A stretch of DNA of 64,000 nt, taken from the NCBI GenBank assembly GCA_030537195.1, contig JAUNOK010000012.1, positions 1-64,000 on the forward strand, written 5' to 3'. A model generated the notes under the pieces. The model had not been told where the DNA came from. It did no database searches and saw nothing but the letters and a program-made list of their open reading frames with translations. The translations under genes were made by a program, and so were the position numbers. This DNA is from Eubacteriales bacterium. Lineage in GTDB: Bacteria > Bacillota > Clostridia > Lachnospirales > Lachnospiraceae. This document shows positions 1 through 64,000 of the stretch, piece after piece (positions within the stretch are counted from its first letter, which is position 1; each line of letters opens with the position of its first letter).

Positions 1-310
1 AGATTCTCAGTCCATTTCTCTCTATGTATCCTTTGTATAGCTCAGTAAGATATATAAGCCCCCTTATTGGCATATTCTTATTGACACTGCTCTGATGCTC
101 ATAAAGATTAAGTTCGCTGTCTATCACGAATGAGATGTCATTCTTGTAGCCAATATATATGGCATCCTCTATCGTGTTTATTACTATCAGATCCTCATTC
201 GTATGCTCAGTATCGTTTAATGCATTATACAAGCTGAGCAAGTCCTTTTTGTTGTCAAATATTTTTCTGAACAACGTATCCTTGAAATTTCTGTTGATTT
301 CTAACCCCAT
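1..310 (-). CDS. Rpn / PD-(D/E)XK nuclease-family protein, C-terminus cut by window edge
   Basis: The first 103 codons of a minus-strand gene are present; the rest lies before base 1. The start ATG (308-310) follows a very strong Shine-Dalgarno AAAGGAGG seven bases upstream. The protein begins MGLEINRNFKDTLF, then shows DLLSLYNALNDT, an acidic stretch ending FVID and the element YEHQSS, the pattern of the recombination-promoting nuclease (Rpn) / putative transposase family that is multi-copy in Lachnospiraceae genomes. In that family the D and E-x-Q residues belong to the PD-(D/E)XK fold; activity here is inference. A nested palindrome sits just upstream and can pair with the ribosome-binding region. 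The family is recalled, not searched. Confidence 0.75.
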   Translation of the reverse strand, partial: MGLEINRNFKDTLFRKIFDNKKDLLSLYNALNDTEHTNEDLIVINTIEDAIYIGYKNDISFVIDSELNLYEHQSSVNKNMPIRGLIYLTELYKGYIERNGLRI

Positions 311-331
311 AGATATCCTCCTTTTTTGCTT

Positions 332-417
332 GCAGGCTGATATCCATGCATCTATTCACTGTGTTTCTATACACAACACAGTATGCTAGCTTTTATGGAT
401 ATCTAATACAAGCCTGC
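332..417 (-). repeat. Nested palindrome in the leader of the Rpn-family gene
   Basis: Three pairs of arms are nested around one centre: GCAGGCT/AGCCTGC (332-338, 411-417), ATATCCAT/ATGGATAT (340-347, 395-402) and ACTGTGTT/AACACAGT (358-365, 375-382), with symmetrical internal bulges. It ends about 20 bases before the start codon. The arm at 397-404 is also perfectly complementary to 311-318, which overlaps the ribosome-binding site, so two exclusive folds are possible. Confidence 0.6.
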
Positions 418-837
418 TTTATTTAATTGTGTCTTGTGGATTAGTCTGAATGAATATTCAGTCCTGATAGGCAATGTACATTGAACATATATTGAACAAT
501 TGTATATTCGTATACATTGCTTAAGATAAAAGAGTTGCGTGCACAATTCTTTTAATATATTAATATCACCTTTATTTATGTATGTCAATTGTTTTATTTA
601 TATTTAATCAAAAGTTGTTGTTAAAACTCGTGTTTCATGCTTCGTTTGGACCTCAACCTGCTTTCCCACCGCTTCGACGTCCATTCTTCGGGGATTTCTC
701 TACCGCTTTGGTCTATATCCCGCTTGTACATGCTGTTGCCAAGCAATATCTGACACCCTTGCTGTTTTGCTATACACTTCCAACTATCCAAGCGTGTTCG
801 GGACCCTCACCCGTTATAGCACACCCATGGTGTGCAA
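418..837. other. Gene-poor interval with one repeat copy and small hairpins
   Basis: No supportable gene is seen. 418-630 is AT-rich with nothing recognisable. 644-835 is richer in G+C and contains a degenerate copy of the repeat found in tandem at 32.2 kb (644-687), plus a 7-bp hairpin GCACACC/GGTGTGC at 819-835. Open frames here start without ribosome-binding sites and look like chance. Confidence 0.5.
644..687. repeat. Degenerate dispersed copy of the TTTGGAC...ACGTCCA repeat
   Basis: The segment opens with TTTGGAC and closes with CGACGTCCAT, with a C-rich middle. Aligned by eye it shares roughly 30 of 43 positions with each unit of the tandem array at 32222-32400, including the terminal inverted GGAC/GTCC ends. 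Confidence 0.5.
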
Positions 838-866
838 ACAAAAATCCGAGGCTTTTGCCTCGGACT
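838..866 (-). terminator. Rho-independent terminator of the membrane-protein gene
   Basis: Perfect 8-bp stem TCCGAGGC/GCCTCGGA with a 4-nt loop (845-864), followed on the minus strand by TTTTTGTTT. It lies about 65 bases after the stop codon of the 931-1812 gene. Confidence 0.8.
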
Positions 867-930
867 TTGTCTACACTCTGAAAAGAAGATTATTCCTTTT
901 CAATATTATTATCTAATATTTTGTTTCAGC

Positions 931-1812
931 TTATTGCCCCTCTATTTCTGTTGTTTCTGTTATTGTATTTGCCCCATTTATATGAATATCTCTTTTTTCA
1001 ATCCATCCGAATGACCAAGCACATACGGTAATAGCCAACAGAATAATGATAACAACATTTGATATAACTAGCGGTTTAAGCTTTTTCTCATCTGAATTCA
1101 AACCATTAACAAGTCTATCTACATAAAAGAAAAGTCCAAATAAAATATTTATCAACACTAATCCAATAATTAATGAAACAACTATTATTCTATATGAACT
1201 AATAGCATTAATATTGTTTAATACGGATGTTGAAAATGCAATTCCACCAGTAAATGCAAGTACAACAGCTGCAAATATACCTAAAATAGCAATATATTCT
1301 TTTTGTTGTTTTCCTAATTCATTCTCAACATTCTTTTGAGCGACCTTAGCTTTATCAACTTCTGTCTGTATCTGTTTAATCTGTGATTGAACATCAATAA
1401 TAGCTTCTTCTCCAGATGTTTTTCTATCTCCAGCATCAGAATACAAAATTCTTGCAATATCTAAACTTACATGGTCGTACAATTTTTGAATACTATCTCC
1501 AATATCAATAATATTACCTTCGCCATCTCGATTTTGAGGATTATATCCTGCTCTAATTACAGATAAATTCTGTCCTAATATGTTTATATCACCCAGTGAA
1601 GAATCTTGCTGTATTTGAGTCAAAACAGTAAAGATATCTGAGTAAAAATGTCTGAATCGTTCATCTTTATTAGGAGAATAATAAAGTGCTTCAAGACGTT
1701 TATACATCGTATGACGTGTACTTTTGTCTTGAAGCAATTCTTGATTCTTAGCCAATTCAAACAGAATATCACAAAATTCTTTACGTTGAACCTGTTCTTT
1801 CGATAAATTCAA
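931..1812 (-). CDS. Coiled-coil, three-helix membrane protein (candidate effector/toxin of a Panacea pair)
   Basis: 293 residues of unknown family. Residues 1-133 are soluble and mostly helical; 134-172 are a predicted coiled coil rich in K, Q and E; hydrophobic segments at about 173-195, 208-232 and 247-269 should span the membrane; the tail is short and polar. The start is TTG, placed directly after the TAA of the Panacea gene with GGTGGGG as ribosome-binding site inside that gene's last codons, so the two are translationally coupled. Panacea (DUF4065) proteins are known as promiscuous antitoxins encoded next to diverse toxins, some membrane-bound; this partner would be the toxin or an abortive-infection effector by inference. 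No toxin motif is recognised. It could also be a membrane sensor regulated by its neighbour. Confidence 0.7.
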   Translation of the reverse strand: MNLSKEQVQRKEFCDILFELAKNQELLQDKSTRHTMYKRLEALYYSPNKDERFRHFYSDIFTVLTQIQQDSSLGDINILGQNLSVIRAGYNPQNRDGEGNIIDIGDSIQKLYDHVSLDIARILYSDAGDRKTSGEEAIIDVQSQIKQIQTEVDKAKVAQKNVENELGKQQKEYIAILGIFAAVVLAFTGGIAFSTSVLNNINAISSYRIIVVSLIIGLVLINILFGLFFYVDRLVNGLNSDEKKLKPLVISNVVIIILLAITVCAWSFGWIEKRDIHINGANTITETTEIEGQ

Positions 1813-2235
1813 TTACCCCACCGCCTTTATTAGGTCTGTAGGAATAACACAATGATTACCCAACCCTTTTCTATATATTTTAGACCATGCACCATCTTCT
1901 TTATGAGTTTCAGCAACCATCTCCCAAGGGTCAAGCACTCGTTTTTCTTCAACGATCTTATCTATATATGAAGCATCAGAAGAAAGAATAGAAAAAACCT
2001 CTTTTGTGATAAATATTGGCATTGCACCATAACCACAATAATGATAATAAACATTTGGAACAACCGGTCCAAACTGCCACGCTTCAATATCATCTGAAAA
2101 TGCTATCTCATTTCTCTGCAAAAAATCTTTTTGTATATAGTAAAGAATCTTCTGCAACTGAAGGTTACTTATAGGTCGACCATCCTCTATACATTTAGAA
2201 ACAATATATTTCGATAAATCTAAAGCGTTATACAT
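1813..2235 (-). CDS. Panacea-domain (DUF4065, SocA-like) protein, candidate antitoxin
   Basis: 140 residues starting MYNALDLSKYIV. The start at 2235 is preferred over an upstream ATG at 2268 because AAAGGAGGT lies eight bases before it, and a TATAAT (2275-2280) would start transcription near 2268. Panacea hallmarks are the N-terminal LDLSKYIVSKC, the LQLQKILYYIQ element and EAWQFGPVVPNVYYHY (compare W-x-x-GPV in SocA/Gep proteins). The domain is known as the antitoxin part of many toxin-antitoxin pairs and as the SocA proteolysis adaptor. It is stop-to-start adjacent to the membrane protein downstream, matching the antitoxin-first order. Confidence 0.85.
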   Translation of the reverse strand: MYNALDLSKYIVSKCIEDGRPISNLQLQKILYYIQKDFLQRNEIAFSDDIEAWQFGPVVPNVYYHYCGYGAMPIFITKEVFSILSSDASYIDKIVEEKRVLDPWEMVAETHKEDGAWSKIYRKGLGNHCVIPTDLIKAVG

Positions 2236-2280
2236 TTCTGATGACCTCCTTTCAGTGTCTGAGTTCATACTAATATTATA
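2236..2280 (-). promoter_or_regulatory. -10 box and ribosome-binding site of the Panacea pair
   Basis: TATAAT at 2275-2280 and GGAGGT at 2244-2249 on the minus strand; no good -35 is seen at 17 bases. The layout decides the start at 2235. Confidence 0.5.
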
Positions 2281-2337
2281 CTACTTTTACATTCCAAACA
2301 CTATTAATAATTTGTTAACTTATTATTTTATAAATAA

Positions 2338-2363
2338 CCTCACCAGTATTTCTACCAGTGAGG
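2338..2363 (-). terminator. Probable lysS terminator
   Basis: Hairpin with CCTCAC/GTGAGG outer and three-base inner pairing around two mismatches, about 100 bases after the lysS stop, followed on minus by an AT-rich but interrupted T tract. Confidence 0.5.
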
Positions 2364-2466
2364 TCATTATATCATATTGCCAATCCCATTAAGCATCAAA
2401 TCTTATCATTTTCTACATCGTTTGGCGTTCATTCAAAAATCCTACAGTTCTAGTAAAATCATTGGT

Positions 2467-4071
2467 TTATTTATCCAAACTCTTCATTGTCGGGAAGAGC
2501 AGCACGTCTCTAATTGCTGGTGAATCTGTAAGCAGCATAACAAGTCTGTCGATACCGTAGCCGATACCGCCTGTTGGTGGCATACCTACTGCAAGTGCGT
2601 TAAGGAAGTCCTCATCAGTGTGCTGTGCTTCCTCATCGCCGTTCTCTGCATTCTTATCCTGCTGTGCGAAACGCTCTCTCTGGTCGATTGGATCGTTAAG
2701 CTCTGAGTATGCATTACACATTTCCCATGTGTTAATGAAAAGCTCGAAACGCTCAACCTTCTCAGGATCAGATGGCTTCTTCTTAGTAAGTGGAGAGATT
2801 GCAAGAGGATGATCCATGATGAATGTAGGCTGGATTAACTTCTCTTCGCAGTACTCCTCGAAGAAAAGGTTGATGATGTCGCCCTTAGTGTGACGCTCCT
2901 CGAACTCAATTCCTCTCTCCTTAGCAAGAGCCTTAGCTTCTTCGTCAGTCTTAATTGTATCAAAGTCAACACCGGCATATTCCTTGATTGCGTCATTCAT
3001 AGTAAGTCTTCTGAATGGCTTTCCAAGGTCAATCTCAGTGCCGTTGTAAGTAATCTTAGTTGTACCACATACAGTCTCAGCAAGATGTCTGAACATACTC
3101 TCTGTAAGTTCCATCATGCCCTCGTAATCTGTGTATGCCTGGTAAAGCTCCATAAGTGTGAACTCAGGGTTGTGTCTTGTATCAACACCCTCGTTACGGT
3201 ATACTCGTCCGATTTCGTAAACTCTCTCAAGACCACCAACGATAAGTCTCTTAAGATAGAGCTCTAATGAAATACGAAGCTTAACGTCCTCGTCAAGTGC
3301 ATTGTAATGAGTCTCAAATGGTCTTGCGGCAGCACCACCAGCATTAGATACAAGTGTCGGTGTCTCAACTTCCATGAAGTCTCTGCCATCAAGGAACTTT
3401 CTGATTTCCTTGATAATCTTAGATCTCTTTACAAATGTTTCCTTAACCTCAGGATTCATTATTAAATCAACATATCTCTGACGGTATCTCATATCAGTAT
3501 CTGTGATTCCGTGGAACTTCTCTGGAAGTACCTGTAAACTCTTAGAAAGAAGAGTAATCTCCTCAGCGTGAACTGATATCTCTCCTGTCTTAGTTCTGAA
3601 GATGAATCCCTTGATACCGAAGATATCACCGATATCAGACTTCTTAAAGTCTGCGTATGCTTCTTCGCCAATTGCATCTCTTGAAATATATGCCTGCATT
3701 CTGCCCTTAAGATCAGCAATGTTACAGAAAGATGCCTTTCCCATTACTCTCTTGAACATCATACGTCCGGCAAAGCTTACATTGATTGGAGAAGCGTCCA
3801 TGATGGCTCTTCTCTCATTGTAATCAGCATTAACTGCTTCTCTTGCCTGTTGCTCATCTAAACCTTCAGTGTTAACTGCTGGTCTGTCACCGAGAAGTTC
3901 CTTCTCATGTGCTTCATAGATGGCTCTGATTTCGTCTGTGTGATGTGTTACATCATACTTTGTTATCTGGAATGGATCCTTACCTGCGTCCTGAAGGTTC
4001 TTTAACTTTTCCATACGAACCTTAATCTGCTCGTTAACGTCAGGCTGCTGTGCAGATTTATTATCTCCCAT
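2467..4071 (-). CDS. lysS: Lysyl-tRNA synthetase, class II
   Basis: 534 residues, cytosolic; charges tRNA-Lys with lysine. The N-terminal OB-fold anticodon domain spans about 70-190. The class II core has motif 2 ([22 protein letters not shown]) and motif 3 ([16 protein letters not shown]). It is somewhat longer than the usual ~490-500 because of an acidic insert around residues 55-85 ([19 protein letters not shown]) before the OB fold, as seen in related Clostridia. The ATG follows AAGGAGATAC. It lies 62 bases downstream of greA, a common pairing, and is probably cotranscribed from the strong promoter before greA. Confidence 0.97.
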
Positions 4072-4133
4072 GAATGAGTATCTCCTTTTCTATATGTTAC
4101 TGAAATATATCTTTCAGCCGTTCTTTTCAGAAA

Positions 4134-4610
4134 TTAGTCGTTCTTTACAGATACAACTGTATATTCAATCTCTCCAACAGGTGCTTCTACCTTAACAGTA
4201 TCGCCCTTCTTCTTTCCAATAAGAGCTGCACCAAGTGGTGACTCATTAGAAATCTTGTTATTAAGGCTGTCTGCCTCTGATGAACCAACGATTGTGTACT
4301 CGATATCCTCATCGAATTCTACATCGTGAAGTACAACAACGCTCTCCATCTTAATTACATCTTTATTCTTATCGTTATCCTGAATAACTTCACAGTTAGC
4401 AAGAATTACTTCAAGCTCTGCAATCTCAGTCTCGATATCTCTCTGCTCGTCCTTAGCTGCATCGTACTCAGCGTTCTCTGATAAATCGCCCTGCTCTCTT
4501 GCTTCCTTTAACTTCTGGGCAACTTCCTTTCTTCTGACAACCTTAAGCTCCTCAAGTCTTGCTACTCTTTCGTCATACCCCTTTTTAGTAAGAAACTGTT
4601 TCTCTGCCAT
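4134..4610 (-). CDS. greA: Transcription elongation factor GreA
   Basis: 158 residues. GreA rescues backtracked RNA polymerase by stimulating transcript cleavage. The N-terminal coiled coil (to about residue 75) includes the tip acidic signature LSENAEYDAAKDEQ that reaches the polymerase active site; the C-terminal FKBP-like domain has SPLGAALIGKKKGDTV. Length is standard. AAAGGTGATAAGA precedes the ATG. It is first in a greA-lysS unit behind a consensus promoter. Confidence 0.97.
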   Translation of the reverse strand: MAEKQFLTKKGYDERVARLEELKVVRRKEVAQKLKEAREQGDLSENAEYDAAKDEQRDIETEIAELEVILANCEVIQDNDKNKDVIKMESVVVLHDVEFDEDIEYTIVGSSEADSLNNKISNESPLGAALIGKKKGDTVKVEAPVGEIEYTVVSVKND

Positions 4611-4691
4611 GTTCTTATCACCTTTCTATATATCTACTACACTAATATGCTTCTGCTCTACTAGAGAATAAAACCCCACAAGCGTCACAAT

Positions 4692-4720
4692 ATTATAAAC
4701 TATCAATTCCGGTCTGTCAA
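4692..4720 (-). promoter_or_regulatory. Consensus sigma-A promoter for greA-lysS
   Basis: TTGACA (4715-4720), exactly 17 bases, TATAAT (4692-4697) on the minus strand. Both hexamers are perfect. The stop codon TGA of dusB lies inside the -35 hexamer. Confidence 0.8.
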
Positions 4721-5682
4721 CGTAACCCTTCCAGTATCCTGTCCACCAGCCCATTGAACTGTTCCAGATTCGTTACCTGATTGGCTTCATTTCTTAATGC
4801 CGCTGCGTGCTTGATTCCTGCTGTATACCATGCAAAATGTTTTCTCATCTCGCGGATTCCTGTAAACTCGCCTTTTATCTCGCATAGTCCTTTGGCATGT
4901 CTCTTTATCATCTGGCATACTTCTTCAACAGATGGAGGCGCGATTATTGTCCCATTATTCATATATTCAGAGACCTGTCTGAATATCCATGGATTTCCTC
5001 TTGCTGCCCTTCCAATCATTATTCCGTCACAACCTGTCTGCTTCATCATATTAACAGCATCTTCGCCGCTCTTAATATCTCCGTTGCCGATAACAGGAAT
5101 TGAGACTGCTTCTTTGACCTGTCTTATTATATCCCAATCTGCATGACCTGAATAATACTGCTGCCTTGTTCTTGCGTGGACTGCAACAGCAGCTCCGCCG
5201 GACTCTTCAATAACATGTGCTATCTCAGGTGCATTTATACTATTCTCATCAAAGCCCGCCCTTATCTTGATTGTGAGTGGCTTATCAAGCGCATTAGCCA
5301 TCTTCTCGACTATTCTTCCGACAAGCACAGGGTCTTTCATAAGCGCCGAGCCCTCTCCGTTATTGACTACCTTAGGCACAGGACAGCCCATATTGACATC
5401 AATTATATCGAACTCTCTTTCTGATAGTCTCTTCGCAATGTCTGCCATGATGTCAGGGTCTGAACCGAAAAGCTGCAATGCAAGCGGACGCTCCTCCGGC
5501 ACTGTCTTCATCAGGTCCTCAGTATTCTTATTGTTATACAGTACAGCTTTGGCGCTGACCATCTCTGTACACATAAGCCCACAGCCCTGCTCCTTGCATA
5601 AAAGTCGAAATGGCAGGTCTGTTACTCCTGCCATCGGTGCCAATGCAATATTGTTCTTTATCTCAACATTTCCAATTCTCAT
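4717..5682 (-). CDS. dusB: tRNA-dihydrouridine synthase (DusB family)
   Basis: 321 residues; FMN/NADPH enzyme that reduces uridines in the tRNA D-loop. TIM barrel shown by IALAPMAGVTDLPFR at the N-terminus, the catalytic Cys in NMGCPVPKVVNNGEGSALM (about 95-113), the RAGFD strand, HARTRQQYYSGHADW, and the phosphate-binding GNGDI / GIMIGRAARGNPWIF segment. Length is normal. It starts two bases after the stop of the upstream small acidic gene, so it is in the birA-orf-dusB operon. Confidence 0.95.
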   Translation of the reverse strand: MRIGNVEIKNNIALAPMAGVTDLPFRLLCKEQGCGLMCTEMVSAKAVLYNNKNTEDLMKTVPEERPLALQLFGSDPDIMADIAKRLSEREFDIIDVNMGCPVPKVVNNGEGSALMKDPVLVGRIVEKMANALDKPLTIKIRAGFDENSINAPEIAHVIEESGGAAVAVHARTRQQYYSGHADWDIIRQVKEAVSIPVIGNGDIKSGEDAVNMMKQTGCDGIMIGRAARGNPWIFRQVSEYMNNGTIIAPPSVEEVCQMIKRHAKGLCEIKGEFTGIREMRKHFAWYTAGIKHAAALRNEANQVTNLEQFNGLVDRILEGLR

Positions 5683-5684
5683 AA

Positions 5685-6017
5685 TTACTCCATGCCTAAG
5701 AAGAATACCTTGAAGAACATCTCAAGTGATTCAAGAAGTTCTCTCTTCTCATACTGATACTTCTTGACGAGCATGCCGCATGCTATCTCATCATACAGTA
5801 AATCGCCTTCGTCTGCTGATGATTTGAACAAAAGATTGCCCTCCTCATCAAATTCCATATCAAGTATTCCGCCAACTTCCTCTGTGAAAAGAACGCACAT
5901 AATCTTTAACTCGTTCTTTACATCATCAGGAAGCTTATCGAAATCAGGGTTAAAATAGTATTTCTTCTCATAAGAATTAGATACACATAAAACTACATTT
6001 TCATCAAACATATCCAT
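5685..6017 (-). CDS. Small acidic protein of unknown function between birA and dusB
   Basis: 110 residues, acidic, no signal peptide or membrane segment. Visible features are a Cys-containing N-terminus (DENVVLCVSNSYEKKYYFNPDFDKLP), an IMCVLFTEEVGG core and a helical C-terminus. I recall this as the DUF6145 type, which Lachnospiraceae keep in this position, but I have not verified it. It overlaps the end of birA by 14 bases, indicating coupled translation. Confidence 0.75.
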   Translation of the reverse strand: MDMFDENVVLCVSNSYEKKYYFNPDFDKLPDDVKNELKIMCVLFTEEVGGILDMEFDEEGNLLFKSSADEGDLLYDEIACGMLVKKYQYEKRELLESLEMFFKVFFLGME

Positions 6018-7032
6018 ATAATCCTCTCACAGAAACCTCTCCGGTTCTGATAATCTTCTCGCCCTCGTCTGTCTTAATGATAAGCTCGCCCTCATCATTG
6101 ATTCCAAGAGCTGTGCCGACAATCTCTTTATCGGCGTATATTGCCTTAACTTCGCTGTCTTTATTGACAAGCATTGCATTATAATCTTCTTTAAGTCCAG
6201 CCAGATTCTGTGTCTTAACAAATTCTGTATAGTACTTTGCAAAGCTCTCTGAAAATGCAGCTACTATACGGCTTCTTTTCAGATGGTCGCCAGTTTCAAG
6301 ATACAGTGAAGAAGCTGTTGCCTTGATTGAATCATCAAATTCTGTAGTATTAACATTAATTCCCATGCCGATAACTACATAATGTATGTAATCCATCTCT
6401 GCACTCATCTCTGTTAATATTCCACATATTTTCTTCTTATTAAGAACTATGTCGTTAGGCCACTTTATACGGCACTCTGCGTCATGCCCATCCTCTGTAA
6501 GAACTGTGTGGATTGCCTCCTGCACCGCCATGGCTGCCACTATTGTAAGCATTGAAGCATTGACTGGTGCAATATCAGGTCTTAACAGCAATGACATCCA
6601 TATGCCGCTTCCTGCTGGAGAAGCCCAGTTTCGTCCGCGTCTTCCGCGTCCCCCTGTCTGGCTCTCTGTTATATAAAGCGTTCCATCAGCTGCATTGTCT
6701 TTCTCTGCTGCTCTCTTGGCTTCGTTATTCGTAGAATCAGTCTCATCATAATATACTACTTCACGGATAATCCCGGTTGTATCACCTGTATCCACACGGT
6801 TAAGCTGACTCATTATCTCACTTGATGTAAGAATATCCGGATACTGTGTTATATGATAGCCCTTATTCTGGACAGCTTCTATAACATAGCCTTCTTCCTT
6901 TAACTGGTTGATAACCTTCCAGACAGCCGTTCTTGAAACACCAAGCATATTGCACAGTGCCTGTCCTGACACATATCCGTCTGATTTTCTCAAAACATTT
7001 AAAATCTTAGTCTTCATACCATTACCCGCCAT
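6004..7032 (-). CDS. birA: Biotin-protein ligase / biotin operon repressor BirA
   Basis: 342 residues. Joins biotin to the carrier lysine of AccB via biotinyl-5'-AMP, and with its N-terminal winged helix (about 5-65, GYVSGQALCNMLGVSRTAVWK) can repress biotin genes. Ligase motifs are visible: the GRGRRGRNWASP nucleotide loop (about 131-142), KWPNDI (about 187-192) and GMGINVN. The C-terminal SH3-like domain ends VRGLYGYV. The bifunctional length (~320-340) fits. It overlaps both neighbours. Its likely target, AccB, is encoded at 56928-57371. Confidence 0.95.
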   Translation of the reverse strand: MAGNGMKTKILNVLRKSDGYVSGQALCNMLGVSRTAVWKVINQLKEEGYVIEAVQNKGYHITQYPDILTSSEIMSQLNRVDTGDTTGIIREVVYYDETDSTNNEAKRAAEKDNAADGTLYITESQTGGRGRRGRNWASPAGSGIWMSLLLRPDIAPVNASMLTIVAAMAVQEAIHTVLTEDGHDAECRIKWPNDIVLNKKKICGILTEMSAEMDYIHYVVIGMGINVNTTEFDDSIKATASSLYLETGDHLKRSRIVAAFSESFAKYYTEFVKTQNLAGLKEDYNAMLVNKDSEVKAIYADKEIVGTALGINDEGELIIKTDEGEKIIRTGEVSVRGLYGYV

Positions 7033-7298
7033 GCAATCACTGCCATAAGCAGAAGTCCCATTGTTACAACTGTAAGAATAACGCCTGACACTGTTCTGTC
7101 ACTCATGAAATTCTTAGCTGCTGTAAGTCCGTTAACAAGCGCTCCCAGCAGGAATTCCACTGCGAATAATATTCCGCTTCCACTGCGCAGGAACAGTATA
7201 ATTATGAATACCACCCCTATTGCAAATGTAAGTGCTATATTAGCATAATCTATGAGCATCTTGCTCTTTCTATACGCGCCACTCGTTGTATAATACAT
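7014..7298 (-). CDS. Small two- to three-helix membrane protein, unknown function
   Basis: 94 residues. Hydrophobic stretches at about 18-40 (ANIALTFAIGVVFIIILFL), 44-60 and 70-92 suggest three membrane helices; a basic N-terminus (YRKSK) probably stays inside. GGAGG lies a few bases before the ATG. The end overlaps the start of birA by 19 bases, so it leads the birA-orf-dusB unit. I do not recognise a named function. Confidence 0.65.
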   Translation of the reverse strand: MYYTTSGAYRKSKMLIDYANIALTFAIGVVFIIILFLRSGSGILFAVEFLLGALVNGLTAAKNFMSDRTVSGVILTVVTMGLLLMAVIAWRVMV

Positions 7299-7340
7299 AA
7301 CGCCTCCATACCTTACGAATTAACCGTTGCGAATTACATT

Positions 7341-8336
7341 TTACTTATAAGCTCCAAGTGTAGCTGCCATTACAGCCTTGATTGTATGCATTCTGTTCTC
7401 TGCCTCATCGAATACAACTGACTGCTCTGACTCAAATACTTCATCAGTAACTTCCATCTCATCTAGACCGAATTTGTCATGAATCTCTTTACCAATCTTA
7501 GTCTTAAGGTCATGGAATGCTGGAAGACAGTGCATAAATATTGCATCCTTAGAAGCATTGTCCATAACCGCCTTGTTAACCTGATAAGGAAGAAGTGCTT
7601 TGATTCTCTCTGCCCATACTTCATCAGGCTCACCCATTGATACCCATACATCTGTGTATAATACGTCTGCATCCTTGGTTCCTGCCTTAACATCTTCTGT
7701 AAGTGTTACAGAACCGCCGCTTATCTTTGCCCATTCCTCACACTGTGCAACAAGTGCCTTATCTGGGAAATACTCTTTAGCTGTGCAGGCTGTGTAGTGA
7801 AGTCCTAACTTAGAGCAGACAATCATAAGTGAATTACCCATGTTGTATCTTGCATCGCCCATGTATACGAACTTAACACCCTTTAATCTGCCAAGCTTCT
7901 CCTTGATTGTAAGCATATCTGCAAGCATCTGTGTTGGGTGGTACTCGTTAGTAAGTCCGTTCCATACAGGCACGCTTGAATACTTTGCAAGGTCTTCAAC
8001 TATCTCCTGACCAAATCCTCTGTATTCAATTCCTTCAAACATTGTGCAGAGAACTCTTGCAGTATCAGCAATACTCTCCTTCTTGCCAATCTGTGAACCT
8101 GTTGGGTCAAGATATGTAACGCCCATACCAAGGTCATGTGCTGCAACCTCGAATGAACAGCGTGTTCTTGTACTTGTCTTCTCGAATATAAGTGCAACAT
8201 TCTTTCCTATAAGTGGCTGTTCTACAATGCCCTTTTTCTTCTTATCCTTAAGCTCTGCTGCTAAGTCTATCAAATATAAAATCTCCTCAGGTGTGTAATC
8301 CTTGAGTGTTAAAAAGTCGCGTCCCTTTAAATCCAT
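7341..8336 (-). CDS. argF: Ornithine carbamoyltransferase
   Basis: 331 residues. Condenses ornithine with carbamoyl phosphate to citrulline in arginine synthesis. The start at 8336 ([14 protein letters not shown]) follows AGGAGGATGTC; a frame extending further upstream would run through the promoter. Carbamoyl-phosphate loop [13 protein letters not shown] (about 54-66), the FRGFG-like loop read as [15 protein letters not shown] (about 131-138), the ornithine loop DVWVSMGEP, and the catalytic HCLPAFH. Length matches the family. No other arg genes are nearby, so it is a solitary arginine gene here. Confidence 0.96.
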
Positions 8337-8373
8337 GACATCCTCCTGTCTGTATGCTCTTAATCCATACATT

Positions 8374-8423
8374 GAATAATTAATAACTTTGTTCATTCTA
8401 TCGCAATTAGAGTTCTTCGTCAA
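8374..8423 (-). promoter_or_regulatory. argF promoter with possible ArgR box
   Basis: TTGACG (8418-8423), 17 bases, TAGAAT (8395-8400) on minus. Just downstream, 8374-8391 reads TGAATAATTAATAAC on plus, resembling one good half (TGAAT) and one poor half of an ArgR box. The promoter is well supported; the operator is weak. Confidence 0.55.
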
Positions 8424-8466
8424 ATGTGACTTCCTTGCTCATATATCTGCGTATGCATTTGCACAT

Positions 8467-8510
8467 AAAAAATGTGGTGCAGTCACCAGTTTTCTGATAA
8501 CCACACCACA
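8467..8510 (-). terminator. Terminator of the SleB-type hydrolase gene
   Basis: TGTGGTG/CACCACA arms (8473-8479 and 8504-8510) with a 24-nt loop and TTTTTTA after the stem on the minus strand, 14 bases past the stop codon. Confidence 0.75.
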
Positions 8511-8523
8511 CTGTACATCCATA

Positions 8524-9525
8524 TTAATGGAATATATGATCTCCAATTATTACGAAATCTGAATAGTTGTTAACATCTACAGTATATAATGCTCTGAATG
8601 ATGTATAACCACCGATATTGTTAACACCTGATAATGCTTCAAGTGCTGCCTGCATACATTCTGTATTTCTAGGGCCATTGGCAAGTCTTGCTGCGAATCT
8701 CTCTGATGGATTACCAGCTCCGTCAGATACGCCAGAGAACTGTGATCTCTGATATATAACCCCTGTAACTGTATTAGGATAACGTCCGCTTCTTACTCTG
8801 TTAAGAATAACATTGGCAACTGCGAGCTTTCCTGCATATGGCTGATATCCAGCCTCCCAGTCTATGATACATGCCATAAGCCATATATCATCATCTGATA
8901 CGCTCATAGTTGGATTATATGTTATATCTGTACCTGATATTGTATTAGCGATTATTCTCTGTTTTCTGGCTTCCTCTGCTGCAGCTGCAGCTCTTGCAGC
9001 CTCTGCTTCTGCCTCAATTCTTGCTTCTTCTGCAAGTCTTGCAGCTTCTTCCTCTGCCTCAATAGCCTGAATCTCTGCTATTGTATAACCTGTAAGTAAA
9101 TTATCTGTTCCTACTTCCTGTGCTAATGCTTCAGCTTCTTCCCCAAAACATAAGCACTGTGTAAGTACATAGCCTTCGCAGTTTCCTGAACTTACTTTAG
9201 TCCATTCTTTACCAACTGAATCTACATCAACAAGTGTGTTAGTATATAATCTTCCAACAACCTCTGATGTATCTTCATCTGTAGTGTCATAAACATCAAG
9301 ATAAGGATCAGTTATTGCTACTGCCTTGTTCTTGTATGTTCCTGTTTCTTCATACCCAGTCACAAGAACTTCTTCTGTATTAGCCGAATAAGATGCAACT
9401 TTAATTCCCGTGTCAGTATTCTGTGTTTTCTCATAGGTAGTTGCTACTGCTGGAAGAACCGGTGTCATGAATAACACAATTGCAGCTCCGATATAGCAAG
9501 CAGCTTTGCTACTTCTAAGTCTCAT
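8524..9525 (-). CDS. Secreted SleB-type cell wall hydrolase with SH3-like domain
   Basis: 333 residues. Signal peptide 1-29 (hydrophobic core YIGAAIVLFMTPVLPAVA). About 55-125 is an SH3-like wall-binding domain (VVGRLYTNTLVDV...WTKV...CEGYVL). About 140-195 is an Ala/Glu-rich helical spacer. The C-terminal ~125 residues are a Hydrolase_2/SleB domain: DDIWLMACIIDWEAGYQPYAGKLAVANVILNRV with the catalytic Glu, then YPNTVTGVIYQRSQFSGV. SleB proteins are cortex lytic transglycosylases in spore formers, but this form with SH3 domain is general in Lachnospiraceae and probably acts on vegetative peptidoglycan. Single-gene unit with its own promoter and terminator. Confidence 0.88.
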   Translation of the reverse strand: MRLRSSKAACYIGAAIVLFMTPVLPAVATTYEKTQNTDTGIKVASYSANTEEVLVTGYEETGTYKNKAVAITDPYLDVYDTTDEDTSEVVGRLYTNTLVDVDSVGKEWTKVSSGNCEGYVLTQCLCFGEEAEALAQEVGTDNLLTGYTIAEIQAIEAEEEAARLAEEARIEAEAEAARAAAAAEEARKQRIIANTISGTDITYNPTMSVSDDDIWLMACIIDWEAGYQPYAGKLAVANVILNRVRSGRYPNTVTGVIYQRSQFSGVSDGAGNPSERFAARLANGPRNTECMQAALEALSGVNNIGGYTSFRALYTVDVNNYSDFVIIGDHIFH

Positions 9526-9568
9526 ATTATACTTCCCTTTCCGGCGGCTTATTTAGCTTCGCCTGCAA

Positions 9569-9589
9569 AATTGTTACAGAATTGTTACA
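9569..9589 (-). promoter_or_regulatory. Direct-repeat operator candidate in the hydrolase leader
   Basis: Two exact copies of AATTGTTACA (plus reading) at 9569-9578 and 9580-9589, one helical turn apart, a few bases downstream of the -10 box. This is a typical layout for a response-regulator or repressor site. Confidence 0.4.
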
Positions 9590-9604
9590 ATTTATTACGG
9601 AATT

Positions 9605-9633
9605 ATAATAGCAAAGTTACAGCATTTTGTCAA
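9605..9633 (-). promoter_or_regulatory. Promoter of the SleB-type hydrolase
   Basis: TTGACA (9628-9633), 17 bases, TATTAT (9605-9610) on the minus strand. Confidence 0.7.
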
Positions 9634-9640
9634 ATATGTT

Positions 9641-9666
9641 AAAAACCCGCTCATAGAGCGGGTTTG
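9641..9666 (-). terminator. Terminator of the rRNA methylase gene
   Basis: Stem AACCCGCTC/GAGCGGGTT with tight loop followed by a T run on the minus strand, about 15 bases after the stop codon at 9681. Confidence 0.85.
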
Positions 9667-9680
9667 CAAGCATCTGTATT

Positions 9681-10475
9681 CTATATTGTTCTCTGGCGTA
9701 CTGCCTCATATGTAAGAATTGTACATGCTATAGCCGCATTTAACGATTCTACCTCTCCCTGCATAGGAATTCTTATGAGTGTATCAGCCTGCTTTGTAAT
9801 ATCATCTGTAAGTCCGTTGCCTTCGTTACCTATAAGAAATGCTGTCGGCGTACTGTAATCTTCACCAAGATATGTGTTCTTACCGTCAAGATGTGCAGCA
9901 TAGACCTTAACTCCGGCTTTCTGGCACTGTGCAACAGCCTCACTAAAATCCTGTACATACACGAATGGCACTCTGAATATCGAACCCATTGTTGAACGTA
10001 TAGTCTTAGGATTATATATATCCACAGTATTAGGACTCATGATAACTCCTGTAACTCCTGCACCTTCTCCCATCCTTAAGATAGTTCCAAGATTGCCAGG
10101 GTCCTGCAGATTCTCTACAAGGATAAGCAGCGGATTGCCTGTAAGCATATCTGAAAGACTATTGTCCTTCATCTTCACAACTGCCATAATTCCCTGTGGT
10201 GTCTGTGTCTGTGACATTCTGTCAAATACATTATCTGCGACAATCTCAATCCTGTCTGCAGTAATTCCCTGCTTTCCTGACAGTTCACTGGCATATTCAG
10301 GATTATTATTCTGGAATCTTTCTGACATGTATATCTTCACAAGTGAATCTGCCGGCACTTCAGACACCATGCGGATTCCCTCTACAACATATTCATTATT
10401 CTTCTTTCTTTCCTTAGCCTTGGAAAGCAGTGACATCACATGCTTTACCTGCGAACTGCTGGTACTGGTTATCAT
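9681..10475 (-). CDS. SpoU/TrmH-family RNA 2'-O-methyltransferase
   Basis: 264 residues. Transfers methyl from S-adenosylmethionine to a ribose 2'-OH, most likely in rRNA. The start at 10475 (MITSTSSSQVKHV) follows AAAGGTAACC; a GTG 30 bases upstream has no good site. N-terminal substrate-binding domain (to about 90) then the knotted SpoU domain: ENLQDPGNLGTILRMGEGAGV (motif 1), FLIGNEGNGLTDD (motif 2) and RIPMQGEVESLNAAIACTILTYE (motif 3). These three motifs make the family certain; the exact target nucleotide is unknown. It lies just downstream of pfkA. Confidence 0.9.
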   Translation of the reverse strand: MITSTSSSQVKHVMSLLSKAKERKKNNEYVVEGIRMVSEVPADSLVKIYMSERFQNNNPEYASELSGKQGITADRIEIVADNVFDRMSQTQTPQGIMAVVKMKDNSLSDMLTGNPLLILVENLQDPGNLGTILRMGEGAGVTGVIMSPNTVDIYNPKTIRSTMGSIFRVPFVYVQDFSEAVAQCQKAGVKVYAAHLDGKNTYLGEDYSTPTAFLIGNEGNGLTDDITKQADTLIRIPMQGEVESLNAAIACTILTYEAVRQRTI

Positions 10476-10525
10476 TATCAGGTTACCTTTCTTTAAATGT
10501 ATCACTTATAATATTATTAAAAATA

Positions 10526-11500
10526 TTACTTAGAAAGTAATGCACTTATATTAAATTCATAATCGTTAATGTCTTTAGTCATAGCAAGTGCTTCATCAAT
10601 ATCATAATCTACGAACTTGCCATCCTTGTAAGCTACAAGTCTGTTGCTCTTGCCGTCTGCAAGAAGGTCAACTGCATAAGCACCCATGATAGATGCATAC
10701 ATTCTGTCCTTACATGTTGGAGAACCACCACGCTGCATATATCCTAATATTGTAGCTCTTGTCTCAACGCCTGTTGCAGCCTCAATTCTTCTAGCCATTC
10801 CTGTAGAATGTCCGATACCTTCTGCATTGATAATAAGATGATGCTTCTTACCCTTCTTTCTTCCCTCAATGATATGGTTGATAAGTGCCTGCTCATCATT
10901 GTCATATCTTTCTGGAAGAAGGATATCCTCTGCACCATTGGCAATACCACACCATAATGCGATGTATCCGGCATTACGTCCCATAACTTCGATAATACTG
11001 CATCTTTCATGTGATGTAGATGTATCTCTAATCTTATCAATAGCTTCCATTGCTGTATTAACTGCTGTATCAAATCCGATTGTATAATCTGTACATGCAA
11101 TATCAAGGTCGATAGTTCCAGGAATTCCTATTGTATTGATTCCCTGTGCAGCAAGCTTCTGTGCACCTCTGAATGAGCCATCTCCACCAATTACAACAAT
11201 TCCGTCAATTCCATGCTTTCTGCATACTTCAGCGCCCTTTTTCTGACCTTCTTCTGTCATAAACTCCATACAACGCGCTGTATAAAGGACTGTTCCACCT
11301 CGCTGGATAATATCAGCAACGCTTCGCTTGTCCATATCAATTATCTCATCATTAAGTAGTCCGTTATAGCCCTTCTGAATACCCTTGACCTTAAGTCCCT
11401 TATTCAAAGCAGTTCTGACAACTGCACGGATAGCTGCGTTCATGCCTGGAGCATCTCCACCACTTGTTAATACGCCGATTGTTTTAATTTCCTTTGCCAT
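10526..11500 (-). CDS. pfkA: ATP-dependent 6-phosphofructokinase
   Basis: 324 residues. Phosphorylates fructose 6-phosphate in glycolysis. GGDAPGMNAAIRAVV (about 14-28), ATP-loop GGDGSFRGA with Gly after GGD typical of ATP rather than pyrophosphate enzymes, catalytic segment GTIDLDIACTDYTIGFDT, and ILGYMQRGGSP. The usual TIDND is TIDLD, a variant I recall in other Clostridia that keeps both aspartates. AAAGGGGAAG precedes the ATG. It follows dnaE and may be coregulated. Confidence 0.95.
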   Translation of the reverse strand: MAKEIKTIGVLTSGGDAPGMNAAIRAVVRTALNKGLKVKGIQKGYNGLLNDEIIDMDKRSVADIIQRGGTVLYTARCMEFMTEEGQKKGAEVCRKHGIDGIVVIGGDGSFRGAQKLAAQGINTIGIPGTIDLDIACTDYTIGFDTAVNTAMEAIDKIRDTSTSHERCSIIEVMGRNAGYIALWCGIANGAEDILLPERYDNDEQALINHIIEGRKKGKKHHLIINAEGIGHSTGMARRIEAATGVETRATILGYMQRGGSPTCKDRMYASIMGAYAVDLLADGKSNRLVAYKDGKFVDYDIDEALAMTKDINDYEFNISALLSK

Positions 11501-11606
11501 AACTTCCCCTTTCTTATCTCTTCATATTATTTTCTGTTTTATGTTACCACATTATAAAAGAAAAATCTTCATTTTCTGACAAAATTTTACCAATCTTAAT
11601 TAAAAT

Positions 11607-14600
11607 TTATGTTGTAGCAACATTTTTCTCACCGTACTTAGTCTTAAGAATGTAAAGCAGGTCTGATGATACCTTCACACACTGGCTCGGTGGAAGTGCA
11701 ATCCTCTGTTTTTCTGCCACACAATATATTGTGACTGTATCTTTACCATCTGATTCCATCAGAATATCAAAAAGTTCATCTCTGTGTGCCTCATATTCTG
11801 CAAGACTGTCGAATCGGAGCCACAGTCTTCTTGGTACACTGTCAAAGCTTATAAGACTGTCTGCAATAAGCTTTGCTTCTGCACCTACGTTGGCCTGCAC
11901 ACGTCCTGTAATGAACACTTTATTGGTCATATCAAGAACTCTTCTGTTCTTCTCATACGCCTTAGGAAACAGTATAACTTCCACGCTTCCAACGAAATCT
12001 TCAATTGTAAGATAAGCCATCTGCTGCCCGGTCTTAGTCGTATTAACCTTGATATTCCTTACGAGTCCGCCTATTGTCTGCTTAGTACTGTCTGCTGCCT
12101 TAGTCTCTCCTGTCTCATCATCAACAAGGAAATCTGTGCTTCTCGCAGATATATGCTTCTCCCACATACCAGTATATTCATCAAGAGGATGTCCTGTTAC
12201 ATATACACCAAGAACTTCTTTCTCTCTTTCAAGAAGATCTTCTTTCTCGAATTCAGAAATATCTGGAATCTTCATTTCAAGACTCTGTTTATCCTCTTCA
12301 CTTACAAGGTCAAAGAGCGACATCTGCCCCGAGATAGCGTCTTTATTCTGCTTAATAGCTGAATCCATCATTCTTTCATATACATTGAGCATACCTCTTC
12401 TTGTATGTCCAAATGTATCAAATGCACCAGCAAATATCAGGTGTTCAACGGTCCTTTTGTTAATAACGCCAGCCATTCTTGTGATGAAATCCTGCATAGA
12501 ATGGAATTCTCCATTATTGGTTCTTTCTTCAATAATTGCGCTGATTGTTGGTCTTCCCATGCTCTTAACCGCATTAAATCCGAATCTTATATCTTTACCC
12601 TCAACGCTGAAATCAGCCACTGAATTGTTAACATCAACAGGAAGAATCTTAATTCCCATCTCTCTTGCAGCAAGGATATATTCTGCAACTTTGCTTGTCT
12701 TATCCGTTACACTTGATATAAGCCAAGCCATGTATTCTACCGGATAATGCACTTTAAGATATGCCGTCTGGTACGCCACTACCGCATAACACGCCGCATG
12801 TGACTTGTTAAATGCATACTTCGCAAAGTCCATCATCTCATCATATATCTTATTGGCTACCTGTTCACTTATGCCGTTCTTAATACAGCCCGGTACTCCG
12901 TTAGCTTCATTGCCATATACAAAATTCTGGCGCTCCTGCTCCATTACATCAAGCTTCTTCTTAGCCATGGCTCTTCGCACATTATCACTTCCGCCCCATG
13001 AATATCCGGCAAGATCACGTACAATCTGCATAACCTGTTCCTGATACACCATACAGCCGTAAGTAGGCTCTAGTATAGGCTCTAACTGAGGACACTCATA
13101 TGTTATGTTACCTGCATTCTCTTTTCCCTTAATATACTGCGGAATGAAATCCATAGGACCCGGTCTATAAAGTGATATACCGGCTATTAAGTCCTCTAAA
13201 CAGTCTGGCTTTAACTCCTTCATGAAGTTCTTCATTCCACCACTCTCTAACTGGAATATGCCGGCACATTTGCCCTGACTTATGCACTCAAATACAGCTT
13301 TATCATTATAAGGTATCTTATCTACCGAGAATGAAGGGTCAATCTGCTGTTCACACTTCTCTGTCTGCTGGATTACAGTTAAGTTTCTAAGACCTAAGAA
13401 GTCGAACTTTAACAGTCCAAGGTGCTCAAGTGTAGGGCCTTCAAACTGTGTAACCTTGACATTATCAGCACCTACCGCAACAGGAACATACTCACCAACA
13501 TCCTTCTGACTGATAAGAACACCTGACGCATGAACTGATGCATGTCTTGGAAGACCTTCAAGTCTCTTCGCTTTATCTATAAGATCGTGTACTGTCGCAT
13601 CCTGCTCATACAGTGCTTTTAATTCCGCATTAGGCTTAATATCCCTGTCTGCATCACCATTCATGGCACTGTCTATTGTGACTCCGACCTTCTGTGGAAT
13701 CATCTTGGCAATATTATCAACCATTGCATATGGAAGGTCCATAACACGTCCTACATCCTTGATAACAGCCCTTGCTGCCATTGTTCCAAATGTAATTATC
13801 TGGCATACACATTCTTTACCGTATTTCTCTATAACATAGTCAATAACCTTCTGCCTGCCATCCGGCGCAAAGTCCACGTCAATATCGGGCATGGATACTC
13901 GTTCAGGGTTTAAGAATCGCTCGAAGACAAGATTGTATTTAATAGGGTCAAGTGTTGTTATTCCAAGACAGTATGCAACAAGACTTCCTGCTGCCGAGCC
14001 TCGTCCCGGTCCTACCGGAATGTCATGTGTCTTGGCATAATTAATGTAATCCCACACAATAAGGAAGTAATCCACATATCCCATTGAGTAGATAACTGAC
14101 AGTTCATACGAAAGTCTCTGGAATATATCGTTAGTGTCTTTCGCACGTTTTATGACAACGTCCTTTCTGTCAGCCACTATTGATGCCTTTGCCTGTTCTA
14201 TAACATCTTCAAGACTTACATCTGCAGTCTTGTCAGGATATCTCTTCTTTAATCCTTCATAACATAACGCATTAAGATATACCCATGAATTCTTTCCATA
14301 TTCTTCAGGTACATCAAATGCTGGCAGCTTTGTAACCCCGAATTCTATCTCAACATTACATCTGTCTGCTATCTTGTGTGTATTCTCGACAGCTTCCGGT
14401 ACGTATTTGAACAGTTCTGCCATCTCTTCCTCTGACTTTAAATAGAACTGTCCGCCCTCATAACGCATTCTGTTCTCATCTGAGAGTTTCTTACCTGTCT
14501 GGATACACAATAATATATCGTGTGCATCCACATCATCTGCATATGTGTAGTGCACATCGTTGGTACATACAAGCTCAATTCCTGTCTCTTTATGCATACG

Positions 14601-15173
14601 CATAAGCTGTGGATTGACATAATGCTGTTCCGCAATTCCGTGGTCCTGCAATTCGAGGAAGAAATTACCCTTACCGAATATATCCTGAAGCTCTAATGCA
14701 GCATCTCTTGCTGTCTCATACATGCCTCTTGAAAGATATCTCTGCACTTCTCCTGCAAGACACGCACTTGTTGCAATAATTCCTTCATGATATTCCCTTA
14801 ACACTTCTTTATCTACTCTTGGCTTATAATAGAATCCCTCCGTAAATCCTTTGGAAACTATCTTCATAAGGTTCTGGTAACCTGTATTATTCTCTGCAAG
14901 AAGTACAAGATGGTTATATTTATCTTCGCTCTGTCCTGCTCCTTTATCGAATCTTGAGCCAGGAGCAACATATACCTCGCATCCAAGAATAGGCTTGATT
15001 CCGACCTTCTTAGCCGCCTCATAGAAATCAATAACACCATACATTACACCATGGTCAGTTATTGCAAGGCTGTCCATGCCAAGCTCTTTCGCTCTCTTAG
15101 TTATCTCTTTAATCTTGCTGGAACCATCCAGCAGTGAATATTCTGTATGCACATGCAAATGTGTAAAACTCAT
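11607..15173 (-). CDS. dnaE: DNA polymerase III alpha subunit (DnaE)
   Basis: 1188 residues. The start at 15173 (MSFTHLHVHTEYSLLDG) has AAGGGG upstream. N-terminal PHP domain (HLHVHTEYSLLDGSSK, ITDHGVMYG), polymerase core with GPGRGSAAGSLVAYCLGI and catalytic aspartates in MPDIDVDFAPDGR (about 395-410), helix-hairpin-helix region (about 800-860), and a C-terminal OB fold (about 985-1090; TIGGLVRNIKV). The architecture is DnaE1-like. In low-GC Gram-positives DnaE works with PolC, extending primers on the lagging strand. Confidence 0.97.
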   Translation of the reverse strand: MSFTHLHVHTEYSLLDGSSKIKEITKRAKELGMDSLAITDHGVMYGVIDFYEAAKKVGIKPILGCEVYVAPGSRFDKGAGQSEDKYNHLVLLAENNTGYQNLMKIVSKGFTEGFYYKPRVDKEVLREYHEGIIATSACLAGEVQRYLSRGMYETARDAALELQDIFGKGNFFLELQDHGIAEQHYVNPQLMRMHKETGIELVCTNDVHYTYADDVDAHDILLCIQTGKKLSDENRMRYEGGQFYLKSEEEMAELFKYVPEAVENTHKIADRCNVEIEFGVTKLPAFDVPEEYGKNSWVYLNALCYEGLKKRYPDKTADVSLEDVIEQAKASIVADRKDVVIKRAKDTNDIFQRLSYELSVIYSMGYVDYFLIVWDYINYAKTHDIPVGPGRGSAAGSLVAYCLGITTLDPIKYNLVFERFLNPERVSMPDIDVDFAPDGRQKVIDYVIEKYGKECVCQIITFGTMAARAVIKDVGRVMDLPYAMVDNIAKMIPQKVGVTIDSAMNGDADRDIKPNAELKALYEQDATVHDLIDKAKRLEGLPRHASVHASGVLISQKDVGEYVPVAVGADNVKVTQFEGPTLEHLGLLKFDFLGLRNLTVIQQTEKCEQQIDPSFSVDKIPYNDKAVFECISQGKCAGIFQLESGGMKNFMKELKPDCLEDLIAGISLYRPGPMDFIPQYIKGKENAGNITYECPQLEPILEPTYGCMVYQEQVMQIVRDLAGYSWGGSDNVRRAMAKKKLDVMEQERQNFVYGNEANGVPGCIKNGISEQVANKIYDEMMDFAKYAFNKSHAACYAVVAYQTAYLKVHYPVEYMAWLISSVTDKTSKVAEYILAAREMGIKILPVDVNNSVADFSVEGKDIRFGFNAVKSMGRPTISAIIEERTNNGEFHSMQDFITRMAGVINKRTVEHLIFAGAFDTFGHTRRGMLNVYERMMDSAIKQNKDAISGQMSLFDLVSEEDKQSLEMKIPDISEFEKEDLLEREKEVLGVYVTGHPLDEYTGMWEKHISARSTDFLVDDETGETKAADSTKQTIGGLVRNIKVNTTKTGQQMAYLTIEDFVGSVEVILFPKAYEKNRRVLDMTNKVFITGRVQANVGAEAKLIADSLISFDSVPRRLWLRFDSLAEYEAHRDELFDILMESDGKDTVTIYCVAEKQRIALPPSQCVKVSSDLLYILKTKYGEKNVATT

Positions 15174-15269
15174 AGATTTTCCCCTTAAATTCAACCGATT
15201 AATTAACGATACATATTCAAATCAATAGAAAAAATATACCACATTTTCCGTCATATATCTACACGCAAT

Positions 15270-15305
15270 AATAATAAACAGGAGCCTGATTATCTCCGGC
15301 TCCTG
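15270..15305 (-). terminator. ftsH terminator
   Basis: CAGGAGCC/GGCTCCTG arms (15279-15286, 15298-15305) followed on minus by TTTATTATTATT, 23 bases beyond the ftsH stop. Confidence 0.8.
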
Positions 15306-15327
15306 TCTGTAAACTTAATTATTCTTA

Positions 15328-17457
15328 TTATTCCTGTGTGCCATCATTCTTATTATCTGAATCGTCATGATGCTCATTCTTATTATCATCTGAATGGTTA
15401 CCTATGTTCTTCCATATATCACTTTCAGGCTCACCACTCACTGTTGATGAATAACTGCCATCTTCATTGAAAGTTACGCTCTCTGCAACCTTCTCTGATG
15501 TTGAGAATGATGAAGTATCAACTGGCTCAGGTATTCCCTTCGCTTCTCTGAATATCTTCATGAATTCCTTACCTGTGATAGTCTCATGGTCATACAGATA
15601 TCTTGCAAGCTGATCCATGACTTCTCTGTTATCTCTGATAATCTGCTTAGCTTCTTCATAGCATGAAGCAATAAGCTTCTTAACTTCATCATCAACCTCT
15701 GCCTCTGTTGCCTGTGCACAGTTCATAGATGCTCTTCCGCTAAGGTACTCATCCTCAACTGTTGATAATGCAACAAGTCCGAATCTGTCTGACATGCCGT
15801 ATCTTGTAATCATAGTCTTGGCAAGGTTAGTTGCCTTCTTGATATCATCATAAGCACCGTTAGTAACTGATCCGAATACAACTTCTTCTGCTGCACGTCC
15901 ACCAACAAGTGATACAAGGTCTGTCATAAGTTCATCCTTAGTCTCAAGATGCTTCTCCTCCTCCGGGAAGTTAAGCACATAACCAAGTGAGCCGTTAGTA
16001 TGAGGTATAATAGTAATCTTCTGGACTGGATCAGAATTGTTCTTGATAGCTCTTATAAGCGCATGACCAATCTCATGGTAAGCGACAACCTGCTTCTCTT
16101 TCTTGCTAAGAACTCTCTCTTTCTTCTCCTTACCTGCTACAACTGTATCAAATGCTCCTAGAAGATCCTTCTGTGTTACAACATTACGTCCATCCTTAAC
16201 TGCTGCAATAGCTGCTTCGTTAATGATATTGGCAAGATCTGAACCTACAAGACCGCTTGTTGCCATTGCAATCTCTTCGAAATCAACTGTATCATCCATA
16301 AGCACATCCTTAGAATGTACCTTAAGAGTCTCAATTCTTCCCTTCTTATCAGGTCTGTCAACAGTAATTCTTCTGTCAAGTCGTCCTGGTCTAAGCAGTG
16401 CCTTATCAAGTACTTCCGGTCTGTTAGTTGCGGCAAGAATGAATATTCCCTTAGATGAATCGAAACCATCCATCTCTGCAAGTAACTGGTTCAATGTCTG
16501 CTCACGCTCGTCATTGCCACCGCCATACTTCGAATCTCTGCTCTTACCAATAGCATCAATCTCATCAATAAATATAATACAAGGAGCCTGCTTTGTTGCT
16601 TCCTTGAACAAGTCTCTTACTCGTGATGCACCTACACCAACGAACATCTCTACGAAATCAGAACCTGCAAGTGAGAAGAATGGTACATCTGCCTCACCGG
16701 CTACAGCCTTGGCAAGAAGTGTCTTACCAGTTCCCGGAGGTCCTACTAAAAGAGCACCCTTAGGAAGCTTCGCACCAATCTTGGCATACTTGTCAGGATA
16801 ATGTAAGAAATCAACAATCTCTGTAAGTGATTCCTTAGCCTCGTCCTGTCCTGCCACATCTTTAAATGTAACGCCTGTCTTTTTCTGGACATATACTTTG
16901 GCATTGCTCTTTCCAACGCCCATTCCGCCCATCATACCGCCATTCTTGGCAATTCTTCTATATACAAATGCGAAGATTATATATATGAATAAGAATGGAA
17001 GCACATACGCTACGAGGAACTCTACTATAGAAGAACTTGAATCTGGAATATATCCCTCAAATTCAATTCCTTTTCTCTTAAGAAGAGGTACAAGAGTATC
17101 ATCATTAACATATCCTGTATAATAAGTATATGAAACTCCTGCTATACCAGACTGCTTCTCCTCATCAACAGGTGTGATAAGGATTCTGTCCTGCTCTAAT
17201 GCTACTTTCTTGACCTTATCTTCATCTATCATCTGCATGAACTGGTCGTAACTTATCTCCTTGTATGTCGCATTCTTAAACATATTGCTAAGAAGCGTAA
17301 GTCCGATAAATGTTACAACTGCTGCTATAATAATGAATATTATCAGGTTAACATTCTTCGGCTTCTTATTATTATTGTTGTTATTACGGTTATTGTTGCG
17401 GTTATCGTTATTATTATTATAACCATTGTTATAACCGTTGTTGTTATAATTATCCAT
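15328..17457 (-). CDS. ftsH: ATP-dependent zinc metalloprotease FtsH
   Basis: 709 residues, membrane-anchored AAA+ protease degrading damaged membrane and regulatory proteins. The start at 17457 follows CAGGAGAAGAG. Residues 1-32 are a low-complexity Asn/Tyr/Gly tract, then TM1 (about 37-58), an extracytoplasmic domain, TM2 (about 140-160), and the AAA module with GPPGTGKTLLAKA, IIFIDEIDAIG and the second region of homology NRPEVLDKALLRPGR. Zinc site HEIGHA with a distal acidic ligand. The C-terminal tail is Asp/Asn/His-rich. The Asn-rich N-terminus is unusual for the family. Confidence 0.97.
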   Translation of the reverse strand: MDNYNNNGYNNGYNNNNDNRNNNRNNNNNNKKPKNVNLIIFIIIAAVVTFIGLTLLSNMFKNATYKEISYDQFMQMIDEDKVKKVALEQDRILITPVDEEKQSGIAGVSYTYYTGYVNDDTLVPLLKRKGIEFEGYIPDSSSSIVEFLVAYVLPFLFIYIIFAFVYRRIAKNGGMMGGMGVGKSNAKVYVQKKTGVTFKDVAGQDEAKESLTEIVDFLHYPDKYAKIGAKLPKGALLVGPPGTGKTLLAKAVAGEADVPFFSLAGSDFVEMFVGVGASRVRDLFKEATKQAPCIIFIDEIDAIGKSRDSKYGGGNDEREQTLNQLLAEMDGFDSSKGIFILAATNRPEVLDKALLRPGRLDRRITVDRPDKKGRIETLKVHSKDVLMDDTVDFEEIAMATSGLVGSDLANIINEAAIAAVKDGRNVVTQKDLLGAFDTVVAGKEKKERVLSKKEKQVVAYHEIGHALIRAIKNNSDPVQKITIIPHTNGSLGYVLNFPEEEKHLETKDELMTDLVSLVGGRAAEEVVFGSVTNGAYDDIKKATNLAKTMITRYGMSDRFGLVALSTVEDEYLSGRASMNCAQATEAEVDDEVKKLIASCYEEAKQIIRDNREVMDQLARYLYDHETITGKEFMKIFREAKGIPEPVDTSSFSTSEKVAESVTFNEDGSYSSTVSGEPESDIWKNIGNHSDDNKNEHHDDSDNKNDGTQE

Positions 17458-17516
17458 ACTCTTCTCCTGATATGATACTGTACTTATCTTAAGCATTTCC
17501 AAATAAGCCTGTTTTC

Positions 17517-17545
17517 ATTATAAAGAAGGAAAAAATATAAATCAA
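17517..17545 (-). promoter_or_regulatory. ftsH promoter
   Basis: TTGATT (17540-17545), 17 bases, TATAAT (17517-17522) on minus, 60 bases before the ftsH start and divergent from pyrG. Confidence 0.75.
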
Positions 17546-17683
17546 CCCAAATCTAAGGGTTTAATAAGATGTTTATATTTACTTTATATTATTAGTTTTT
17601 TTCTTTAAACTATGGAAATTTATAATACAGGGCTGTATAATATTGCATATTTTTTTGAATACACATTCAGATTGGAGGAAAAG

Positions 17684-19297
17684 ATGGCTGTTAAATACGT
17701 ATTTGTAACAGGCGGTGTTGTTTCCGGTTTAGGAAAGGGTATCACTGCCGCATCTTTAGGCAGACTGCTTAAAGCCCGTGGTTTTTCTGTAACTATGCAG
17801 AAATTTGACCCTTATATTAATATTGATCCAGGTACTATGAATCCTATCCAGCATGGCGAGGTTTTTGTAACTGATGATGGTGCTGAGACAGATCTTGATC
17901 TTGGTCACTATGAAAGATTTATTGATGAGAGCCTTAATAAGAATTCTAATGTAACTACTGGTAAAGTATACTGGTCAGTATTACAGAAAGAACGTCGTGG
18001 AGATTTCGGCGGAGGCACAGTTCAGGTAATCCCTCATATTACTAATGAAATAAAGAGCCGTTTTTTCAGAGATTATTCAACTGACGAAACTAAGATTGCA
18101 ATCATTGAAGTCGGTGGTACTGTCGGAGATATCGAAAGTCAGCCTTTCCTTGAAGCAATCAGACAGTTCCAGCATGAAGTCGGACATGAGAATGCAATTC
18201 TTATCCATGTAACACTTATTCCTTATCTTAAGGCTTCAGGCGAGATGAAGACTAAGCCAACACAGGCAAGTGTTAAGGAACTTCAGGGAATGGGTATCCG
18301 TCCTGATATTCTTGTATGCCGTACAGAGCATCCTCTTGAGGCTGGTATTAAGGACAAAATAGCTCTTTTCTGTAATGTACCTAAATCTCATGTACTTCAG
18401 AACTTAGATGTTGAGATTCTTTATGATGCTCCTCTTGCAATGGAAGAAGAACATCTTGCGCAGGTAGCTTGTGAATGTCTGCATCTTGACTGTCCAGAAC
18501 CAGACCTTGACGAATGGAGAGCAATGTGCAAGGCATGGAAGAATCCTACTAAGAAGGTGACAGTTGCATTAGTTGGTAAATATATCCAGCTCCACGATGC
18601 TTATATCAGTGTTGTTGAAGCATTAAAGCACGGTGGCGTATATAATTCATGTGATGTAACTATCAAATGGATTGATTCCGAAACTGTAACTCCTGAAACT
18701 GCTGATGAGCTTCTCTCAGATGTATCAGGTATATTAGTTCCAGGCGGATTCGGTGACAGAGGAACAGAAGGAAAGATTGAGGCTATCCGTTATGCAAGAG
18801 AGCACAACGTTCCATTCTTGGGATTATGCTTAGGAATGCAGCTTTCAATCGTTGAATTTGCAAGACACGTTATCGGATACGATGATGCGCACAGTGTTGA
18901 GCTTGACCCTAACACAACACATCCTGTTATACATCTTATGCCAGATCAGGAAGGCATTGATGATATCGGTGGCACATTAAGACTTGGCTCTTATCCTTGC
19001 GTACTTGATAAGACAAGCAAGGCTTATGAACTCTACGGCGAAGAGCTTATACATGAACGTCACAGACACAGATATGAAGTTAATAACGATTACAGAAAGG
19101 TTCTTACTGATAATGGAATGATGCTTTCAGGAATATCTCCTGATGGAAGAATCGTTGAGATGATAGAATTAAAGAATCATCCTTGGTTTGTTGCCACACA
19201 GGCTCATCCAGAATTAAAGTCAAGACCTAACCGTCCACATCCATTATTCAGAGGCTTCATAACAGCAGCTCTTGAATATCAGGATAAGAATAATTAA
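17684..19297 (+). CDS. pyrG: CTP synthase
   Basis: 537 residues; makes CTP from UTP, ATP and glutamine. The start at 17684 ([15 protein letters not shown]) follows TTGGAGGAAAAG; the upstream in-frame ATG at 17612 lacks a site and would add a tail foreign to the family. The synthetase domain (1-270) has [20 protein letters not shown] and the GGTVGDIES loop. The glutaminase domain (about 290-537) has GGFGDRG, nucleophile [11 protein letters not shown], and AHPE near the end. Single plus-strand gene divergent from ftsH, with a convergent terminator. A CTP-sensing leader as in Bacillus was looked for and not seen clearly. Confidence 0.97.
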
Positions 19298-19320
19298 TAT
19301 TTAAATATTCAGCAAGACAT

Positions 19321-19364
19321 AAAAAAACATCACCTGACGGATTAATGTCAGGTGATGTTTTTTT
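19321..19364. terminator. Bidirectional terminator between pyrG and the BlaI-type gene
   Basis: Perfect 12-bp stem ACATCACCTGAC/GTCAGGTGATGT (19327-19338, 19347-19358) with an 8-nt loop, flanked by A7 on the left and T7 on the right, so it can serve both converging genes. Confidence 0.9.
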
Positions 19365-19381
19365 AATATAAATATTAATTA

Positions 19382-19771
19382 TTACTTGTTAAGACCATTA
19401 AGAATCTTCTTAATTCTCTTAATCTCATCATCTTCTAATGTCTGTGATTCGCATATGGAAGCAACCATATCAACAGCCTTACCGTTAAACCAGAAATCAG
19501 CCTCTTCCTTTAACAGCTGTCTTCTGTATTCTTCTTCTGAACGAAGTGGATGGATAAATGCTGCTTTTCCTTTACGGTATGTATCAACAAATCTCTTGTC
19601 CTTTAACTTACCTACGAAAGTAACAACAGTTGTTCTTGCGTAATCCTTTCCATAATCGTCTCTTAACTGATCGATAAGTTCCTGCACAGGAATGTCCTGT
19701 GGTGCCTCCCATATAAGCTTCATAATTAATGCTTCACATGGACTTAATTCATTAAAATGATTTCTGCTCAT
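19382..19771 (-). CDS. BlaI/MecI/CopY-family transcriptional regulator
   Basis: 129 residues from the ATG at 19771, which has AAGGAGGG close upstream; an earlier ATG at 19795 has no site. The winged helix is at about 8-75: LSPCEALIMKLIWEAPQDIPVQELIDQL and TTVVTFVGKLKDKRFVDTYRKGKAAFIHP, the usual BlaI pattern; the C-terminal helical part forms the dimer. Classical members repress beta-lactamase or copper genes and pair with a BlaR1 sensor protease. No BlaR1 is seen here, so the signal and targets are unknown. Own consensus promoter and terminator. Confidence 0.85.
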   Translation of the reverse strand: MSRNHFNELSPCEALIMKLIWEAPQDIPVQELIDQLRDDYGKDYARTTVVTFVGKLKDKRFVDTYRKGKAAFIHPLRSEEEYRRQLLKEEADFWFNGKAVDMVASICESQTLEDDEIKRIKKILNGLNK

Positions 19772-19812
19772 AAAACCCTCCTTAGGCTTTTCCATAGATA
19801 TACATACTAAGT

Positions 19813-19841
19813 ATTATACCGTCTTTATAGTTATTTTTCAA
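19813..19841 (-). promoter_or_regulatory. Promoter of the BlaI-type regulator
   Basis: TTGAAA (19836-19841), 17 bases, TATAAT (19813-19818) on minus. The predicted transcript would start within about 10 bases of the rejected ATG at 19795, supporting the start at 19771. Confidence 0.7.
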
Positions 19842-19869
19842 CTTAATATTTGACAGTCTGCTATAAATT

Positions 19870-20541
19870 TCACAATTGTATTGCTGATAATCTGAACTTA
19901 TCTATTTCCTTCTCTACAATAGTGAAATTCTGGGGAATTCCACCTATGTACGCCTTAATTTCCCCATGCTCTAATCTATAAACTATTTTATCCAAAATGT
20001 CAAGCACACCGCGGCCTGTAGCCTTGCCATATGCCTCCTTCAGAGTCCATATTCTGAAGAATCTCTCGTCACTGTCACACTCCTCTATCCACTCAGCCTC
20101 AGTCTTGTCAAAGAAGCGTCGTGCCAGATTCTGTCTACCTTCGCGTCCTCCTTCTATATCAATTCCAACCGGTCTGTTGCCTATAATACATACTACATAA
20201 TTCGACGAATGAGAAATATTGAAAAAAATTTCACGATGTAACAAAAAATATGGTTTTCCCTGTGAATTATACGCTATTTCATAATCAAAGTACTGATTAT
20301 TTGCTTGAATTACAGAAATAATGTCCACATTTTCATAAAGAACATTATCCGCTTCTGACATCACGTTCCACTTTCCAACTGCATAATTAAGAAGCAGACC
20401 TGCTGCCACTGTCTGTAATTTATTCTCACGCATTTTCATCTTGTCTGCCTTAGCTCTTCTGTATTCAGGAACAAGCGAATAGGCTTTTTCATACAGCTTT
20501 TCATCAGCTAATGCATCTGTTGTTGTTACCAGTATCATCAT
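19870..20541 (-). CDS. 4'-phosphopantetheinyl transferase, Sfp type
   Basis: 223 residues. Moves the phosphopantetheine arm of CoA to a serine of carrier proteins. Core motifs: FNISHSSNYVVCII, GIDIEGGR (metal-binding D-x-E, about 127-134) and FFRIWTLKEAYGKATGRG (W-x-x-K-E-x-x-x-K, about 161-178). Sfp-type enzymes have two such halves and about 220-240 residues, which fits. No polyketide or peptide synthetase is in the window; the acyl carrier protein at 57393-57623 is a possible substrate, though an AcpS may exist elsewhere. Last gene of a closely spaced run that begins near 29.5 kb. Confidence 0.88.
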   Translation of the reverse strand: MMILVTTTDALADEKLYEKAYSLVPEYRRAKADKMKMRENKLQTVAAGLLLNYAVGKWNVMSEADNVLYENVDIISVIQANNQYFDYEIAYNSQGKPYFLLHREIFFNISHSSNYVVCIIGNRPVGIDIEGGREGRQNLARRFFDKTEAEWIEECDSDERFFRIWTLKEAYGKATGRGVLDILDKIVYRLEHGEIKAYIGGIPQNFTIVEKEIDKFRLSAIQL

Positions 20542-20554
20542 AATTAATCACCAT

Positions 20555-21745
20555 CTATACACTTATTGTCTGCGCATCAGCCATATAACGCTTAGAGAAC
20601 ACGAATACGATATCCCCTGACTTAATAAGAGTATCACCATTCGGAACTATTGCGTTATCCCCGCGCCTTATCATTACTATAAGTGTATGCCTTGATATAT
20701 CAAGCTCTTTTATCTTGTGTCCTACCCACGGATGATGTTCACGCAGTTCAACCTGCTTTAAGTTCACATCAACATTAACATCACAGTCTCTTGCTCCTAT
20801 TACAACACAATCACCCTCAAAAAGCTTCATATCCCCCTTAGGCATAAGCGTCTCACCATTTCTTAATACAGCTGCAAGAATAAGTCCCTTTGGAAGATTA
20901 AGTTCGCATACCTTCTTTTCATTCCAGTTATGGTCCTTAGTTATAATAAGCTTAATAAACTTAAGTTCCTTCTCCATAAGATAATCTGTCGACTTCTTAA
21001 TAATACTGTACTGCTCAACGAAACCGGCAGATAAGATACCTGTTGGAATAGCGACCATTCCGACACCGAGAAATGTAATGATAATGCTGAACATTTTTCC
21101 AAGCACTGTTACCGGATAGATATCACCATAACCTACCGTAAGAAGTGTTGATACAGACCACCATATTCCTGAAAATGCGTTCTTAAACACTTCCGGCTGT
21201 GCCTCATGCTCTAAGCTGTACATGCACAGTGATGATGCTATGATAAGCATCACAATGATGAATACAGAAGATAGTATCTGGTCTCTCTTTCGCTTGATTA
21301 CCTCTGTTATAACATTTAACGCATCATAATATGAATTAACGCGGAATATCCTTAAGATTCTTATAACCCTGAACATACGGAATGCAACTGCTCCTGCTGG
21401 GAAGAACACTGGAAGGTAATTCGGGAGGAATGATAAAAGGTCAACAATACCGCTTCCTGAGAATATGTATTTCAGCCTCGCAATACCAGTGCGTTTATTA
21501 GGATAAAGATATTCTGCCGTCCACACTCTAAGAAGATATTCAACAGTAAAGCCGATAACCGTAATCCACTCTATAATATCTAATACCGTCTGGTATGGTA
21601 TTGACTGGTCAAATGTATCAAATATTGCAATGAACAGGTTAATTATAATTGCAACAGTTATAGCAATATCAAATGTACGGCTTGCAACATCGCCTGCATA
21701 GCCAATCTGGATAATGTCAAATACACGTTTTTTCTTATTATTCAT
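20555..21745 (-). CDS. Voltage-gated-type potassium channel with TrkA-C-like domains
   Basis: 396 residues. Six membrane helices: S1-S3 in the first ~110 residues, S4 with regularly spaced arginines (FRMFRVIRILRIFRVNSYY, about 122-140), S5, pore loop with selectivity filter TVGYGDIYPVT near residue 200, and S6. The cytosolic part (about 255-396) has two TrkA-C/RCK_C-like repeats, each ending with a G-D-x-V/I-x-x-x element (FEGDCVVIGAR; IKSGDIVFVFS). There is no Rossmann RCK_N domain. Such channels conduct K+ and may be gated by voltage or a ligand at the TrkA-C domain. It sits 13-17 bases from its neighbours. Confidence 0.88.
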   Translation of the reverse strand: MNNKKKRVFDIIQIGYAGDVASRTFDIAITVAIIINLFIAIFDTFDQSIPYQTVLDIIEWITVIGFTVEYLLRVWTAEYLYPNKRTGIARLKYIFSGSGIVDLLSFLPNYLPVFFPAGAVAFRMFRVIRILRIFRVNSYYDALNVITEVIKRKRDQILSSVFIIVMLIIASSLCMYSLEHEAQPEVFKNAFSGIWWSVSTLLTVGYGDIYPVTVLGKMFSIIITFLGVGMVAIPTGILSAGFVEQYSIIKKSTDYLMEKELKFIKLIITKDHNWNEKKVCELNLPKGLILAAVLRNGETLMPKGDMKLFEGDCVVIGARDCDVNVDVNLKQVELREHHPWVGHKIKELDISRHTLIVMIRRGDNAIVPNGDTLIKSGDIVFVFSKRYMADAQTISV

Positions 21746-21762
21746 CGTATTCCATTCTCCTC

Positions 21763-22812
21763 CTACTTAAGCATATACCACGGAAGCAGCAATGCTCTTA
21801 TATATTTTGTAAATGGCACATAAGCCGTTATATTAATGAATACCGGACATAATATAAGACATGCTATGAGAAGCACCGGTATTATTGAAATCATTGCATT
21901 GGCGCTTCTTACAGGTATTGCCACAAGCCATGCAAATAATGTAACAGCTATTACATACACAGCCATATGAAGTATATCTGATGCACCTTTAAGCTGTCCT
22001 GCAGCTAATAGTGTAATAATTGCTGATACCGCAAAAAGTACACATGATATGAATGCATACACTGGTTTGCCTGCAACACGGTACATACGCGGCAATGTTA
22101 TGAAAGTTCCTGAATTCTTATCAAGATAATATTCAACAATTCCAAAAAGTCCGCCAATATATACAAGGATCATGAGCAGTGCCCTTAATGGAAACTGTCC
22201 CGTCTTATCCTCTAACTTCGCAACTGTATCCTGATTATCTCCAATTATCTTAAAATCAATCCTGAATGTATCATCACCGGATATGTACTCTTCATACCCT
22301 TTTCTTATCTCTTCTTCTGCCTTCTCCGAATGTTTCTTAAATTTCTCCACCGAATTGACATAATTAACCGCAACCTCTGGTGAATATGCCTTAAACATAG
22401 CTGAAAAGAATATCTCATCAGTCATTGAACTCACAAAATCAGACTTACATATTATAAGTTCTATAACATCACTATAGCTGCCTGAATCAAGCTTACTCTT
22501 AAGCCCTGTGCCAACTACATAGCCACATTCTGCTGTTTTTTTCATTATATCCTGTTCAAGCTTTTCTTTAGATTCTGCCTCATAAAATTCTACCGAATAA
22601 TCACCATTAACAAGATAATCTCTCGTCATCACAGCAATCTTATCATCATCTTCAAGCACTATTCCAACCCTTACAGGCTCTGCTTCCTTAAGAGAAGCTG
22701 TATGGGTAATTATTAATGCCACAACAGGCATTGCAATAAGCACCACGACAATCACAGGATTCTTTAACTGCCTTTTTACCAGCAGATACAGCCAGTATAA
22801 TAATCTCTTCAT
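21763..22812 (-). CDS. ABC-2 type transporter permease (second subunit)
   Basis: 349 residues. One N-terminal membrane helix (about 18-36), a large extracytoplasmic domain (about 40-205), then about five helices (ALLMILVYIGGLFGIVEYY onwards). This 1+5 layout is that of ABC2_membrane_3 exporters. It overlaps the homologous gene upstream by one base (ATGA) and forms an exporter with it and the ATPase at 24107. The substrate is not evident. The C-terminus is short (LLLPWYMLK). Confidence 0.8.
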   Translation of the reverse strand: MKRLLYWLYLLVKRQLKNPVIVVVLIAMPVVALIITHTASLKEAEPVRVGIVLEDDDKIAVMTRDYLVNGDYSVEFYEAESKEKLEQDIMKKTAECGYVVGTGLKSKLDSGSYSDVIELIICKSDFVSSMTDEIFFSAMFKAYSPEVAVNYVNSVEKFKKHSEKAEEEIRKGYEEYISGDDTFRIDFKIIGDNQDTVAKLEDKTGQFPLRALLMILVYIGGLFGIVEYYLDKNSGTFITLPRMYRVAGKPVYAFISCVLFAVSAIITLLAAGQLKGASDILHMAVYVIAVTLFAWLVAIPVRSANAMISIIPVLLIACLILCPVFINITAYVPFTKYIRALLLPWYMLK

Positions 22813-24089
22813 TATCTGTCTCTCCTTATCTTAACCGCCAATGCCCCTGCTGCCTGAAATATAATTATCCACAAAACATTTGTCATAATGGTACTGATAT
22901 CCACAGTTCCCTTGATTATCTGACCTGCAAGTGTGAATAAACCGTTAGTCGGAAGATACATTCCAATTGCACGCACACCCGGTGCAAGAAATGCTGACGA
23001 AACAATGCAGCCAGACGCATACATGCACGCCATTCCAAGGATAAACACTGTAATTACCGAATACACAGTGTCATCAACAACAGCGAATATGCAGTTTATA
23101 AACGATACTGCCGCATACACAAGCACCACAATCCCTAGTAGTGATGCAATGAATTCTCCCACTGACGAAACCGCTAAAACTCCCGATATCGCCGGAATTC
23201 CCAGCTTCATTATATTAGTTATCATAAAAAGCACTGCAAATATGACTATATACACAATACTGATTCCCGTAGTCCTTGCTAATCCTGTATCAAATGCTGA
23301 TATTCCCGCACCCTTAAGACTTTTTGCAAGTGCCCTGTTCTCACCTTTCATATTGCCCGCACAGGTTATTCCACTGAACAGAAGCAGCATGACAATCGCC
23401 GTACACACATAGAACTGTGCTGTACTTAAGCCCTCTTTAACTGATATATCTCTTGTCTTAAAGTATATGCTTCTGTTTAACGCATAAGAAAGATATATGT
23501 CATTAAGCTTATTCTCATGTATTCCACGCAGTCCCCTGTAATTCTTAAGAACCCCGTTAAACAGGTCGTCAAATGTATATATTCCCGCCTCCGCAGTCGC
23601 AAGATCAGAACCGCCCGCTCTCACCATCTCACGGAATATCATCGAAGTATTATTAACGCCCTCTGAGGGACACACAACCTCAACAGGTGTATTCTCGCCG
23701 GACATGATATCACTTATCATATTCTCCGGCACAATTATAGCCATAACATAGTAATTGTTTCTCAAGCCATCTATCGCCTGCTGTCTGTCAGTATATTCAA
23801 ATGTGCAGACATTCTTAATTGTGTCTATCTCACTGACATAATTGAATGCCATCTTAATATATCGAAACTCCTTATTATCTGCCGAATCAGAGTTTTCTGT
23901 CTCATCATAATCAGGATACACAACAGCAACTTTCATTCTCGTGTCACTGTCCTGTGCCGTCGCAATGCCTGCACATGCGCTTACCGCAATCACAAGTACA
24001 GCCGTCACTATCGTACCAAGAATTATCTTCGGTATAGATAAAAATGCGGATTTAATCTGCAATTTTAATAATTCCAGCTTCTTTCTCAT
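22812..24089 (-). CDS. ABC-2 type transporter permease (first subunit)
   Basis: 425 residues, same architecture as its neighbour: TM1 at about 17-42 (PKIILGTIVTAVLVIAVSACAG), an extracytoplasmic domain to about 215, and six C-terminal helices beginning AQFYVCTAIVMLLLFSGITCAG. It starts 18 bases after the ATPase gene and overlaps the next permease by one base, so the three genes encode one heteromeric exporter. Substrate unknown; lipid, drug or peptide export are all possible. Confidence 0.8.
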   Translation of the reverse strand: MRKKLELLKLQIKSAFLSIPKIILGTIVTAVLVIAVSACAGIATAQDSDTRMKVAVVYPDYDETENSDSADNKEFRYIKMAFNYVSEIDTIKNVCTFEYTDRQQAIDGLRNNYYVMAIIVPENMISDIMSGENTPVEVVCPSEGVNNTSMIFREMVRAGGSDLATAEAGIYTFDDLFNGVLKNYRGLRGIHENKLNDIYLSYALNRSIYFKTRDISVKEGLSTAQFYVCTAIVMLLLFSGITCAGNMKGENRALAKSLKGAGISAFDTGLARTTGISIVYIVIFAVLFMITNIMKLGIPAISGVLAVSSVGEFIASLLGIVVLVYAAVSFINCIFAVVDDTVYSVITVFILGMACMYASGCIVSSAFLAPGVRAIGMYLPTNGLFTLAGQIIKGTVDISTIMTNVLWIIIFQAAGALAVKIRRDR

Positions 24090-24106
24090 CTAATCCCCCA
24101 ACAAAA

Positions 24107-24790
24107 TCATCTGTGAATAAGCTCTAAAAGTTCATTACCAATAACAGGATGGTCAAGCTCATTAAGACCACCATTCTTTAAAAGGTACATTCTGTCAGCC
24201 AGTTTTAATTCCCCTTCTTCATGGCTTGTTATAATAACTGTACCTCCGCTTTTCGTATAAGCAGACAGATAATTCATAATATCCTGCTTACACACAATAT
24301 CAAGCGATGCTCCCGGCTCATCTAATATAAGCACAGGTGGATTCTTCGCCAGCGCACAGCATATGCTTAAACGCTTCTTCATGCCTCCTGACAGCTTATC
24401 AACGCGTTTGTCAAGATATCCTGACACGCCTAATACTGCCGGAACACCGCTCTGTAAGTCTGCTTCCATATCTCTTCCGGTATCACAATACCAGAACTTG
24501 AGATTATCCCTTACAGACAGTTTCTCCATAAGCGGATTTTCCTGCGGCACAAAACCTATGTATTTCTGAAAAATCTTTGCATCTGCAAATGCATCTTTCC
24601 CATCTATCTTAAGACTTCCTCCATCTGCCTTAAGACTTCCTGCCAATATCTCCAGAAGAGTAGATTTGCCACAGCCGTTGGCACCGACTATGGCAATATA
24701 CTCTCCACTGGCTGCATGAAACGAAGCGCCGTTAAGCACTCCATTTCGCCTGCCGTATGATTTTCTAATATTCTCCGCCTCTATAAACAT
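24107..24790 (-). CDS. ABC transporter ATP-binding subunit
   Basis: 227 residues, single nucleotide-binding domain. Walker A GANGCGKST (about 36-44), Q-loop in FVPQENPLM, signature LSGGMKKRLSICCALAKNP, Walker B VLILDEPGASLD, and switch His in TSHEEGE. All catalytic residues are intact. The KKR-type signature (LSGGMKKR) is typical of ABC-2 exporters. It drives the two permeases encoded immediately downstream. Confidence 0.9.
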   Translation of the reverse strand: MFIEAENIRKSYGRRNGVLNGASFHAASGEYIAIVGANGCGKSTLLEILAGSLKADGGSLKIDGKDAFADAKIFQKYIGFVPQENPLMEKLSVRDNLKFWYCDTGRDMEADLQSGVPAVLGVSGYLDKRVDKLSGGMKKRLSICCALAKNPPVLILDEPGASLDIVCKQDIMNYLSAYTKSGGTVIITSHEEGELKLADRMYLLKNGGLNELDHPVIGNELLELIHR

Positions 24791-24805
24791 ATATATCTCT
24801 CCACA

Positions 24806-26557
24806 TTAATTCTGGGCTGCTGTATCAAACTGGCTGTAATACAGCTTGTGATAGAATCCGTTCTTGGCAAGTAATTCTTCATGATTACCCTGCTCAATAA
24901 TATGTCCGTCCTTCATAACAAGGATAACATCTGCTGACTGGATAGTTGAAAGTCTGTGAGCTACGATAAAGCTTGTTCTTCCTTCCATCAGCTTTGCAAA
25001 TGCGTTCTGTATCTTTATCTCTGTTCTTGTATCAATAGAAGATGTAGCCTCATCAAGAATAAGCATTGGCGGCTTTGCAAGCATAATTCTTGTTATACAT
25101 AAAAGCTGCTTCTGTCCCTGTGAAAGATTGCCTCCGTCTTCACCTATAACCGTATCGAATCCATCAGACATTCTCTTGATGAATCCATATGAATGTGCTG
25201 CCTTGGCTGCTGCAATAATCTCTTCTTCTGTGGCATCCGGCTTACCCATAACGATATTCTCTCTTATAGTTCCTGATTTAAGCCATGTTTCCTGAAGAAC
25301 CATACCAAAGCCCTGTCTTAAAGACTTTCTTGTCATCTCTCTGATATCAGTTCCTGATACATCAATGCTTCCGCTGTTAACATCGTAGAATCTCATGAGA
25401 AGGTTAATAACTGTTGTCTTACCACATCCTGTAGGACCAACAATCGCAATTCTCTGTCCCTTCTTAACATGAAGATTGAAGTTCTCAATAAGCTTCTTGT
25501 CAGGCACATAAGAAAAGCATACATCATTAAGATCAACTGTTCCGTCAACCTCTTCAACAACCTTAGCGTCTGGGGCATCAGGAATCTCAGGTTCTTCTTC
25601 AATAAGTTCAAATATTCTTGCTGCGCAGGCAAGGGCGTTCTGAAGCTCAGTAACAACGCCTGATATCTCGTTAAACGGCTTAGTATACTGGTTAGCATAA
25701 CTTAAGAAGCTTGATAACTGACCAACTGTGATACCGCCGTTGATAGCTGAAAATGCACCTACAATCGCAACACTCGCATATACAAGGCTGTTTACAAATC
25801 TTGTTGAAGGGTTAGTGATAGATGAGAAGAAGATTGCCTTAAGCGAATACTTCTGAAGTCTGTCATTAATCTCATCGAATTTTCTTACTGCTTCATCTTC
25901 ATAGCCGTAAGCCTTAACTACCTTCTGTCCACCAATCATTTCATCAATAAGTGCTGTCTGCTCGCCCCTTGTCTCAGACTGGAGTTTGAACATTGTAAAT
26001 GTCTTCTTGGCAATAAAGCTTGCAACGAAAAGTGAAAGTGGTGTAATAACAACAACTGCAAGTGTAATCTTAGCATTGATTGTAAGCATGAATATAAGTG
26101 TTCCAAGTATAGTCATGACACCTGTGAAGAACTGTGTGAATCCCATAAGCAGACCATCTGCAAACTGGTCAACATCAGCAATTACACGGCTCACAATTTC
26201 ACCATATGAATGTCCGTCAATGTACTTGAGCGGGAGAACCTGAATCTTCTCTATAGCCTCATTTCTTATATCTCTTGTTACTTCATATGTTATTCTGTTG
26301 TTACATATATTCATAAGCCACTGTGAAAGTGCTGTAATTCCAACAAATACACCAATTCTTATAAGTATATTCACAATCTTGGCAAAATCTACATTATTAA
26401 CACCGATAATGCAGTCAATTCCACGACCTACAAGGATTGGTACATAAAGTGTAGTTGCAACAGTTACTGCTGCCATAATAAGCGATAATATTATAAAAAA
26501 GCTGTGCTTCTTAATTCTTTTAAGGAGCTTTACAAATGTTGATTTATTCTTCTTCAT
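24806..26557 (-). CDS. Heterodimeric ABC exporter, subunit with intact Walker B and degenerate signature
   Basis: 583 residues: six-helix exporter domain (about 15-320) fused to an ATPase domain. Walker A GPTGCGKTT, Walker B LILDEATSSID and switch IVAHRLST are intact, but the signature reads LSQGQ instead of LSGGQ. The upstream partner has the opposite pattern, so only one of the two composite ATP sites should be catalytic, as known for TM287/288- and BmrCD-type exporters. Start and stop overlap by one base with the partner. Substrate unknown; multidrug or peptide export are usual for the family. Confidence 0.9.
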   Translation of the reverse strand: MKKNKSTFVKLLKRIKKHSFFIILSLIMAAVTVATTLYVPILVGRGIDCIIGVNNVDFAKIVNILIRIGVFVGITALSQWLMNICNNRITYEVTRDIRNEAIEKIQVLPLKYIDGHSYGEIVSRVIADVDQFADGLLMGFTQFFTGVMTILGTLIFMLTINAKITLAVVVITPLSLFVASFIAKKTFTMFKLQSETRGEQTALIDEMIGGQKVVKAYGYEDEAVRKFDEINDRLQKYSLKAIFFSSITNPSTRFVNSLVYASVAIVGAFSAINGGITVGQLSSFLSYANQYTKPFNEISGVVTELQNALACAARIFELIEEEPEIPDAPDAKVVEEVDGTVDLNDVCFSYVPDKKLIENFNLHVKKGQRIAIVGPTGCGKTTVINLLMRFYDVNSGSIDVSGTDIREMTRKSLRQGFGMVLQETWLKSGTIRENIVMGKPDATEEEIIAAAKAAHSYGFIKRMSDGFDTVIGEDGGNLSQGQKQLLCITRIMLAKPPMLILDEATSSIDTRTEIKIQNAFAKLMEGRTSFIVAHRLSTIQSADVILVMKDGHIIEQGNHEELLAKNGFYHKLYYSQFDTAAQN

Positions 26558-28299
26558 TATGCTACACCCCCTTCTGAATCTGCTTTCTTAAACTGTGATT
26601 CATATATTTCCTTATATACCTCGCAGTTTGCAAGAAGTTCGTCATGTGTTCCCATTCCTGCAACCTGTCCGTCATCTAATACAATGATGAGGTCAGCATA
26701 CATAAGTGATGCTGCTCTCTGTGAAACAATGAATACTGTAGGTGAATTCTTCATTCCCCTTATGGCTTTTCTAAGTGCTGCGTCAGTTGCAAAATCGAGG
26801 GCTGATGCACTGTCATCAAGAATAAGCACATCCGGCTTTCTTACGATTGCTCTTGCAATAGTAAGTCTCTGTCTCTGTCCGCCTGAAAGGTTCTTACCAC
26901 CCTGCTCAATAGGATAGTCAAGGCGTCCTTCCTTGGAATCTACGAATTCCTTAGACTGTGAAATCTCAAGTGCTTCATCTATCTGCTCATCAGTAGCACC
27001 TTTCTTACCCATCCACATATTCTCTCTTATAGTACCTTTGAAAAGTACTGCCTTCTGCATAACGATACCGACCTTATTTCTTAAAGTCTCAATATCGTAA
27101 TCCTTAACATTGACACCATCTACAAGTACTTCACCCTGTGTAGCGTCGTAAAGTCTTGGAATAAGATTAACAAGACTTGATTTACCAGAACCAGTACCAC
27201 CGATAACGCCGATTGTCTGGCCCTTCATAGCCTTGAAGTTAATTCCTTCAACTGAAGGTGCACCTGAACCACTGTAAGTAAGCGAAACATTCTTAAACTC
27301 AACGCTTGGCTGCTCTTCCTTAGCTGCAACTTCCTTGACGCTTCCATCTGCCATTCCAGATGTTACCTCGAATACAGACTCAATTCTTCCTGCACAAGCA
27401 AGTGCCTTAGTAATTGTGATGATAAGGTTGGCAAGCTTGATAAGCTCAACTAATATCTGTGACATGTAGTTGTAAAGGGCAACGACCTGTCCCTGTGTAA
27501 GAGCACCTGCGTTAACTCTTACTCCGCCAATCCAGATAAGTGCAATAATTGATACATTTACAACAACATAAGTAAGCGGATTCATAAGTCCTGATATCTT
27601 ACCAACGAATTTCTGTAATCTATTGAGGCTTTCGTTATCGTTCTTAAAACGCTTTACCTCGTCCTGTTCCTTGTTGAATGCTCTGATAACTCTTACACCT
27701 GTAAGGTTTTCTCTTGTTATTCCAAGAATCTTATCAAGACCTGCCTGTACATTCTTATACATTGGTCTTGTTGTAAGCATAATTCCGAATACGATAAGTG
27801 TAAGAACTGGAATTGCTGCAACGAATACAAGTGCTGCCTTCACATCAATTGTGAATGCCATAATCATCGCACCAAATACGATGAATGGTGAACGAAGGAA
27901 CAGTCTCAGTACCATGTTGATACCATTCTGTACCTGATTAATATCACTTGTCATTCTTGTTACAAGTGTTGATGTACCAAGTGTATCCATCTCTGTAAAT
28001 GAGAATGTCTGGATATGTGCAAATAAACTGTGTCTCATTCCGGTTGCCGCACCAACTGCAGCCTTCGCACTGAAATACTGCGCTGTTATAGCACATACAA
28101 GTCCTATAACGGCAAGAAGTATAAGCATAAAACACATCTGCATGATGTATCCCTTATCTCCATTGGCAATACCTTTATCGATAACTGATGATACTACCAG
28201 CGGCACAAACAGCTCGAATATCGCTTCAAGCATCTTAAAAAGTGGTGCTAGAACACATTCCTTTTTGTAATCCTTAAGGAATCTCATAATCATTTTCAT
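26557..28299 (-). CDS. Heterodimeric ABC exporter, subunit with degenerate Walker B and switch
   Basis: 580 residues, exporter transmembrane domain (about 10-315) plus ATPase domain. Walker A GGTGSGKSS and signature LSGGQRQRL are canonical, but the catalytic Glu after Walker B is Asp (LILDDSASALD) and the switch His is Gln (FIVSQRAAS). This makes the site built from its own Walker motifs the non-catalytic one. Pairs with the next gene. It starts 17 bases after the lysine-methylase-like gene. Confidence 0.9.
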   Translation of the reverse strand: MKMIMRFLKDYKKECVLAPLFKMLEAIFELFVPLVVSSVIDKGIANGDKGYIMQMCFMLILLAVIGLVCAITAQYFSAKAAVGAATGMRHSLFAHIQTFSFTEMDTLGTSTLVTRMTSDINQVQNGINMVLRLFLRSPFIVFGAMIMAFTIDVKAALVFVAAIPVLTLIVFGIMLTTRPMYKNVQAGLDKILGITRENLTGVRVIRAFNKEQDEVKRFKNDNESLNRLQKFVGKISGLMNPLTYVVVNVSIIALIWIGGVRVNAGALTQGQVVALYNYMSQILVELIKLANLIITITKALACAGRIESVFEVTSGMADGSVKEVAAKEEQPSVEFKNVSLTYSGSGAPSVEGINFKAMKGQTIGVIGGTGSGKSSLVNLIPRLYDATQGEVLVDGVNVKDYDIETLRNKVGIVMQKAVLFKGTIRENMWMGKKGATDEQIDEALEISQSKEFVDSKEGRLDYPIEQGGKNLSGGQRQRLTIARAIVRKPDVLILDDSASALDFATDAALRKAIRGMKNSPTVFIVSQRAASLMYADLIIVLDDGQVAGMGTHDELLANCEVYKEIYESQFKKADSEGGVA

Positions 28300-28315
28300 A
28301 AGAAAACTTCCTCCA

Positions 28316-29488
28316 TTAATTCAGTGACACTAAAGCGTCCATAAGAAACTCATACGAATAACATCTCTTTGTGCCAAAGTACTCTCTATAAACTTCATAA
28401 TTGTAATATGAATGTTCAAACTGTCTTGAATACAAATGTGCTATATCAACGCGCATTGTAAAATCAGGCGTGCAGCCGGATGACCTGTTGGCTGCTGCCA
28501 TGATGTCCACGGCAAGTATGCCTATAACCGCATTCTTGGCTTTAAGCAGGACATCATAATCATTAACTGCGTCAAGCATATATCTATATACATAGTACAT
28601 TGCAAGCTGTTCATATTCATGTGCAAATGCATCGCTTCCCACATGGTAATCTTTCATTACAGCCGCAAGCTCTGCATCATCCGCCAGTCCGTCAAGGAAC
28701 TGTCGCACTCTTGCAACATGGATATTCCAGTCAGGATTGATTACCTCCATTCCTTTGAAATCATCAAAGAAATGCCTCAGACCTTTTATCAGTCTTGTAT
28801 CACGTGACGCTATACCCCTGCTCTTTAGCTTATCCAGCAGATTCTCTCTGTAATCAAGTCCGCAGAACCGCTTTGCAACACCTGCTATAAGATCGTCTCT
28901 CTCAGCATCAAGATGCTTCTGGATACGCTTTGCATAATCAAGGTAGAGCATCAGTCTCTCGAATATATTAATATCTCTGTCCGATATTATGCCGAAAGCC
29001 ACTATTCTTGCCTGCCTCAGCTGCATATATGTATATGCATCTATATCGTTAGGCTCTGGCGTAAGACTACTGTCCTCCACCGTATCAAATGTAAGCTCAT
29101 CTTTATAAGAAAACATCAGCTCGCCCGCAGTCTTGCACGATGGTGCTATACCAATCTCCCTTATATTGCCATAATCATTAATAAATCTTGGAAACTCAGC
29201 ACATGTCTCGCACAGCTTATCCTCTCCAAGTTCTATATACAGATCACACAGGTTATCATCATTAAGAAAAGGACAACGTCCCCCTTCTTTCAGTGTAAAT
29301 GTACATTCCCCGTCCTGTGACGGCACCATCACACTTTTCAGGCGCTTCCCAAAAGCACCCTTTACTGTTTTATAATATTTGTAAGAATTCTTATCAACAT
29401 CAACATCCCACCCTGCACAGCATGTATCTGTACAGACTCCTGCAATGCATTTGAAATCCTTATAATAATGTGGTGTCATTACTTTCAT
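28316..29488 (-). CDS. FliB-family lysine N-methylase-like protein
   Basis: 390 residues. The ATG at 29488 (MKVMTPHYYKDFKCIAG) has GGGAGAG eight bases upstream. The N-terminal third is Cys-rich: CIAGVCTDTCCAGW (about 13-26), CPFLNDDNLCDLY and CETCAEFPR (about 77-105), the cluster-like pattern of FliB (flagellin lysine-N-methylase), a radical-SAM-like or metal-binding family in enteric bacteria. The rest is helical with no other motif. No flagellar genes lie in the window; the enzyme's target here is unknown, and the tie to the downstream exporter genes is by spacing only. Confidence 0.75.
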   Translation of the reverse strand: MKVMTPHYYKDFKCIAGVCTDTCCAGWDVDVDKNSYKYYKTVKGAFGKRLKSVMVPSQDGECTFTLKEGGRCPFLNDDNLCDLYIELGEDKLCETCAEFPRFINDYGNIREIGIAPSCKTAGELMFSYKDELTFDTVEDSSLTPEPNDIDAYTYMQLRQARIVAFGIISDRDINIFERLMLYLDYAKRIQKHLDAERDDLIAGVAKRFCGLDYRENLLDKLKSRGIASRDTRLIKGLRHFFDDFKGMEVINPDWNIHVARVRQFLDGLADDAELAAVMKDYHVGSDAFAHEYEQLAMYYVYRYMLDAVNDYDVLLKAKNAVIGILAVDIMAAANRSSGCTPDFTMRVDIAHLYSRQFEHSYYNYEVYREYFGTKRCYSYEFLMDALVSLN

Positions 29489-29543
29489 CTTATTCTCTCC
29501 CACATGTAATTTCCGTATGTTCGGCGCATTTTACTATCTGCGC

Positions 29544-29580
29544 AAAAATTGTCTGCCACACCTGATAAGTGCAGCAGACA
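29544..29580 (-). terminator. Terminator of the 29584-30117 gene
   Basis: Eleven-pair stem including two G-U pairs (29551-29561 with 29569-29579) and TTTTT after it on minus, starting four bases past the stop codon. Confidence 0.8.
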
Positions 29581-29583
29581 CAT

Positions 29584-30117
29584 TTACATGTACATATTAT
29601 TATAATTACTGTTCTTTTTCTTGTCTACAATGTACTTATATGCTGTCACACACGCAAGAATTATCATAAGCACCTCTGCCACCATATATGTGTAAAACAG
29701 ATATGGCTGTCTTAACGCTGACACAAGAAGCGGCGAGCTCATCGCAAAATCATACATTCCTGTATCACCTATATACTTAGACATAACAACCGTACTCATG
29801 ATTGTTATATTAGGAAAAGACATATTGCCAAGCACAAGTGCCACAATCAGCACCGTATTGCGTATCAGAAAAAATGTCCTGCTCACCTTAGCCTTGCTAA
29901 GACAACTCATAACAAGGCTTCCGATTATGCATACAAGAAATATAAGAAACATCATATACATCTCCGAAGCTGCAAATGCAGATACTTCTGTCGTTGCACT
30001 CGCATATCCTGTAAGCAGTGCAAAGAACCCAAATATAGAGCGGCCACCCACAACACATGCCGCCAGCACAAATAATAATTGTAATAAATTTCGTCTGTTT
30101 AGCTTCCTATTATCCAT
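29584..30117 (-). CDS. Four-helix membrane protein of unknown function
   Basis: 177 residues from the ATG at 30117 (MDNRKLNRRNLLQLLF), preceded by GGAGGAATT. A longer frame to 30186 lacks a site and would cross an inverted repeat. Hydrophobic segments at about 12-38, 50-70, 82-105 and 135-160, with a basic N-terminus and a Lys/Asn-rich C-terminus. I do not recognise the family. Its ribosome-binding site lies in one arm of a 10-bp hairpin (30119-30157), suggesting translational control. Confidence 0.65.
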   Translation of the reverse strand: MDNRKLNRRNLLQLLFVLAACVVGGRSIFGFFALLTGYASATTEVSAFAASEMYMMFLIFLVCIIGSLVMSCLSKAKVSRTFFLIRNTVLIVALVLGNMSFPNITIMSTVVMSKYIGDTGMYDFAMSSPLLVSALRQPYLFYTYMVAEVLMIILACVTAYKYIVDKKKNSNYNNMYM

Positions 30118-30118
30118 A

Positions 30119-30157
30119 ATTCCTCCATTTGTACTATTATCGCAATTATGGAGGAAT
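30119..30157 (-). promoter_or_regulatory. Hairpin that hides the ribosome-binding site
   Basis: ATTCCTCCAT (30119-30128) and ATGGAGGAAT (30148-30157) form a perfect 10-bp stem with a 19-nt loop. On the minus-strand transcript the 3' arm is the GGAGGA site of the gene starting at 30117. Confidence 0.6.
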
Positions 30158-30174
30158 ATTTCAATAAATATTTG

Positions 30175-30301
30175 CACAAACTTCATATTTTATTGTAGCC
30201 CGTAACTCCCATCACTCAGGCTCACACTGGCCCACAGGGGGCTGGAACACGTTAAGAATTGCTAATTTAGCAGGCGGTGCTTATAAAATATGAAGTTTGT
30301 G
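30175..30301. repeat. 127-bp element bounded by a perfect 19-bp inverted repeat
   Basis: Arms 30175-30193 and 30283-30301 match perfectly (19 bp, ends CACAAACTTC). The 89-bp core is richer in G+C and holds smaller stems such as GCTAA/TTAGC. The right arm begins one base after a stop codon. It may be a structured RNA processed from a minus transcript, a MITE-like insertion, or a stem terminator. No flanking target duplication was found. Confidence 0.6.
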
Positions 30302-30302
30302 T

Positions 30303-31019
30303 CTATATGAATTTACTCCGCCACTTTATTGCCTCGTCCCGATATGCAATTGCAGTCTCCATAAGTTCGTTATACTGCGCCTTAGCACTCTCTATTGTTG
30401 CCTCAAGCTGGCTTATTGTCTGCATTGCCTGTCTGTTTTCCTGCATATATGTATTAAGCTGGTTTTCATACTCCGATATTTTCTGCTCATTTTGCACCTG
30501 TCTTTCTGTATCCTGACATTGTATGAATTGTCCTTCTGCTGTTATTTCATAGAAACTGTCCACATATAAGAACACTTTCCCCTGAATTCCAAATACTTCA
30601 TACATATCAACATTTTCACATTCGGCAGGAATATTAAGGCTGACGCCGTTTTCAAGTGGATAGACGGCTCGCAGTGACAGTCTGTCCGTCAGCGGATTAG
30701 TCACCATATAAAAAAGTATCAGCCTGTCATTATTTACCACAAGCTGTGGACAGTGCATATCCGGATTCTCGCTGCTTTTCACATGAAAAAGTGCTTCATT
30801 ATTCATTACATTTTTCAAAAGGATATCTCCATTCTGATTCTGATATGCATAATATATTGTATCTCCGAGTACCACATCTGAAAGTCCGTCAAGGAAGTCT
30901 GACACAAGCATTATCGGGCGCTCTATCCCGTCTATGTACGCTGTTCTCAAAAATATATATCGTGCTATGCTATAGATTATAAGCCGTCTGTCGTTGCCGG
31001 CTGTGTATACATTTGCCAT
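30303..31019 (-). CDS. Unknown protein with beta-rich N-terminus and C-terminal coiled coil
   Basis: 238 residues, no signal peptide or membrane helix. Residues 1-165 look like alternating beta strands (repeated Y/V-x-D-x-F and IYYAYQNQNGDILL patterns, possibly propeller-like); 168-230 form a Gln/Glu-rich coiled coil (QNEQKISEYENQLNTYMQEN). GGAG lies upstream of the ATG. It is divergent from the Cys-rich protein gene at 31111, sharing a 91-bp intergenic region, which hints at a common role. Function not recognised. Confidence 0.65.
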   Translation of the reverse strand: MANVYTAGNDRRLIIYSIARYIFLRTAYIDGIERPIMLVSDFLDGLSDVVLGDTIYYAYQNQNGDILLKNVMNNEALFHVKSSENPDMHCPQLVVNNDRLILFYMVTNPLTDRLSLRAVYPLENGVSLNIPAECENVDMYEVFGIQGKVFLYVDSFYEITAEGQFIQCQDTERQVQNEQKISEYENQLNTYMQENRQAMQTISQLEATIESAKAQYNELMETAIAYRDEAIKWRSKFI

Positions 31020-31110
31020 AAAAGGACACTCCTGTTTTTATACTATTATATGGTCACGCGAATATAGATAGAACATATAATGTAGTAAAGAAACGAAGAA
31101 GGAAAAGATA

Positions 31111-32157
31111 ATGGCTAAATGTAAATGCAGCAAATGTGGTTCTACCCGCATCGTAAGCAATATTGTGCAGAACATGCCTAATGGCTGCTTTGATGTGTGC
31201 ACGAATCCTATATGTGGTTCACCCGATGAACTCAGTATTCTCGCCCCTCTTATCTATGATGAGATAGGTATTAATCTGTGTACCACATTCGCTGTCGGCA
31301 CAGATATTTCAACGACTTATCCAACAGCTACCAATGCATCAGTCAGTGTTATAGATATAGCCTACACTTATGGTGATGAAAATGTTGAAATCACCCAGAT
31401 AGCCGGTAGACCTAACTGCTACTCTGTGACACTCACCAACCTTACTGTAACATTTGCAGTAACGCTTTATGATGAGTCATGCAGGGCATTAGCAACTCTC
31501 ACGCCAACGGCAGTCTACCTTCCTAACTCAACTACAGCTGATACTTACGATGAAGACACCAATCCAACCTCTGTCACCCTTGAAATATTTGCTCCTTACG
31601 GAGTTTCCTACAACTCAAACAACGCAGACCCTCCTGTTTACACGCCTGCACTTAACAGCATAGGTTTCTTATCATCTGACAATGTCGTAACACAGGGACT
31701 TAACCTCTACGCAATCCCTAAACTTTTAGGCCTTGATACCACAGACGATGAAATTACTGTAGGACTCACCCTCATCTTACAGAGCCTCTACTTCTGTGGC
31801 TACCGCGTAACAAGCGCTGGCAGAATCTCAACTCCTAAGGGCAGCATTGTTTCTGGTGAGGAATCTGACTGCATCAAGTTCGTATGCGGCAACCTCTTAG
31901 ACAGAGCGATCAAGCCTCTCGATTTAAGTCCACCTTCATGCGAAGGCAACTTAAAGAAGGACTGCAAGAAGCCTTGTATGAATGACTGCACCGACACTCT
32001 TAACACTAACAGCACCGCATGCCAGAACACTGGCAATAACGGCAATGGCAGCCAGACCAGTTACAATCAGGGTTGTGGAAGCTGCAGCAACAGCACCCAG
32101 ACTTCTTCAGGCGCATGTGCCGGACCTTGCAATGGCATATGCGGCAATAGCAACTGA
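31111..32157 (+). CDS. Cys-rich protein with Asn/Ser/Thr/Gly-rich tail, possible coat or surface-layer type
   Basis: 348 residues, no signal peptide. The N-terminus has a zinc-ribbon-like CKCSKCG with later Cys (CFDVCTNPICG, within 1-38). Residues 45-235 are rich in Thr, Val, Ala and Tyr and look like beta strands. The tail (about 255-348) has paired cysteines (CEGNLKKDCKKPCMNDC, CGSC, CAGPCNGICG) in an Asn/Ser/Gly background. GAAGGAAAAG precedes the ATG. C-ending codons (ATC, ACC, CTC) are commoner than in neighbours, as in highly expressed genes. Such composition is seen in self-assembling coat or exosporium proteins, but no family is recognised and the role is inference. Confidence 0.7.
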   Translation: MAKCKCSKCGSTRIVSNIVQNMPNGCFDVCTNPICGSPDELSILAPLIYDEIGINLCTTFAVGTDISTTYPTATNASVSVIDIAYTYGDENVEITQIAGRPNCYSVTLTNLTVTFAVTLYDESCRALATLTPTAVYLPNSTTADTYDEDTNPTSVTLEIFAPYGVSYNSNNADPPVYTPALNSIGFLSSDNVVTQGLNLYAIPKLLGLDTTDDEITVGLTLILQSLYFCGYRVTSAGRISTPKGSIVSGEESDCIKFVCGNLLDRAIKPLDLSPPSCEGNLKKDCKKPCMNDCTDTLNTNSTACQNTGNNGNGSQTSYNQGCGSCSNSTQTSSGACAGPCNGICGNSN

Positions 32158-32170
32158 TAATCTCTATCTG

Positions 32171-32205
32171 TGGGAACGGACGCCTGCTCTTGGCGACTGT
32201 TCCCA
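32171..32205 (+). terminator. Terminator-like double hairpin after the Cys-rich gene
   Basis: Outer stem TGGGAAC/GTTCCCA (32171-32177, 32199-32205) encloses CGCC/GGCG; AT-rich sequence with a broken T tract follows on plus. Confidence 0.55.
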
Positions 32206-32221
32206 TGTACATAATTGTTTC

Positions 32222-32400
32222 TTTTGGACTTCCACATGCCTCCCCTCTGCTTCAACGTCCAATCCGCCTCTCTTTCCCGCTCCTTTTGGACTACCACATG
32301 CCTCCCCTCTGCTTCAACGTCCAATCCGCCTCTCTTGCTTACCCCTTTTGGACTTCCTCCGTGTATTCCACTACTTCAACGTCCAATCCAGCCACACTCC
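32222..32400. repeat. Three tandem copies of a 62-bp unit
   Basis: Units start at 32222, 32284 and 32346, each opening with TTTTGGACT. The first two are nearly identical over their length; the third is diverged in its middle. Each unit carries TTGGAC and GTCCAA as inverted ends of an internal ~39-bp segment, so each can fold. A degenerate single copy lies at 644-687. Confidence 0.85.
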
Positions 32401-32477
32401 ACAATTTCTTCCATTGCAAATATTTTAATTGCTAATCTCCCTACTATGCGTGTATAATTAATAAAATATATTATATT

Positions 32478-32676
32478 GAACTGTTGTATACACAGCTGAG
32501 AAGTGAATATATTTAGCTGCGGATGCTCTTTGGAGCAGCCGGCACTTAGTAAACCGCAAGCGGCTTTCAAAGAAAGCCTAATTGCGGTGAACTTAGTGTC
32601 CGTTGCTAGCGACAAGAAGCGAAAGCGTGCTCCGCAGATAAATATATTCGCTTTGCAGCGTCCATACACACAGTTC
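32478..32676. repeat. Long imperfect palindrome before the amino acid transporter
   Basis: Arms begin GAACTGT (32478) and end ACAGTTC (32676); matching blocks include GAATATATTTA, CTGCGGA and CACTTAGT/ACTTAGTG, and the apex is GGCTTTC-AAA-GAAAGCC (32562-32578). Side hairpins such as GCTC-TTTG-GAGC branch from one arm only. It ends just before the ribosome-binding site of the gene at 32696, so it is either a structured leader or an inserted element. Confidence 0.7.
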
Positions 32677-32695
32677 GCATGGAAAGGAGTTACTA

Positions 32696-34216
32696 ATGAA
32701 TTTTAAAAAGAACAGGTCGAGATTCCTTCTGGTTTTCGCGGCCCTCACTCTTTTGTTCTCTTCTGTTCTTCTTACTTCATGTCAGGGAAAGAAGATTAAG
32801 AACACTGTATTTTCTGTAGATGATCTTGCAGGCAAGACTATTGGTGTTCAGTTGGGAACAACTGGTGATACTCTCGTAAGTGATTACGAAACTGACGGTT
32901 CTGGCACAACCGTATCAAGATACAACAAAGGTTCTGATGCTATACAGGCTTTAAAGCAGGGTAAAGCTGATGCTGTTGTTATTGATGAACAACCTGCCCT
33001 AGCATTTGTCAAAGCCAATCCAGACCTCACAATTCTTGAAGAAGAATTTGCAAATGAGGATTATGCCATCTGTGTTGCGAAAGGCAATTCTCTTACTGCT
33101 AAACTCAATGAGGCTATTGAAGTACTTATGGCAGACGGAACTATCCAGAAAGTTATTGATGATTATGTTGGTGATAATGCTACATTTTCAGGATACAAGT
33201 CACCAGACGGTGTAAGCCGTACTAATGGAACTCTTGTTATGGCTACAAATGCTTATTTCAAGCCATATGAATACTATGAAGGTGGTTCTATTATCGGTAT
33301 TGATGCTGATATAGCCCAGGCTATTGCTGATTATCTCGGCATGAACTTAAAGATTGAAGATATGGAATTCGACTCAATTATCACTGCTGTATCTTCTGGT
33401 AAAGCTGATTTCGGTATGGCTGGTATAACAGTTACTGACGAGCGTAAGAAAAATATCGATTTCACAACTACTTATACAACTTCTAAGCAGGTTATTATTG
33501 TCCGTGATGATAATTCATCTGCAACAGGCATGAGCTTTGCCGAGAAGTTCAAGACAGATTTCATCAAAGAAGCAAGATATACATACCTTCTTAAAGGTCT
33601 GTTAAACACTGTAATCATTGCATTCTTTGCAGCACTTATGGGTGTTGTTATCGGTTTCCTTATTGCAGTTGTACGTTCTAACCACGATAAAACTGGTCGT
33701 ATGAAGATTCTTAACTTCATATGTAATGTTTATCTTACTGTAATCAGAGGAACACCTACAATGGTTCAGCTCCTTATTATTTACTATGTAATATTTAGTT
33801 CTGTACAGATTGATAAGGTTATCGTTGCCATACTCGCATTTGGTATTAACTCAGGTGCTTATGTTGCTGAGATATTCCGTTCAGGTATCATGTCTATTGA
33901 TAATGGACAGTTCGAGGCTGCACGAAGCCTTGGTCTTTCTTATAAGACAACTATGATAAGTGTTATTCTTCCACAGGCATTCAAGAATGTTCTCCCAGCG
34001 CTTGCTAACGAGTTCATTGTTCTGTTAAAAGAGACATCTATCAGTGGTTACATCGGCCTTAACGACCTTACAAGAGGCGGCGATATTATCCGAAGCATAA
34101 CTTATGATCCAATGCTTCCACTTATTGGTGTTGCCATCATCTATCTTGTAATGGTTATGGGTCTTTCACAACTTGTTAAGAAACTTGAGAGGAGGTTAAG
34201 AAACAATGAGCGATAA
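32696..34216 (+). CDS. Amino acid ABC transporter: lipoprotein substrate-binding lobes (order swapped) fused to permease
   Basis: 506 residues. Lipoprotein signal with lipobox LTSC (Cys29). Residues about 36-163 look like lobe 2 of an SBP_bac_3 domain ([17 protein letters not shown] to [13 protein letters not shown]); about 175-278 look like lobe 1 ([59 protein letters not shown]). Lobe 1 normally comes first. About 300-506 is a His/Glu/Gln-type permease with the EAA-like loop [24 protein letters not shown]. The ATPase gene overlaps by 11 bases. Imports a polar amino acid or cystine by family; substrate unproven. AAAGGAG precedes the ATG. Confidence 0.88.
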
Positions 34217-34952
34217 TACTAACGAAATCATACTTGAAGTTAAAGATTTAAAGAAATCTTTTGGCGACCACGTTGTATTGGAATCAATCAATACAACTGT
34301 TCGCAAGGGAGAGGTTATTGCAATTATCGGACCATCTGGCTGCGGTAAATCAACATTTTTACGTTCGCTTAATCTTCTTGAAACTCCGACTGAAGGTCAT
34401 GTATTATTCCACAATCAGGATCTTACAGATAAAAGTGTAAATGTAGATGAATTAAGAGAAAAGATTGGAATGGTATTCCAGCATTTTAATCTGTTCCCTA
34501 ATATGACTATAAGAAGAAATATAACACTTGCCCCTACTAAGTTAGGACTTATGAGCAAGGAAGAAGCTGACAAGAAAGCTGATGAGCTTCTCGCAAGAGT
34601 CGGTCTTTCTGACAAAGCAGAGGCTTATCCTAATCAGTTAAGTGGTGGTCAGAAGCAGAGAGTTGCAATTGCAAGAGCTCTTGCAATGAATCCTGAGATA
34701 ATGCTTTTCGACGAACCAACATCAGCACTTGATCCTGAAATGGTTGGCGAAGTTCTTAACATAATGAAAGAACTTGCTGCATCAGGAATGACAATGATTG
34801 TCGTAACACACGAGATGGGATTTGCAAAAGAAGTTGCCAACAGATGCATGTTCTTCTACGATGGTGTCATCAATGAAGAGGGTTCACCTGAGGAGTTCTT
34901 TGGTAATCCTAAGAGTGAAAGATTGAAGGATTTCTTGTCGAAGGTTTTATAA
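34206..34952 (+). CDS. Amino acid ABC transporter ATP-binding protein
   Basis: 248 residues of the GlnQ/HisP type. Walker [10 protein letters not shown] (about 38-46), Q-loop [13 protein letters not shown], signature [16 protein letters not shown], Walker [17 protein letters not shown] and switch [12 protein letters not shown]. All key residues are intact. It overlaps the fused binding-protein/permease gene and completes the importer. The minimal system is two genes: one fused polypeptide plus this ATPase. Confidence 0.95.
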
Positions 34953-34961
34953 TTAGTACAA

Positions 34962-35189
34962 GGGTGGGCATTGAGATAGGTAGATGTTATACAAGACCTC
35001 ATGGATGCCTGCACCTAGTGTAAGTAAATGCCGTCATATACAATGTCTTTTAGCTGTGTAAAAATCAAACGCGCTTCGCTTGAACGAGATTTTTACACAG
35101 CACTTTTTGTATATAACGGCATTAACTTACACACGGTTCGGCATAAATCGGTCTTGCACAACATCTACCCATCTCAAAGCCACCACCCC
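34962..35189. repeat. Long nested palindrome P1
   Basis: About 100-bp arms: GGGTGG...GAGAT at the left, with ATCTC...CCACCC at the right; GGTAGATGTT/AACATCTACC and ACGGCATT/AATGCCGT blocks; inner perfect 14-bp stem GCTGTGTAAAAATC/GATTTTTACACAGC (35053-35066, 35088-35101). The 21-nt loop (35067-35087) is the exact reverse complement of the loop of P2. It starts 10 bases after the transporter stop codon. Confidence 0.8.
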
Positions 35190-35285
35190 ACTACTAAGCG
35201 GGCAAGCCTGCCACGGCAGGCGCGGGCGTCACACTTTCCCAGCCAACCCCCAGAATGCAATGCCGCAGGCGGGCATTCGTCCGGA
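35190..35285. repeat. GC-rich hairpins linking P1 and P2
   Basis: GCCTGCC/GGCAGGC around 35206-35221 and GAATGC/GCATTC around 35252-35278 give two compact stems. G+C is clearly higher than in neighbouring genes. No gene is seen. Confidence 0.5.
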
Positions 35286-35603
35286 GGCTGACCACTCGAA
35301 GGAGAAGAAGTCAGCCGTACAGAGCTGTGCCGGATAGGGGGTGACGGTGTCATCAGGTATATGCCCGAATATTCATATGTCGTGTGAAAGTTAATGCCGC
35401 AATCTGCTAAAGGTTGGGGCTTGTAATCTCGTTCAAGCGAAGCGCGTTTGATTACAAGCCGCATAAAAAACTCAGCAGATTGCGGCATTTAGTTTCACTA
35501 GACATAGGAATCCTGAGGGCAGATGCATGATGACACCGTCACCCCCTATCCGGCACAGCCTGTACGGCGTCCGGACTACTAAGCTTCCTTCGAGTAGTCA
35601 ACC
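35286..35603. repeat. Long nested palindrome P2 overlapping the 3' end of truA
   Basis: Arms of about 130 bp: outer GGCTGACCACTCGAAGG pairs with the truA tail; GTGCCGGATAGGGGGTGACG and GGTGTCATCA blocks match perfectly with the right arm; AATGCCGCAATCTGCT is perfect; inner 11-bp stem GGCTTGTAATC/GATTACAAGCC (35418-35428, 35450-35460). The 21-nt loop (35429-35449) contains GCGAAGC, the sequence known to make a very stable DNA mini-hairpin. Confidence 0.8.
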
Positions 35604-36328
35604 TTCAGAAGACATAGTCCCTTCGCCGGCGCAGTTGCACCTGCAAGGCTTCTGTTGCGTGCCTCTAAAAGCTCATACATATTCTCCGGTGTTCTCTTCC
35701 CCTGTCCTACTTCAAGAAGAGTACCACTTAATATTCTTACCATATACTGTAAGAATCCACTTCCATGATATGTCAGATTAAGAAATGAACCCTTTAAAGA
35801 TACATCTATTGAATAAATCTCACGGACTGTAGATTTCTTCATCTTAGGATTGCCACAGAACGATGCAAAATCATGCTCTCCAACAAGTATGTCTGCAGCC
35901 TTCTTCATGGCTTCAACATCTAATTTTCCTTCAATTATATTGACATATTTTCTGTTAAATACAGGCTTCTTATCCCCAACATAACATGTATAACAGTAAG
36001 TCTTACCCTGTGCATTATAACGGCTGTGGAATCTGTCAGAAGCAACACGGACTTCCTGTACACAGATATCCTCTGGAAGATATCTGTTCATATAATCGCA
36101 TATCTCGTCTTCCTTCATCCTTGTTTCCATATGTGCATTGGCAACCATTCCTTTTGCATGCACACCGGCATCTGTTCTTCCTGCACCTATAACCTCAACT
36201 TCAGTTCCTGTCATGGCAGAAAGCACTGATTCTAACTTGCCCTGAATTGTCATATCTGTAGTAGGCTGATGTTCCCATCCATAATATCTGGTTCCATCAT
36301 AAGTTATTATCATCTTATAATTCTTCAT
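35579..36328 (-). CDS. truA: tRNA pseudouridine(38-40) synthase TruA
   Basis: 249 residues from the ATG at 36328 (MKNYKMIITYDGTRYYGWEHQP), with GGAGATATC upstream; an ATG 12 bases earlier has no site. Catalytic Asp in GAGRTDAGVHAKGMVANAH (about 51-69), then RYNAQGKTYCYTCYVG and GSFLNLTYHGSGFLQYMVRILSGTLLEVG. Length is usual for TruA. Its last eight codons lie inside palindrome P2, whose other arm carries a degenerate copy of them. RecQ is encoded just upstream. Confidence 0.95.
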   Translation of the reverse strand: MKNYKMIITYDGTRYYGWEHQPTTDMTIQGKLESVLSAMTGTEVEVIGAGRTDAGVHAKGMVANAHMETRMKEDEICDYMNRYLPEDICVQEVRVASDRFHSRYNAQGKTYCYTCYVGDKKPVFNRKYVNIIEGKLDVEAMKKAADILVGEHDFASFCGNPKMKKSTVREIYSIDVSLKGSFLNLTYHGSGFLQYMVRILSGTLLEVGQGKRTPENMYELLEARNRSLAGATAPAKGLCLLKVDYSKEA

Positions 36329-36343
36329 TGATATCTCCATTTC

Positions 36344-37999
36344 TTATCTTGCCAGATTCTGCTTCATTCCATCAAGAAAATCATATATCTCATCCATAAA
36401 TACCTTGCCGTAGCGCTCGTATTTGTTCTCACCGACACCACTTACTGACAACATTTCTTCTTCGTTAAACGGCACTTTAAGGCACATATCTATAAGCGTC
36501 CTGTCTGAGAATATTACATATGGTGGGACGCCTACTGACACAGCTATCTGCTTTCTTAACTCGCGCAGTCTGTTAAATAATATGACGCCTCTCTCATTAA
36601 GCGCATCCTCCGGTTTCTTTGATTTAGGTGTTGCATAGGCTGATTTTGCAGCAGCCGCGGAACGCTTCATTCTGTCTGCTACCATTGCAGCATTCCTTGA
36701 TACAGGTGCACTAAAACGGTTGCCCGGATACATATACGCCTCATCTGCCTCCTGCTCTGCCTCATCAACAACACAGTTAGAACAGTTATGGCAATTATAT
36801 CTTCCGCCCTCAGAATTATCCGGCCTTTCCCCGAAATATTTAAGAATATACTCTCTTAAACAGCTTGTTGTCTTACAATAGTCAACCATTGCATTAAGTC
36901 TTCTTTTATCAAGCATCATCAGCCTTGCTTGTTCCTGTGCATCAATCTCAGGATTAGGCTCTCTGTGTTCAATGAAGAACTTATTAATCATAATATCCTG
37001 TGGAGAGTAAAGCAGTACACACTCAGAATCCTCACCATCTCTTCCGGCACGTCCTGCCTCCTGGTAATAATTCTCTATGCACTGCGGCATATTATAATGA
37101 ATTACAAATCTTACATTAGACTTATCTATTCCCATTCCAAATGCATTGGTTGCAACAACAACAGGCTTTATATCATATATGAATGAGTCCTGATTTTCTT
37201 TTCGTTCTTCAGCTGAAAGTCCTGCATGATATTTAGTTACTGACAGACCATTGGCATTAAGCATGTCATACACTTTCTCAACATTTTTCCTTGTAGCACA
37301 GTATATAATTCCACTGTCCTGCCTGTGGCTTACAAGATAATCAAGTATATATGAATCTTTATCCTTAATATGCTTTACCTTGAATGTCAGATTGCTTCTG
37401 TCAAATCCTGTAGTAAGTATCACCGGTCTCTCAAGTGAAAGAATCTGCAATATATCATCTCTTACCTTACTTGTTGCAGTAGCTGTAAATGCGCTTATTA
37501 TCGGGCGTCTTGCCAGCTTCTTTACGAATGACAATATATTCAGGTAGCTTGGTCTGAAGTCCTGTCCCCACTGCGATATACAATGTGCCTCGTCCACAGT
37601 AATCATAGATATCTCTACATGTGTTGCAAAATCAAGAAATCCCCATGTTTCCAGTCTTTCAGGTGCCACATATATAATCTTATAACGTCCCTGCTTTGCC
37701 AATGCGAGTGCCTTTGTAATCTGGTTATCTGTCAGTGAACTGTTAATATATGCCGCATGTACACCTGCCTGGTTAAGTGCCCCAACCTGATCTTTCATAA
37801 GCGATATAAGAGGTGACACAACAAGAGTAATGCCGGACATTAACAATGCCGGCACCTGATAACATAATGATTTTCCTGCTCCTGTAGGCATAATTCCTAA
37901 TACATCCCGGCCTGCAAGTATAGCATCTACTAACTTTTCCTGACCTGGACGGAAAGAATCATAGCCAAAATAATGCTTTAAAACTCCATATTTATCCAT
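36344..37999 (-). CDS. recQ: ATP-dependent DNA helicase RecQ, short form
   Basis: 551 residues; unwinds DNA 3'-5' in recombination and repair. Walker A MPTGAGKSLCYQVPAL (about 37-52), DEAH box in TVDEAHCISQWGQDFRP (about 138-153), motif VI QEAGRAGRDGE. The zinc-binding cysteines (TSCLREYI, CHNCSNC) are present, but a ~50-residue low-complexity linker (EAEQEADEAY, KRSAAAAKSAY) replaces the winged-helix part of the RQC region. HRDC domain at about 470-551. It starts four bases after the GGDEF gene stop, so the two are cotranscribed. Confidence 0.93.
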   Translation of the reverse strand: MDKYGVLKHYFGYDSFRPGQEKLVDAILAGRDVLGIMPTGAGKSLCYQVPALLMSGITLVVSPLISLMKDQVGALNQAGVHAAYINSSLTDNQITKALALAKQGRYKIIYVAPERLETWGFLDFATHVEISMITVDEAHCISQWGQDFRPSYLNILSFVKKLARRPIISAFTATATSKVRDDILQILSLERPVILTTGFDRSNLTFKVKHIKDKDSYILDYLVSHRQDSGIIYCATRKNVEKVYDMLNANGLSVTKYHAGLSAEERKENQDSFIYDIKPVVVATNAFGMGIDKSNVRFVIHYNMPQCIENYYQEAGRAGRDGEDSECVLLYSPQDIMINKFFIEHREPNPEIDAQEQARLMMLDKRRLNAMVDYCKTTSCLREYILKYFGERPDNSEGGRYNCHNCSNCVVDEAEQEADEAYMYPGNRFSAPVSRNAAMVADRMKRSAAAAKSAYATPKSKKPEDALNERGVILFNRLRELRKQIAVSVGVPPYVIFSDRTLIDMCLKVPFNEEEMLSVSGVGENKYERYGKVFMDEIYDFLDGMKQNLAR

Positions 38000-38002
38000 A
38001 AC

Positions 38003-39610
38003 TTACTCACTTTTCAGTTTTCTCTTACTCTCATACATTCTCTTATCTGATCTGCTTCTTGTATCTTCAAAATCCTTATCAGTCTTAATATCATACTCAG
38101 CATATCCACATGCTATCTGTACATTAAGTCCTGTAATCTCTAATTCCATCTCTGCCTGCTCCTCAAGCTCCCTGAGCTGTCTTACGTGCCTGCCAATATC
38201 AAAATGTCTTTCTTTCTGGTTAATTACAGCACAGAATTCATCTCCACCTATACGATAACATTTGCCATGTCTTCCAAATATGTCTTTAATAATTCTGGCT
38301 GCCGCCTGTATATAGGCATCTCCAGCCGCATGTCCAAGATTATCATTGCACCATTTAAGATTATTAAGATCAAATGTTGCTATAGCATATCCCTCATAAT
38401 CAGATGTCTCATTCTCCCACTCATCAAATGCCGCTCTGTTATACAGTCCGGTCATTGTATCAGTTATCGCCATCTCTTTATAGAAATCGGCCTTCTGACC
38501 CTCTTTAATCTTCTCAAATGCCTCTGAAATACTTTCATATCCAATAACAACTATGAATATAAGCATTCCCAGTTTGCCCAGTACATCCGTCTGCTGCATT
38601 CCTTTATAGTACGCTATAAGATCTACTGCCATAGACACTCCAAGTGCTACAGCTCCCACTATATTAGCTCTGACCTTTCTGTCAAATCCTTTATCCTGAA
38701 TTCTTTTGATAACAACTGCACAGAAATATATCATAGACATAACAAGCATAAGATGTATAACATACACACTGTTTCTAAACTCACATATTCCTGTCACATG
38801 ACATACCAGAAGCACAATATCCGTAATCATAAATATTGCACAAAATGTGTTACTTATATGAGATTTTATTATCTGGAAGAAATTCTTCTCTGCCTGCACA
38901 AAAGGAATAGGCATAAGCATAAGAAGCATATAACCTATAAGTGAACCTATCTTTCTGTCACTGATAAGCAGCGTCGCCAGATTAGTCTCATTAAGAGCCC
39001 ATGCACCTATTAACTGCGCGAACACACCAAAATAAAGCAATGCCTGAGTCTGTGCAATTCTCTTTCTGCATGCAATCCAGAGTACTACCATCGCCACTCC
39101 GACCATTATTATAAATGAACTTAAAGCCGCTGGAATAAGCGACTCTGATATAAGTTCTTTAACAATTCCGGTCTCATCACCATATTCAAATGTTGTTTCA
39201 CGTATCTTAGACCCTTTATAAACATTAGTAAGTCTTACTACTATATCTGTTGTATATGGTGGAATATTAACTATTGTATAGTTAGTTCCCGTTGTTGATC
39301 CATATACAGACTTGTGTGATTTGATATAATATATCAGACTTCCTCCCGCATACACCTCTACCTCCTGATGTCTGCTGACGAATGCAAGCGCCATATTATC
39401 TCCCGCACTTGAATTAAGTTTCAGATAATATTCAATCCTGCCATCACCTGAATATCTGGTATCTTCTGGATGTACAGTTATTCTGGTCCTATCCTGTGCA
39501 GGTGCCTTATTATCCACACTACTGAATATGAAGCCAGATGCAATAAAAAGAAGGAAGCCCAAAAGAATAATATAATAAATAATTCTGTTAATTAATTTAA
39601 TTCTTTTCAT
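38003..39610 (-). CDS. Membrane diguanylate cyclase (GGDEF) with extracytoplasmic sensor
   Basis: 535 residues. TM1 at about 10-28, a beta-rich outside domain (about 35-165), then a block of about seven helices (165-350) in the style of 7TMR-DISM sensors, and a C-terminal GGDEF domain (about 375-535) with intact YRIGGDEFCAVI. No RxxD inhibitory site precedes GGDEF (HGKCYRIGGDEF), so product inhibition may be absent. Makes the second messenger cyclic di-GMP by family. The start ATG follows a terminator-like hairpin whose 3' arm includes the likely ribosome-binding site GAGAGG. Confidence 0.85.
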   Translation of the reverse strand: MKRIKLINRIIYYIILLGFLLFIASGFIFSSVDNKAPAQDRTRITVHPEDTRYSGDGRIEYYLKLNSSAGDNMALAFVSRHQEVEVYAGGSLIYYIKSHKSVYGSTTGTNYTIVNIPPYTTDIVVRLTNVYKGSKIRETTFEYGDETGIVKELISESLIPAALSSFIIMVGVAMVVLWIACRKRIAQTQALLYFGVFAQLIGAWALNETNLATLLISDRKIGSLIGYMLLMLMPIPFVQAEKNFFQIIKSHISNTFCAIFMITDIVLLVCHVTGICEFRNSVYVIHLMLVMSMIYFCAVVIKRIQDKGFDRKVRANIVGAVALGVSMAVDLIAYYKGMQQTDVLGKLGMLIFIVVIGYESISEAFEKIKEGQKADFYKEMAITDTMTGLYNRAAFDEWENETSDYEGYAIATFDLNNLKWCNDNLGHAAGDAYIQAAARIIKDIFGRHGKCYRIGGDEFCAVINQKERHFDIGRHVRQLRELEEQAEMELEITGLNVQIACGYAEYDIKTDKDFEDTRSRSDKRMYESKRKLKSE

Positions 39611-39682
39611 AAAAAAAGCCTCTCGACTATATTATAGTCCTGTCCGTAATATCTATAGACTATAATACAGTAGATTGGCTTT
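39611..39682 (-). terminator. Terminator-like hairpin overlapping the GGDEF gene's ribosome-binding site
   Basis: On minus: AAAGCC ... GGCTTT outer stem, inner 10-bp TATTATAGTC/GACTATAATA, then TTTTTTT directly followed by the ATG of the GGDEF gene. It can end the yqeY transcript and also hides GAGAGG, the only plausible ribosome-binding site. Confidence 0.65.
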
Positions 39683-39720
39683 ATTTTCAAATCATTTTTT
39701 GTTGTTCTGTATTTTGTACA

Positions 39721-40158
39721 CTATTTGCAAAGTTCTGCGACTACCTGATTAATAACTTTACCATCAGCTTTGCCTTTAAGTTCTCCCATAACAGCCTTCA
39801 TAATCTGACCTTTATTCTTAGTTGCAAGAACATCTGCAAACTTTTCTGTAAGGATTGCTTTAATCTCATCTGCAGATAACATCTTAGGTGCAAATTCTTC
39901 CATAACTGCAAGTCTTGACTTATATTCATCGAGTAATTCTGTTCTGTCTGCAGGGCATGTATCAATCTGCTCTTTAACACTCTTTATCTCCTTAAGAATT
40001 GCCTGATCTACAAGTGATTCAGGAATATCATCTCTGCATCCCTCATCGATTCCAACCTTCTTAACTGCTGAAACAAGAACTGCGATAGAATCTTTTCTCT
40101 CTTTGTCTCTTGCCTTCATGGCTTTAATCATTTCACTCTGTAATGTACTTAACTGCAT
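39721..40158 (-). CDS. GatB/YqeY-domain protein
   Basis: 145 residues, almost all helical. N-terminal LSTLQSEMIKAMKARDKERKDSIAVLVSAVKK matches the YqeY start; the C-terminal part (about 85-145) has the GatB-tail signature GQIMKAVMGELKGKADGKVINQVV. YqeY proteins resemble the tRNA-binding tail of GatB and are proposed to bind tRNA, but no firm function is known. Commonly near rpsU or primase genes in Firmicutes; that context is not seen here. Confidence 0.85.
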   Translation of the reverse strand: MQLSTLQSEMIKAMKARDKERKDSIAVLVSAVKKVGIDEGCRDDIPESLVDQAILKEIKSVKEQIDTCPADRTELLDEYKSRLAVMEEFAPKMLSADEIKAILTEKFADVLATKNKGQIMKAVMGELKGKADGKVINQVVAELCK

Positions 40159-40187
40159 AATATAATTCCTTCTTTCTGTTACTTAAA

Positions 40188-41237
40188 TTATATGCTCTTT
40201 GCAAGTTCTGTAGGATTCTCTGAAAACTTGAGCGCTACATCCCTTGAAATAACCCTTGTTTTAACAAGATTAGCAAGCGAATAATTCATTGTATGCATAC
40301 CAGACTGCATATTAGACTGAAGAACGGTCTGAATCTGATTAGTTTTCTTCTCTTTAATAAGATTAGCTACTGCTGTATTATTAAGCATTATCTCTGTAGC
40401 TGCAATTCTTCCCTCCTGCTCTGCACGAGGTACAAGTGTCTGTGTTACAACTCCCACTAATACAGATGCAAGCTGTATTATAAGTGCTGACTGCGCCTCT
40501 ATAGGGCATGCACTGATTATACGCTCAACTGTCTGTGCAGCACTTCTTGTATGAAGTGTTGATAATACAAGATGTCCTGTTTCTGCAGCTGTGATTGCTG
40601 CATTGATAGTCTCATAATCTCTCATCTCTCCTACGAGAATAACATCTGGATCTTCACGAAGTGCCGAACGCAATGCTGTTGCAAAATCAGGTACATCTCT
40701 TCCAACCTGTCTCTGATGTATCATTGACTTCTTAAATCCATATACATACTCGATAGGATCTTCTACTGTAATAATATGTCTTGACATATTATTGTTAATA
40801 TAATCAATCATTGCTGCAAGTGTTGTAGACTTACCACTTCCTGTAGGTCCTGTTACTAGTATAAGACCAGATCTTTTCTCAACAAGCTTAGAAAAAAGCT
40901 TTCCTGAATGTCCTAATTCTTCAAATGATGGTATAACAGGATCAAGAAGACGGATACTTGCTGCAATATTGCCACGCTGGTGATATATATTAATTCTTAA
41001 TCGACCACCGGTCTCATCTGATGAAGCAACATCAATATCTTTTCCTGACTGGACATCTTTTATGTCATCCTCATCGAGAATAGAATATATCATTTCCTCT
41101 GTTTCCTCAATTGACGGTACAATATCAAGAAGCTTAAGTTCTCCATATCTTCTTATAGCCACTGCATCTCCTGCTGTAATATGCAGATCTGAGCAGTTAT
41201 TTTCTCTTGCGTGTCTGATTAACTCTTTTAATTCCAT
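40188..41237 (-). CDS. pilT: PilT-type retraction ATPase
   Basis: 349 residues from the ATG at 41237 (MELKELIRHARENNCSDLHI), with GGGAGGGG upstream. Walker A GPTGSGKSTTLAAM (about 130-143), Asp box TVEDPIEYVY, Walker B SALREDPDVILVGEMRD, His box AAETGHLVLSTLHTRSA and the C-terminal AIRAGE-like region LIKEKKTNQIQTVLQSNMQSGMHTM. This is the type IV pilus retraction ATPase family. No other pilus genes are in the window, so either they lie elsewhere or it serves a competence or secretion machine. Confidence 0.9.
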   Translation of the reverse strand: MELKELIRHARENNCSDLHITAGDAVAIRRYGELKLLDIVPSIEETEEMIYSILDEDDIKDVQSGKDIDVASSDETGGRLRINIYHQRGNIAASIRLLDPVIPSFEELGHSGKLFSKLVEKRSGLILVTGPTGSGKSTTLAAMIDYINNNMSRHIITVEDPIEYVYGFKKSMIHQRQVGRDVPDFATALRSALREDPDVILVGEMRDYETINAAITAAETGHLVLSTLHTRSAAQTVERIISACPIEAQSALIIQLASVLVGVVTQTLVPRAEQEGRIAATEIMLNNTAVANLIKEKKTNQIQTVLQSNMQSGMHTMNYSLANLVKTRVISRDVALKFSENPTELAKSI

Positions 41238-41313
41238 GTTCCCCTCCCATACATTCTGTTCATTAATATACGAACAACACCTAGATACTACCACAATACA
41301 TATGTATATTCAA

Positions 41314-41955
41314 TCACACTTTTATCCCATTTTTCTTACATATATCATTAAGGCAGCATCTTTCACAATGTGGCGTAGTTCTTGCAGTACACACTTCTCT
41401 TCCGTGGTCCACAAATCTGTGGCACAATCCACTTCCTTCTTCCGGTGGAACTATCTTCCACAATGCCATCTCAACCTTTTTAGGTTCTTTCTCGTCCTTA
41501 ACAAGCCCGATTCTGTTACAGAGCCTTATGCAGTGTGTATCTGTAACAATTGCCGGCTTTCCAAAGACATCTCCCATAATAAGATTGGCACTTTTTCTTC
41601 CAACTCCCGGAAGCTTTAACAACTCATCCATGCTGTCAGGCACTTTGTCGTTATACTGTTCATGAAGCATACGCATACATGCACATATATCCTTTGCCTT
41701 GCTTTTTCCAAGCCCGCACGGTCTTACAATTTCTTCAATCTCTTCCGGAGTTGCTGCAGCAAGTGAGGCTATATCAGGATACTTCTCATACAGCCCCTTA
41801 ACCACAACATTTACTCTTGCATCAGTGCATTGTGCCGCAAGTCTTACACTTACAAGCAGTTTCCACGCATCATCATAATCAAGACTGCACTCCGAATCCG
41901 GATATTCTGCCTTTAATCTTCTGATAACTTCTAACACAAGTTCTTTCTTAGTCAT
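41314..41955 (-). CDS. nth: Endonuclease III (DNA glycosylase/AP lyase)
   Basis: 213 residues; removes oxidised pyrimidines and cleaves abasic sites. Helix-hairpin-helix LLKLPGVGRKSANLIMGDVFG with catalytic Lys (about 117-127), catalytic Asp in VTDTHCIRLCNRIGL. The [4Fe-4S] cysteines at the C-terminus read C-x7-C-x2-C-x5-C (VCTARTTPHCERCCLNDIC), one residue longer in the first gap than the classic x6. Length is normal. It starts four bases after the NSS transporter's stop. Confidence 0.93.
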   Translation of the reverse strand: MTKKELVLEVIRRLKAEYPDSECSLDYDDAWKLLVSVRLAAQCTDARVNVVVKGLYEKYPDIASLAAATPEEIEEIVRPCGLGKSKAKDICACMRMLHEQYNDKVPDSMDELLKLPGVGRKSANLIMGDVFGKPAIVTDTHCIRLCNRIGLVKDEKEPKKVEMALWKIVPPEEGSGLCHRFVDHGREVCTARTTPHCERCCLNDICKKNGIKV

Positions 41956-41958
41956 AGC

Positions 41959-43425
41959 TTACGCATCTTTCTTCTTATAATTAGCAATTCCAAATATTGC
42001 AATCAGCAATACACATGCAAATATCATCCATCCAACAAGGTAGCCTGTTCCCATTGGTTTAAATGTATCATAATATCCCTTAAGATATACAACCACAATA
42101 ATAGCTGGTAATATATAACTCATATAGAATCTTAACCAGTCAGGAAGCTTAGGTCCTTTACCTTCGTTAGCTTCTTTCCTGAAGCCTTCCCAGCCCCATC
42201 CGTTCTTCTTCGTACAGAATAATACGAATATCATGCTTCCAAGAGGAAGAAGATTATATGAAACAAGGAAATCCTCAAGATCCATAATTGAACTTCCTGC
42301 ACCTAAAGGCTGGAAACCTGCAAGCTTGTTAAAGCCGAATACCGCAGGAAGTGAAAGCAGAATCATGAATATGATGTTAAAAGCAACCACATTTTTTCTT
42401 GAAAATCCTTTAAGGTCAATATAGAAAGCTATAATGTTCTCAAATACAGCAATTACAGTTGATAATGCTGCAAATGACATGAATACAAAGAACGCTGTTC
42501 CCCATATTCTTCCGCCTGCCATATGATTAAATATATTAGGCAGTGTAATAAATAAAAGTGATGGACCAGCTCCCGGAGCAACTCCATACGCAAAACATGC
42601 AGGAATAATGATGAATCCAGCCATAAGAGCAACAAATGTATCAAGAAGGATTATGTTAACAGCCTCTCCACCTATTGTTCTGTCTTTCTTTAAGTAACTT
42701 CCGAATATCTCCATCGCACCAATACCAACACTAAGTGTAAAGAATGCATGTGTCATTGCATCAAATATAACTGGTCCAAGACCTCTTGCTTTAATAGTAT
42801 CAAGGTTAGGTACCATGTAGAATTTAACACCTTCTGATGCATTAGGCAGTACAAGTGAATGAACAGCAAGTACAACGATAAGGATAAGAAGGAGTGACAT
42901 CATAACCTTGGTAATCTTCTCAACACCCTTCTGTAATCCAAGTGCACATACACCGAATGATAATAATACCGCAACAATCATCCAGATCGTCATTGTTCCC
43001 GGCTGTAAAAGCATCGTTCCAAATGCACCTGACACTTCATCTGGCTCTAACCCTGCCAATGCGCCACTTGCTTCGCGCCATGCATAGTAAAGCATCCAGC
43101 CTGCAACCATAGTATAGAAAGCCATAAGTATATAACTTCCGACTACTGACACCCATTTGAAATGATGCCATTTGCTTCCCTTAGTCTCTAACTCTTCAAA
43201 TGCCCTTGCAGCTCCTTTTCCGCTTCCTCGTCCTATAGTGAACTCAGCACACATAATAGGAAATCCAAGAATTGCAAGGAATACAAGATAGATGAGTACG
43301 AATGCCGCACCACCATTCTCTCCGCATATGTATGGGAATTTCCACACATTACCAAGTCCTACCGCGCACCCAGCCGACACTAATATAAAGCCGAGACGCG
43401 AACCGAATTTTTCTCTCTCTTTCAA
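41959..43425 (-). CDS. Sodium-dependent neurotransmitter-symporter (NSS) family transporter
   Basis: 488 residues, about 11-12 helices. Na+-coupled importer of amino acids such as Trp, Tyr or Leu by family (TnaT, LeuT). Signature GLGNVWKFPYICGENGGAAFVLIY in TM1 (about 22-45), a GRGSGKGA loop, TM6 region FDAMTHAFFTLSVGIGAMEIFGSY, TM8 FMSFAALSTVIAVFENIIAF. The C-terminus is Lys-rich. Substrate cannot be read from the sequence. Confidence 0.93.
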   Translation of the reverse strand: MKEREKFGSRLGFILVSAGCAVGLGNVWKFPYICGENGGAAFVLIYLVFLAILGFPIMCAEFTIGRGSGKGAARAFEELETKGSKWHHFKWVSVVGSYILMAFYTMVAGWMLYYAWREASGALAGLEPDEVSGAFGTMLLQPGTMTIWMIVAVLLSFGVCALGLQKGVEKITKVMMSLLLILIVVLAVHSLVLPNASEGVKFYMVPNLDTIKARGLGPVIFDAMTHAFFTLSVGIGAMEIFGSYLKKDRTIGGEAVNIILLDTFVALMAGFIIIPACFAYGVAPGAGPSLLFITLPNIFNHMAGGRIWGTAFFVFMSFAALSTVIAVFENIIAFYIDLKGFSRKNVVAFNIIFMILLSLPAVFGFNKLAGFQPLGAGSSIMDLEDFLVSYNLLPLGSMIFVLFCTKKNGWGWEGFRKEANEGKGPKLPDWLRFYMSYILPAIIVVVYLKGYYDTFKPMGTGYLVGWMIFACVLLIAIFGIANYKKKDA

Positions 43426-43498
43426 AACAAAACCTCCGTCATTAATATATTTACATTAATTAAGATTGTACCATATATTACGACATTTTGACAGTTAA

Positions 43499-45778
43499 TT
43501 ATAATTTCCATATATCCTCATTATACTGGCGGATTGTTCTGTCTGATGAGAAGAAACCTGCATTTGCTATATTGATAAGCATTTTTTCAGCCCATGCATA
43601 TCTGTCCTCATAATCTGACAAAGCCTTTTCCTTAGTCTCTATATAGCTTCGCAGATCAAGCAGTGCCATAAACCAGTCTTTTCCTACAATTTCGTTATAC
43701 AGCCTGTTAAGACTATGTGAATCACCAGCCTGAATCATTGCATCTGATATTATAAAGTCCACACATTTTTTAATAAGCGAATCTGTATCATACAGTTTTC
43801 TTGCGTTATAATCACATTTTTCATAATGTGCAATAACCTCATCACTCGCTGCGCCAAATGTATAGATATTATCACTTCCTACAAGCTCGGCAATCTCAAC
43901 ATTGGCTCCGTCCATTGTTCCAAGTGTCACAGCACCGTTCAGCATGAATTTCATGTTGCCTGTTCCTGACGCCTCCTTAGACGCAAGCGATATCTGCTCT
44001 GATATGTCACATGCTGGAATAAGCTTCTCGGCAAGTGTTACATTATAATTCTCTACAAGCACCACTTTAAGGTATGGGCTTACATCTTTGTCAGACTCAA
44101 TCACTTTACTCAGGGTGAGTATCAGATGAATTATATCCTTCGCGATTGTGTATGCCGGTGCAGCTTTTGCGCCAAATATTACTGTCACCGGAGTCTTAGG
44201 AATATTGCCCGCCTTGATGTCAAAATATTTATATATTATATACAGGGCGTTCATCTGCTGTCTCTTATACTCATGCAGACGCTTTATCTGTATATCATAT
44301 ATTGACTTCGGATTAATCTCTATTCCCTGTGTACGCTTAAGGTGTTCTGCCAGATTTTCCTTGTTGTCCGTCTTAATCTTTAAAAGGTTATCATAAACAT
44401 TTTTGTCTCCAACGAACTTTAGAAGATCATTTAGCTTCTTAGCATCATGTCTGTATTCACTTCCAATAAGTGTCTCAATATATTTTGCAAGCTCGTTATT
44501 GCAGTGGATAAGCCATCTTCTGAATGTGATTCCATTGGTTTTATTGTTAAATTTCTCTGGATATATCCTGTAGAAATTATTAAGCTCAGTGTTCTTTAAT
44601 ATCTCTGTGTGCAGCTTTGCAACTCCGTTGACACTCATTCCATAATGGATATCAATGTGTGCCATGTGGACGAGATTGTTATCATCAATTATATACACTG
44701 ACGGGTCTGTGTACTTCTCACGGACTCTCCTGTCAAGCTCTCTTATAATTGGCATAAGCTGTGGAACAACTCTGTTAAGATAGTCTACAGGCCATTTTTC
44801 AAGGGCTTCGGCAAGAATTGTGTGATTAGTATACGCACAGCTTTTTGATACAATATCGATTGCTTCGTCCATTGTTATCGGACTTCCGTCTATATCTGCA
44901 TTCTCAGTAAGAAGTCTTATAAGCTCTGGAATTACCATTGTCGGATGCGTATCATTAATCTGGATAACCGCAAGCTCTGGCAGATTCTTAAATGTTTTTC
45001 CGGTGCCTGCACATTTATTCCTGCATTCATCCAATATAAGTCTTGCGCCATTGCTTACCATGAAATACTGCTGATAGATTCGAAGAAGTCTTCCCTGCTC
45101 GTCACTGTCATCAGGATAGAGGAACAATGTAAGGTTCTTCGCAATATCTGACTTGTCAAAGTCTATGCCATTCTCTCTTACGATACTCTCATCAACTGTC
45201 TCCACATCAAACAGATGAAGCTTATTGGTTCTCTTCTCACCATACACATTGATATCATACATTCTTGAAACAATGCTCATTCCACCGAAATTAATTGTAT
45301 ATGTCACATCTGTCGGAACAAGCCAGCTGTCCTTACCAATCCACGGATTAGGCACTTCCTTCTGCTTTCCATTCTCAAACACCTGCTTAAAAAGTCCAAG
45401 ATGATAGTTAAGTCCGATGCCATCACCGTTAAGGCCTAAGTTGGCAATCGAATCAAGGAAACATGCTGCAAGCCTTCCAAGTCCGCCATTGCCAAGTGAC
45501 GGCTCTACTTCCAGTTCTTCAATTTCTGAAAGATTCTTCCCTGCCTGTGCAAGTTCTTCCTTAACCTCATCATAAACCCTTAAGTTAATAAGATTATTGG
45601 ATAAGAGTTTTCCTATAAGGAACTCAGCAGATATGTAGTAAACCTTTCTGCCATTGTCTTTCACGATTCTATCACGTCCCTTTTGTGTCACCAGCTTCAT
45701 AAGTGCATGAAAGCACTCCTCATTGCTGCATGAGTGCAAGTCTTTTCCATAATCTTCCAAACATATAGTGTTAAGCAT
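43499..45778 (-). CDS. glgP: Glycogen/starch phosphorylase
   Basis: 759 residues. Releases glucose 1-phosphate from alpha-1,4 glucans with pyridoxal phosphate. The ATG at 45778 ([17 protein letters not shown]) has GGAGGG upstream. Motifs: [19 protein letters not shown] (about 92-110), [31 protein letters not shown]-type [11 protein letters not shown], and the cofactor lysine in [15 protein letters not shown] (about 620-634). Somewhat shorter than E. coli enzymes (~800), as usual in Lachnospiraceae. No other glycogen genes are adjacent. Confidence 0.95.
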
Positions 45779-45883
45779 ATTGTTGCCCTCCATTCTTGTA
45801 TTTATATTTTATTATAGAGTTGCCGGAAAAATTCTCTTGCTTTATAATGGGATGCATTCTTGTAAATTACATAATGCTTCAAA

Positions 45884-45931
45884 TATAAAAATCCTGCTCC
45901 CAGGCAGTCCAAACCACCTGAAAGCAGGATT
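45884..45931 (-). terminator. Terminator of the zinc-ribbon/DUF4234 gene
   Basis: AATCCTGCT/AGCAGGATT arms (45890-45898, 45923-45931) with a partly paired loop and TTTTTATATTT after it on minus. Confidence 0.75.
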
Positions 45932-45952
45932 AACATTTTAATTATCAACACA

Positions 45953-46621
45953 TTACATTAAACCATGTGCTCTGTTGTATGCATTACATATCATATTAGA
46001 ATTCTTAATAAGAATATGCATTGCAACAAATGGTCCGATTCCGCAGATAAATGAACCAAAGATTAACCATAAGAGAACTGTTGTACCATTCTCCTGAATT
46101 GAAAGGCCATAACGTGGTCCGTTAGCTGCAAGTCTGTTACCAAGATTATAGTACCAGAACCATGCATAGATACCACATGTAATAAATGATAACAGGATAA
46201 ATGCAACAAGTCCTGATGTACTCTTTCCATCCCCATCACAGGCAACATTAACATCATGTGCCATCTTATAGATGAAATAATAACCATAAATTCCACAGGT
46301 AATAATTGAAAGCAGTATGTAAGATACAAGTCCTCTGTCGTCCTTTAATCTCTCGCCTGAATATGGTGGAACTGTGCCATTATTATAACCATTGCTATAA
46401 TTCTGATTAGCATTGTACCCCTGATTATTATCCTGGTTATTGTTATTACTAGTGAAGCTCTGCTTAACCTCATCAAAAGCGCTTCCTAACTCCTGCTCAG
46501 CCTTATTGAATACCTGACCGGCCTGATTAGCAATATCCTGCTCTGGCGAACAATTAGCACCACAATATGGGCAGAACTTTGTTGAATCTGGAATCTGTTT
46601 TCCACATTTTGTACAAAACAT
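45953..46621 (-). CDS. Zinc-ribbon protein with DUF4234 membrane domain
   Basis: 222 residues. N-terminal zinc ribbon MFCTKCGKQIPDSTKFCPYCG (Cys pairs at about 3/6 and 18/21), a flexible Gln/Asn/Tyr-rich linker (about 50-85), and two similar halves with LVSYILLSIITCGIYGYYFIY and LVAFILLSFITCGIYAWFWYY, which mark DUF4234, plus a further C-terminal helix. Function unknown; widespread in Clostridia. GGAGGAGAT precedes the ATG. Downstream of a DUF2752 gene in the same direction. Confidence 0.85.
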   Translation of the reverse strand: MFCTKCGKQIPDSTKFCPYCGANCSPEQDIANQAGQVFNKAEQELGSAFDEVKQSFTSNNNNQDNNQGYNANQNYSNGYNNGTVPPYSGERLKDDRGLVSYILLSIITCGIYGYYFIYKMAHDVNVACDGDGKSTSGLVAFILLSFITCGIYAWFWYYNLGNRLAANGPRYGLSIQENGTTVLLWLIFGSFICGIGPFVAMHILIKNSNMICNAYNRAHGLM

Positions 46622-46636
46622 AATATCTCCTCCTCT

Positions 46637-47059
46637 TTATAAGTTTAGTTTGCGAATGATACGGAACACAATATTGTTCTGCGGCTCGAAAACCACTATA
46701 TTACCGCCTCCAATAATCATTCTATACAAGTAAACTATAACAAATGCGCACGCTATTGTAAACATAAAAAGTTTATAAAATTTTATATTTATTTTAGATT
46801 TAAGAAGCATAACTATTACAACAACCGGTGGAAGGAAAAAAAGTGGATGATACATGAACGCATCACGAATATTAAAATGCAGTAAAGCAATCCACGCTCT
46901 CGACATTCCACAGCCTGCGCATGATATACCTGTTATGTACTTTATCGGACATGTAACCCCGAAACTTTCCAGTATCACATACAGCACAACAACTGCTGCA
47001 ACTGATGTTATAATTTCTATTCTATGTGATTTCTTTTTATATGCATTACCTCTGCTCAT
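46637..47059 (-). CDS. DUF2752 small membrane protein
   Basis: 140 residues, three or four helices. The DUF2752 hallmark is CPIKYITGISCAGCGMSRAW (about 37-56), with three conserved Cys between the first two helices, followed by HFNIRDAFMYHPLFFLPP. Function unknown. It lies 15 bases upstream of the zinc-ribbon/DUF4234 gene, and these two families often co-occur, so the pair is probably a unit. Confidence 0.85.
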   Translation of the reverse strand: MSRGNAYKKKSHRIEIITSVAAVVVLYVILESFGVTCPIKYITGISCAGCGMSRAWIALLHFNIRDAFMYHPLFFLPPVVVIVMLLKSKINIKFYKLFMFTIACAFVIVYLYRMIIGGGNIVVFEPQNNIVFRIIRKLNL

Positions 47060-47083
47060 TATCCCCCCTGAGACTGCTTTTTA

Positions 47084-48013
47084 TTACATTATAATCTCTC
47101 CGGCAAGCAATGCAAGACAAGGCAGTGTAATTATACTTATCAAAGTTGACAAAGTAACTGCACCAACTGCCAGCTTCTGGTCGTGACCGAACTTAATCGC
47201 AAAAAGAGTAGTAATAGCTGCACATGGACATGCCTCAAGTATAATTGTAATAACAGCAACCATTCCACGGGCATGTATCAGATACATAACCAGAGTGCAG
47301 ATTACCGGTATAATAAACATCCTGAGAATAACCGTAAAATATACTCTCTTATCCTTTAATATGCTCAATAATGGGAACTGTGAAATAGTAATTCCTGTTA
47401 TTATCATAGACAGCGGAGTATTCATGCCTCCGACAACATTAAATGTATCTTTAAGGACTCCCGCAACCGGAATCCTTGCAAGGAATATCACAAGACCGAC
47501 GGCAACTGATATAATTGGCGGACATGTAACTATCTTCTTTAACAGCTCCTTAAAGCTCATACTTTCTGAAACATACACAATTCCTACAGTCCATAAAAGA
47601 ATATTGAATACAGTAACATATACGCTCGCATACAATACACCTTCGGAACCGTACATTGCCTGAATAAGCGGGAATCCCATATAAGCCGCATTAGAAAATG
47701 TAGTTGCAAATCTTATAATGCCGCGGACTTCCTTTTTCATTAAAAATGTTATGACAATCGATAAAGCCATTCCTATACATATTGTAAGTATGCTGTAAAA
47801 GAGCATTCTGCCCATATTCTTAAGAATCTCAGCATTATATCCTGACATATAAGAATTAATAATCATAAATGGAACAACAAAATATATAAGAAGATTAGAA
47901 AGCATACCCTTGCCTTCTTCATTAACCATCTTAATCTTTCCAATAACAACTCCACACAATATAAGTATGAATAATTCAAATACCTGCTTTGCGGTAATAA
48001 GTGCTAAATCCAT
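47084..48013 (-). CDS. AEC (auxin efflux carrier) family transporter
   Basis: 309 residues, about ten helices. The ATG at 48013 (MDLALITAKQVFELF) is chosen over a GTG at 48043, whose extra codons include AGGAGG, the likely ribosome-binding site. Family marks are the N-terminal LLIYFVVPFMIINSYM with the conserved P in TM2, the middle RFATTFSNAAYMGFPLIQAMYG with the N-x-x-x-x-G-x-P motif, and a similar second half (EACPCAAITTLFAIKFGHD). Exports or imports organic acids such as malate; substrate unknown. Confidence 0.87.
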   Translation of the reverse strand: MDLALITAKQVFELFILILCGVVIGKIKMVNEEGKGMLSNLLIYFVVPFMIINSYMSGYNAEILKNMGRMLFYSILTICIGMALSIVITFLMKKEVRGIIRFATTFSNAAYMGFPLIQAMYGSEGVLYASVYVTVFNILLWTVGIVYVSESMSFKELLKKIVTCPPIISVAVGLVIFLARIPVAGVLKDTFNVVGGMNTPLSMIITGITISQFPLLSILKDKRVYFTVILRMFIIPVICTLVMYLIHARGMVAVITIILEACPCAAITTLFAIKFGHDQKLAVGAVTLSTLISIITLPCLALLAGEIIM

Positions 48014-48110
48014 AGCCCCTCTTGTCCTCCTTTTTCTGCACACAAAAACATGTTATATATTTCGTCTTCTGAAATATATAACATGTTAATAACAAAGTCA
48101 AGTCTTTAAT

Positions 48111-48548
48111 CTAATACTTTATCTCTGGCATAAGTTCTTCACTTATAACATCAAGCATATGCTCCATAGTCTTTAACTCTTCCTCTGAGAATCTGCCCTC
48201 AATCCTGTCCATTACAGTTTTAAGATATGTATTGCTGATATTATAATAATCTATGTACTTCTGCGTTACCTCAAGATGATATTCTCTCTTATCTTCATCA
48301 GACTGTACCCTCTTAAGATATCCCTTCTTTACAAGATTGTTAATCTTATACGCAGCATTTGGCGATGATATATTCGCCATCTGGGCAAACTGTGCTACAG
48401 TTGGTTTATCAAGTGCATATATAATCTCCATGCAGAAAGTCTCGACCGTTGTAAGAGAAGTCTCCCTCTCCTGTAACTTTTCAAACATTTTCTGATAAAA
48501 ATGCATCTTGAACTTGGTATACACCTTACTAAAAGAATCCTGCAGCAC
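48111..48548 (-). CDS. fabT: MarR-family regulator, probable FabT
   Basis: 145 residues. Winged helix-turn-helix (about 45-105): VAQFAQMANISSPNAAYKINNLVKKGYLKRVQSDEDKREYHLEVT, with helical N- and C-terminal dimer parts. The start is GTG at 48546-48548 with GGAGGT eight bases upstream. FabT of streptococci and lactococci represses fatty acid genes in response to acyl-ACP; there it is at the head of the locus, here at the end. Likely represses the acpP promoter at 57.7 kb. An AT-rich inverted repeat precedes it. Confidence 0.75.
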   Translation of the reverse strand: MLQDSFSKVYTKFKMHFYQKMFEKLQERETSLTTVETFCMEIIYALDKPTVAQFAQMANISSPNAAYKINNLVKKGYLKRVQSDEDKREYHLEVTQKYIDYYNISNTYLKTVMDRIEGRFSEEELKTMEHMLDVISEELMPEIKY

Positions 48549-48573
48549 CTTACTTTACCTCCAAAGCTTTTTT

Positions 48574-48596
48574 AATTGTTTATTATTATAACAATT
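48574..48596 (-). promoter_or_regulatory. AT-rich inverted repeat between fabZ and the MarR gene
   Basis: AATTGTT/AACAATT arms (48574-48580, 48590-48596) directly after the fabZ stop. The minus strand reads TATAAT inside it, so it may be an autoregulated internal promoter or a weak terminator. Confidence 0.4.
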
Positions 48597-48599
48597 GCT

Positions 48600-49025
48600 C
48601 TATTCTATTGCAAATGTAAGTTCTGCAGATACTGCTAGTTTACCGCCAACATAAGCCTCTGCTTTTCCTACTCCGACTGGTCCTTTTCTTGCTATAATCT
48701 CACAAGACATTTCAAGTACATCACCCGGTGTAACCTGTGACTTAAATCTTGCATTTTTAATACCTGCAAAAAGTGCTATATGTCCTTTATTCTTTTCTTC
48801 TGACAGAAGCGCAACCGCTCCAGTCTGTGCAAGAGCCTCAATAATAAGTACACCCGGCATTACTTTTTTCTGCGGAAAATGTCCTACAAAATGCATTTCG
48901 TTGGCAGATACACATTTAATGCCGCAAGCCTTCTTCCCCGGCTCACACTCCGTTATCCTGTCTACTAAAAGAAATGGATATCTGTGTGGAAGAATCTGCT
49001 GGATTTCATCTGAATTAAGCTGCAT
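48600..49025 (-). CDS. fabZ: 3-hydroxyacyl-ACP dehydratase FabZ
   Basis: 141 residues, hotdog fold. Dehydrates 3-hydroxyacyl-ACP in elongation. [11 protein letters not shown] (about 15-25) and the catalytic [23 protein letters not shown] with His and Glu (about 49-71). Length is standard. Two bases from fabF. Confidence 0.95.
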
Positions 49026-49027
49026 AA

Positions 49028-50260
49028 TTACACCACCTTTCTAAGAACAATTGAAGCATTATGACCGCCAAAACCTAAAGAATTAGACATGGCATAATCA
49101 ACGCTGGTACTTCTTGCCACATTTGGCACAATATCAAGATCACAGTCATCATCTGGTACGCGATAATTAATAGTTGGCGGGATTATGTCATTCTTTACAG
49201 CAAGCGCCGATATAATAGCTTCAACCGCTCCACTGGCCCCCAACATATGTCCTGTCATCGACTTGGTAGAGCTTATTGCAAGCTTATATGCATGCTCACC
49301 AAATGCTTTCTTTATTGCATTAGTCTCACCCTTATCATTAAGCTTAGTACTTGTTCCATGTGCATTGATGTAATCTATTCTGTCCGCAGACACCCCTGCA
49401 TCCTTAACTGCTTCCATCATAGCCTGTGCTGCCATGCTCCCATCTTCTAGCGGTGCTGTAACATGGTTAGCATCACATGTTGAGCCATAGCCTGCCACCT
49501 CGCAGTATATCTTGGCACCTCTGTTCAGTGCATGTTCATACTCTTCAAGAATAAGTACACCTGCGCCCTCTCCCATAACAAATCCGCTTCTTTCCTTATC
49601 AAACGGAATAGATGCCCTGCTTACATCTTCTGATTTGCTTAATGCATGCATTGATGTAAAGCCACCAATTCCAAAATCAGTTATGCAGCTTTCTGCTCCA
49701 CCACACACAACTACGTCCTGATATCCATCACGTATCTGTCTTAATGCATCTCCAACTGCATTAGTTCCACTCGCACATGCTGTCACAACAGATGTGCACA
49801 TACCATGAAGCCCGAATCTGATTGCGACGTGTCCTGCCGCCATATTAGTTATTGACATAGGAACAAAATGTGGTGAAACCCTGTCATAGCCTTTACTTTC
49901 ACCTCTTAAACATTCTCTCTGGATAGTTGTAAGGCCTCCAATTCCACTTGATAATATCACGCCGCATCTTAAGGTATTCTCTTCGTCAAAGTCTATCCCT
50001 GAATCTTTTACTGCTTCATCTGCAGCTGCAAGTGCATATATTGTGAAATCGTCCATTTTCCTTAATTCTGCTTTGTCTGCAATACTCTCTGAGTCAAAAT
50101 CTTTTACTTCACCGGCAAGCTTGACAGCACTTTTATCTGTATCATAATGTGTTATCCTGCCAATACCACATTTACCAGCCTTTACAGCCTCCCACATATC
50201 ATTCACATTGTTTCCGACAGGAGTAACCGCTCCCATACCTGTTATTACAACTCTTCTCAT
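49028..50260 (-). CDS. fabF: 3-oxoacyl-ACP synthase II FabF
   Basis: 410 residues; condenses acyl-ACP with malonyl-ACP. The ATG at 50260 ([16 protein letters not shown]) overlaps the fabG stop as ATGA; an upstream frame start is unlikely. Cys-His-His triad: [32 protein letters not shown] and [16 protein letters not shown]-terminal [17 protein letters not shown]. Length is typical. Confidence 0.96.
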
Positions 50261-51000
50261 ATCGCCATCCCTCCGTCTACACAAAGTACCTGTCCGGTTA
50301 TGTAACGCGCTCCATCACCCGCAAGAAATGCTACTGCCTCTGCAATATCTTCCGGCTTTCCCATCTCTTTAAAAGGTATATTCTCCAGCACTTTTTCTCT
50401 GGCAGCATCTGACATTGAGCCTGTCATATCTGTTTCAATCATTCCGGGTGCAACCGCATTTACAGTAATATGTCTTGATGCAAGCTCTCTTGCAAGCGAC
50501 TTTGTCATACCAATAACACCAGCTTTACTTGCAGAATAATTAACCTGACCTGCATTTCCCATAACACCAACAACAGAACTCATATTAATAATTCTTCCTG
50601 CTCTCTGTCTTAACATAAGCCTTGAAACACCCCTCATCATGTAAAATGTTCCTTTTAGATTCACATCTATAACTGCATCAAAATCTTCATCCTTCATACG
50701 CCCAATAAGGTTGTCCTTGGTAATTCCCGCATTATTGACAAGTACATCAATTCTGCCGCCAAGCAAATCCACAGCCTCTTTAATTAAGCGCTCACATTCT
50801 TCTGAATCACTCACATCCGCCTTAATTGCATGAATCTCTATTCCATATTCTCTGCATAACTTAACTGTTTCCATGGCAGCCTCATCACCTGAACGGTAAC
50901 TAAACACAATATCTGTACCATCGCTTGCAAGTTTAACGCATATAGCTCTTCCAATTCCGCGGCTTGCACCTGTAATAAGTGCTTTTCTTCTCTCACCCAT
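50257..51000 (-). CDS. fabG: 3-oxoacyl-ACP reductase FabG
   Basis: 247 residues, short-chain dehydrogenase. NADP-binding TGASRGIGRAIC (about 11-22), NNAG, catalytic Ser-Tyr-Lys in SSVVGVMGNAGQVNYSASKAG, and the C-terminal [18 protein letters not shown]. Reduces the keto group after condensation. Overlaps fabF by four bases. Confidence 0.95.
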   Translation of the reverse strand: MGERRKALITGASRGIGRAICVKLASDGTDIVFSYRSGDEAAMETVKLCREYGIEIHAIKADVSDSEECERLIKEAVDLLGGRIDVLVNNAGITKDNLIGRMKDEDFDAVIDVNLKGTFYMMRGVSRLMLRQRAGRIINMSSVVGVMGNAGQVNYSASKAGVIGMTKSLARELASRHITVNAVAPGMIETDMTGSMSDAAREKVLENIPFKEMGKPEDIAEAVAFLAGDGARYITGQVLCVDGGMAI

Positions 51001-51047
51001 TCTCTATCTTTCCTTTCATATCTGATCAGTTCAAATGTCCGATTAGT

Positions 51048-52133
51048 TCAATCAGCAACCTGTATGTCCGATTTATTCAATCTATATTCCGTCATAATCT
51101 CATCAATAAGCTGCTGTACACTCATTATCCTGTCAACCCGTTCTGCATTACTTCCTGCAAAGAACAGTCCATTATCCCAGTCACCCTTAACTGCCGCTAT
51201 AAGCGCCCTGCTGATACAATATGGAATACTGTCATCCTTTTTGCAGGCTGTAAGACAGCCATTACATTTTTCTGCAAGAAATCTTTCACCTTTATCAATT
51301 CTTTCAAGCAATGGACTGTTAATTGCACGAGCCGGCATTCCCACAGGACTTTTGATAATGCGGATATCTTCTTTCTTCGCATTAACAACAGCCTGTTTAA
51401 ATGTATCTGATGCATCACATTCACTGGTTGCAATGAATCTTGTCGCTATCTGCACACCAGCAGCGCCTTTCTTTATGTAATGTGCCATATCACTTCCGTC
51501 AAACACCCCGCCAGCAACAAAAACAGGAATTCTTACACCTTCCTCCTCTGTCACCCGGAGTACATCTGACAATATTTCATCATTGCTCTGTGCTTTTCCA
51601 TTGATAATATCATCTGCACTGAATCCCAGATGGCCTCCCGCCATGCTTCCCTCAATAATGAACATGTCAGGATATACATCAAAATGTTTTTTATAAGTTT
51701 TCATAATTATCTTAGCTGCCCTGCCGCTTGAAACAATCGGTGCTGCCAGCGTATCTGTTCCCTTGGTAAACTGTGGAAGATTAAGCGGCAGTCCGGCACC
51801 TGAGATAATAATATCTGCCCCTGCTGAAACTGCTATTTTGCAGCTTTCTGCAAAATGAGAAACTGCCGTCATAATATTCACGGCAACAAGTCCATTTTTG
51901 CCGCTTTCCTTTGCAGTCTGCTTTGCTTTCTTTATATGATAATCAAGAGCTTTTAAGTTTGCCTTTATCGGATTAATTTCAAAATCATCTTCAGCATATC
52001 CGGCATTAACGGAACTGATGACTCCACACGCACCACTTGCTGCAACTGCACCGGCAAGTGAAGAAAGCGAAACTCCGACGCCCATTCCGCCCTGAATTAC
52101 AGGAATATCAAGCACCTTATTCTTAATCTGCAT
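51048..52133 (-). CDS. Nitronate monooxygenase/FabK-like flavoprotein at the fabD position
   Basis: 361 residues. The ATG at 52133 (MQIKNKVLDIPVIQGGMG) follows AAAGGAATTAT and overlaps fabK's stop by 11 bases. FMN barrel like FabK: VIQGGMGVGVS, ISGAGLPLNLP, GSMAGGHLGFSADD, PVFVAGGVFDGSDM and GAAGVQIATRFIATSECDAS. It differs from FabK by a C-terminal Cys cluster (KCNGCLTACKKDDSIPYC, about 295-312). Oxidises nitronates or acts as a second enoyl reductase or accessory oxidoreductase; the role in the operon is not established. Confidence 0.85.
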   Translation of the reverse strand: MQIKNKVLDIPVIQGGMGVGVSLSSLAGAVAASGACGVISSVNAGYAEDDFEINPIKANLKALDYHIKKAKQTAKESGKNGLVAVNIMTAVSHFAESCKIAVSAGADIIISGAGLPLNLPQFTKGTDTLAAPIVSSGRAAKIIMKTYKKHFDVYPDMFIIEGSMAGGHLGFSADDIINGKAQSNDEILSDVLRVTEEEGVRIPVFVAGGVFDGSDMAHYIKKGAAGVQIATRFIATSECDASDTFKQAVVNAKKEDIRIIKSPVGMPARAINSPLLERIDKGERFLAEKCNGCLTACKKDDSIPYCISRALIAAVKGDWDNGLFFAGSNAERVDRIMSVQQLIDEIMTEYRLNKSDIQVAD

Positions 52134-53052
52134 ATAATTCCTTTCGTACAGTCTCATACCCTGAATATATTTCTTCAAATATTTTTCCAACTGGCTGTAT
52201 CTTATCAATCTGACCTGCAACCTGGCCGGCCATAAGCGAACCATTCATTGTATCACCGTCAAATACCGCCTTACGAAGCGAACCCAGTGTATACTTTTCA
52301 AGTTCCATCTTATCAGCACCTGCCTTTTCCTGCTTTACATACTCGCGTGACATATCATTTTTAAGGACACGCACAGGTGTACCTGCAATTCTTCCTGTAA
52401 CTATTGTATCGTTATCCTTTGCTTTAAGTATCGCCTGCTTGTAATTATCATGTATAGGACACTCCGTACTTGCAAGAAGGCATGTTCCCATCTGGACCCC
52501 TGCAGCTCCCAGTGCAAATGCGGCTGCAAGCTGTCTTCCGTCTGCGATTCCTCCTGCTGCAATAACAGGAATATTCACACTGTCAACGACCTTTGGAACA
52601 AGTGTCATTGTTGTCATCTCACCAACATGACCGCCACTTTCTGTTCCCTCCGCAATTACTGCATCAGCTCCGAACCTCTCCATTCTTATTGCAAGCGCTG
52701 CACTAGAAACAACCGGTATTACCATCATTCCATGCGATTTCCAGTTTTCCATGTATTTTGCCGGGCTTCCTGCACCTGTTGTTACAATCTTTACATTTTC
52801 TTCTACAAGCAGCTGTGCCATTGCATCAGCTTCCGGATTCATAAGCATAAGATTCACACCGAATGGTTTGTCTGTAAGTGTTCTGCATTTTCTTATGTTC
52901 TCCCGAAGCATATCCGTGTTCATTCCACCTGCACCAATAAGCCCAAGTCCTCCTGCGTTACTTACTGCCGCAGCGAATTCTCCCGTTGCAATATTAGCCA
53001 TTCCTCCCTGTATAAATGGATATCTTATCCCTAACATTTTATCTAATCTCAT
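52123..53052 (-). CDS. fabK: Enoyl-ACP reductase II FabK
   Basis: 309 residues, FMN enzyme reducing enoyl-ACP with NADH. LGIRYPFIQGGMANIATGEFAAAVSNAGGLG at the start, FGVNLMLMNP, TTGAGSP, GTESGGHVGEMTTMTLVP (catalytic His loop, about 140-157) and AAGGIADGRQLAAAFALGAAGVQMGT. This is the Gram-positive alternative to FabI. Fifteen bases from fabH. Confidence 0.95.
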   Translation of the reverse strand: MRLDKMLGIRYPFIQGGMANIATGEFAAAVSNAGGLGLIGAGGMNTDMLRENIRKCRTLTDKPFGVNLMLMNPEADAMAQLLVEENVKIVTTGAGSPAKYMENWKSHGMMVIPVVSSAALAIRMERFGADAVIAEGTESGGHVGEMTTMTLVPKVVDSVNIPVIAAGGIADGRQLAAAFALGAAGVQMGTCLLASTECPIHDNYKQAILKAKDNDTIVTGRIAGTPVRVLKNDMSREYVKQEKAGADKMELEKYTLGSLRKAVFDGDTMNGSLMAGQVAGQIDKIQPVGKIFEEIYSGYETVRKELYAD

Positions 53053-53067
53053 TATGATGCTCCTTAC

Positions 53068-54003
53068 TTATGTTTCTATCAATGCGCAGCTCCAGCTAAG
53101 TCCAGCTCCAAAGCCTGCAAGAATTAACTTTCTGCCTTTATTAAGGCAACCCTTTTCTGCCAGTTCATCAAGTGCTATTGGTATGCTTGCTGCCGATGTA
53201 TTACCGTATTCTGCTATATTTACATAGAATTTATCTTCATGACCGGGATACTTTTTCTTTACATGATTGATTATTCTTTCGTTAGCCTGATGACACACAA
53301 TATAATCTATATCCGCAATTGTCATGTCCGATTTTTTCAATATCTCATCAATTCCCTGCTTAAGTACATCAACCGCAAAACGAAACACCGCATTTCCATT
53401 CATCTGTACATAAGCATCCTGCGCACCTAAGCCTTTACATACAAGCACATCTTCGTTGCCTCTTGTGTAATTAATCTGTTCATACATATTGTCATCCGCT
53501 TTTATAAGAACTGCGCCTGCACCATCTCCAAAAAGCACACATGTTGAGCGGTCAGTATAATCTATTATCTTAGACATCTGCTCGCTTCCTATAAGAAGTA
53601 TGTACTTATAATCTGTACTGTTAAGCAGTGCATGACCTACATTTAATGCATGAAGAAAACCCGTACATGCACTGCTTAAGTCAAATGCGAGCACATTTTC
53701 ACTAAGGCCAAGTTCCTTCTGCACGATTGCCGCAGTTGATGGAAATGCGTTCTCTGCTGTTGAAGTTGCAACTATGACCGCCCCTATATCGTCTGTATTA
53801 ATATCCGCCTGCTTTACTGCATTTCTTGCAGCATTAACAGCAAGTGATGTCGTATTTTCCTGTCTGCATCTGTATCTTTTCTTAATACCGGTTCTTGTTG
53901 TTATCCATTCATCACTTGTATCAACAATCCGGCTTAAGTCATCATTCGTTATTATTTCTTCCGGGAGTGCTTTCCCTGTGGACACTATCTGAATGCCTTT
54001 CAC
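53068..54003 (-). CDS. fabH: 3-oxoacyl-ACP synthase III FabH
   Basis: 311 residues; starts chains from acyl-CoA and malonyl-ACP. Catalytic Cys in DLSSACTGFLHALNVG (about 107-122), His in VCHQANERIINHVKK, Asn in YGNTSAASIPIALDE. GAGLSWSCALIET ends the protein. Overlaps accA by four bases. Confidence 0.95.
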   Translation of the reverse strand: MKGIQIVSTGKALPEEIITNDDLSRIVDTSDEWITTRTGIKKRYRCRQENTTSLAVNAARNAVKQADINTDDIGAVIVATSTAENAFPSTAAIVQKELGLSENVLAFDLSSACTGFLHALNVGHALLNSTDYKYILLIGSEQMSKIIDYTDRSTCVLFGDGAGAVLIKADDNMYEQINYTRGNEDVLVCKGLGAQDAYVQMNGNAVFRFAVDVLKQGIDEILKKSDMTIADIDYIVCHQANERIINHVKKKYPGHEDKFYVNIAEYGNTSAASIPIALDELAEKGCLNKGRKLILAGFGAGLSWSCALIET

Positions 54004-54791
54004 TTTATCTCTCCCCTGTCTATATTCCTGAATTTTTCATATCTTGAATTAGCAATTTCTTTTGGTTTCATTCTTCCAAGAATGCCAAGTTCTTTTTCCA
54101 ACATCCTTGATATATCCGAAAAACACCTGTCTCCTTCTGCAATTATGCCGTCAACAAGTCCGGCAGTAAGAAGGTCCTGTGCCGTAAGCTTCATAATTTC
54201 ACTTGCCTGCGGTGCTTTTTTTGCGTCTTTATATATTATTGATGCAAAGCCTTCCGGTGAAAGAATTGAATATACCGCATTTTCAAGCATATATACTCTG
54301 TTGGCTGCAGCAAGTGCTAAAGCACCGCCGCTTCCGCCTTCTCCTGTGATTACTGATATAACCGGAACAGTCAGCTTAAGCATTGCAGCTATACTTCCCG
54401 CAATCGCATTGCTTTGTCCGTTGCTTTCCGCTTCCATGCCCGGATATGCACCCGGTGTATCGACAAATGTTATGACCGGCCGTCTGAACTTCTCAGCCTC
54501 TTTCATAAGTCGGACTGCTTTTCTGTATCCTTCAGGTGAAGCCATTCCAAAGTTATATCTGATATTCTCTTCTATGGATTTTCCCTTGCGGTTTCCCATA
54601 ACAGTTACTGGTTTTCCGTTAAATAAAGCAATTCCTGCAATGAGACTCTTATCATCTCTGTAATATCTGTCGCCATGCATTTCTATGAAATCGTCAAATA
54701 TAACATTTATATATTTCATAATATCCGGTCTGTCACTTTTTCTTGCCGCAAGGACTTTCTCATATGGTGTTAAAACATTTTCACTGCTCAT
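54000..54791 (-). CDS. accA: Acetyl-CoA carboxylase carboxyltransferase alpha subunit AccA
   Basis: 263 residues, short form (E. coli ~319) as in streptococci. Crotonase-like core with [44 protein letters not shown] (about 108-130), [20 protein letters not shown] and [12 protein letters not shown]. Joins AccD to form the carboxyltransferase. Overlaps accD and fabH by four bases each. Confidence 0.94.
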
Positions 54792-55561
54792 GCTTCTCCT
54801 CCGGTATTAACATGCATTTGCAATATTTTAGACAATGTGTCTTTCATATCTTTCCGGTCAACTATCATATCTATCATTCCATGCTCCAGCAGAAACTCTG
54901 AATGCTGGAACCCTTCCGGCAGCTTCTGTCCAATAGTCTGTTCAATTACTCTCGGTCCGGCAAAGCATATAAGTGCATCCGGTTCGGCAATTATTATGTC
55001 GCCAAGACTTGCAAAGCTTGCGCTCACGCCACCTGTTGTCGGATTGGTAAGATACGATATAAATAATCCGCCTGCGTCCTTAAACTTCTCAATTGCCGCA
55101 GTTGTCTTTGCCATCTGCATAAGCGAGAAAAGTCCTTCCTGCATTCTTGCACCACCACTCGCTGCAAATATTATAAGCGGCAGTTTTCTTTTCATTGCGT
55201 ATTCTGTAAGCCTTGCAATTTTCTCACCAACGGCAATTCCCATACTTCCCATAAGGAATCTTTTATCCATAACCGCAACCGCTGTTTTGACACCGCCAAT
55301 ACGGCATGTGCCTGTAACTACTGCGTCCTGCTGTCCGGTTTTTAATCTGTTAGCATCAAGCTTTTTCTCATAGCCCGGAAAACTGTTTGGATTGTCTGTC
55401 TTTATCTGTGCATACAATTCCCTGAAACTTTTGTCATCACTTATAAGTGCAATTCTTCTTAATGGTGTAAGGCTTCCGTCTGCCTGTTCCTCACTATCCC
55501 TTAATCTGTTGATAGTACCCCACCTTTTCTTACGCTTTAAGAAAATGTCATTGATATTCAT
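54788..55561 (-). CDS. accD: Acetyl-CoA carboxylase carboxyltransferase beta subunit AccD, lacking the zinc ribbon
   Basis: 257 residues. Carboxyltransferase core is clear: [22 protein letters not shown] (about 89-110), [22 protein letters not shown] (about 132-153), [35 protein letters not shown]. Normal AccD begins with a four-Cys zinc ribbon (C-x2-C ... C-x2-C); here the N-terminus ([22 protein letters not shown]) has no cysteine at all. The start ATG overlaps accC's stop (ATGA), so the ribbon was not missed by a wrong start. Confidence 0.93.
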
Positions 55562-56922
55562 TTAACCGCAATTCCTTCCTTAAGCCACTTTTCAATTTCG
55601 GTATGATTCTTCTCCCAGAAACCTGTATTGTAACTGCCTCTTATAAAATCTTTATGATATGTAAGAAGGTGCATAAACTCTCTGTTAGTCTTAATACCTT
55701 CAACTATAAGTTCCTCAAGTGCTCTTCTTAAGCGCCTTACAGCCTCAAGTCTGCTGCTTCCTGTCACAATAATCTTGGCAATCATTGAATCATAATACGG
55801 GCTTACCTCATAACCTTCGAACAGATGACTCTCAACTCTCACTCCATATCCATCAGGAAAATGTAAGAATTTAATAACTCCCGGTGTAGCCGCATTTATT
55901 CTGCACTCGATTGCATGTCCTTTTACAAATGTGTCTTCCTGCGTAATTCCAAGCTTCATACCGGCGGCTATTCTTATCTGTTCTTTTATAAGGTCGATTC
56001 CTGTAACCTGCTCCGTTACCGGATGTTCAACCTGTATTCTGGTGTTCATCTCTATAAAGTAATAATCACCCTGTTCATTTACAACAAATTCAACCGTTCC
56101 TGCACTATAATACCCTGCCGCCTTAGCTGCTCTTACCGCTGTCTCACCCATAACCATGCGCTTATCTTTGCCAAGTCTTGCACAAGGTGCTTCCTCTAAA
56201 AGCTTCTGGTTATTACGCTGGATTGAACAGTCACGCTCTCCAAGATATATTGTATTGCCATATTTATCTGCAAGTATCTGTATCTCGATATGACGGGGGT
56301 TAAGCACCAATTTTTCTATATACATGTCACCATTGCCAAATGCTGCAACAGCCTCGCTTTTAGCGGTTTCAAATGCATTTTCTATATCTTCTCTGCTGAA
56401 TGCCTTGCGCATTCCTTTTCCACCGCCTCCAGCTGACGCCTTAATAAGTACCGGATAACCAATTCTTTCTGCAATGTGTGCTGCTTCCTCTGCTGTTGCA
56501 ACCAGGCCATCAGAGCCGGGTACAACCGGTACACCGCATTCAATCATAAGCTGCCTTGCCGACTGCTTATCTCCCATGCTGCTTATTATGTCCGCTGATG
56601 GTCCTATAAATATAAGATTATTTTCTTCACATTTCCTTGCAAATGCAGCATTTTCGGACAGAAAGCCATAACCCGGATGGACTGCTTCACATTCTGTAAG
56701 AAGTGCTGTTTCTATTATTGCATTCTCATTAAGATAACTATCTGACGCCTTTGCCGGTCCTATGCACACAGCCCTGTCTGCTGCCATAACAGCGAGTGAA
56801 TTCTTATCTGCTGTCGAATACACAATTACTGTTTCTATGTTCATCTCGCGGCAGCATCTTATTATTCTTAATGCTATCTCTCCACGGTTTGCTATCAGTA
56901 TTCTCTTAAACACCTCTGACAC
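55558..56922 (-). CDS. accC: Acetyl-CoA carboxylase biotin carboxylase subunit AccC
   Basis: 454 residues; carboxylates biotin on AccB with ATP and bicarbonate. [16 protein letters not shown] at the N-terminus, [14 protein letters not shown], glycine-rich ATP loop [13 protein letters not shown] (about 159-171), [18 protein letters not shown] and [17 protein letters not shown] (catalytic). Length is standard. Five bases after accB. Confidence 0.97.
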
Positions 56923-56927
56923 CTCCG

Positions 56928-57371
56928 TTAATTAAGGATTACAAGCGGCTGTCCATACTCAACCATAGCACCGTTTTCTGCTGCCACTTCCTTAACCACA
57001 CCATCACAATCTGCTGTAACCTCATTCATAAGTTTCATGGCTTCAATAATTCCAATCACATCACCTGCATGAATACTTTGTCCGATTTTTACAAAAGGCT
57101 CATCATCAGGACCTGCCGCTGTATAAAAAGTTCCTACCAATGGGGCTTTGATTTCTTTAATAGTGGACGGTGTCTGAGGCTGGACATTTTCAACTTCCTC
57201 TTGTAAATTCTCCTGAACATTATTTTTCTTTACCGTAACACCTGTATTATGCCCGGCTTCCAGAACTGACTTTTTTAATTCAAGGCTTGCACCACTCAGC
57301 TCAAGTTTAAGTTCTCCACAACTGCTGGCATCAAACTTATCAATAAGTCCATAAATATCATTAATATCCAT
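56928..57371 (-). CDS. accB: Biotin carboxyl carrier protein AccB
   Basis: 147 residues. N-terminal segment (1-30), flexible middle (about 50-75), and the biotinyl domain (about 75-147) with the biotin lysine in IIEAMKLMNEVTADCDG. Carries CO2 between AccC and AccA/AccD; BirA at 6-7 kb would attach biotin. Follows acpP by 21 bases. Confidence 0.96.
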   Translation of the reverse strand: MDINDIYGLIDKFDASSCGELKLELSGASLELKKSVLEAGHNTGVTVKKNNVQENLQEEVENVQPQTPSTIKEIKAPLVGTFYTAAGPDDEPFVKIGQSIHAGDVIGIIEAMKLMNEVTADCDGVVKEVAAENGAMVEYGQPLVILN

Positions 57372-57392
57372 AACTATCTACCTTCAATCCAT

Positions 57393-57623
57393 TTAAGCTG
57401 CATTCTTATCCACATACTCAACAATTGCTTTAACTGATGTAAGATTAGGAAGTTCTTCTTCCGGAACAGTAATTCCATAAGCATCTTCAACTGCCATCAT
57501 AAGTTCCATTGAATCAAGTGAGTCAATCCCAAGATCATCCTTTAAATTAGCCTCTAATGTAATCTTGTCCTCTGAGCAGTTAATAGTATCCATAATAATT
57601 TCTTTTACCTTTTCAAATGTCAT
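57393..57623 (-). CDS. acpP: Acyl carrier protein
   Basis: 76 residues, acidic, four-helix. Phosphopantetheine serine in LGIDSLDSMELMMAVEDAYG (Ser about 35-36). Standard size. AAGGAGAAC lies before the ATG. First gene of the fatty acid operon, behind a perfect promoter. Confidence 0.96.
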   Translation of the reverse strand: MTFEKVKEIIMDTINCSEDKITLEANLKDDLGIDSLDSMELMMAVEDAYGITVPEEELPNLTSVKAIVEYVDKNAA

Positions 57624-57681
57624 TGTTTTGTTCTCCTTAAATAATTTTATCTAAATATATTTAACTAATATATTTGAACCA

Positions 57682-57729
57682 ATTATATAAGTGAGAATTT
57701 GATTTGTCAATACTATTTTGATATTCAAA
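57682..57729 (-). promoter_or_regulatory. Fatty acid operon promoter with FabT-like operator
   Basis: TTGACA (57705-57710), 17 bases, TATAAT (57682-57687), both perfect, on minus. Seven bases upstream lies the palindrome TTTGATATTCAAA (57717-57729), like the TTTGA-N3-TCAAA type site remembered for FabT. A half site TTTGAAC lies just past the -10. Confidence 0.75.
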
Positions 57730-57743
57730 GTATTTTTATAAAT

Positions 57744-57769
57744 TAAAAGCCACTTCCGAAGAAGTGACT
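57744..57769 (-). terminator. Terminator of the MATE gene
   Basis: Nine-pair stem (57748-57756, 57761-57769) with a TTCG tetraloop on minus, followed by TTTTAATTT, 20 bases after the stop. Confidence 0.85.
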
Positions 57770-57788
57770 AAAGCAAAACAATCTTTAA

Positions 57789-59144
57789 TTAAGAATTAAT
57801 CTGTGCATGCACCTTGCGGCGTACTACAAGGAAACATATAACCTGCATAATTATTGTTGCCGTCCATGATGCCGGATATGATATGAACAGATCATAAAGT
57901 GTTCTGTGGCTTGGGAATACAACGAATATCCAGAATATTCTCATACCTACTGTACCAATAACTGAAAGTATCATTGGTACAAGGGAATATCCCATGCCAC
58001 GGAGCGCTCCTGGAAACAGATCCATTATTCCACATAAGAAATATGGCACTGTTGTAATTGACAATATCTCAACACCACATTTGATAACATCTTCGCTGTT
58101 AGTGTATATCATAAGCACTTTATCACCAAAGATGTACGCGCCACAACCGAATACAAGCGATACTCCTACTGAAAGTATTGCACAGTCTATAAGTACCTTG
58201 TCCATTCTCTTTAACTTTCTCACACCGTAATTCTGGCTTGTAAAACTCATACATGCCTGTGTTATTGAATTAATTGATGCATACAGGAAACCAAGAATAT
58301 TGTTGGCTGCTGTATATCCTGCCATTGCCGTCGAACCGAATGAATTAACCGAAGACTGTAACAGTGCATTGGAGAAATTGATAACTGTACTCTGTATTCC
58401 AGCGGGAATACCTACCTGAAATATCTGCTTAAGATAACAGCCCTTTATCTTTAACTTTGAGAATCTTAACTGATAACTTGCATCTGTCTTATACAGGCAT
58501 CTTAATACAAGCACGCAGGATATAAACTGTGAAAATATTGTTGCGATTGCTACTCCCGCAACACCAAGCCCAAACACAATTACAAGCACCATATTAAGGC
58601 ACGCATTTATAATTCCCGCTACAATAAGAAACATCAGTGGTCTCTTGGTATCACCAACTGCTCTAAGAACAGCCGCACCATAGTTATAAAGCATGAAAAA
58701 TGGCATACCAAGAAAATATATTCTCATATACAATGTTGAAAGATTAATTACGTCATCTGGCGTTCCCATAAGCTCGAGTGCCGGCTTTGCCATTAACAGA
58801 CCGACAAGTGCCATAACAACTCCGCTTATTGCTGCAAATGTTATCGCAGTATGCACTGTTTCTGACATCTCTTTATGTTTTCCTGACGCATAGAATCTGG
58901 CGGCCAGCACATTAGCTCCTAACGAAACTCCTATAAAGAGATTAACAAACATATTAATAAGTGCTGTTGTTGAGCCAACTGCTGCCAGTGACTGGCTTCC
59001 TGCGAATCTTCCAACAACAATTATATCCACAGCATTAAACATTAACTGCAGTATTCCAGACAGCATCAGAGGCACTGAAAATGATATTAACTTATCCATT
59101 ATTGTGCCATTGCACATATCTATTTCGTATTTATTCTTACTCAT
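57789..59144 (-). CDS. MATE family efflux transporter
   Basis: 451 residues, twelve helices in two similar halves. ISFSVPLMLSGILQLMFNAVDIIVVGRFAGSQSLAAVGS at the start and VGIPAGIQSTVINFSNALLQSSVNSFGSTAMAGYTAANN for the second half are the MATE pattern. Na+ or H+ driven export of drugs or metabolites by family. Lies upstream of the fatty acid operon but ends in its own terminator. Confidence 0.93.
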   Translation of the reverse strand: MSKNKYEIDMCNGTIMDKLISFSVPLMLSGILQLMFNAVDIIVVGRFAGSQSLAAVGSTTALINMFVNLFIGVSLGANVLAARFYASGKHKEMSETVHTAITFAAISGVVMALVGLLMAKPALELMGTPDDVINLSTLYMRIYFLGMPFFMLYNYGAAVLRAVGDTKRPLMFLIVAGIINACLNMVLVIVFGLGVAGVAIATIFSQFISCVLVLRCLYKTDASYQLRFSKLKIKGCYLKQIFQVGIPAGIQSTVINFSNALLQSSVNSFGSTAMAGYTAANNILGFLYASINSITQACMSFTSQNYGVRKLKRMDKVLIDCAILSVGVSLVFGCGAYIFGDKVLMIYTNSEDVIKCGVEILSITTVPYFLCGIMDLFPGALRGMGYSLVPMILSVIGTVGMRIFWIFVVFPSHRTLYDLFISYPASWTATIIMQVICFLVVRRKVHAQINS

Positions 59145-59176
59145 GTAAACTATCCTTTATATAACATTTATACATA

Positions 59177-60415
59177 TCAGTCCCAATACCCCAGTTCAAC
59201 GCCTTTCTTGTAGATTCCAACGCCCTTGGAATAATAACCATATGCATTAAAATGCGTCCAGTCTGAACGGAGTTTTACAGATATATATCCAAATGCCCCA
59301 TACAACTCATCTATCTTCCCTGCTTTCAGACCGCAGTCACTTAATCCATTCTGAATCATATATACTCTTGTATTAAAGAAATGTTCACCAAATGCTTCTC
59401 TTAACGCCGCCTCCCATGCTGTATCATCTGTTCCAACATAGTCGTCATTATCCTCCATATATGACTGGCTGTCATCCGCTAAAGATGTTCCCGGATCATC
59501 TGTATCTCCAATTATGATGTAATTCTCACATCCAGTATAATCAATTATTGCCTGATACTGTGCAATAAGATCATCATAATCATCCCAGCCACCATTGCTT
59601 CCCATTTCAAGTATAAGAATGTCATCCTTATGATCATATGCCACCTTAGGAGTTACAATTGTTCCCTCTGGCACATACATATATTCTGGCTGATTATATT
59701 CCGTATCATCACATATTTTTATACCAACAATAAAATCATCTATATTATATTCTTCGTTGTCATCATCTTCCCAGAATTCATAATCATCTATTTCACGTCT
59801 CTTATCAATCTGACAGAGAACACCATTTATATACACTGTATCAGGGTACTCATTATATTCAATACCGTATCCGCTGAAATCATACATATATACAGGTTTG
59901 TCCTCATCATCCATAAAACATACATCTGTAAATGTTGTTTTATTAATGTTGATATCCCGGTCCGTATATATTTTAAGACCTCCCGCTCTTCTTGCAATCT
60001 CTGCAGATGTTTCACCTGATACTCCAAAATTATATGTATTAATTCCTGTAAGTCTTCCCAATGTATATGGAGCTGTATAATAACTTATATCAACTCTTCC
60101 ATTTTTTGTGAGTATATATGCCTCATCAGTTCCGAATCCCTCCATCATACTGTCACCCCAACAGGCTATTGATACACCGTCATCGGAATCCTCTTTTATA
60201 TCATTGAAAGGGTCATCCAAATCTTCATTACCAATATTCTGTGAAACCCTGACTATCACATGTGTTTTATCACCATGTGGTTTCGCGATTTTAGCCATAT
60301 TAATAAGATTATCTTTTGTTTCTGGTTTGCTTCGTAATATTATAGCCCCCGCAATAATACCTCCTGCTAACAAAACACTAACAATCACCCATATCGCTAA
60401 TTTCTTTAATTTCAT
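59177..60415 (-). CDS. Membrane-anchored SGNH/GDSL hydrolase with acidic insert
   Basis: 412 residues. Signal anchor at about 7-28. SGNH blocks: I at CWGDSMMEGFGTDEA (catalytic Ser, about 85-99), II at NFGVSGETSAEI, III at LEMGSNGGWDDYDD (G-x-N variant GSNG), V at SDWTHFNAYGY with Asp and His. Between II and III is a ~130-residue acidic insert rich in D, E and Y (FWEDDDNEEYNIDDF). Likely acts outside the cell on ester-linked groups of polysaccharide or wall; substrate unknown. Confidence 0.82.
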   Translation of the reverse strand: MKLKKLAIWVIVSVLLAGGIIAGAIILRSKPETKDNLINMAKIAKPHGDKTHVIVRVSQNIGNEDLDDPFNDIKEDSDDGVSIACWGDSMMEGFGTDEAYILTKNGRVDISYYTAPYTLGRLTGINTYNFGVSGETSAEIARRAGGLKIYTDRDININKTTFTDVCFMDDEDKPVYMYDFSGYGIEYNEYPDTVYINGVLCQIDKRREIDDYEFWEDDDNEEYNIDDFIVGIKICDDTEYNQPEYMYVPEGTIVTPKVAYDHKDDILILEMGSNGGWDDYDDLIAQYQAIIDYTGCENYIIIGDTDDPGTSLADDSQSYMEDNDDYVGTDDTAWEAALREAFGEHFFNTRVYMIQNGLSDCGLKAGKIDELYGAFGYISVKLRSDWTHFNAYGYYSKGVGIYKKGVELGYWD

Positions 60416-60524
60416 AGACTCACCTTTTCTGCCTCTTATATATCTGGCACTTCTGTTATATCACTTATTTATCCAACCTGCAAATACAATGAAATCCTCA
60501 AAATATTAAATTTACGCATTAAAA

Positions 60525-60620
60525 AAAGCGGGTGATGGGGTGCCAGGTGCCTGTGGCACCTTCTTGGCACCGACCGGAGCGAAGCGGAGACCGAACCTGG
60601 GTTCGATTCACATCACCATG
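60525..60620. repeat. Palindromic element with copies of the tRNA-Gly 3' end
   Basis: 60525-60539 (AAAGCGGGTGATGGG on plus) is an exact copy of the tRNA-Gly tail region at 60647-60661. The right end (about 60598-60618) has GGGTTCGATTC and CATCACC, a T-arm-like copy in the opposite orientation. GGTGATG/CATCACC closes the element. Inside, GGTGCC/GGCACC units form two stacked stems, and GCGAAGC lies at 60579-60585. Confidence 0.6.
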
Positions 60621-60648
60621 AAATAACCACATTTTGACAAAAAAATAA

Positions 60649-60719
60649 AGCGGGTGATGGGAATCGAACCCACGTATCTAGCTTGGAAGGCTAGTGTTCT
60701 ACCATTGAACTACACCCGC
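60649..60719 (-). tRNA. tRNA-Gly (anticodon TCC)
   Basis: 71 nt. Acceptor GCGGGTG/CACCCGC, D-arm GTTC/GAAC, anticodon stem CTAGC/GCTAG with loop CTTCCAA, T-arm GTGGG-TTCGATT-CCCAT, discriminator T. CCA is not encoded. A T-rich tract follows. A perfect 9-bp hairpin (60722-60743) lies just upstream of its 5' end. Confidence 0.97.
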
Positions 60720-60747
60720 ATAAGCACTGCTATTGCAGTGCTTTGTT

Positions 60748-60776
60748 AAGATATCATAACCATACTTTAAAGTCAA
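60748..60776 (-). promoter_or_regulatory. Likely tRNA-Gly promoter
   Basis: TTGACT (60771-60776), 17 bases, TATCTT (60748-60753) on minus, between the transglutaminase-like gene and the tRNA. Confidence 0.5.
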
Positions 60777-60781
60777 GTATT

Positions 60782-63097
60782 TTATTGTATTTTGTATGCC
60801 GTAAATGCTGTTTTTATTCTTGTTTTCCAGCCATCGCCTGAGTAATCTGAGAATATCTCTCTTGCAAATGTCTCAAGTGTTCTAAGTTCATAGCCTTCTA
60901 ATTCAATACCACCATAGACAACTTTCTCAAGAATTACACACACTCTTGCGTAATCTCCCTGCTCTATATTCTTAAATCTTGCAGCTATTACATTATCAAC
61001 TTCATCCGTATTCCAGCCAAGCGTTGCCTTTATTCCTTTTACCCTGAGAAGCTGATATATGTACTGATTAAGTATTCTGGCTTTATTAGCTGTAGAACTT
61101 TGTTCATACATTTTTCTACGATGTACCCCGACAATTACATATACAAGCTGCAGTATAGCAATGAATGCCACAACAATAATTATAATAAATGCTGCTATTC
61201 CCATTATAATAAGTCCGGTATTCCATACTTTTCTTATTATTTCATCTGTTGTACGCGTATCATTATTATTATCATCTATAACTCTTCCTGCATCTGAATT
61301 CTTATCATCATCAACAGTCGCTGTTTTACGAACACTATCTGGAGAATTAACCATTTGCTGCAATGCAGCCGTCTCATAATAATATCCCGGTGTAACATCT
61401 ATTGGCTGCCAGCCTATTCCATCAAAATACACTTCAACCCAGGCATGTGCATTATCGCCACTGACCATAATCTGGCCCTCACTGCTACCTGCAAAGTCTG
61501 ACGATGATGCATAATAACCTTCAACATACCTTGCCGGAATTCCATATGCTCTTAATGCCAATACAGCTGTTGACGCATATATTACTGCATTACCCTGATA
61601 TGCATCTGTGATGTACCATTTTAAAGGATCTCTGCCTTCCGGTGCCGCCTGAATATCATCATTATATGTAAGTCTTGCCCTGAGCACTTCTCTTACTCTG
61701 CTTACGGCACTATATACACCATCTGTCTGTGCTTCATAATCATCCCAGAATATGCTGTTCATAAGTGCATAATATTGCTTTGTTTCTGAGGTATAATTAT
61801 CGTATACAAAATCTCTGTATACAGCCTCTGCCTCCACATAATTCTGCTGTTCCTGTGAGTCCGGCTGTGTAAGCCAGTCTTCAGCAATCATCAGTTCTGC
61901 CGGTCTTGCTCCTGATATCTCACTAATCTCATACTGGCTGCTTCCGCGCAATCCTTTGCCGGCATAATTCATATCTTTATTATTCTTCTTTTTTCCCTGT
62001 ATAAATGTATTAACAGAAGATGGAACATACACATAATCTCTGGATGCATTCTTTACTGTAATTCTCATTGAATTAGCTTCGGGCTTGTCCTGTCTCTCAC
62101 TTAATGAATAGTATAACGCAGACTGTGACAATGGATTAAAGCCTTTGGCATCCAGCCAGTCTAACATTCCATAATTATCGCCACCATAAGCTGAATCAGA
62201 CAACTTCTTCCATGTTCCCTTCTCTGAATCATAAGATACTCCCACATATCCCTTAAGATATATATTCTTCTCCTGTTCAGACCATATCTCAAGCATATCT
62301 GAATCTGATTTCTTTAACTTTGCTGCTTCCCTGATATTGCCTTCAGGAAGCTTTGGTTCTCCATATCTTATATCATCAATCTGTTCTCTGATATATGTTC
62401 TTGCATCTGTTACATTTTTAATTTCGTTATCATCAATACTTACTGCCATAACGAATGCGATGAATATAATCACACACATAATCGTACTTCGGAATGTTAT
62501 ATAAAATGCTTTTCCACAGGCAGCCATTATTATTCCGGCAGCTATTAATGTAGTACTCGCCAGAACATTTATATTACCGCTGAAAAGCTGTAAAAGCAGC
62601 CATATGACAATATGTATTTCGAATTGCGGAACTGCATTCTCAGATGCAAACCAGAATGCGGTCTCTCCAATAATAACTGATACAAGAATTGCAAATGCCA
62701 GAATATCCCTATTATCACCAGTTACAGTTAATAATGCCAGACCGCCTTCATGTGCTGTATTCCAGCTATATACCATTACATCAATCCATATTCTTGCACC
62801 ATTAATTCCTCCTGTAAGCCCGGCAGGCACGAATACTGCCAGCATAGGAACTATTAATACAAGCCTTATCCATGGAAGATGTTCTTTCAGATAATATACT
62901 GCCGCACTAAACGCAATCCCCGCAATTACTGCAGGTATCAGATAATAGTACCTGTATGGCAGATATACATCCCATGTACTTACAAAAGCCATGAGTGAAG
63001 AAACTGCCATAAGAATTGTCATAACAATTATCCATATTATTTTTTTATATCTGCTATTGTTATTATTGTCCACAACCTGGACATTTGAATGTTTCAT
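60782..63097 (-). CDS. Membrane transglutaminase-like protein (TgpA type), catalytic Cys replaced by Ala
   Basis: 771 residues. About six helices at the N-terminus (to about 225), a long outside region, a transglutaminase-like core at about 495-565, one helix at about 635-660 and a cytosolic tail. The core has LRAYGIPARYVEGYYA, DNAHAWVEVYFDGIGWQPIDVTPG with His and Asp, but where the nucleophile Cys is expected (G-x-C-x-x-F/Y-A) it reads GNAVIYAS, with Ala504. TgpA proteins usually sit with a DUF58 protein and a MoxR ATPase; the DUF58 gene is next. Role in the wall or in protein assembly is inferred. Confidence 0.85.
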   Translation of the reverse strand: MKHSNVQVVDNNNNSRYKKIIWIIVMTILMAVSSLMAFVSTWDVYLPYRYYYLIPAVIAGIAFSAAVYYLKEHLPWIRLVLIVPMLAVFVPAGLTGGINGARIWIDVMVYSWNTAHEGGLALLTVTGDNRDILAFAILVSVIIGETAFWFASENAVPQFEIHIVIWLLLQLFSGNINVLASTTLIAAGIIMAACGKAFYITFRSTIMCVIIFIAFVMAVSIDDNEIKNVTDARTYIREQIDDIRYGEPKLPEGNIREAAKLKKSDSDMLEIWSEQEKNIYLKGYVGVSYDSEKGTWKKLSDSAYGGDNYGMLDWLDAKGFNPLSQSALYYSLSERQDKPEANSMRITVKNASRDYVYVPSSVNTFIQGKKKNNKDMNYAGKGLRGSSQYEISEISGARPAELMIAEDWLTQPDSQEQQNYVEAEAVYRDFVYDNYTSETKQYYALMNSIFWDDYEAQTDGVYSAVSRVREVLRARLTYNDDIQAAPEGRDPLKWYITDAYQGNAVIYASTAVLALRAYGIPARYVEGYYASSSDFAGSSEGQIMVSGDNAHAWVEVYFDGIGWQPIDVTPGYYYETAALQQMVNSPDSVRKTATVDDDKNSDAGRVIDDNNNDTRTTDEIIRKVWNTGLIIMGIAAFIIIIVVAFIAILQLVYVIVGVHRRKMYEQSSTANKARILNQYIYQLLRVKGIKATLGWNTDEVDNVIAARFKNIEQGDYARVCVILEKVVYGGIELEGYELRTLETFAREIFSDYSGDGWKTRIKTAFTAYKIQ

Positions 63098-63123
63098 CTA
63101 TATAGCAATCTCCATTTCTGTAA

Positions 63124-64000
63124 CTAACATATTATGTGGAACTTATCAGTCTCTTCTGCATCTGCAGGTATCTCCACAATTTCGAAACCTTCATGGGAAT
63201 CAATATACATTTCCTGTCTGTCTTTAACGATATTAATAATTGTAATTCCCATATAGTTTTCTAATCCGGCAAGATTCTGTCTGTATCTTCCCGCAGATAC
63301 AATTACCATTCTTGTAAAGTATTTTTCTTTATGCTCCATAAGAAAATATTCAAGTCCTGTTCCTGCCTTATCAAGAATTCTGTAGCACATTGCCTGTGCC
63401 ATCATTCTTTCGTAATCGTTGATACTTGCAATTTCTATCTCTGACAGACCGTTCTGCGTAGGAATCATAACACAGAAATGTGCTCCCTTCTGCATAAGCT
63501 GTTCTGCAACAGCAGTTGTCATGGCTACAGCTGTATTAAGTTCATCAATATTAACCTCCTCATCACCATTATAGTGTGCAAAATCTGGTATAATCACTAC
63601 ATCATAATGTGACGGTTCACTTGATTCCCTTACTATTAATTTATCTGTTTTACCTGACAATTTCCAGTGAATTGAACGTACATCATCTCCGCTCTGATAT
63701 TCCCTTGTATCAAATATTTCACTTCTGTCATTACCTTTTCTGTTCTGCATATTTCCTTCTGTCATTGTCTCGCCACGTATCATATCTGACAAACTGGCAT
63801 TAACATTAAGATGCTTTGGATATATTATTGAACTGCAGTCTTTGAAAGGTTTCGTCTTAATTCTGAACAACTTAAGCATATCCATAATATATATTGAGCG
63901 GCATTTAAAATTAAGCTCTCCACACTGACCTGCAAGCAGATTAATAGCACAGTCATTCTTTCCATCATTAAGTTCAAATAATAATGTCTTATATGTAGTA
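63124..64000 (-). CDS. DUF58-domain protein, N-terminus cut by window edge
   Basis: 292 codons visible and open to the window edge. An internal ATG at 63885 exists, but the frame stays open upstream and reads typical DUF58 sequence (FKCRSIYIMDMLKLFRIK), so the true start lies beyond 64000. Hallmark at about 60 residues further: FDTREYQSGDDVRSIHWKLSGKTDKLIVRE. C-terminal half resembles a von Willebrand A-like fold (YDVVIIPDF). DUF58 proteins are paired with TgpA and MoxR AAA ATPases; the TgpA-like gene follows 26 bases downstream. Confidence 0.88.
   Translation of the reverse strand, partial: TTYKTLLFELNDGKNDCAINLLAGQCGELNFKCRSIYIMDMLKLFRIKTKPFKDCSSIIYPKHLNVNASLSDMIRGETMTEGNMQNRKGNDRSEIFDTREYQSGDDVRSIHWKLSGKTDKLIVRESSEPSHYDVVIIPDFAHYNGDEEVNIDELNTAVAMTTAVAEQLMQKGAHFCVMIPTQNGLSEIEIASINDYERMMAQAMCYRILDKAGTGLEYFLMEHKEKYFTRMVIVSAGRYRQNLAGLENYMGITIINIVKDRQEMYIDSHEGFEIVEIPADAEETDKFHIIC

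Follow-up and report, generated by a model that had tools for sequence, protein, structure and literature searches.

The closest described relatives of the palindromes reported here are bacterial MITEs and foldback elements, attC sites, REP/RAYT systems and template-switch quasipalindromes. MITEs and foldback elements are non-coding, multicopy and intergenic, show empty sites and carry terminal inverted repeats, and our palindromes (hereafter rods) share all of this, the terminal repeats in Selenomonas. Unlike MITEs, the rods have a tip that is conserved across seemingly unrelated rods and stems that are variable but paired, and neither a clear target duplication nor an autonomous partner was found for them. 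attC sites recombine as a folded single strand and have sequence-poor stems, two points of likeness to the rods, which nevertheless conserve the tip and not the base and were not seen in cassette arrays. REP/RAYT systems too consist of dispersed palindromes, often downstream of genes, with an unpaired motif in the hairpin. Portions of PMC3733652 give REPs as 20–40 bp long with a GTAG or CGTC end, whereas the rods measure 200–500 nt with arms of about 100–250 nt and their host genome has no match to a Y1 transposase. Sections of two studies (PMC8604942, PMC8794818) describe template switching that homogenises arms, makes multi-base changes and inverts the spacer. The rods likewise show homogenised arms, compensated changes of several bases and inverted spacers; the quasipalindromes of those sections are local mutation events, whereas the rods make up a family that is scattered and shares a conserved tip.

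The window, that is, the whole stretch of 64,000 nucleotides analysed (contig JAUNOK010000012.1 of the Lachnospiraceae assembly GCA_030537195.1), holds two rods, P1 and P2, between the convergent genes of an ABC transporter ATPase and a tRNA pseudouridine synthase, the latter presumably truA (Table 1). The initial annotation had reported the same tip, reverse-complemented, in both palindromes, and the two copies indeed match exactly; at up to three mismatches they are the only matches to AAACGCGCTTCGCTTGAACGA in the window (mean of 100 shuffles, 0.00). It was also right that the closing stems differ yet pair, the P2 stem being 93% paired when taken over 14 nt, and that the outer arms differ but pair (81–93% across four arm pairs). 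P1 and P2 are 71% identical (35003–35135 against 35381–35513). Folded as single-stranded DNA, P1 (34967–35181) reaches −67.4 kcal/mol against a shuffle mean of −20.5 and P2 (35324–35559) −97.9 kcal/mol against −29.0, each beating 200 of 200 shuffles. Both match R1, a covariance model based on 40 of the 54 Lachnospira copies, the other 14 having been excluded as truncated, divergent or near-duplicate.

Table 1. Rods P1 and P2 and their neighbouring genes (window coordinates)
Feature	Position	Strand	Basis or detail
ABC transporter ATPase gene, upstream neighbour	34206–34952	+	PF00005; ends 14 nt before P1
Rod P1 (tip on + strand)	34967–35181	+	Inverted repeats, DNA fold, R1 match (35007–35148, +, 150.1 bits)
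P1 outermost arm pair	34967–34998/35150–35181		88% paired
P1 closing stem with tip	35053–35101	+	14 bp: 35053–35066/35088–35101, 14/14 paired
P1 tip	35067–35087	+	AAACGCGCTTCGCTTGAACGA: AAACGC, mini-hairpin, TTGAACGA; sequence match, conservation
Rod P2 (tip on − strand)	35277–35612	−	Inverted repeats, DNA fold of 35324–35559, R1 match (35368–35509, −, 145.8 bits)
P2 outermost arm pair	35277–35303/35586–35612		81% paired
P2 left outer arm	35277–35303	−	Inverted copy of the 3′ coding end of the tRNA pseudouridine synthase gene, 22/27 nt
P2 outer arm pair	35324–35366/35517–35559		93% paired
P2 outer arm pair	35371–35408/35474–35511		87% paired
P2 closing stem with tip	35418–35460	−	11 bp: 35418–35428/35450–35460, 11/11 paired
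P2 tip	35429–35449	−	Exact reverse complement of P1 tip
tRNA pseudouridine synthase gene, downstream neighbour	35579–36340	−	PF01416; 3′ end within P2 outer right arm

The match between the P2 left outer arm and the neighbouring gene end exceeds the best of 300 shuffles (18 of 27 nt). The comparison of strains for presence or absence that had been proposed at the outset found the pair site empty in the relative G017, where the flanking genes end about 30 nt apart and the rod is absent; the gene-end copy thus arrived with or after the rod, a single case that supports palindrome growth by the copying of a rod's own flank. At the same site, G001 and G016 carry P2 without the tip and P1 with other arms.

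The tip had been described as an apical loop of 21 nt. It is conserved as claimed but is not one open loop, as it consists of two unpaired flanks, AAACGC and TTGAACG, on either side of a 2-bp mini-hairpin. Among 40 aligned Lachnospira copies, the mini-hairpin pairs covary (G–C in 35, A–T in 4, unpaired in 1), and the variable part is the triloop, which reads TTC in 28 copies and takes six other forms in the remaining 12. Mean pairwise identity in Lachnospira is 0.92 for the tip, 0.97 for AAACGC and 0.95 for the right flank, compared with 0.61 for the stem below. As the flanks are kept while the triloop varies and the mini-hairpin covaries, what is conserved is an internal loop close to the apex. 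The appeal to GCGAAGC as an exceptionally stable DNA mini-hairpin found no support in this comparison, since no part of the tip is less conserved than its GAA triloop (TTC when the tip strand is read), in whose place the relative G034 has a hairpin of about 36 nt. The single rods of that genome (L144, L150, L154, L157, L159, L162 and L165) are about 500 nt long, have the ends AAACTTCC...GGAAGTTT and carry the extra hairpin within the tip. A CTTNACG motif 3′ of the tip was found in 24 of 61 Selenomonadaceae copies (1.5 when shuffled), 3 of 3 from Bacteroidales and 0 of 27 from Clostridia, and with no Clostridia instance the rods lack one common set of inner loops. The tip could also act as duplex DNA.

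The tip is not confined to the locus. A search of the host genome with the 18-nt tip core at up to three mismatches gave 17 matches (9 exact, 4 with one mismatch, 3 with two and 1 with three) against a single match for the reversed pattern. These tips make up 15 sites, with opposed pairs at two, that of the window (C38) and C30. Full rods account for most copies, whereas L034 and L036 have lost part of an arm. A crude ORF call places 7 sites between tandem, 6 between convergent and 2 between divergent genes, and 13 of the 15 are downstream of at least one gene. Within the genus, the tip was found in 5 of 22 genomes, the same five that match R1; within the family, R1 was found in 7 of 397 sampled genomes, the host included, with a search whose filters lose weak matches. 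At up to one mismatch, 4 of 398 sampled genomes of the phylum matched, namely the host and 3 of the 10 genomes of one other family (f39), and the reversed pattern gave no match in these 398. Exact copies of the 20-mer are present in at least 117 stretches from named genomes, with 120 exact tips among the matches listed. As labelled, these stretches are mostly from Selenomonadaceae (Selenomonas, Centipeda, Mitsuokella and some "Veillonellaceae") and Clostridia; two Bacteroidales MAGs and one Woykebacteria MAG also have the 20-mer, possibly through MAG contamination. The carriers are gut and mouth bacteria, and presence is sporadic among close relatives. In several rabbit-gut Clostridia MAGs (L232, L266, L314 and L323) the tip sits on another type of rod, with a second small hairpin beside it. 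A plasmid search returned E. eligens replicons and one match of 15% cover in Agathobacter, and a phage search with P1 gave no match; two exact 18-mer matches in viral contigs were without surrounding stems and were taken as chance.

Across this range the tip is accompanied by a stem. A strict stem within 8 nt of the tip was present in 76 of 119 distinct tips among the matches listed (those with enough flank, from the at least 117 stretches) but at only 2 of 300 random points; 13 of the 119 fell below the stem threshold, several of them with stems of 9–14 bp. Between groups, no relation of stems or inner loops was visible by eye. In the 40 Lachnospira copies, 96.2% of the cells were paired against 79.9% after shuffling, a share that is raised by the exclusion of truncated copies. 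Changes on both sides affected 31 of 40 pairs (19.0 when shuffled) and 264 cells (65.7 when shuffled), and none of 500 shuffles was as high, so that the stems covary across copies. Neither outcome named at the outset as a refutation, a loop without further copies or stems that fail to covary, was observed.

RNA helices usually pass through G–U pairs. In the covarying columns, we counted 12 G–U and 21 A–C among 1,237 cells when reading the tip strand, and 21 G–U and 12 A–C among 1,237 when reading the opposite strand, whereas a SAM riboswitch of the same family (30 loci of 53 matches) had 28 G–U and 6 A–C among 414 cells. The ratio of G–U to A–C differed from that of the riboswitch for the tip strand (Fisher test, P = 0.0002) and not significantly for the opposite strand (P = 0.10), and the share of G–U differed for both (P = 2e-9 and 2e-6), values that serve only as guides since the cells are not independent. 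Whole-arm totals agreed: the 54 Lachnospira copies had 148 G–U and 203 A–C, with mismatches of conserved inner loops included, and for 76 rods from other lineages the counts were 103 and 147. As G–U pairs are rare and do not outnumber A–C on the tip strand, unlike in the riboswitch, the pairing looks to be kept at the DNA level, and the leaning of the initial annotation toward DNA over RNA fits these counts. An Rfam scan of 17 chosen loci at the gathering score returned three matches, all of them riboswitches lying off the rods. The MIR856 hit in the window region scored 24.5 bits against a gathering score of 297 and was rejected as a chance rod-like match; the idea of a "skipping-rope" RNA was likewise dropped, as no rod matched any Rfam family.

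Comparison of orthologous sites revealed how the stems change. In 4 of 14 ortholog groups (L033, L037, L041 and L044), the rod was inverted relative to its flanks, L031/L058 having been left out of this count because their flank orientations disagree. In one inverted group, the flanks of G001 and G008 are 97.9 and 99.9% identical and the rods, lying in opposite orientations, are 86% identical over 221 nt, with seven compensated and seven one-sided pair changes. L048 and L049 differ once in the core, and the shell of the outer stem has changed on both sides as a compensated block; in 1 of 20 Selenomonas units the tip is flipped on an unchanged stem. One-sided and compensated changes numbered 8 and 0 in L057/L060, 9 and 0 in L078/L087, and 10 and 16 in L031/L053: in close copies the one-sided changes precede and the compensated changes come later. 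Rod inversions and compensated blocks between close relatives are marks of replication template switching, and both the arm homogenisation and the spacer inversion expected of template-switch palindromes were observed. A conserved loop on changing stems had been read as the sign of a folded molecule being kept; the pattern itself stands, but it is no proof of selected folding because template switching also homogenises arms and flips spacers.

Some orthologous sites are empty. All four close relatives compared lack L047 at its site and three of four lack L044, and the junctions there are clean. Short palindromic remnants at L042 (G001 and G008) and L046 (G001 and G016) indicate that some "empty" sites are losses through tip deletion and not pre-insertion states. 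The best match of L047 among the other loci compared was 80–81%; with no near-identical source for possibly recent insertions, movement may be old or may have involved horizontal transfer. In three Selenomonas genomes, AAATTRCAGTTTRT gave 53, 63 and 75 matches, compared with 7, 9 and 6 for the reversed pattern, and in this genus two rods lie opposed within a unit of about 569 bp that is bounded by terminal inverted repeats. Among 20 units chosen by spacing, lengths were 561–570 or 690–708 bp, all 20 had two tips and in 19 these were opposed, which is the layout of P1 and P2 in the window. In the units of about 700 bp (L280, L282, L375 and L382–L385), the segment that separates the rods holds a further palindromic repeat, CCTTCCCC...GGGGAAGG. 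TTTT or AAAA lies within 25 nt outside 18 of the 20 units, an uncontrolled count in which several units share one repeated flank. A common flank resembling GTAAAAAGTGCGTGGATAAATTCATAGAAGCCTCCATAAGGT was seen at L366, L367, L370, L371, L373, L375, L377, L378 and L381, and units with it may lie within, or be part of, a larger repeat. No shared ends were seen among the Lachnospira copies, and no clear target duplication was detected, the candidates of 0–3 bp differing between copies. Many dispersed non-coding copies and empty sites in relatives are features of MITEs, and the empty sites together with the terminal-repeat units of Selenomonas imply that the family is mobile or once was.

No partner gene emerged from our searches. 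The attC-like system first proposed found no backing: an integron integrase scored over the TIGR02249 cut-off in 0 of 18 genomes, and all 18, as well as 14 of 14 controls, matched below it. We take GCTTGAACGA, within the tip at 35067–35087, to resemble the L box of attC sites, a likeness that is probably due to chance. Among the listed terminal-repeat pairs of two Selenomonas genomes and the listed part of a third, no autonomous copy encoding a transposase was present. A 2.4-kb pair in G810 was rejected as a chance match inside coding DNA. At L386, an open frame of 436 aa beside this chance pair, with no tip nearby, looks by eye like an IS256/Mutator-type transposase. At L216 of Centipeda, two opposed tips are separated by 1.65 kb, but the gene that they enclose was judged by eye to be a common flavoprotein-type gene, and the candidate was discarded. 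Clustering of 668 ORFs from the at least 117 stretches revealed no candidate for a recurring neighbour by eye, and the 25 largest clusters look, from their first residues, like housekeeping, transport or signalling genes.

We consider it about an even chance (probability roughly 0.5) that P1 and P2 belong to a dispersed, non-coding, MITE-like family of palindromic DNA in which template switching homogenises the stems and recognition keeps the tip. Replication template switching would copy one arm onto the other and flip the part between, and this would be the main cause of pairing being kept at the DNA level; it may also extend the arms with host sequence, as the P2 copy of the neighbouring gene end suggests. 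Conservation of the tip would be due to its recognition by a protein, probably in a folded single strand or a cruciform, and that protein, not encoded in the element, would mobilise the rods or have mobilised them; both the recogniser and the route of movement are inferred. More tentatively, an enzyme common to several phyla might read the tip, AAACGC...TTGAACG, in folded single-stranded DNA and move or copy any rod that bears it, making the tip a portable address that unrelated stems carry in Clostridia, Selenomonadaceae and Bacteroidales, and perhaps also in candidate phyla.

The rods might instead be a plain selfish MITE, a possibility that we hold doubtful, in which an ordinary DDE transposase, now lost or unlinked, acted on duplex DNA, the stems pair only through template switching, and the tip has been kept by descent, ectopic conversion and transfer and not through recognition of a folded form. 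The terminal inverted repeats of Selenomonas, the fixed length near 569 bp and the many near-identical copies all fit this, as do the AAACTTCC-like ends that by eye are conserved in G034 and the likeness of the inner stem of L070 to that of L052, expected from ectopic conversion; that template switching homogenises arms and inverts spacers is known from the sections of PMC8604942 and PMC8794818 cited above. Descent alone should nevertheless blur a tip, whereas the identical 20-mer sits on stems and inner loops between which no relation can be seen in Clostridia, Selenomonadaceae and Bacteroidales; the Lachnospira rods, moreover, have no shared ends, and a transposase-length copy was not seen among the listed Selenomonas matches. 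A REP/RAYT- or IS200/IS605-type element dependent on an HUH Y1 transposase that acts either in cis or in trans, as the initial annotation had suggested, has become very improbable. Such enzymes recognise single-strand hairpins with a conserved motif, and Y1 genes flanked by long terminal repeats have been reported (both in portions of PMC3733652), but PF01797 (Y1_Tnp) had no match in five rod-bearing genomes (the host, G000, and G202, G106, G094 and G119) and, in a search confined to genomes from outside Selenomonas, occurred in 6 of the 11 that bear the element and in 9 of the 17 without it, and the tip was found at 0 of 30 Y1 loci (84,972 bases, up to five mismatches).

A structured non-coding RNA or another RNA-level element, in the form of an asymmetric rod with a conserved apical motif, has in its favour a very strong covariation that comes with conserved inner loops, and the position of 13 of 15 host sites behind a gene makes read-through transcription possible. 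We nevertheless judge this improbable, because G–U is rare where the riboswitch of the same family has it, with the same deficit in the 54 Lachnospira copies and the 76 rods elsewhere, because rod orientation flips against the flanking genes, and because no Rfam family reached its gathering score on the rods scanned. We give least credence to a domesticated bidirectional terminator or mRNA-end stabiliser selected at gene ends. The six convergent and seven tandem sites among the 15 agree with it, as do several copies directly behind terminator-like T-runs and the uncontrolled count of TTTT or AAAA near Selenomonas units, but a terminator is already present at many sites and needs neither a conserved 20-nt tip nor rods of up to 250 nt per arm, and the rods are sporadic among close relatives, with empty sites.

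The dispersed, MITE-like family with a recognised tip is the reading we prefer. The family is MITE-like by behaviour, and no known family accounts for its portable conserved tip. The open-licence PMC papers searched yielded no description of the rod element, and the rods are a real family of mobile-looking DNA palindromes that is apparently new to description. If the reading is true, common gut and oral bacteria harbour a widespread and apparently unnamed family of long palindromes in which nothing but the 20-nt hairpin tip is fixed, and this tip is a concrete bait for the protein that recognises it. The rods would then provide dozens of natural replicates of template switching maintaining long palindromes and flipping their tips, and would caution that covariation alone is no proof of a functional RNA.

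Elsewhere in the window, at 32160–32460, overlapping ORFs in several frames share peptide pieces (e.g., GLPHASPLLQRPIRLS), and this segment, behind an ORF of 348 aa, looks like a short tandem-type DNA repeat.
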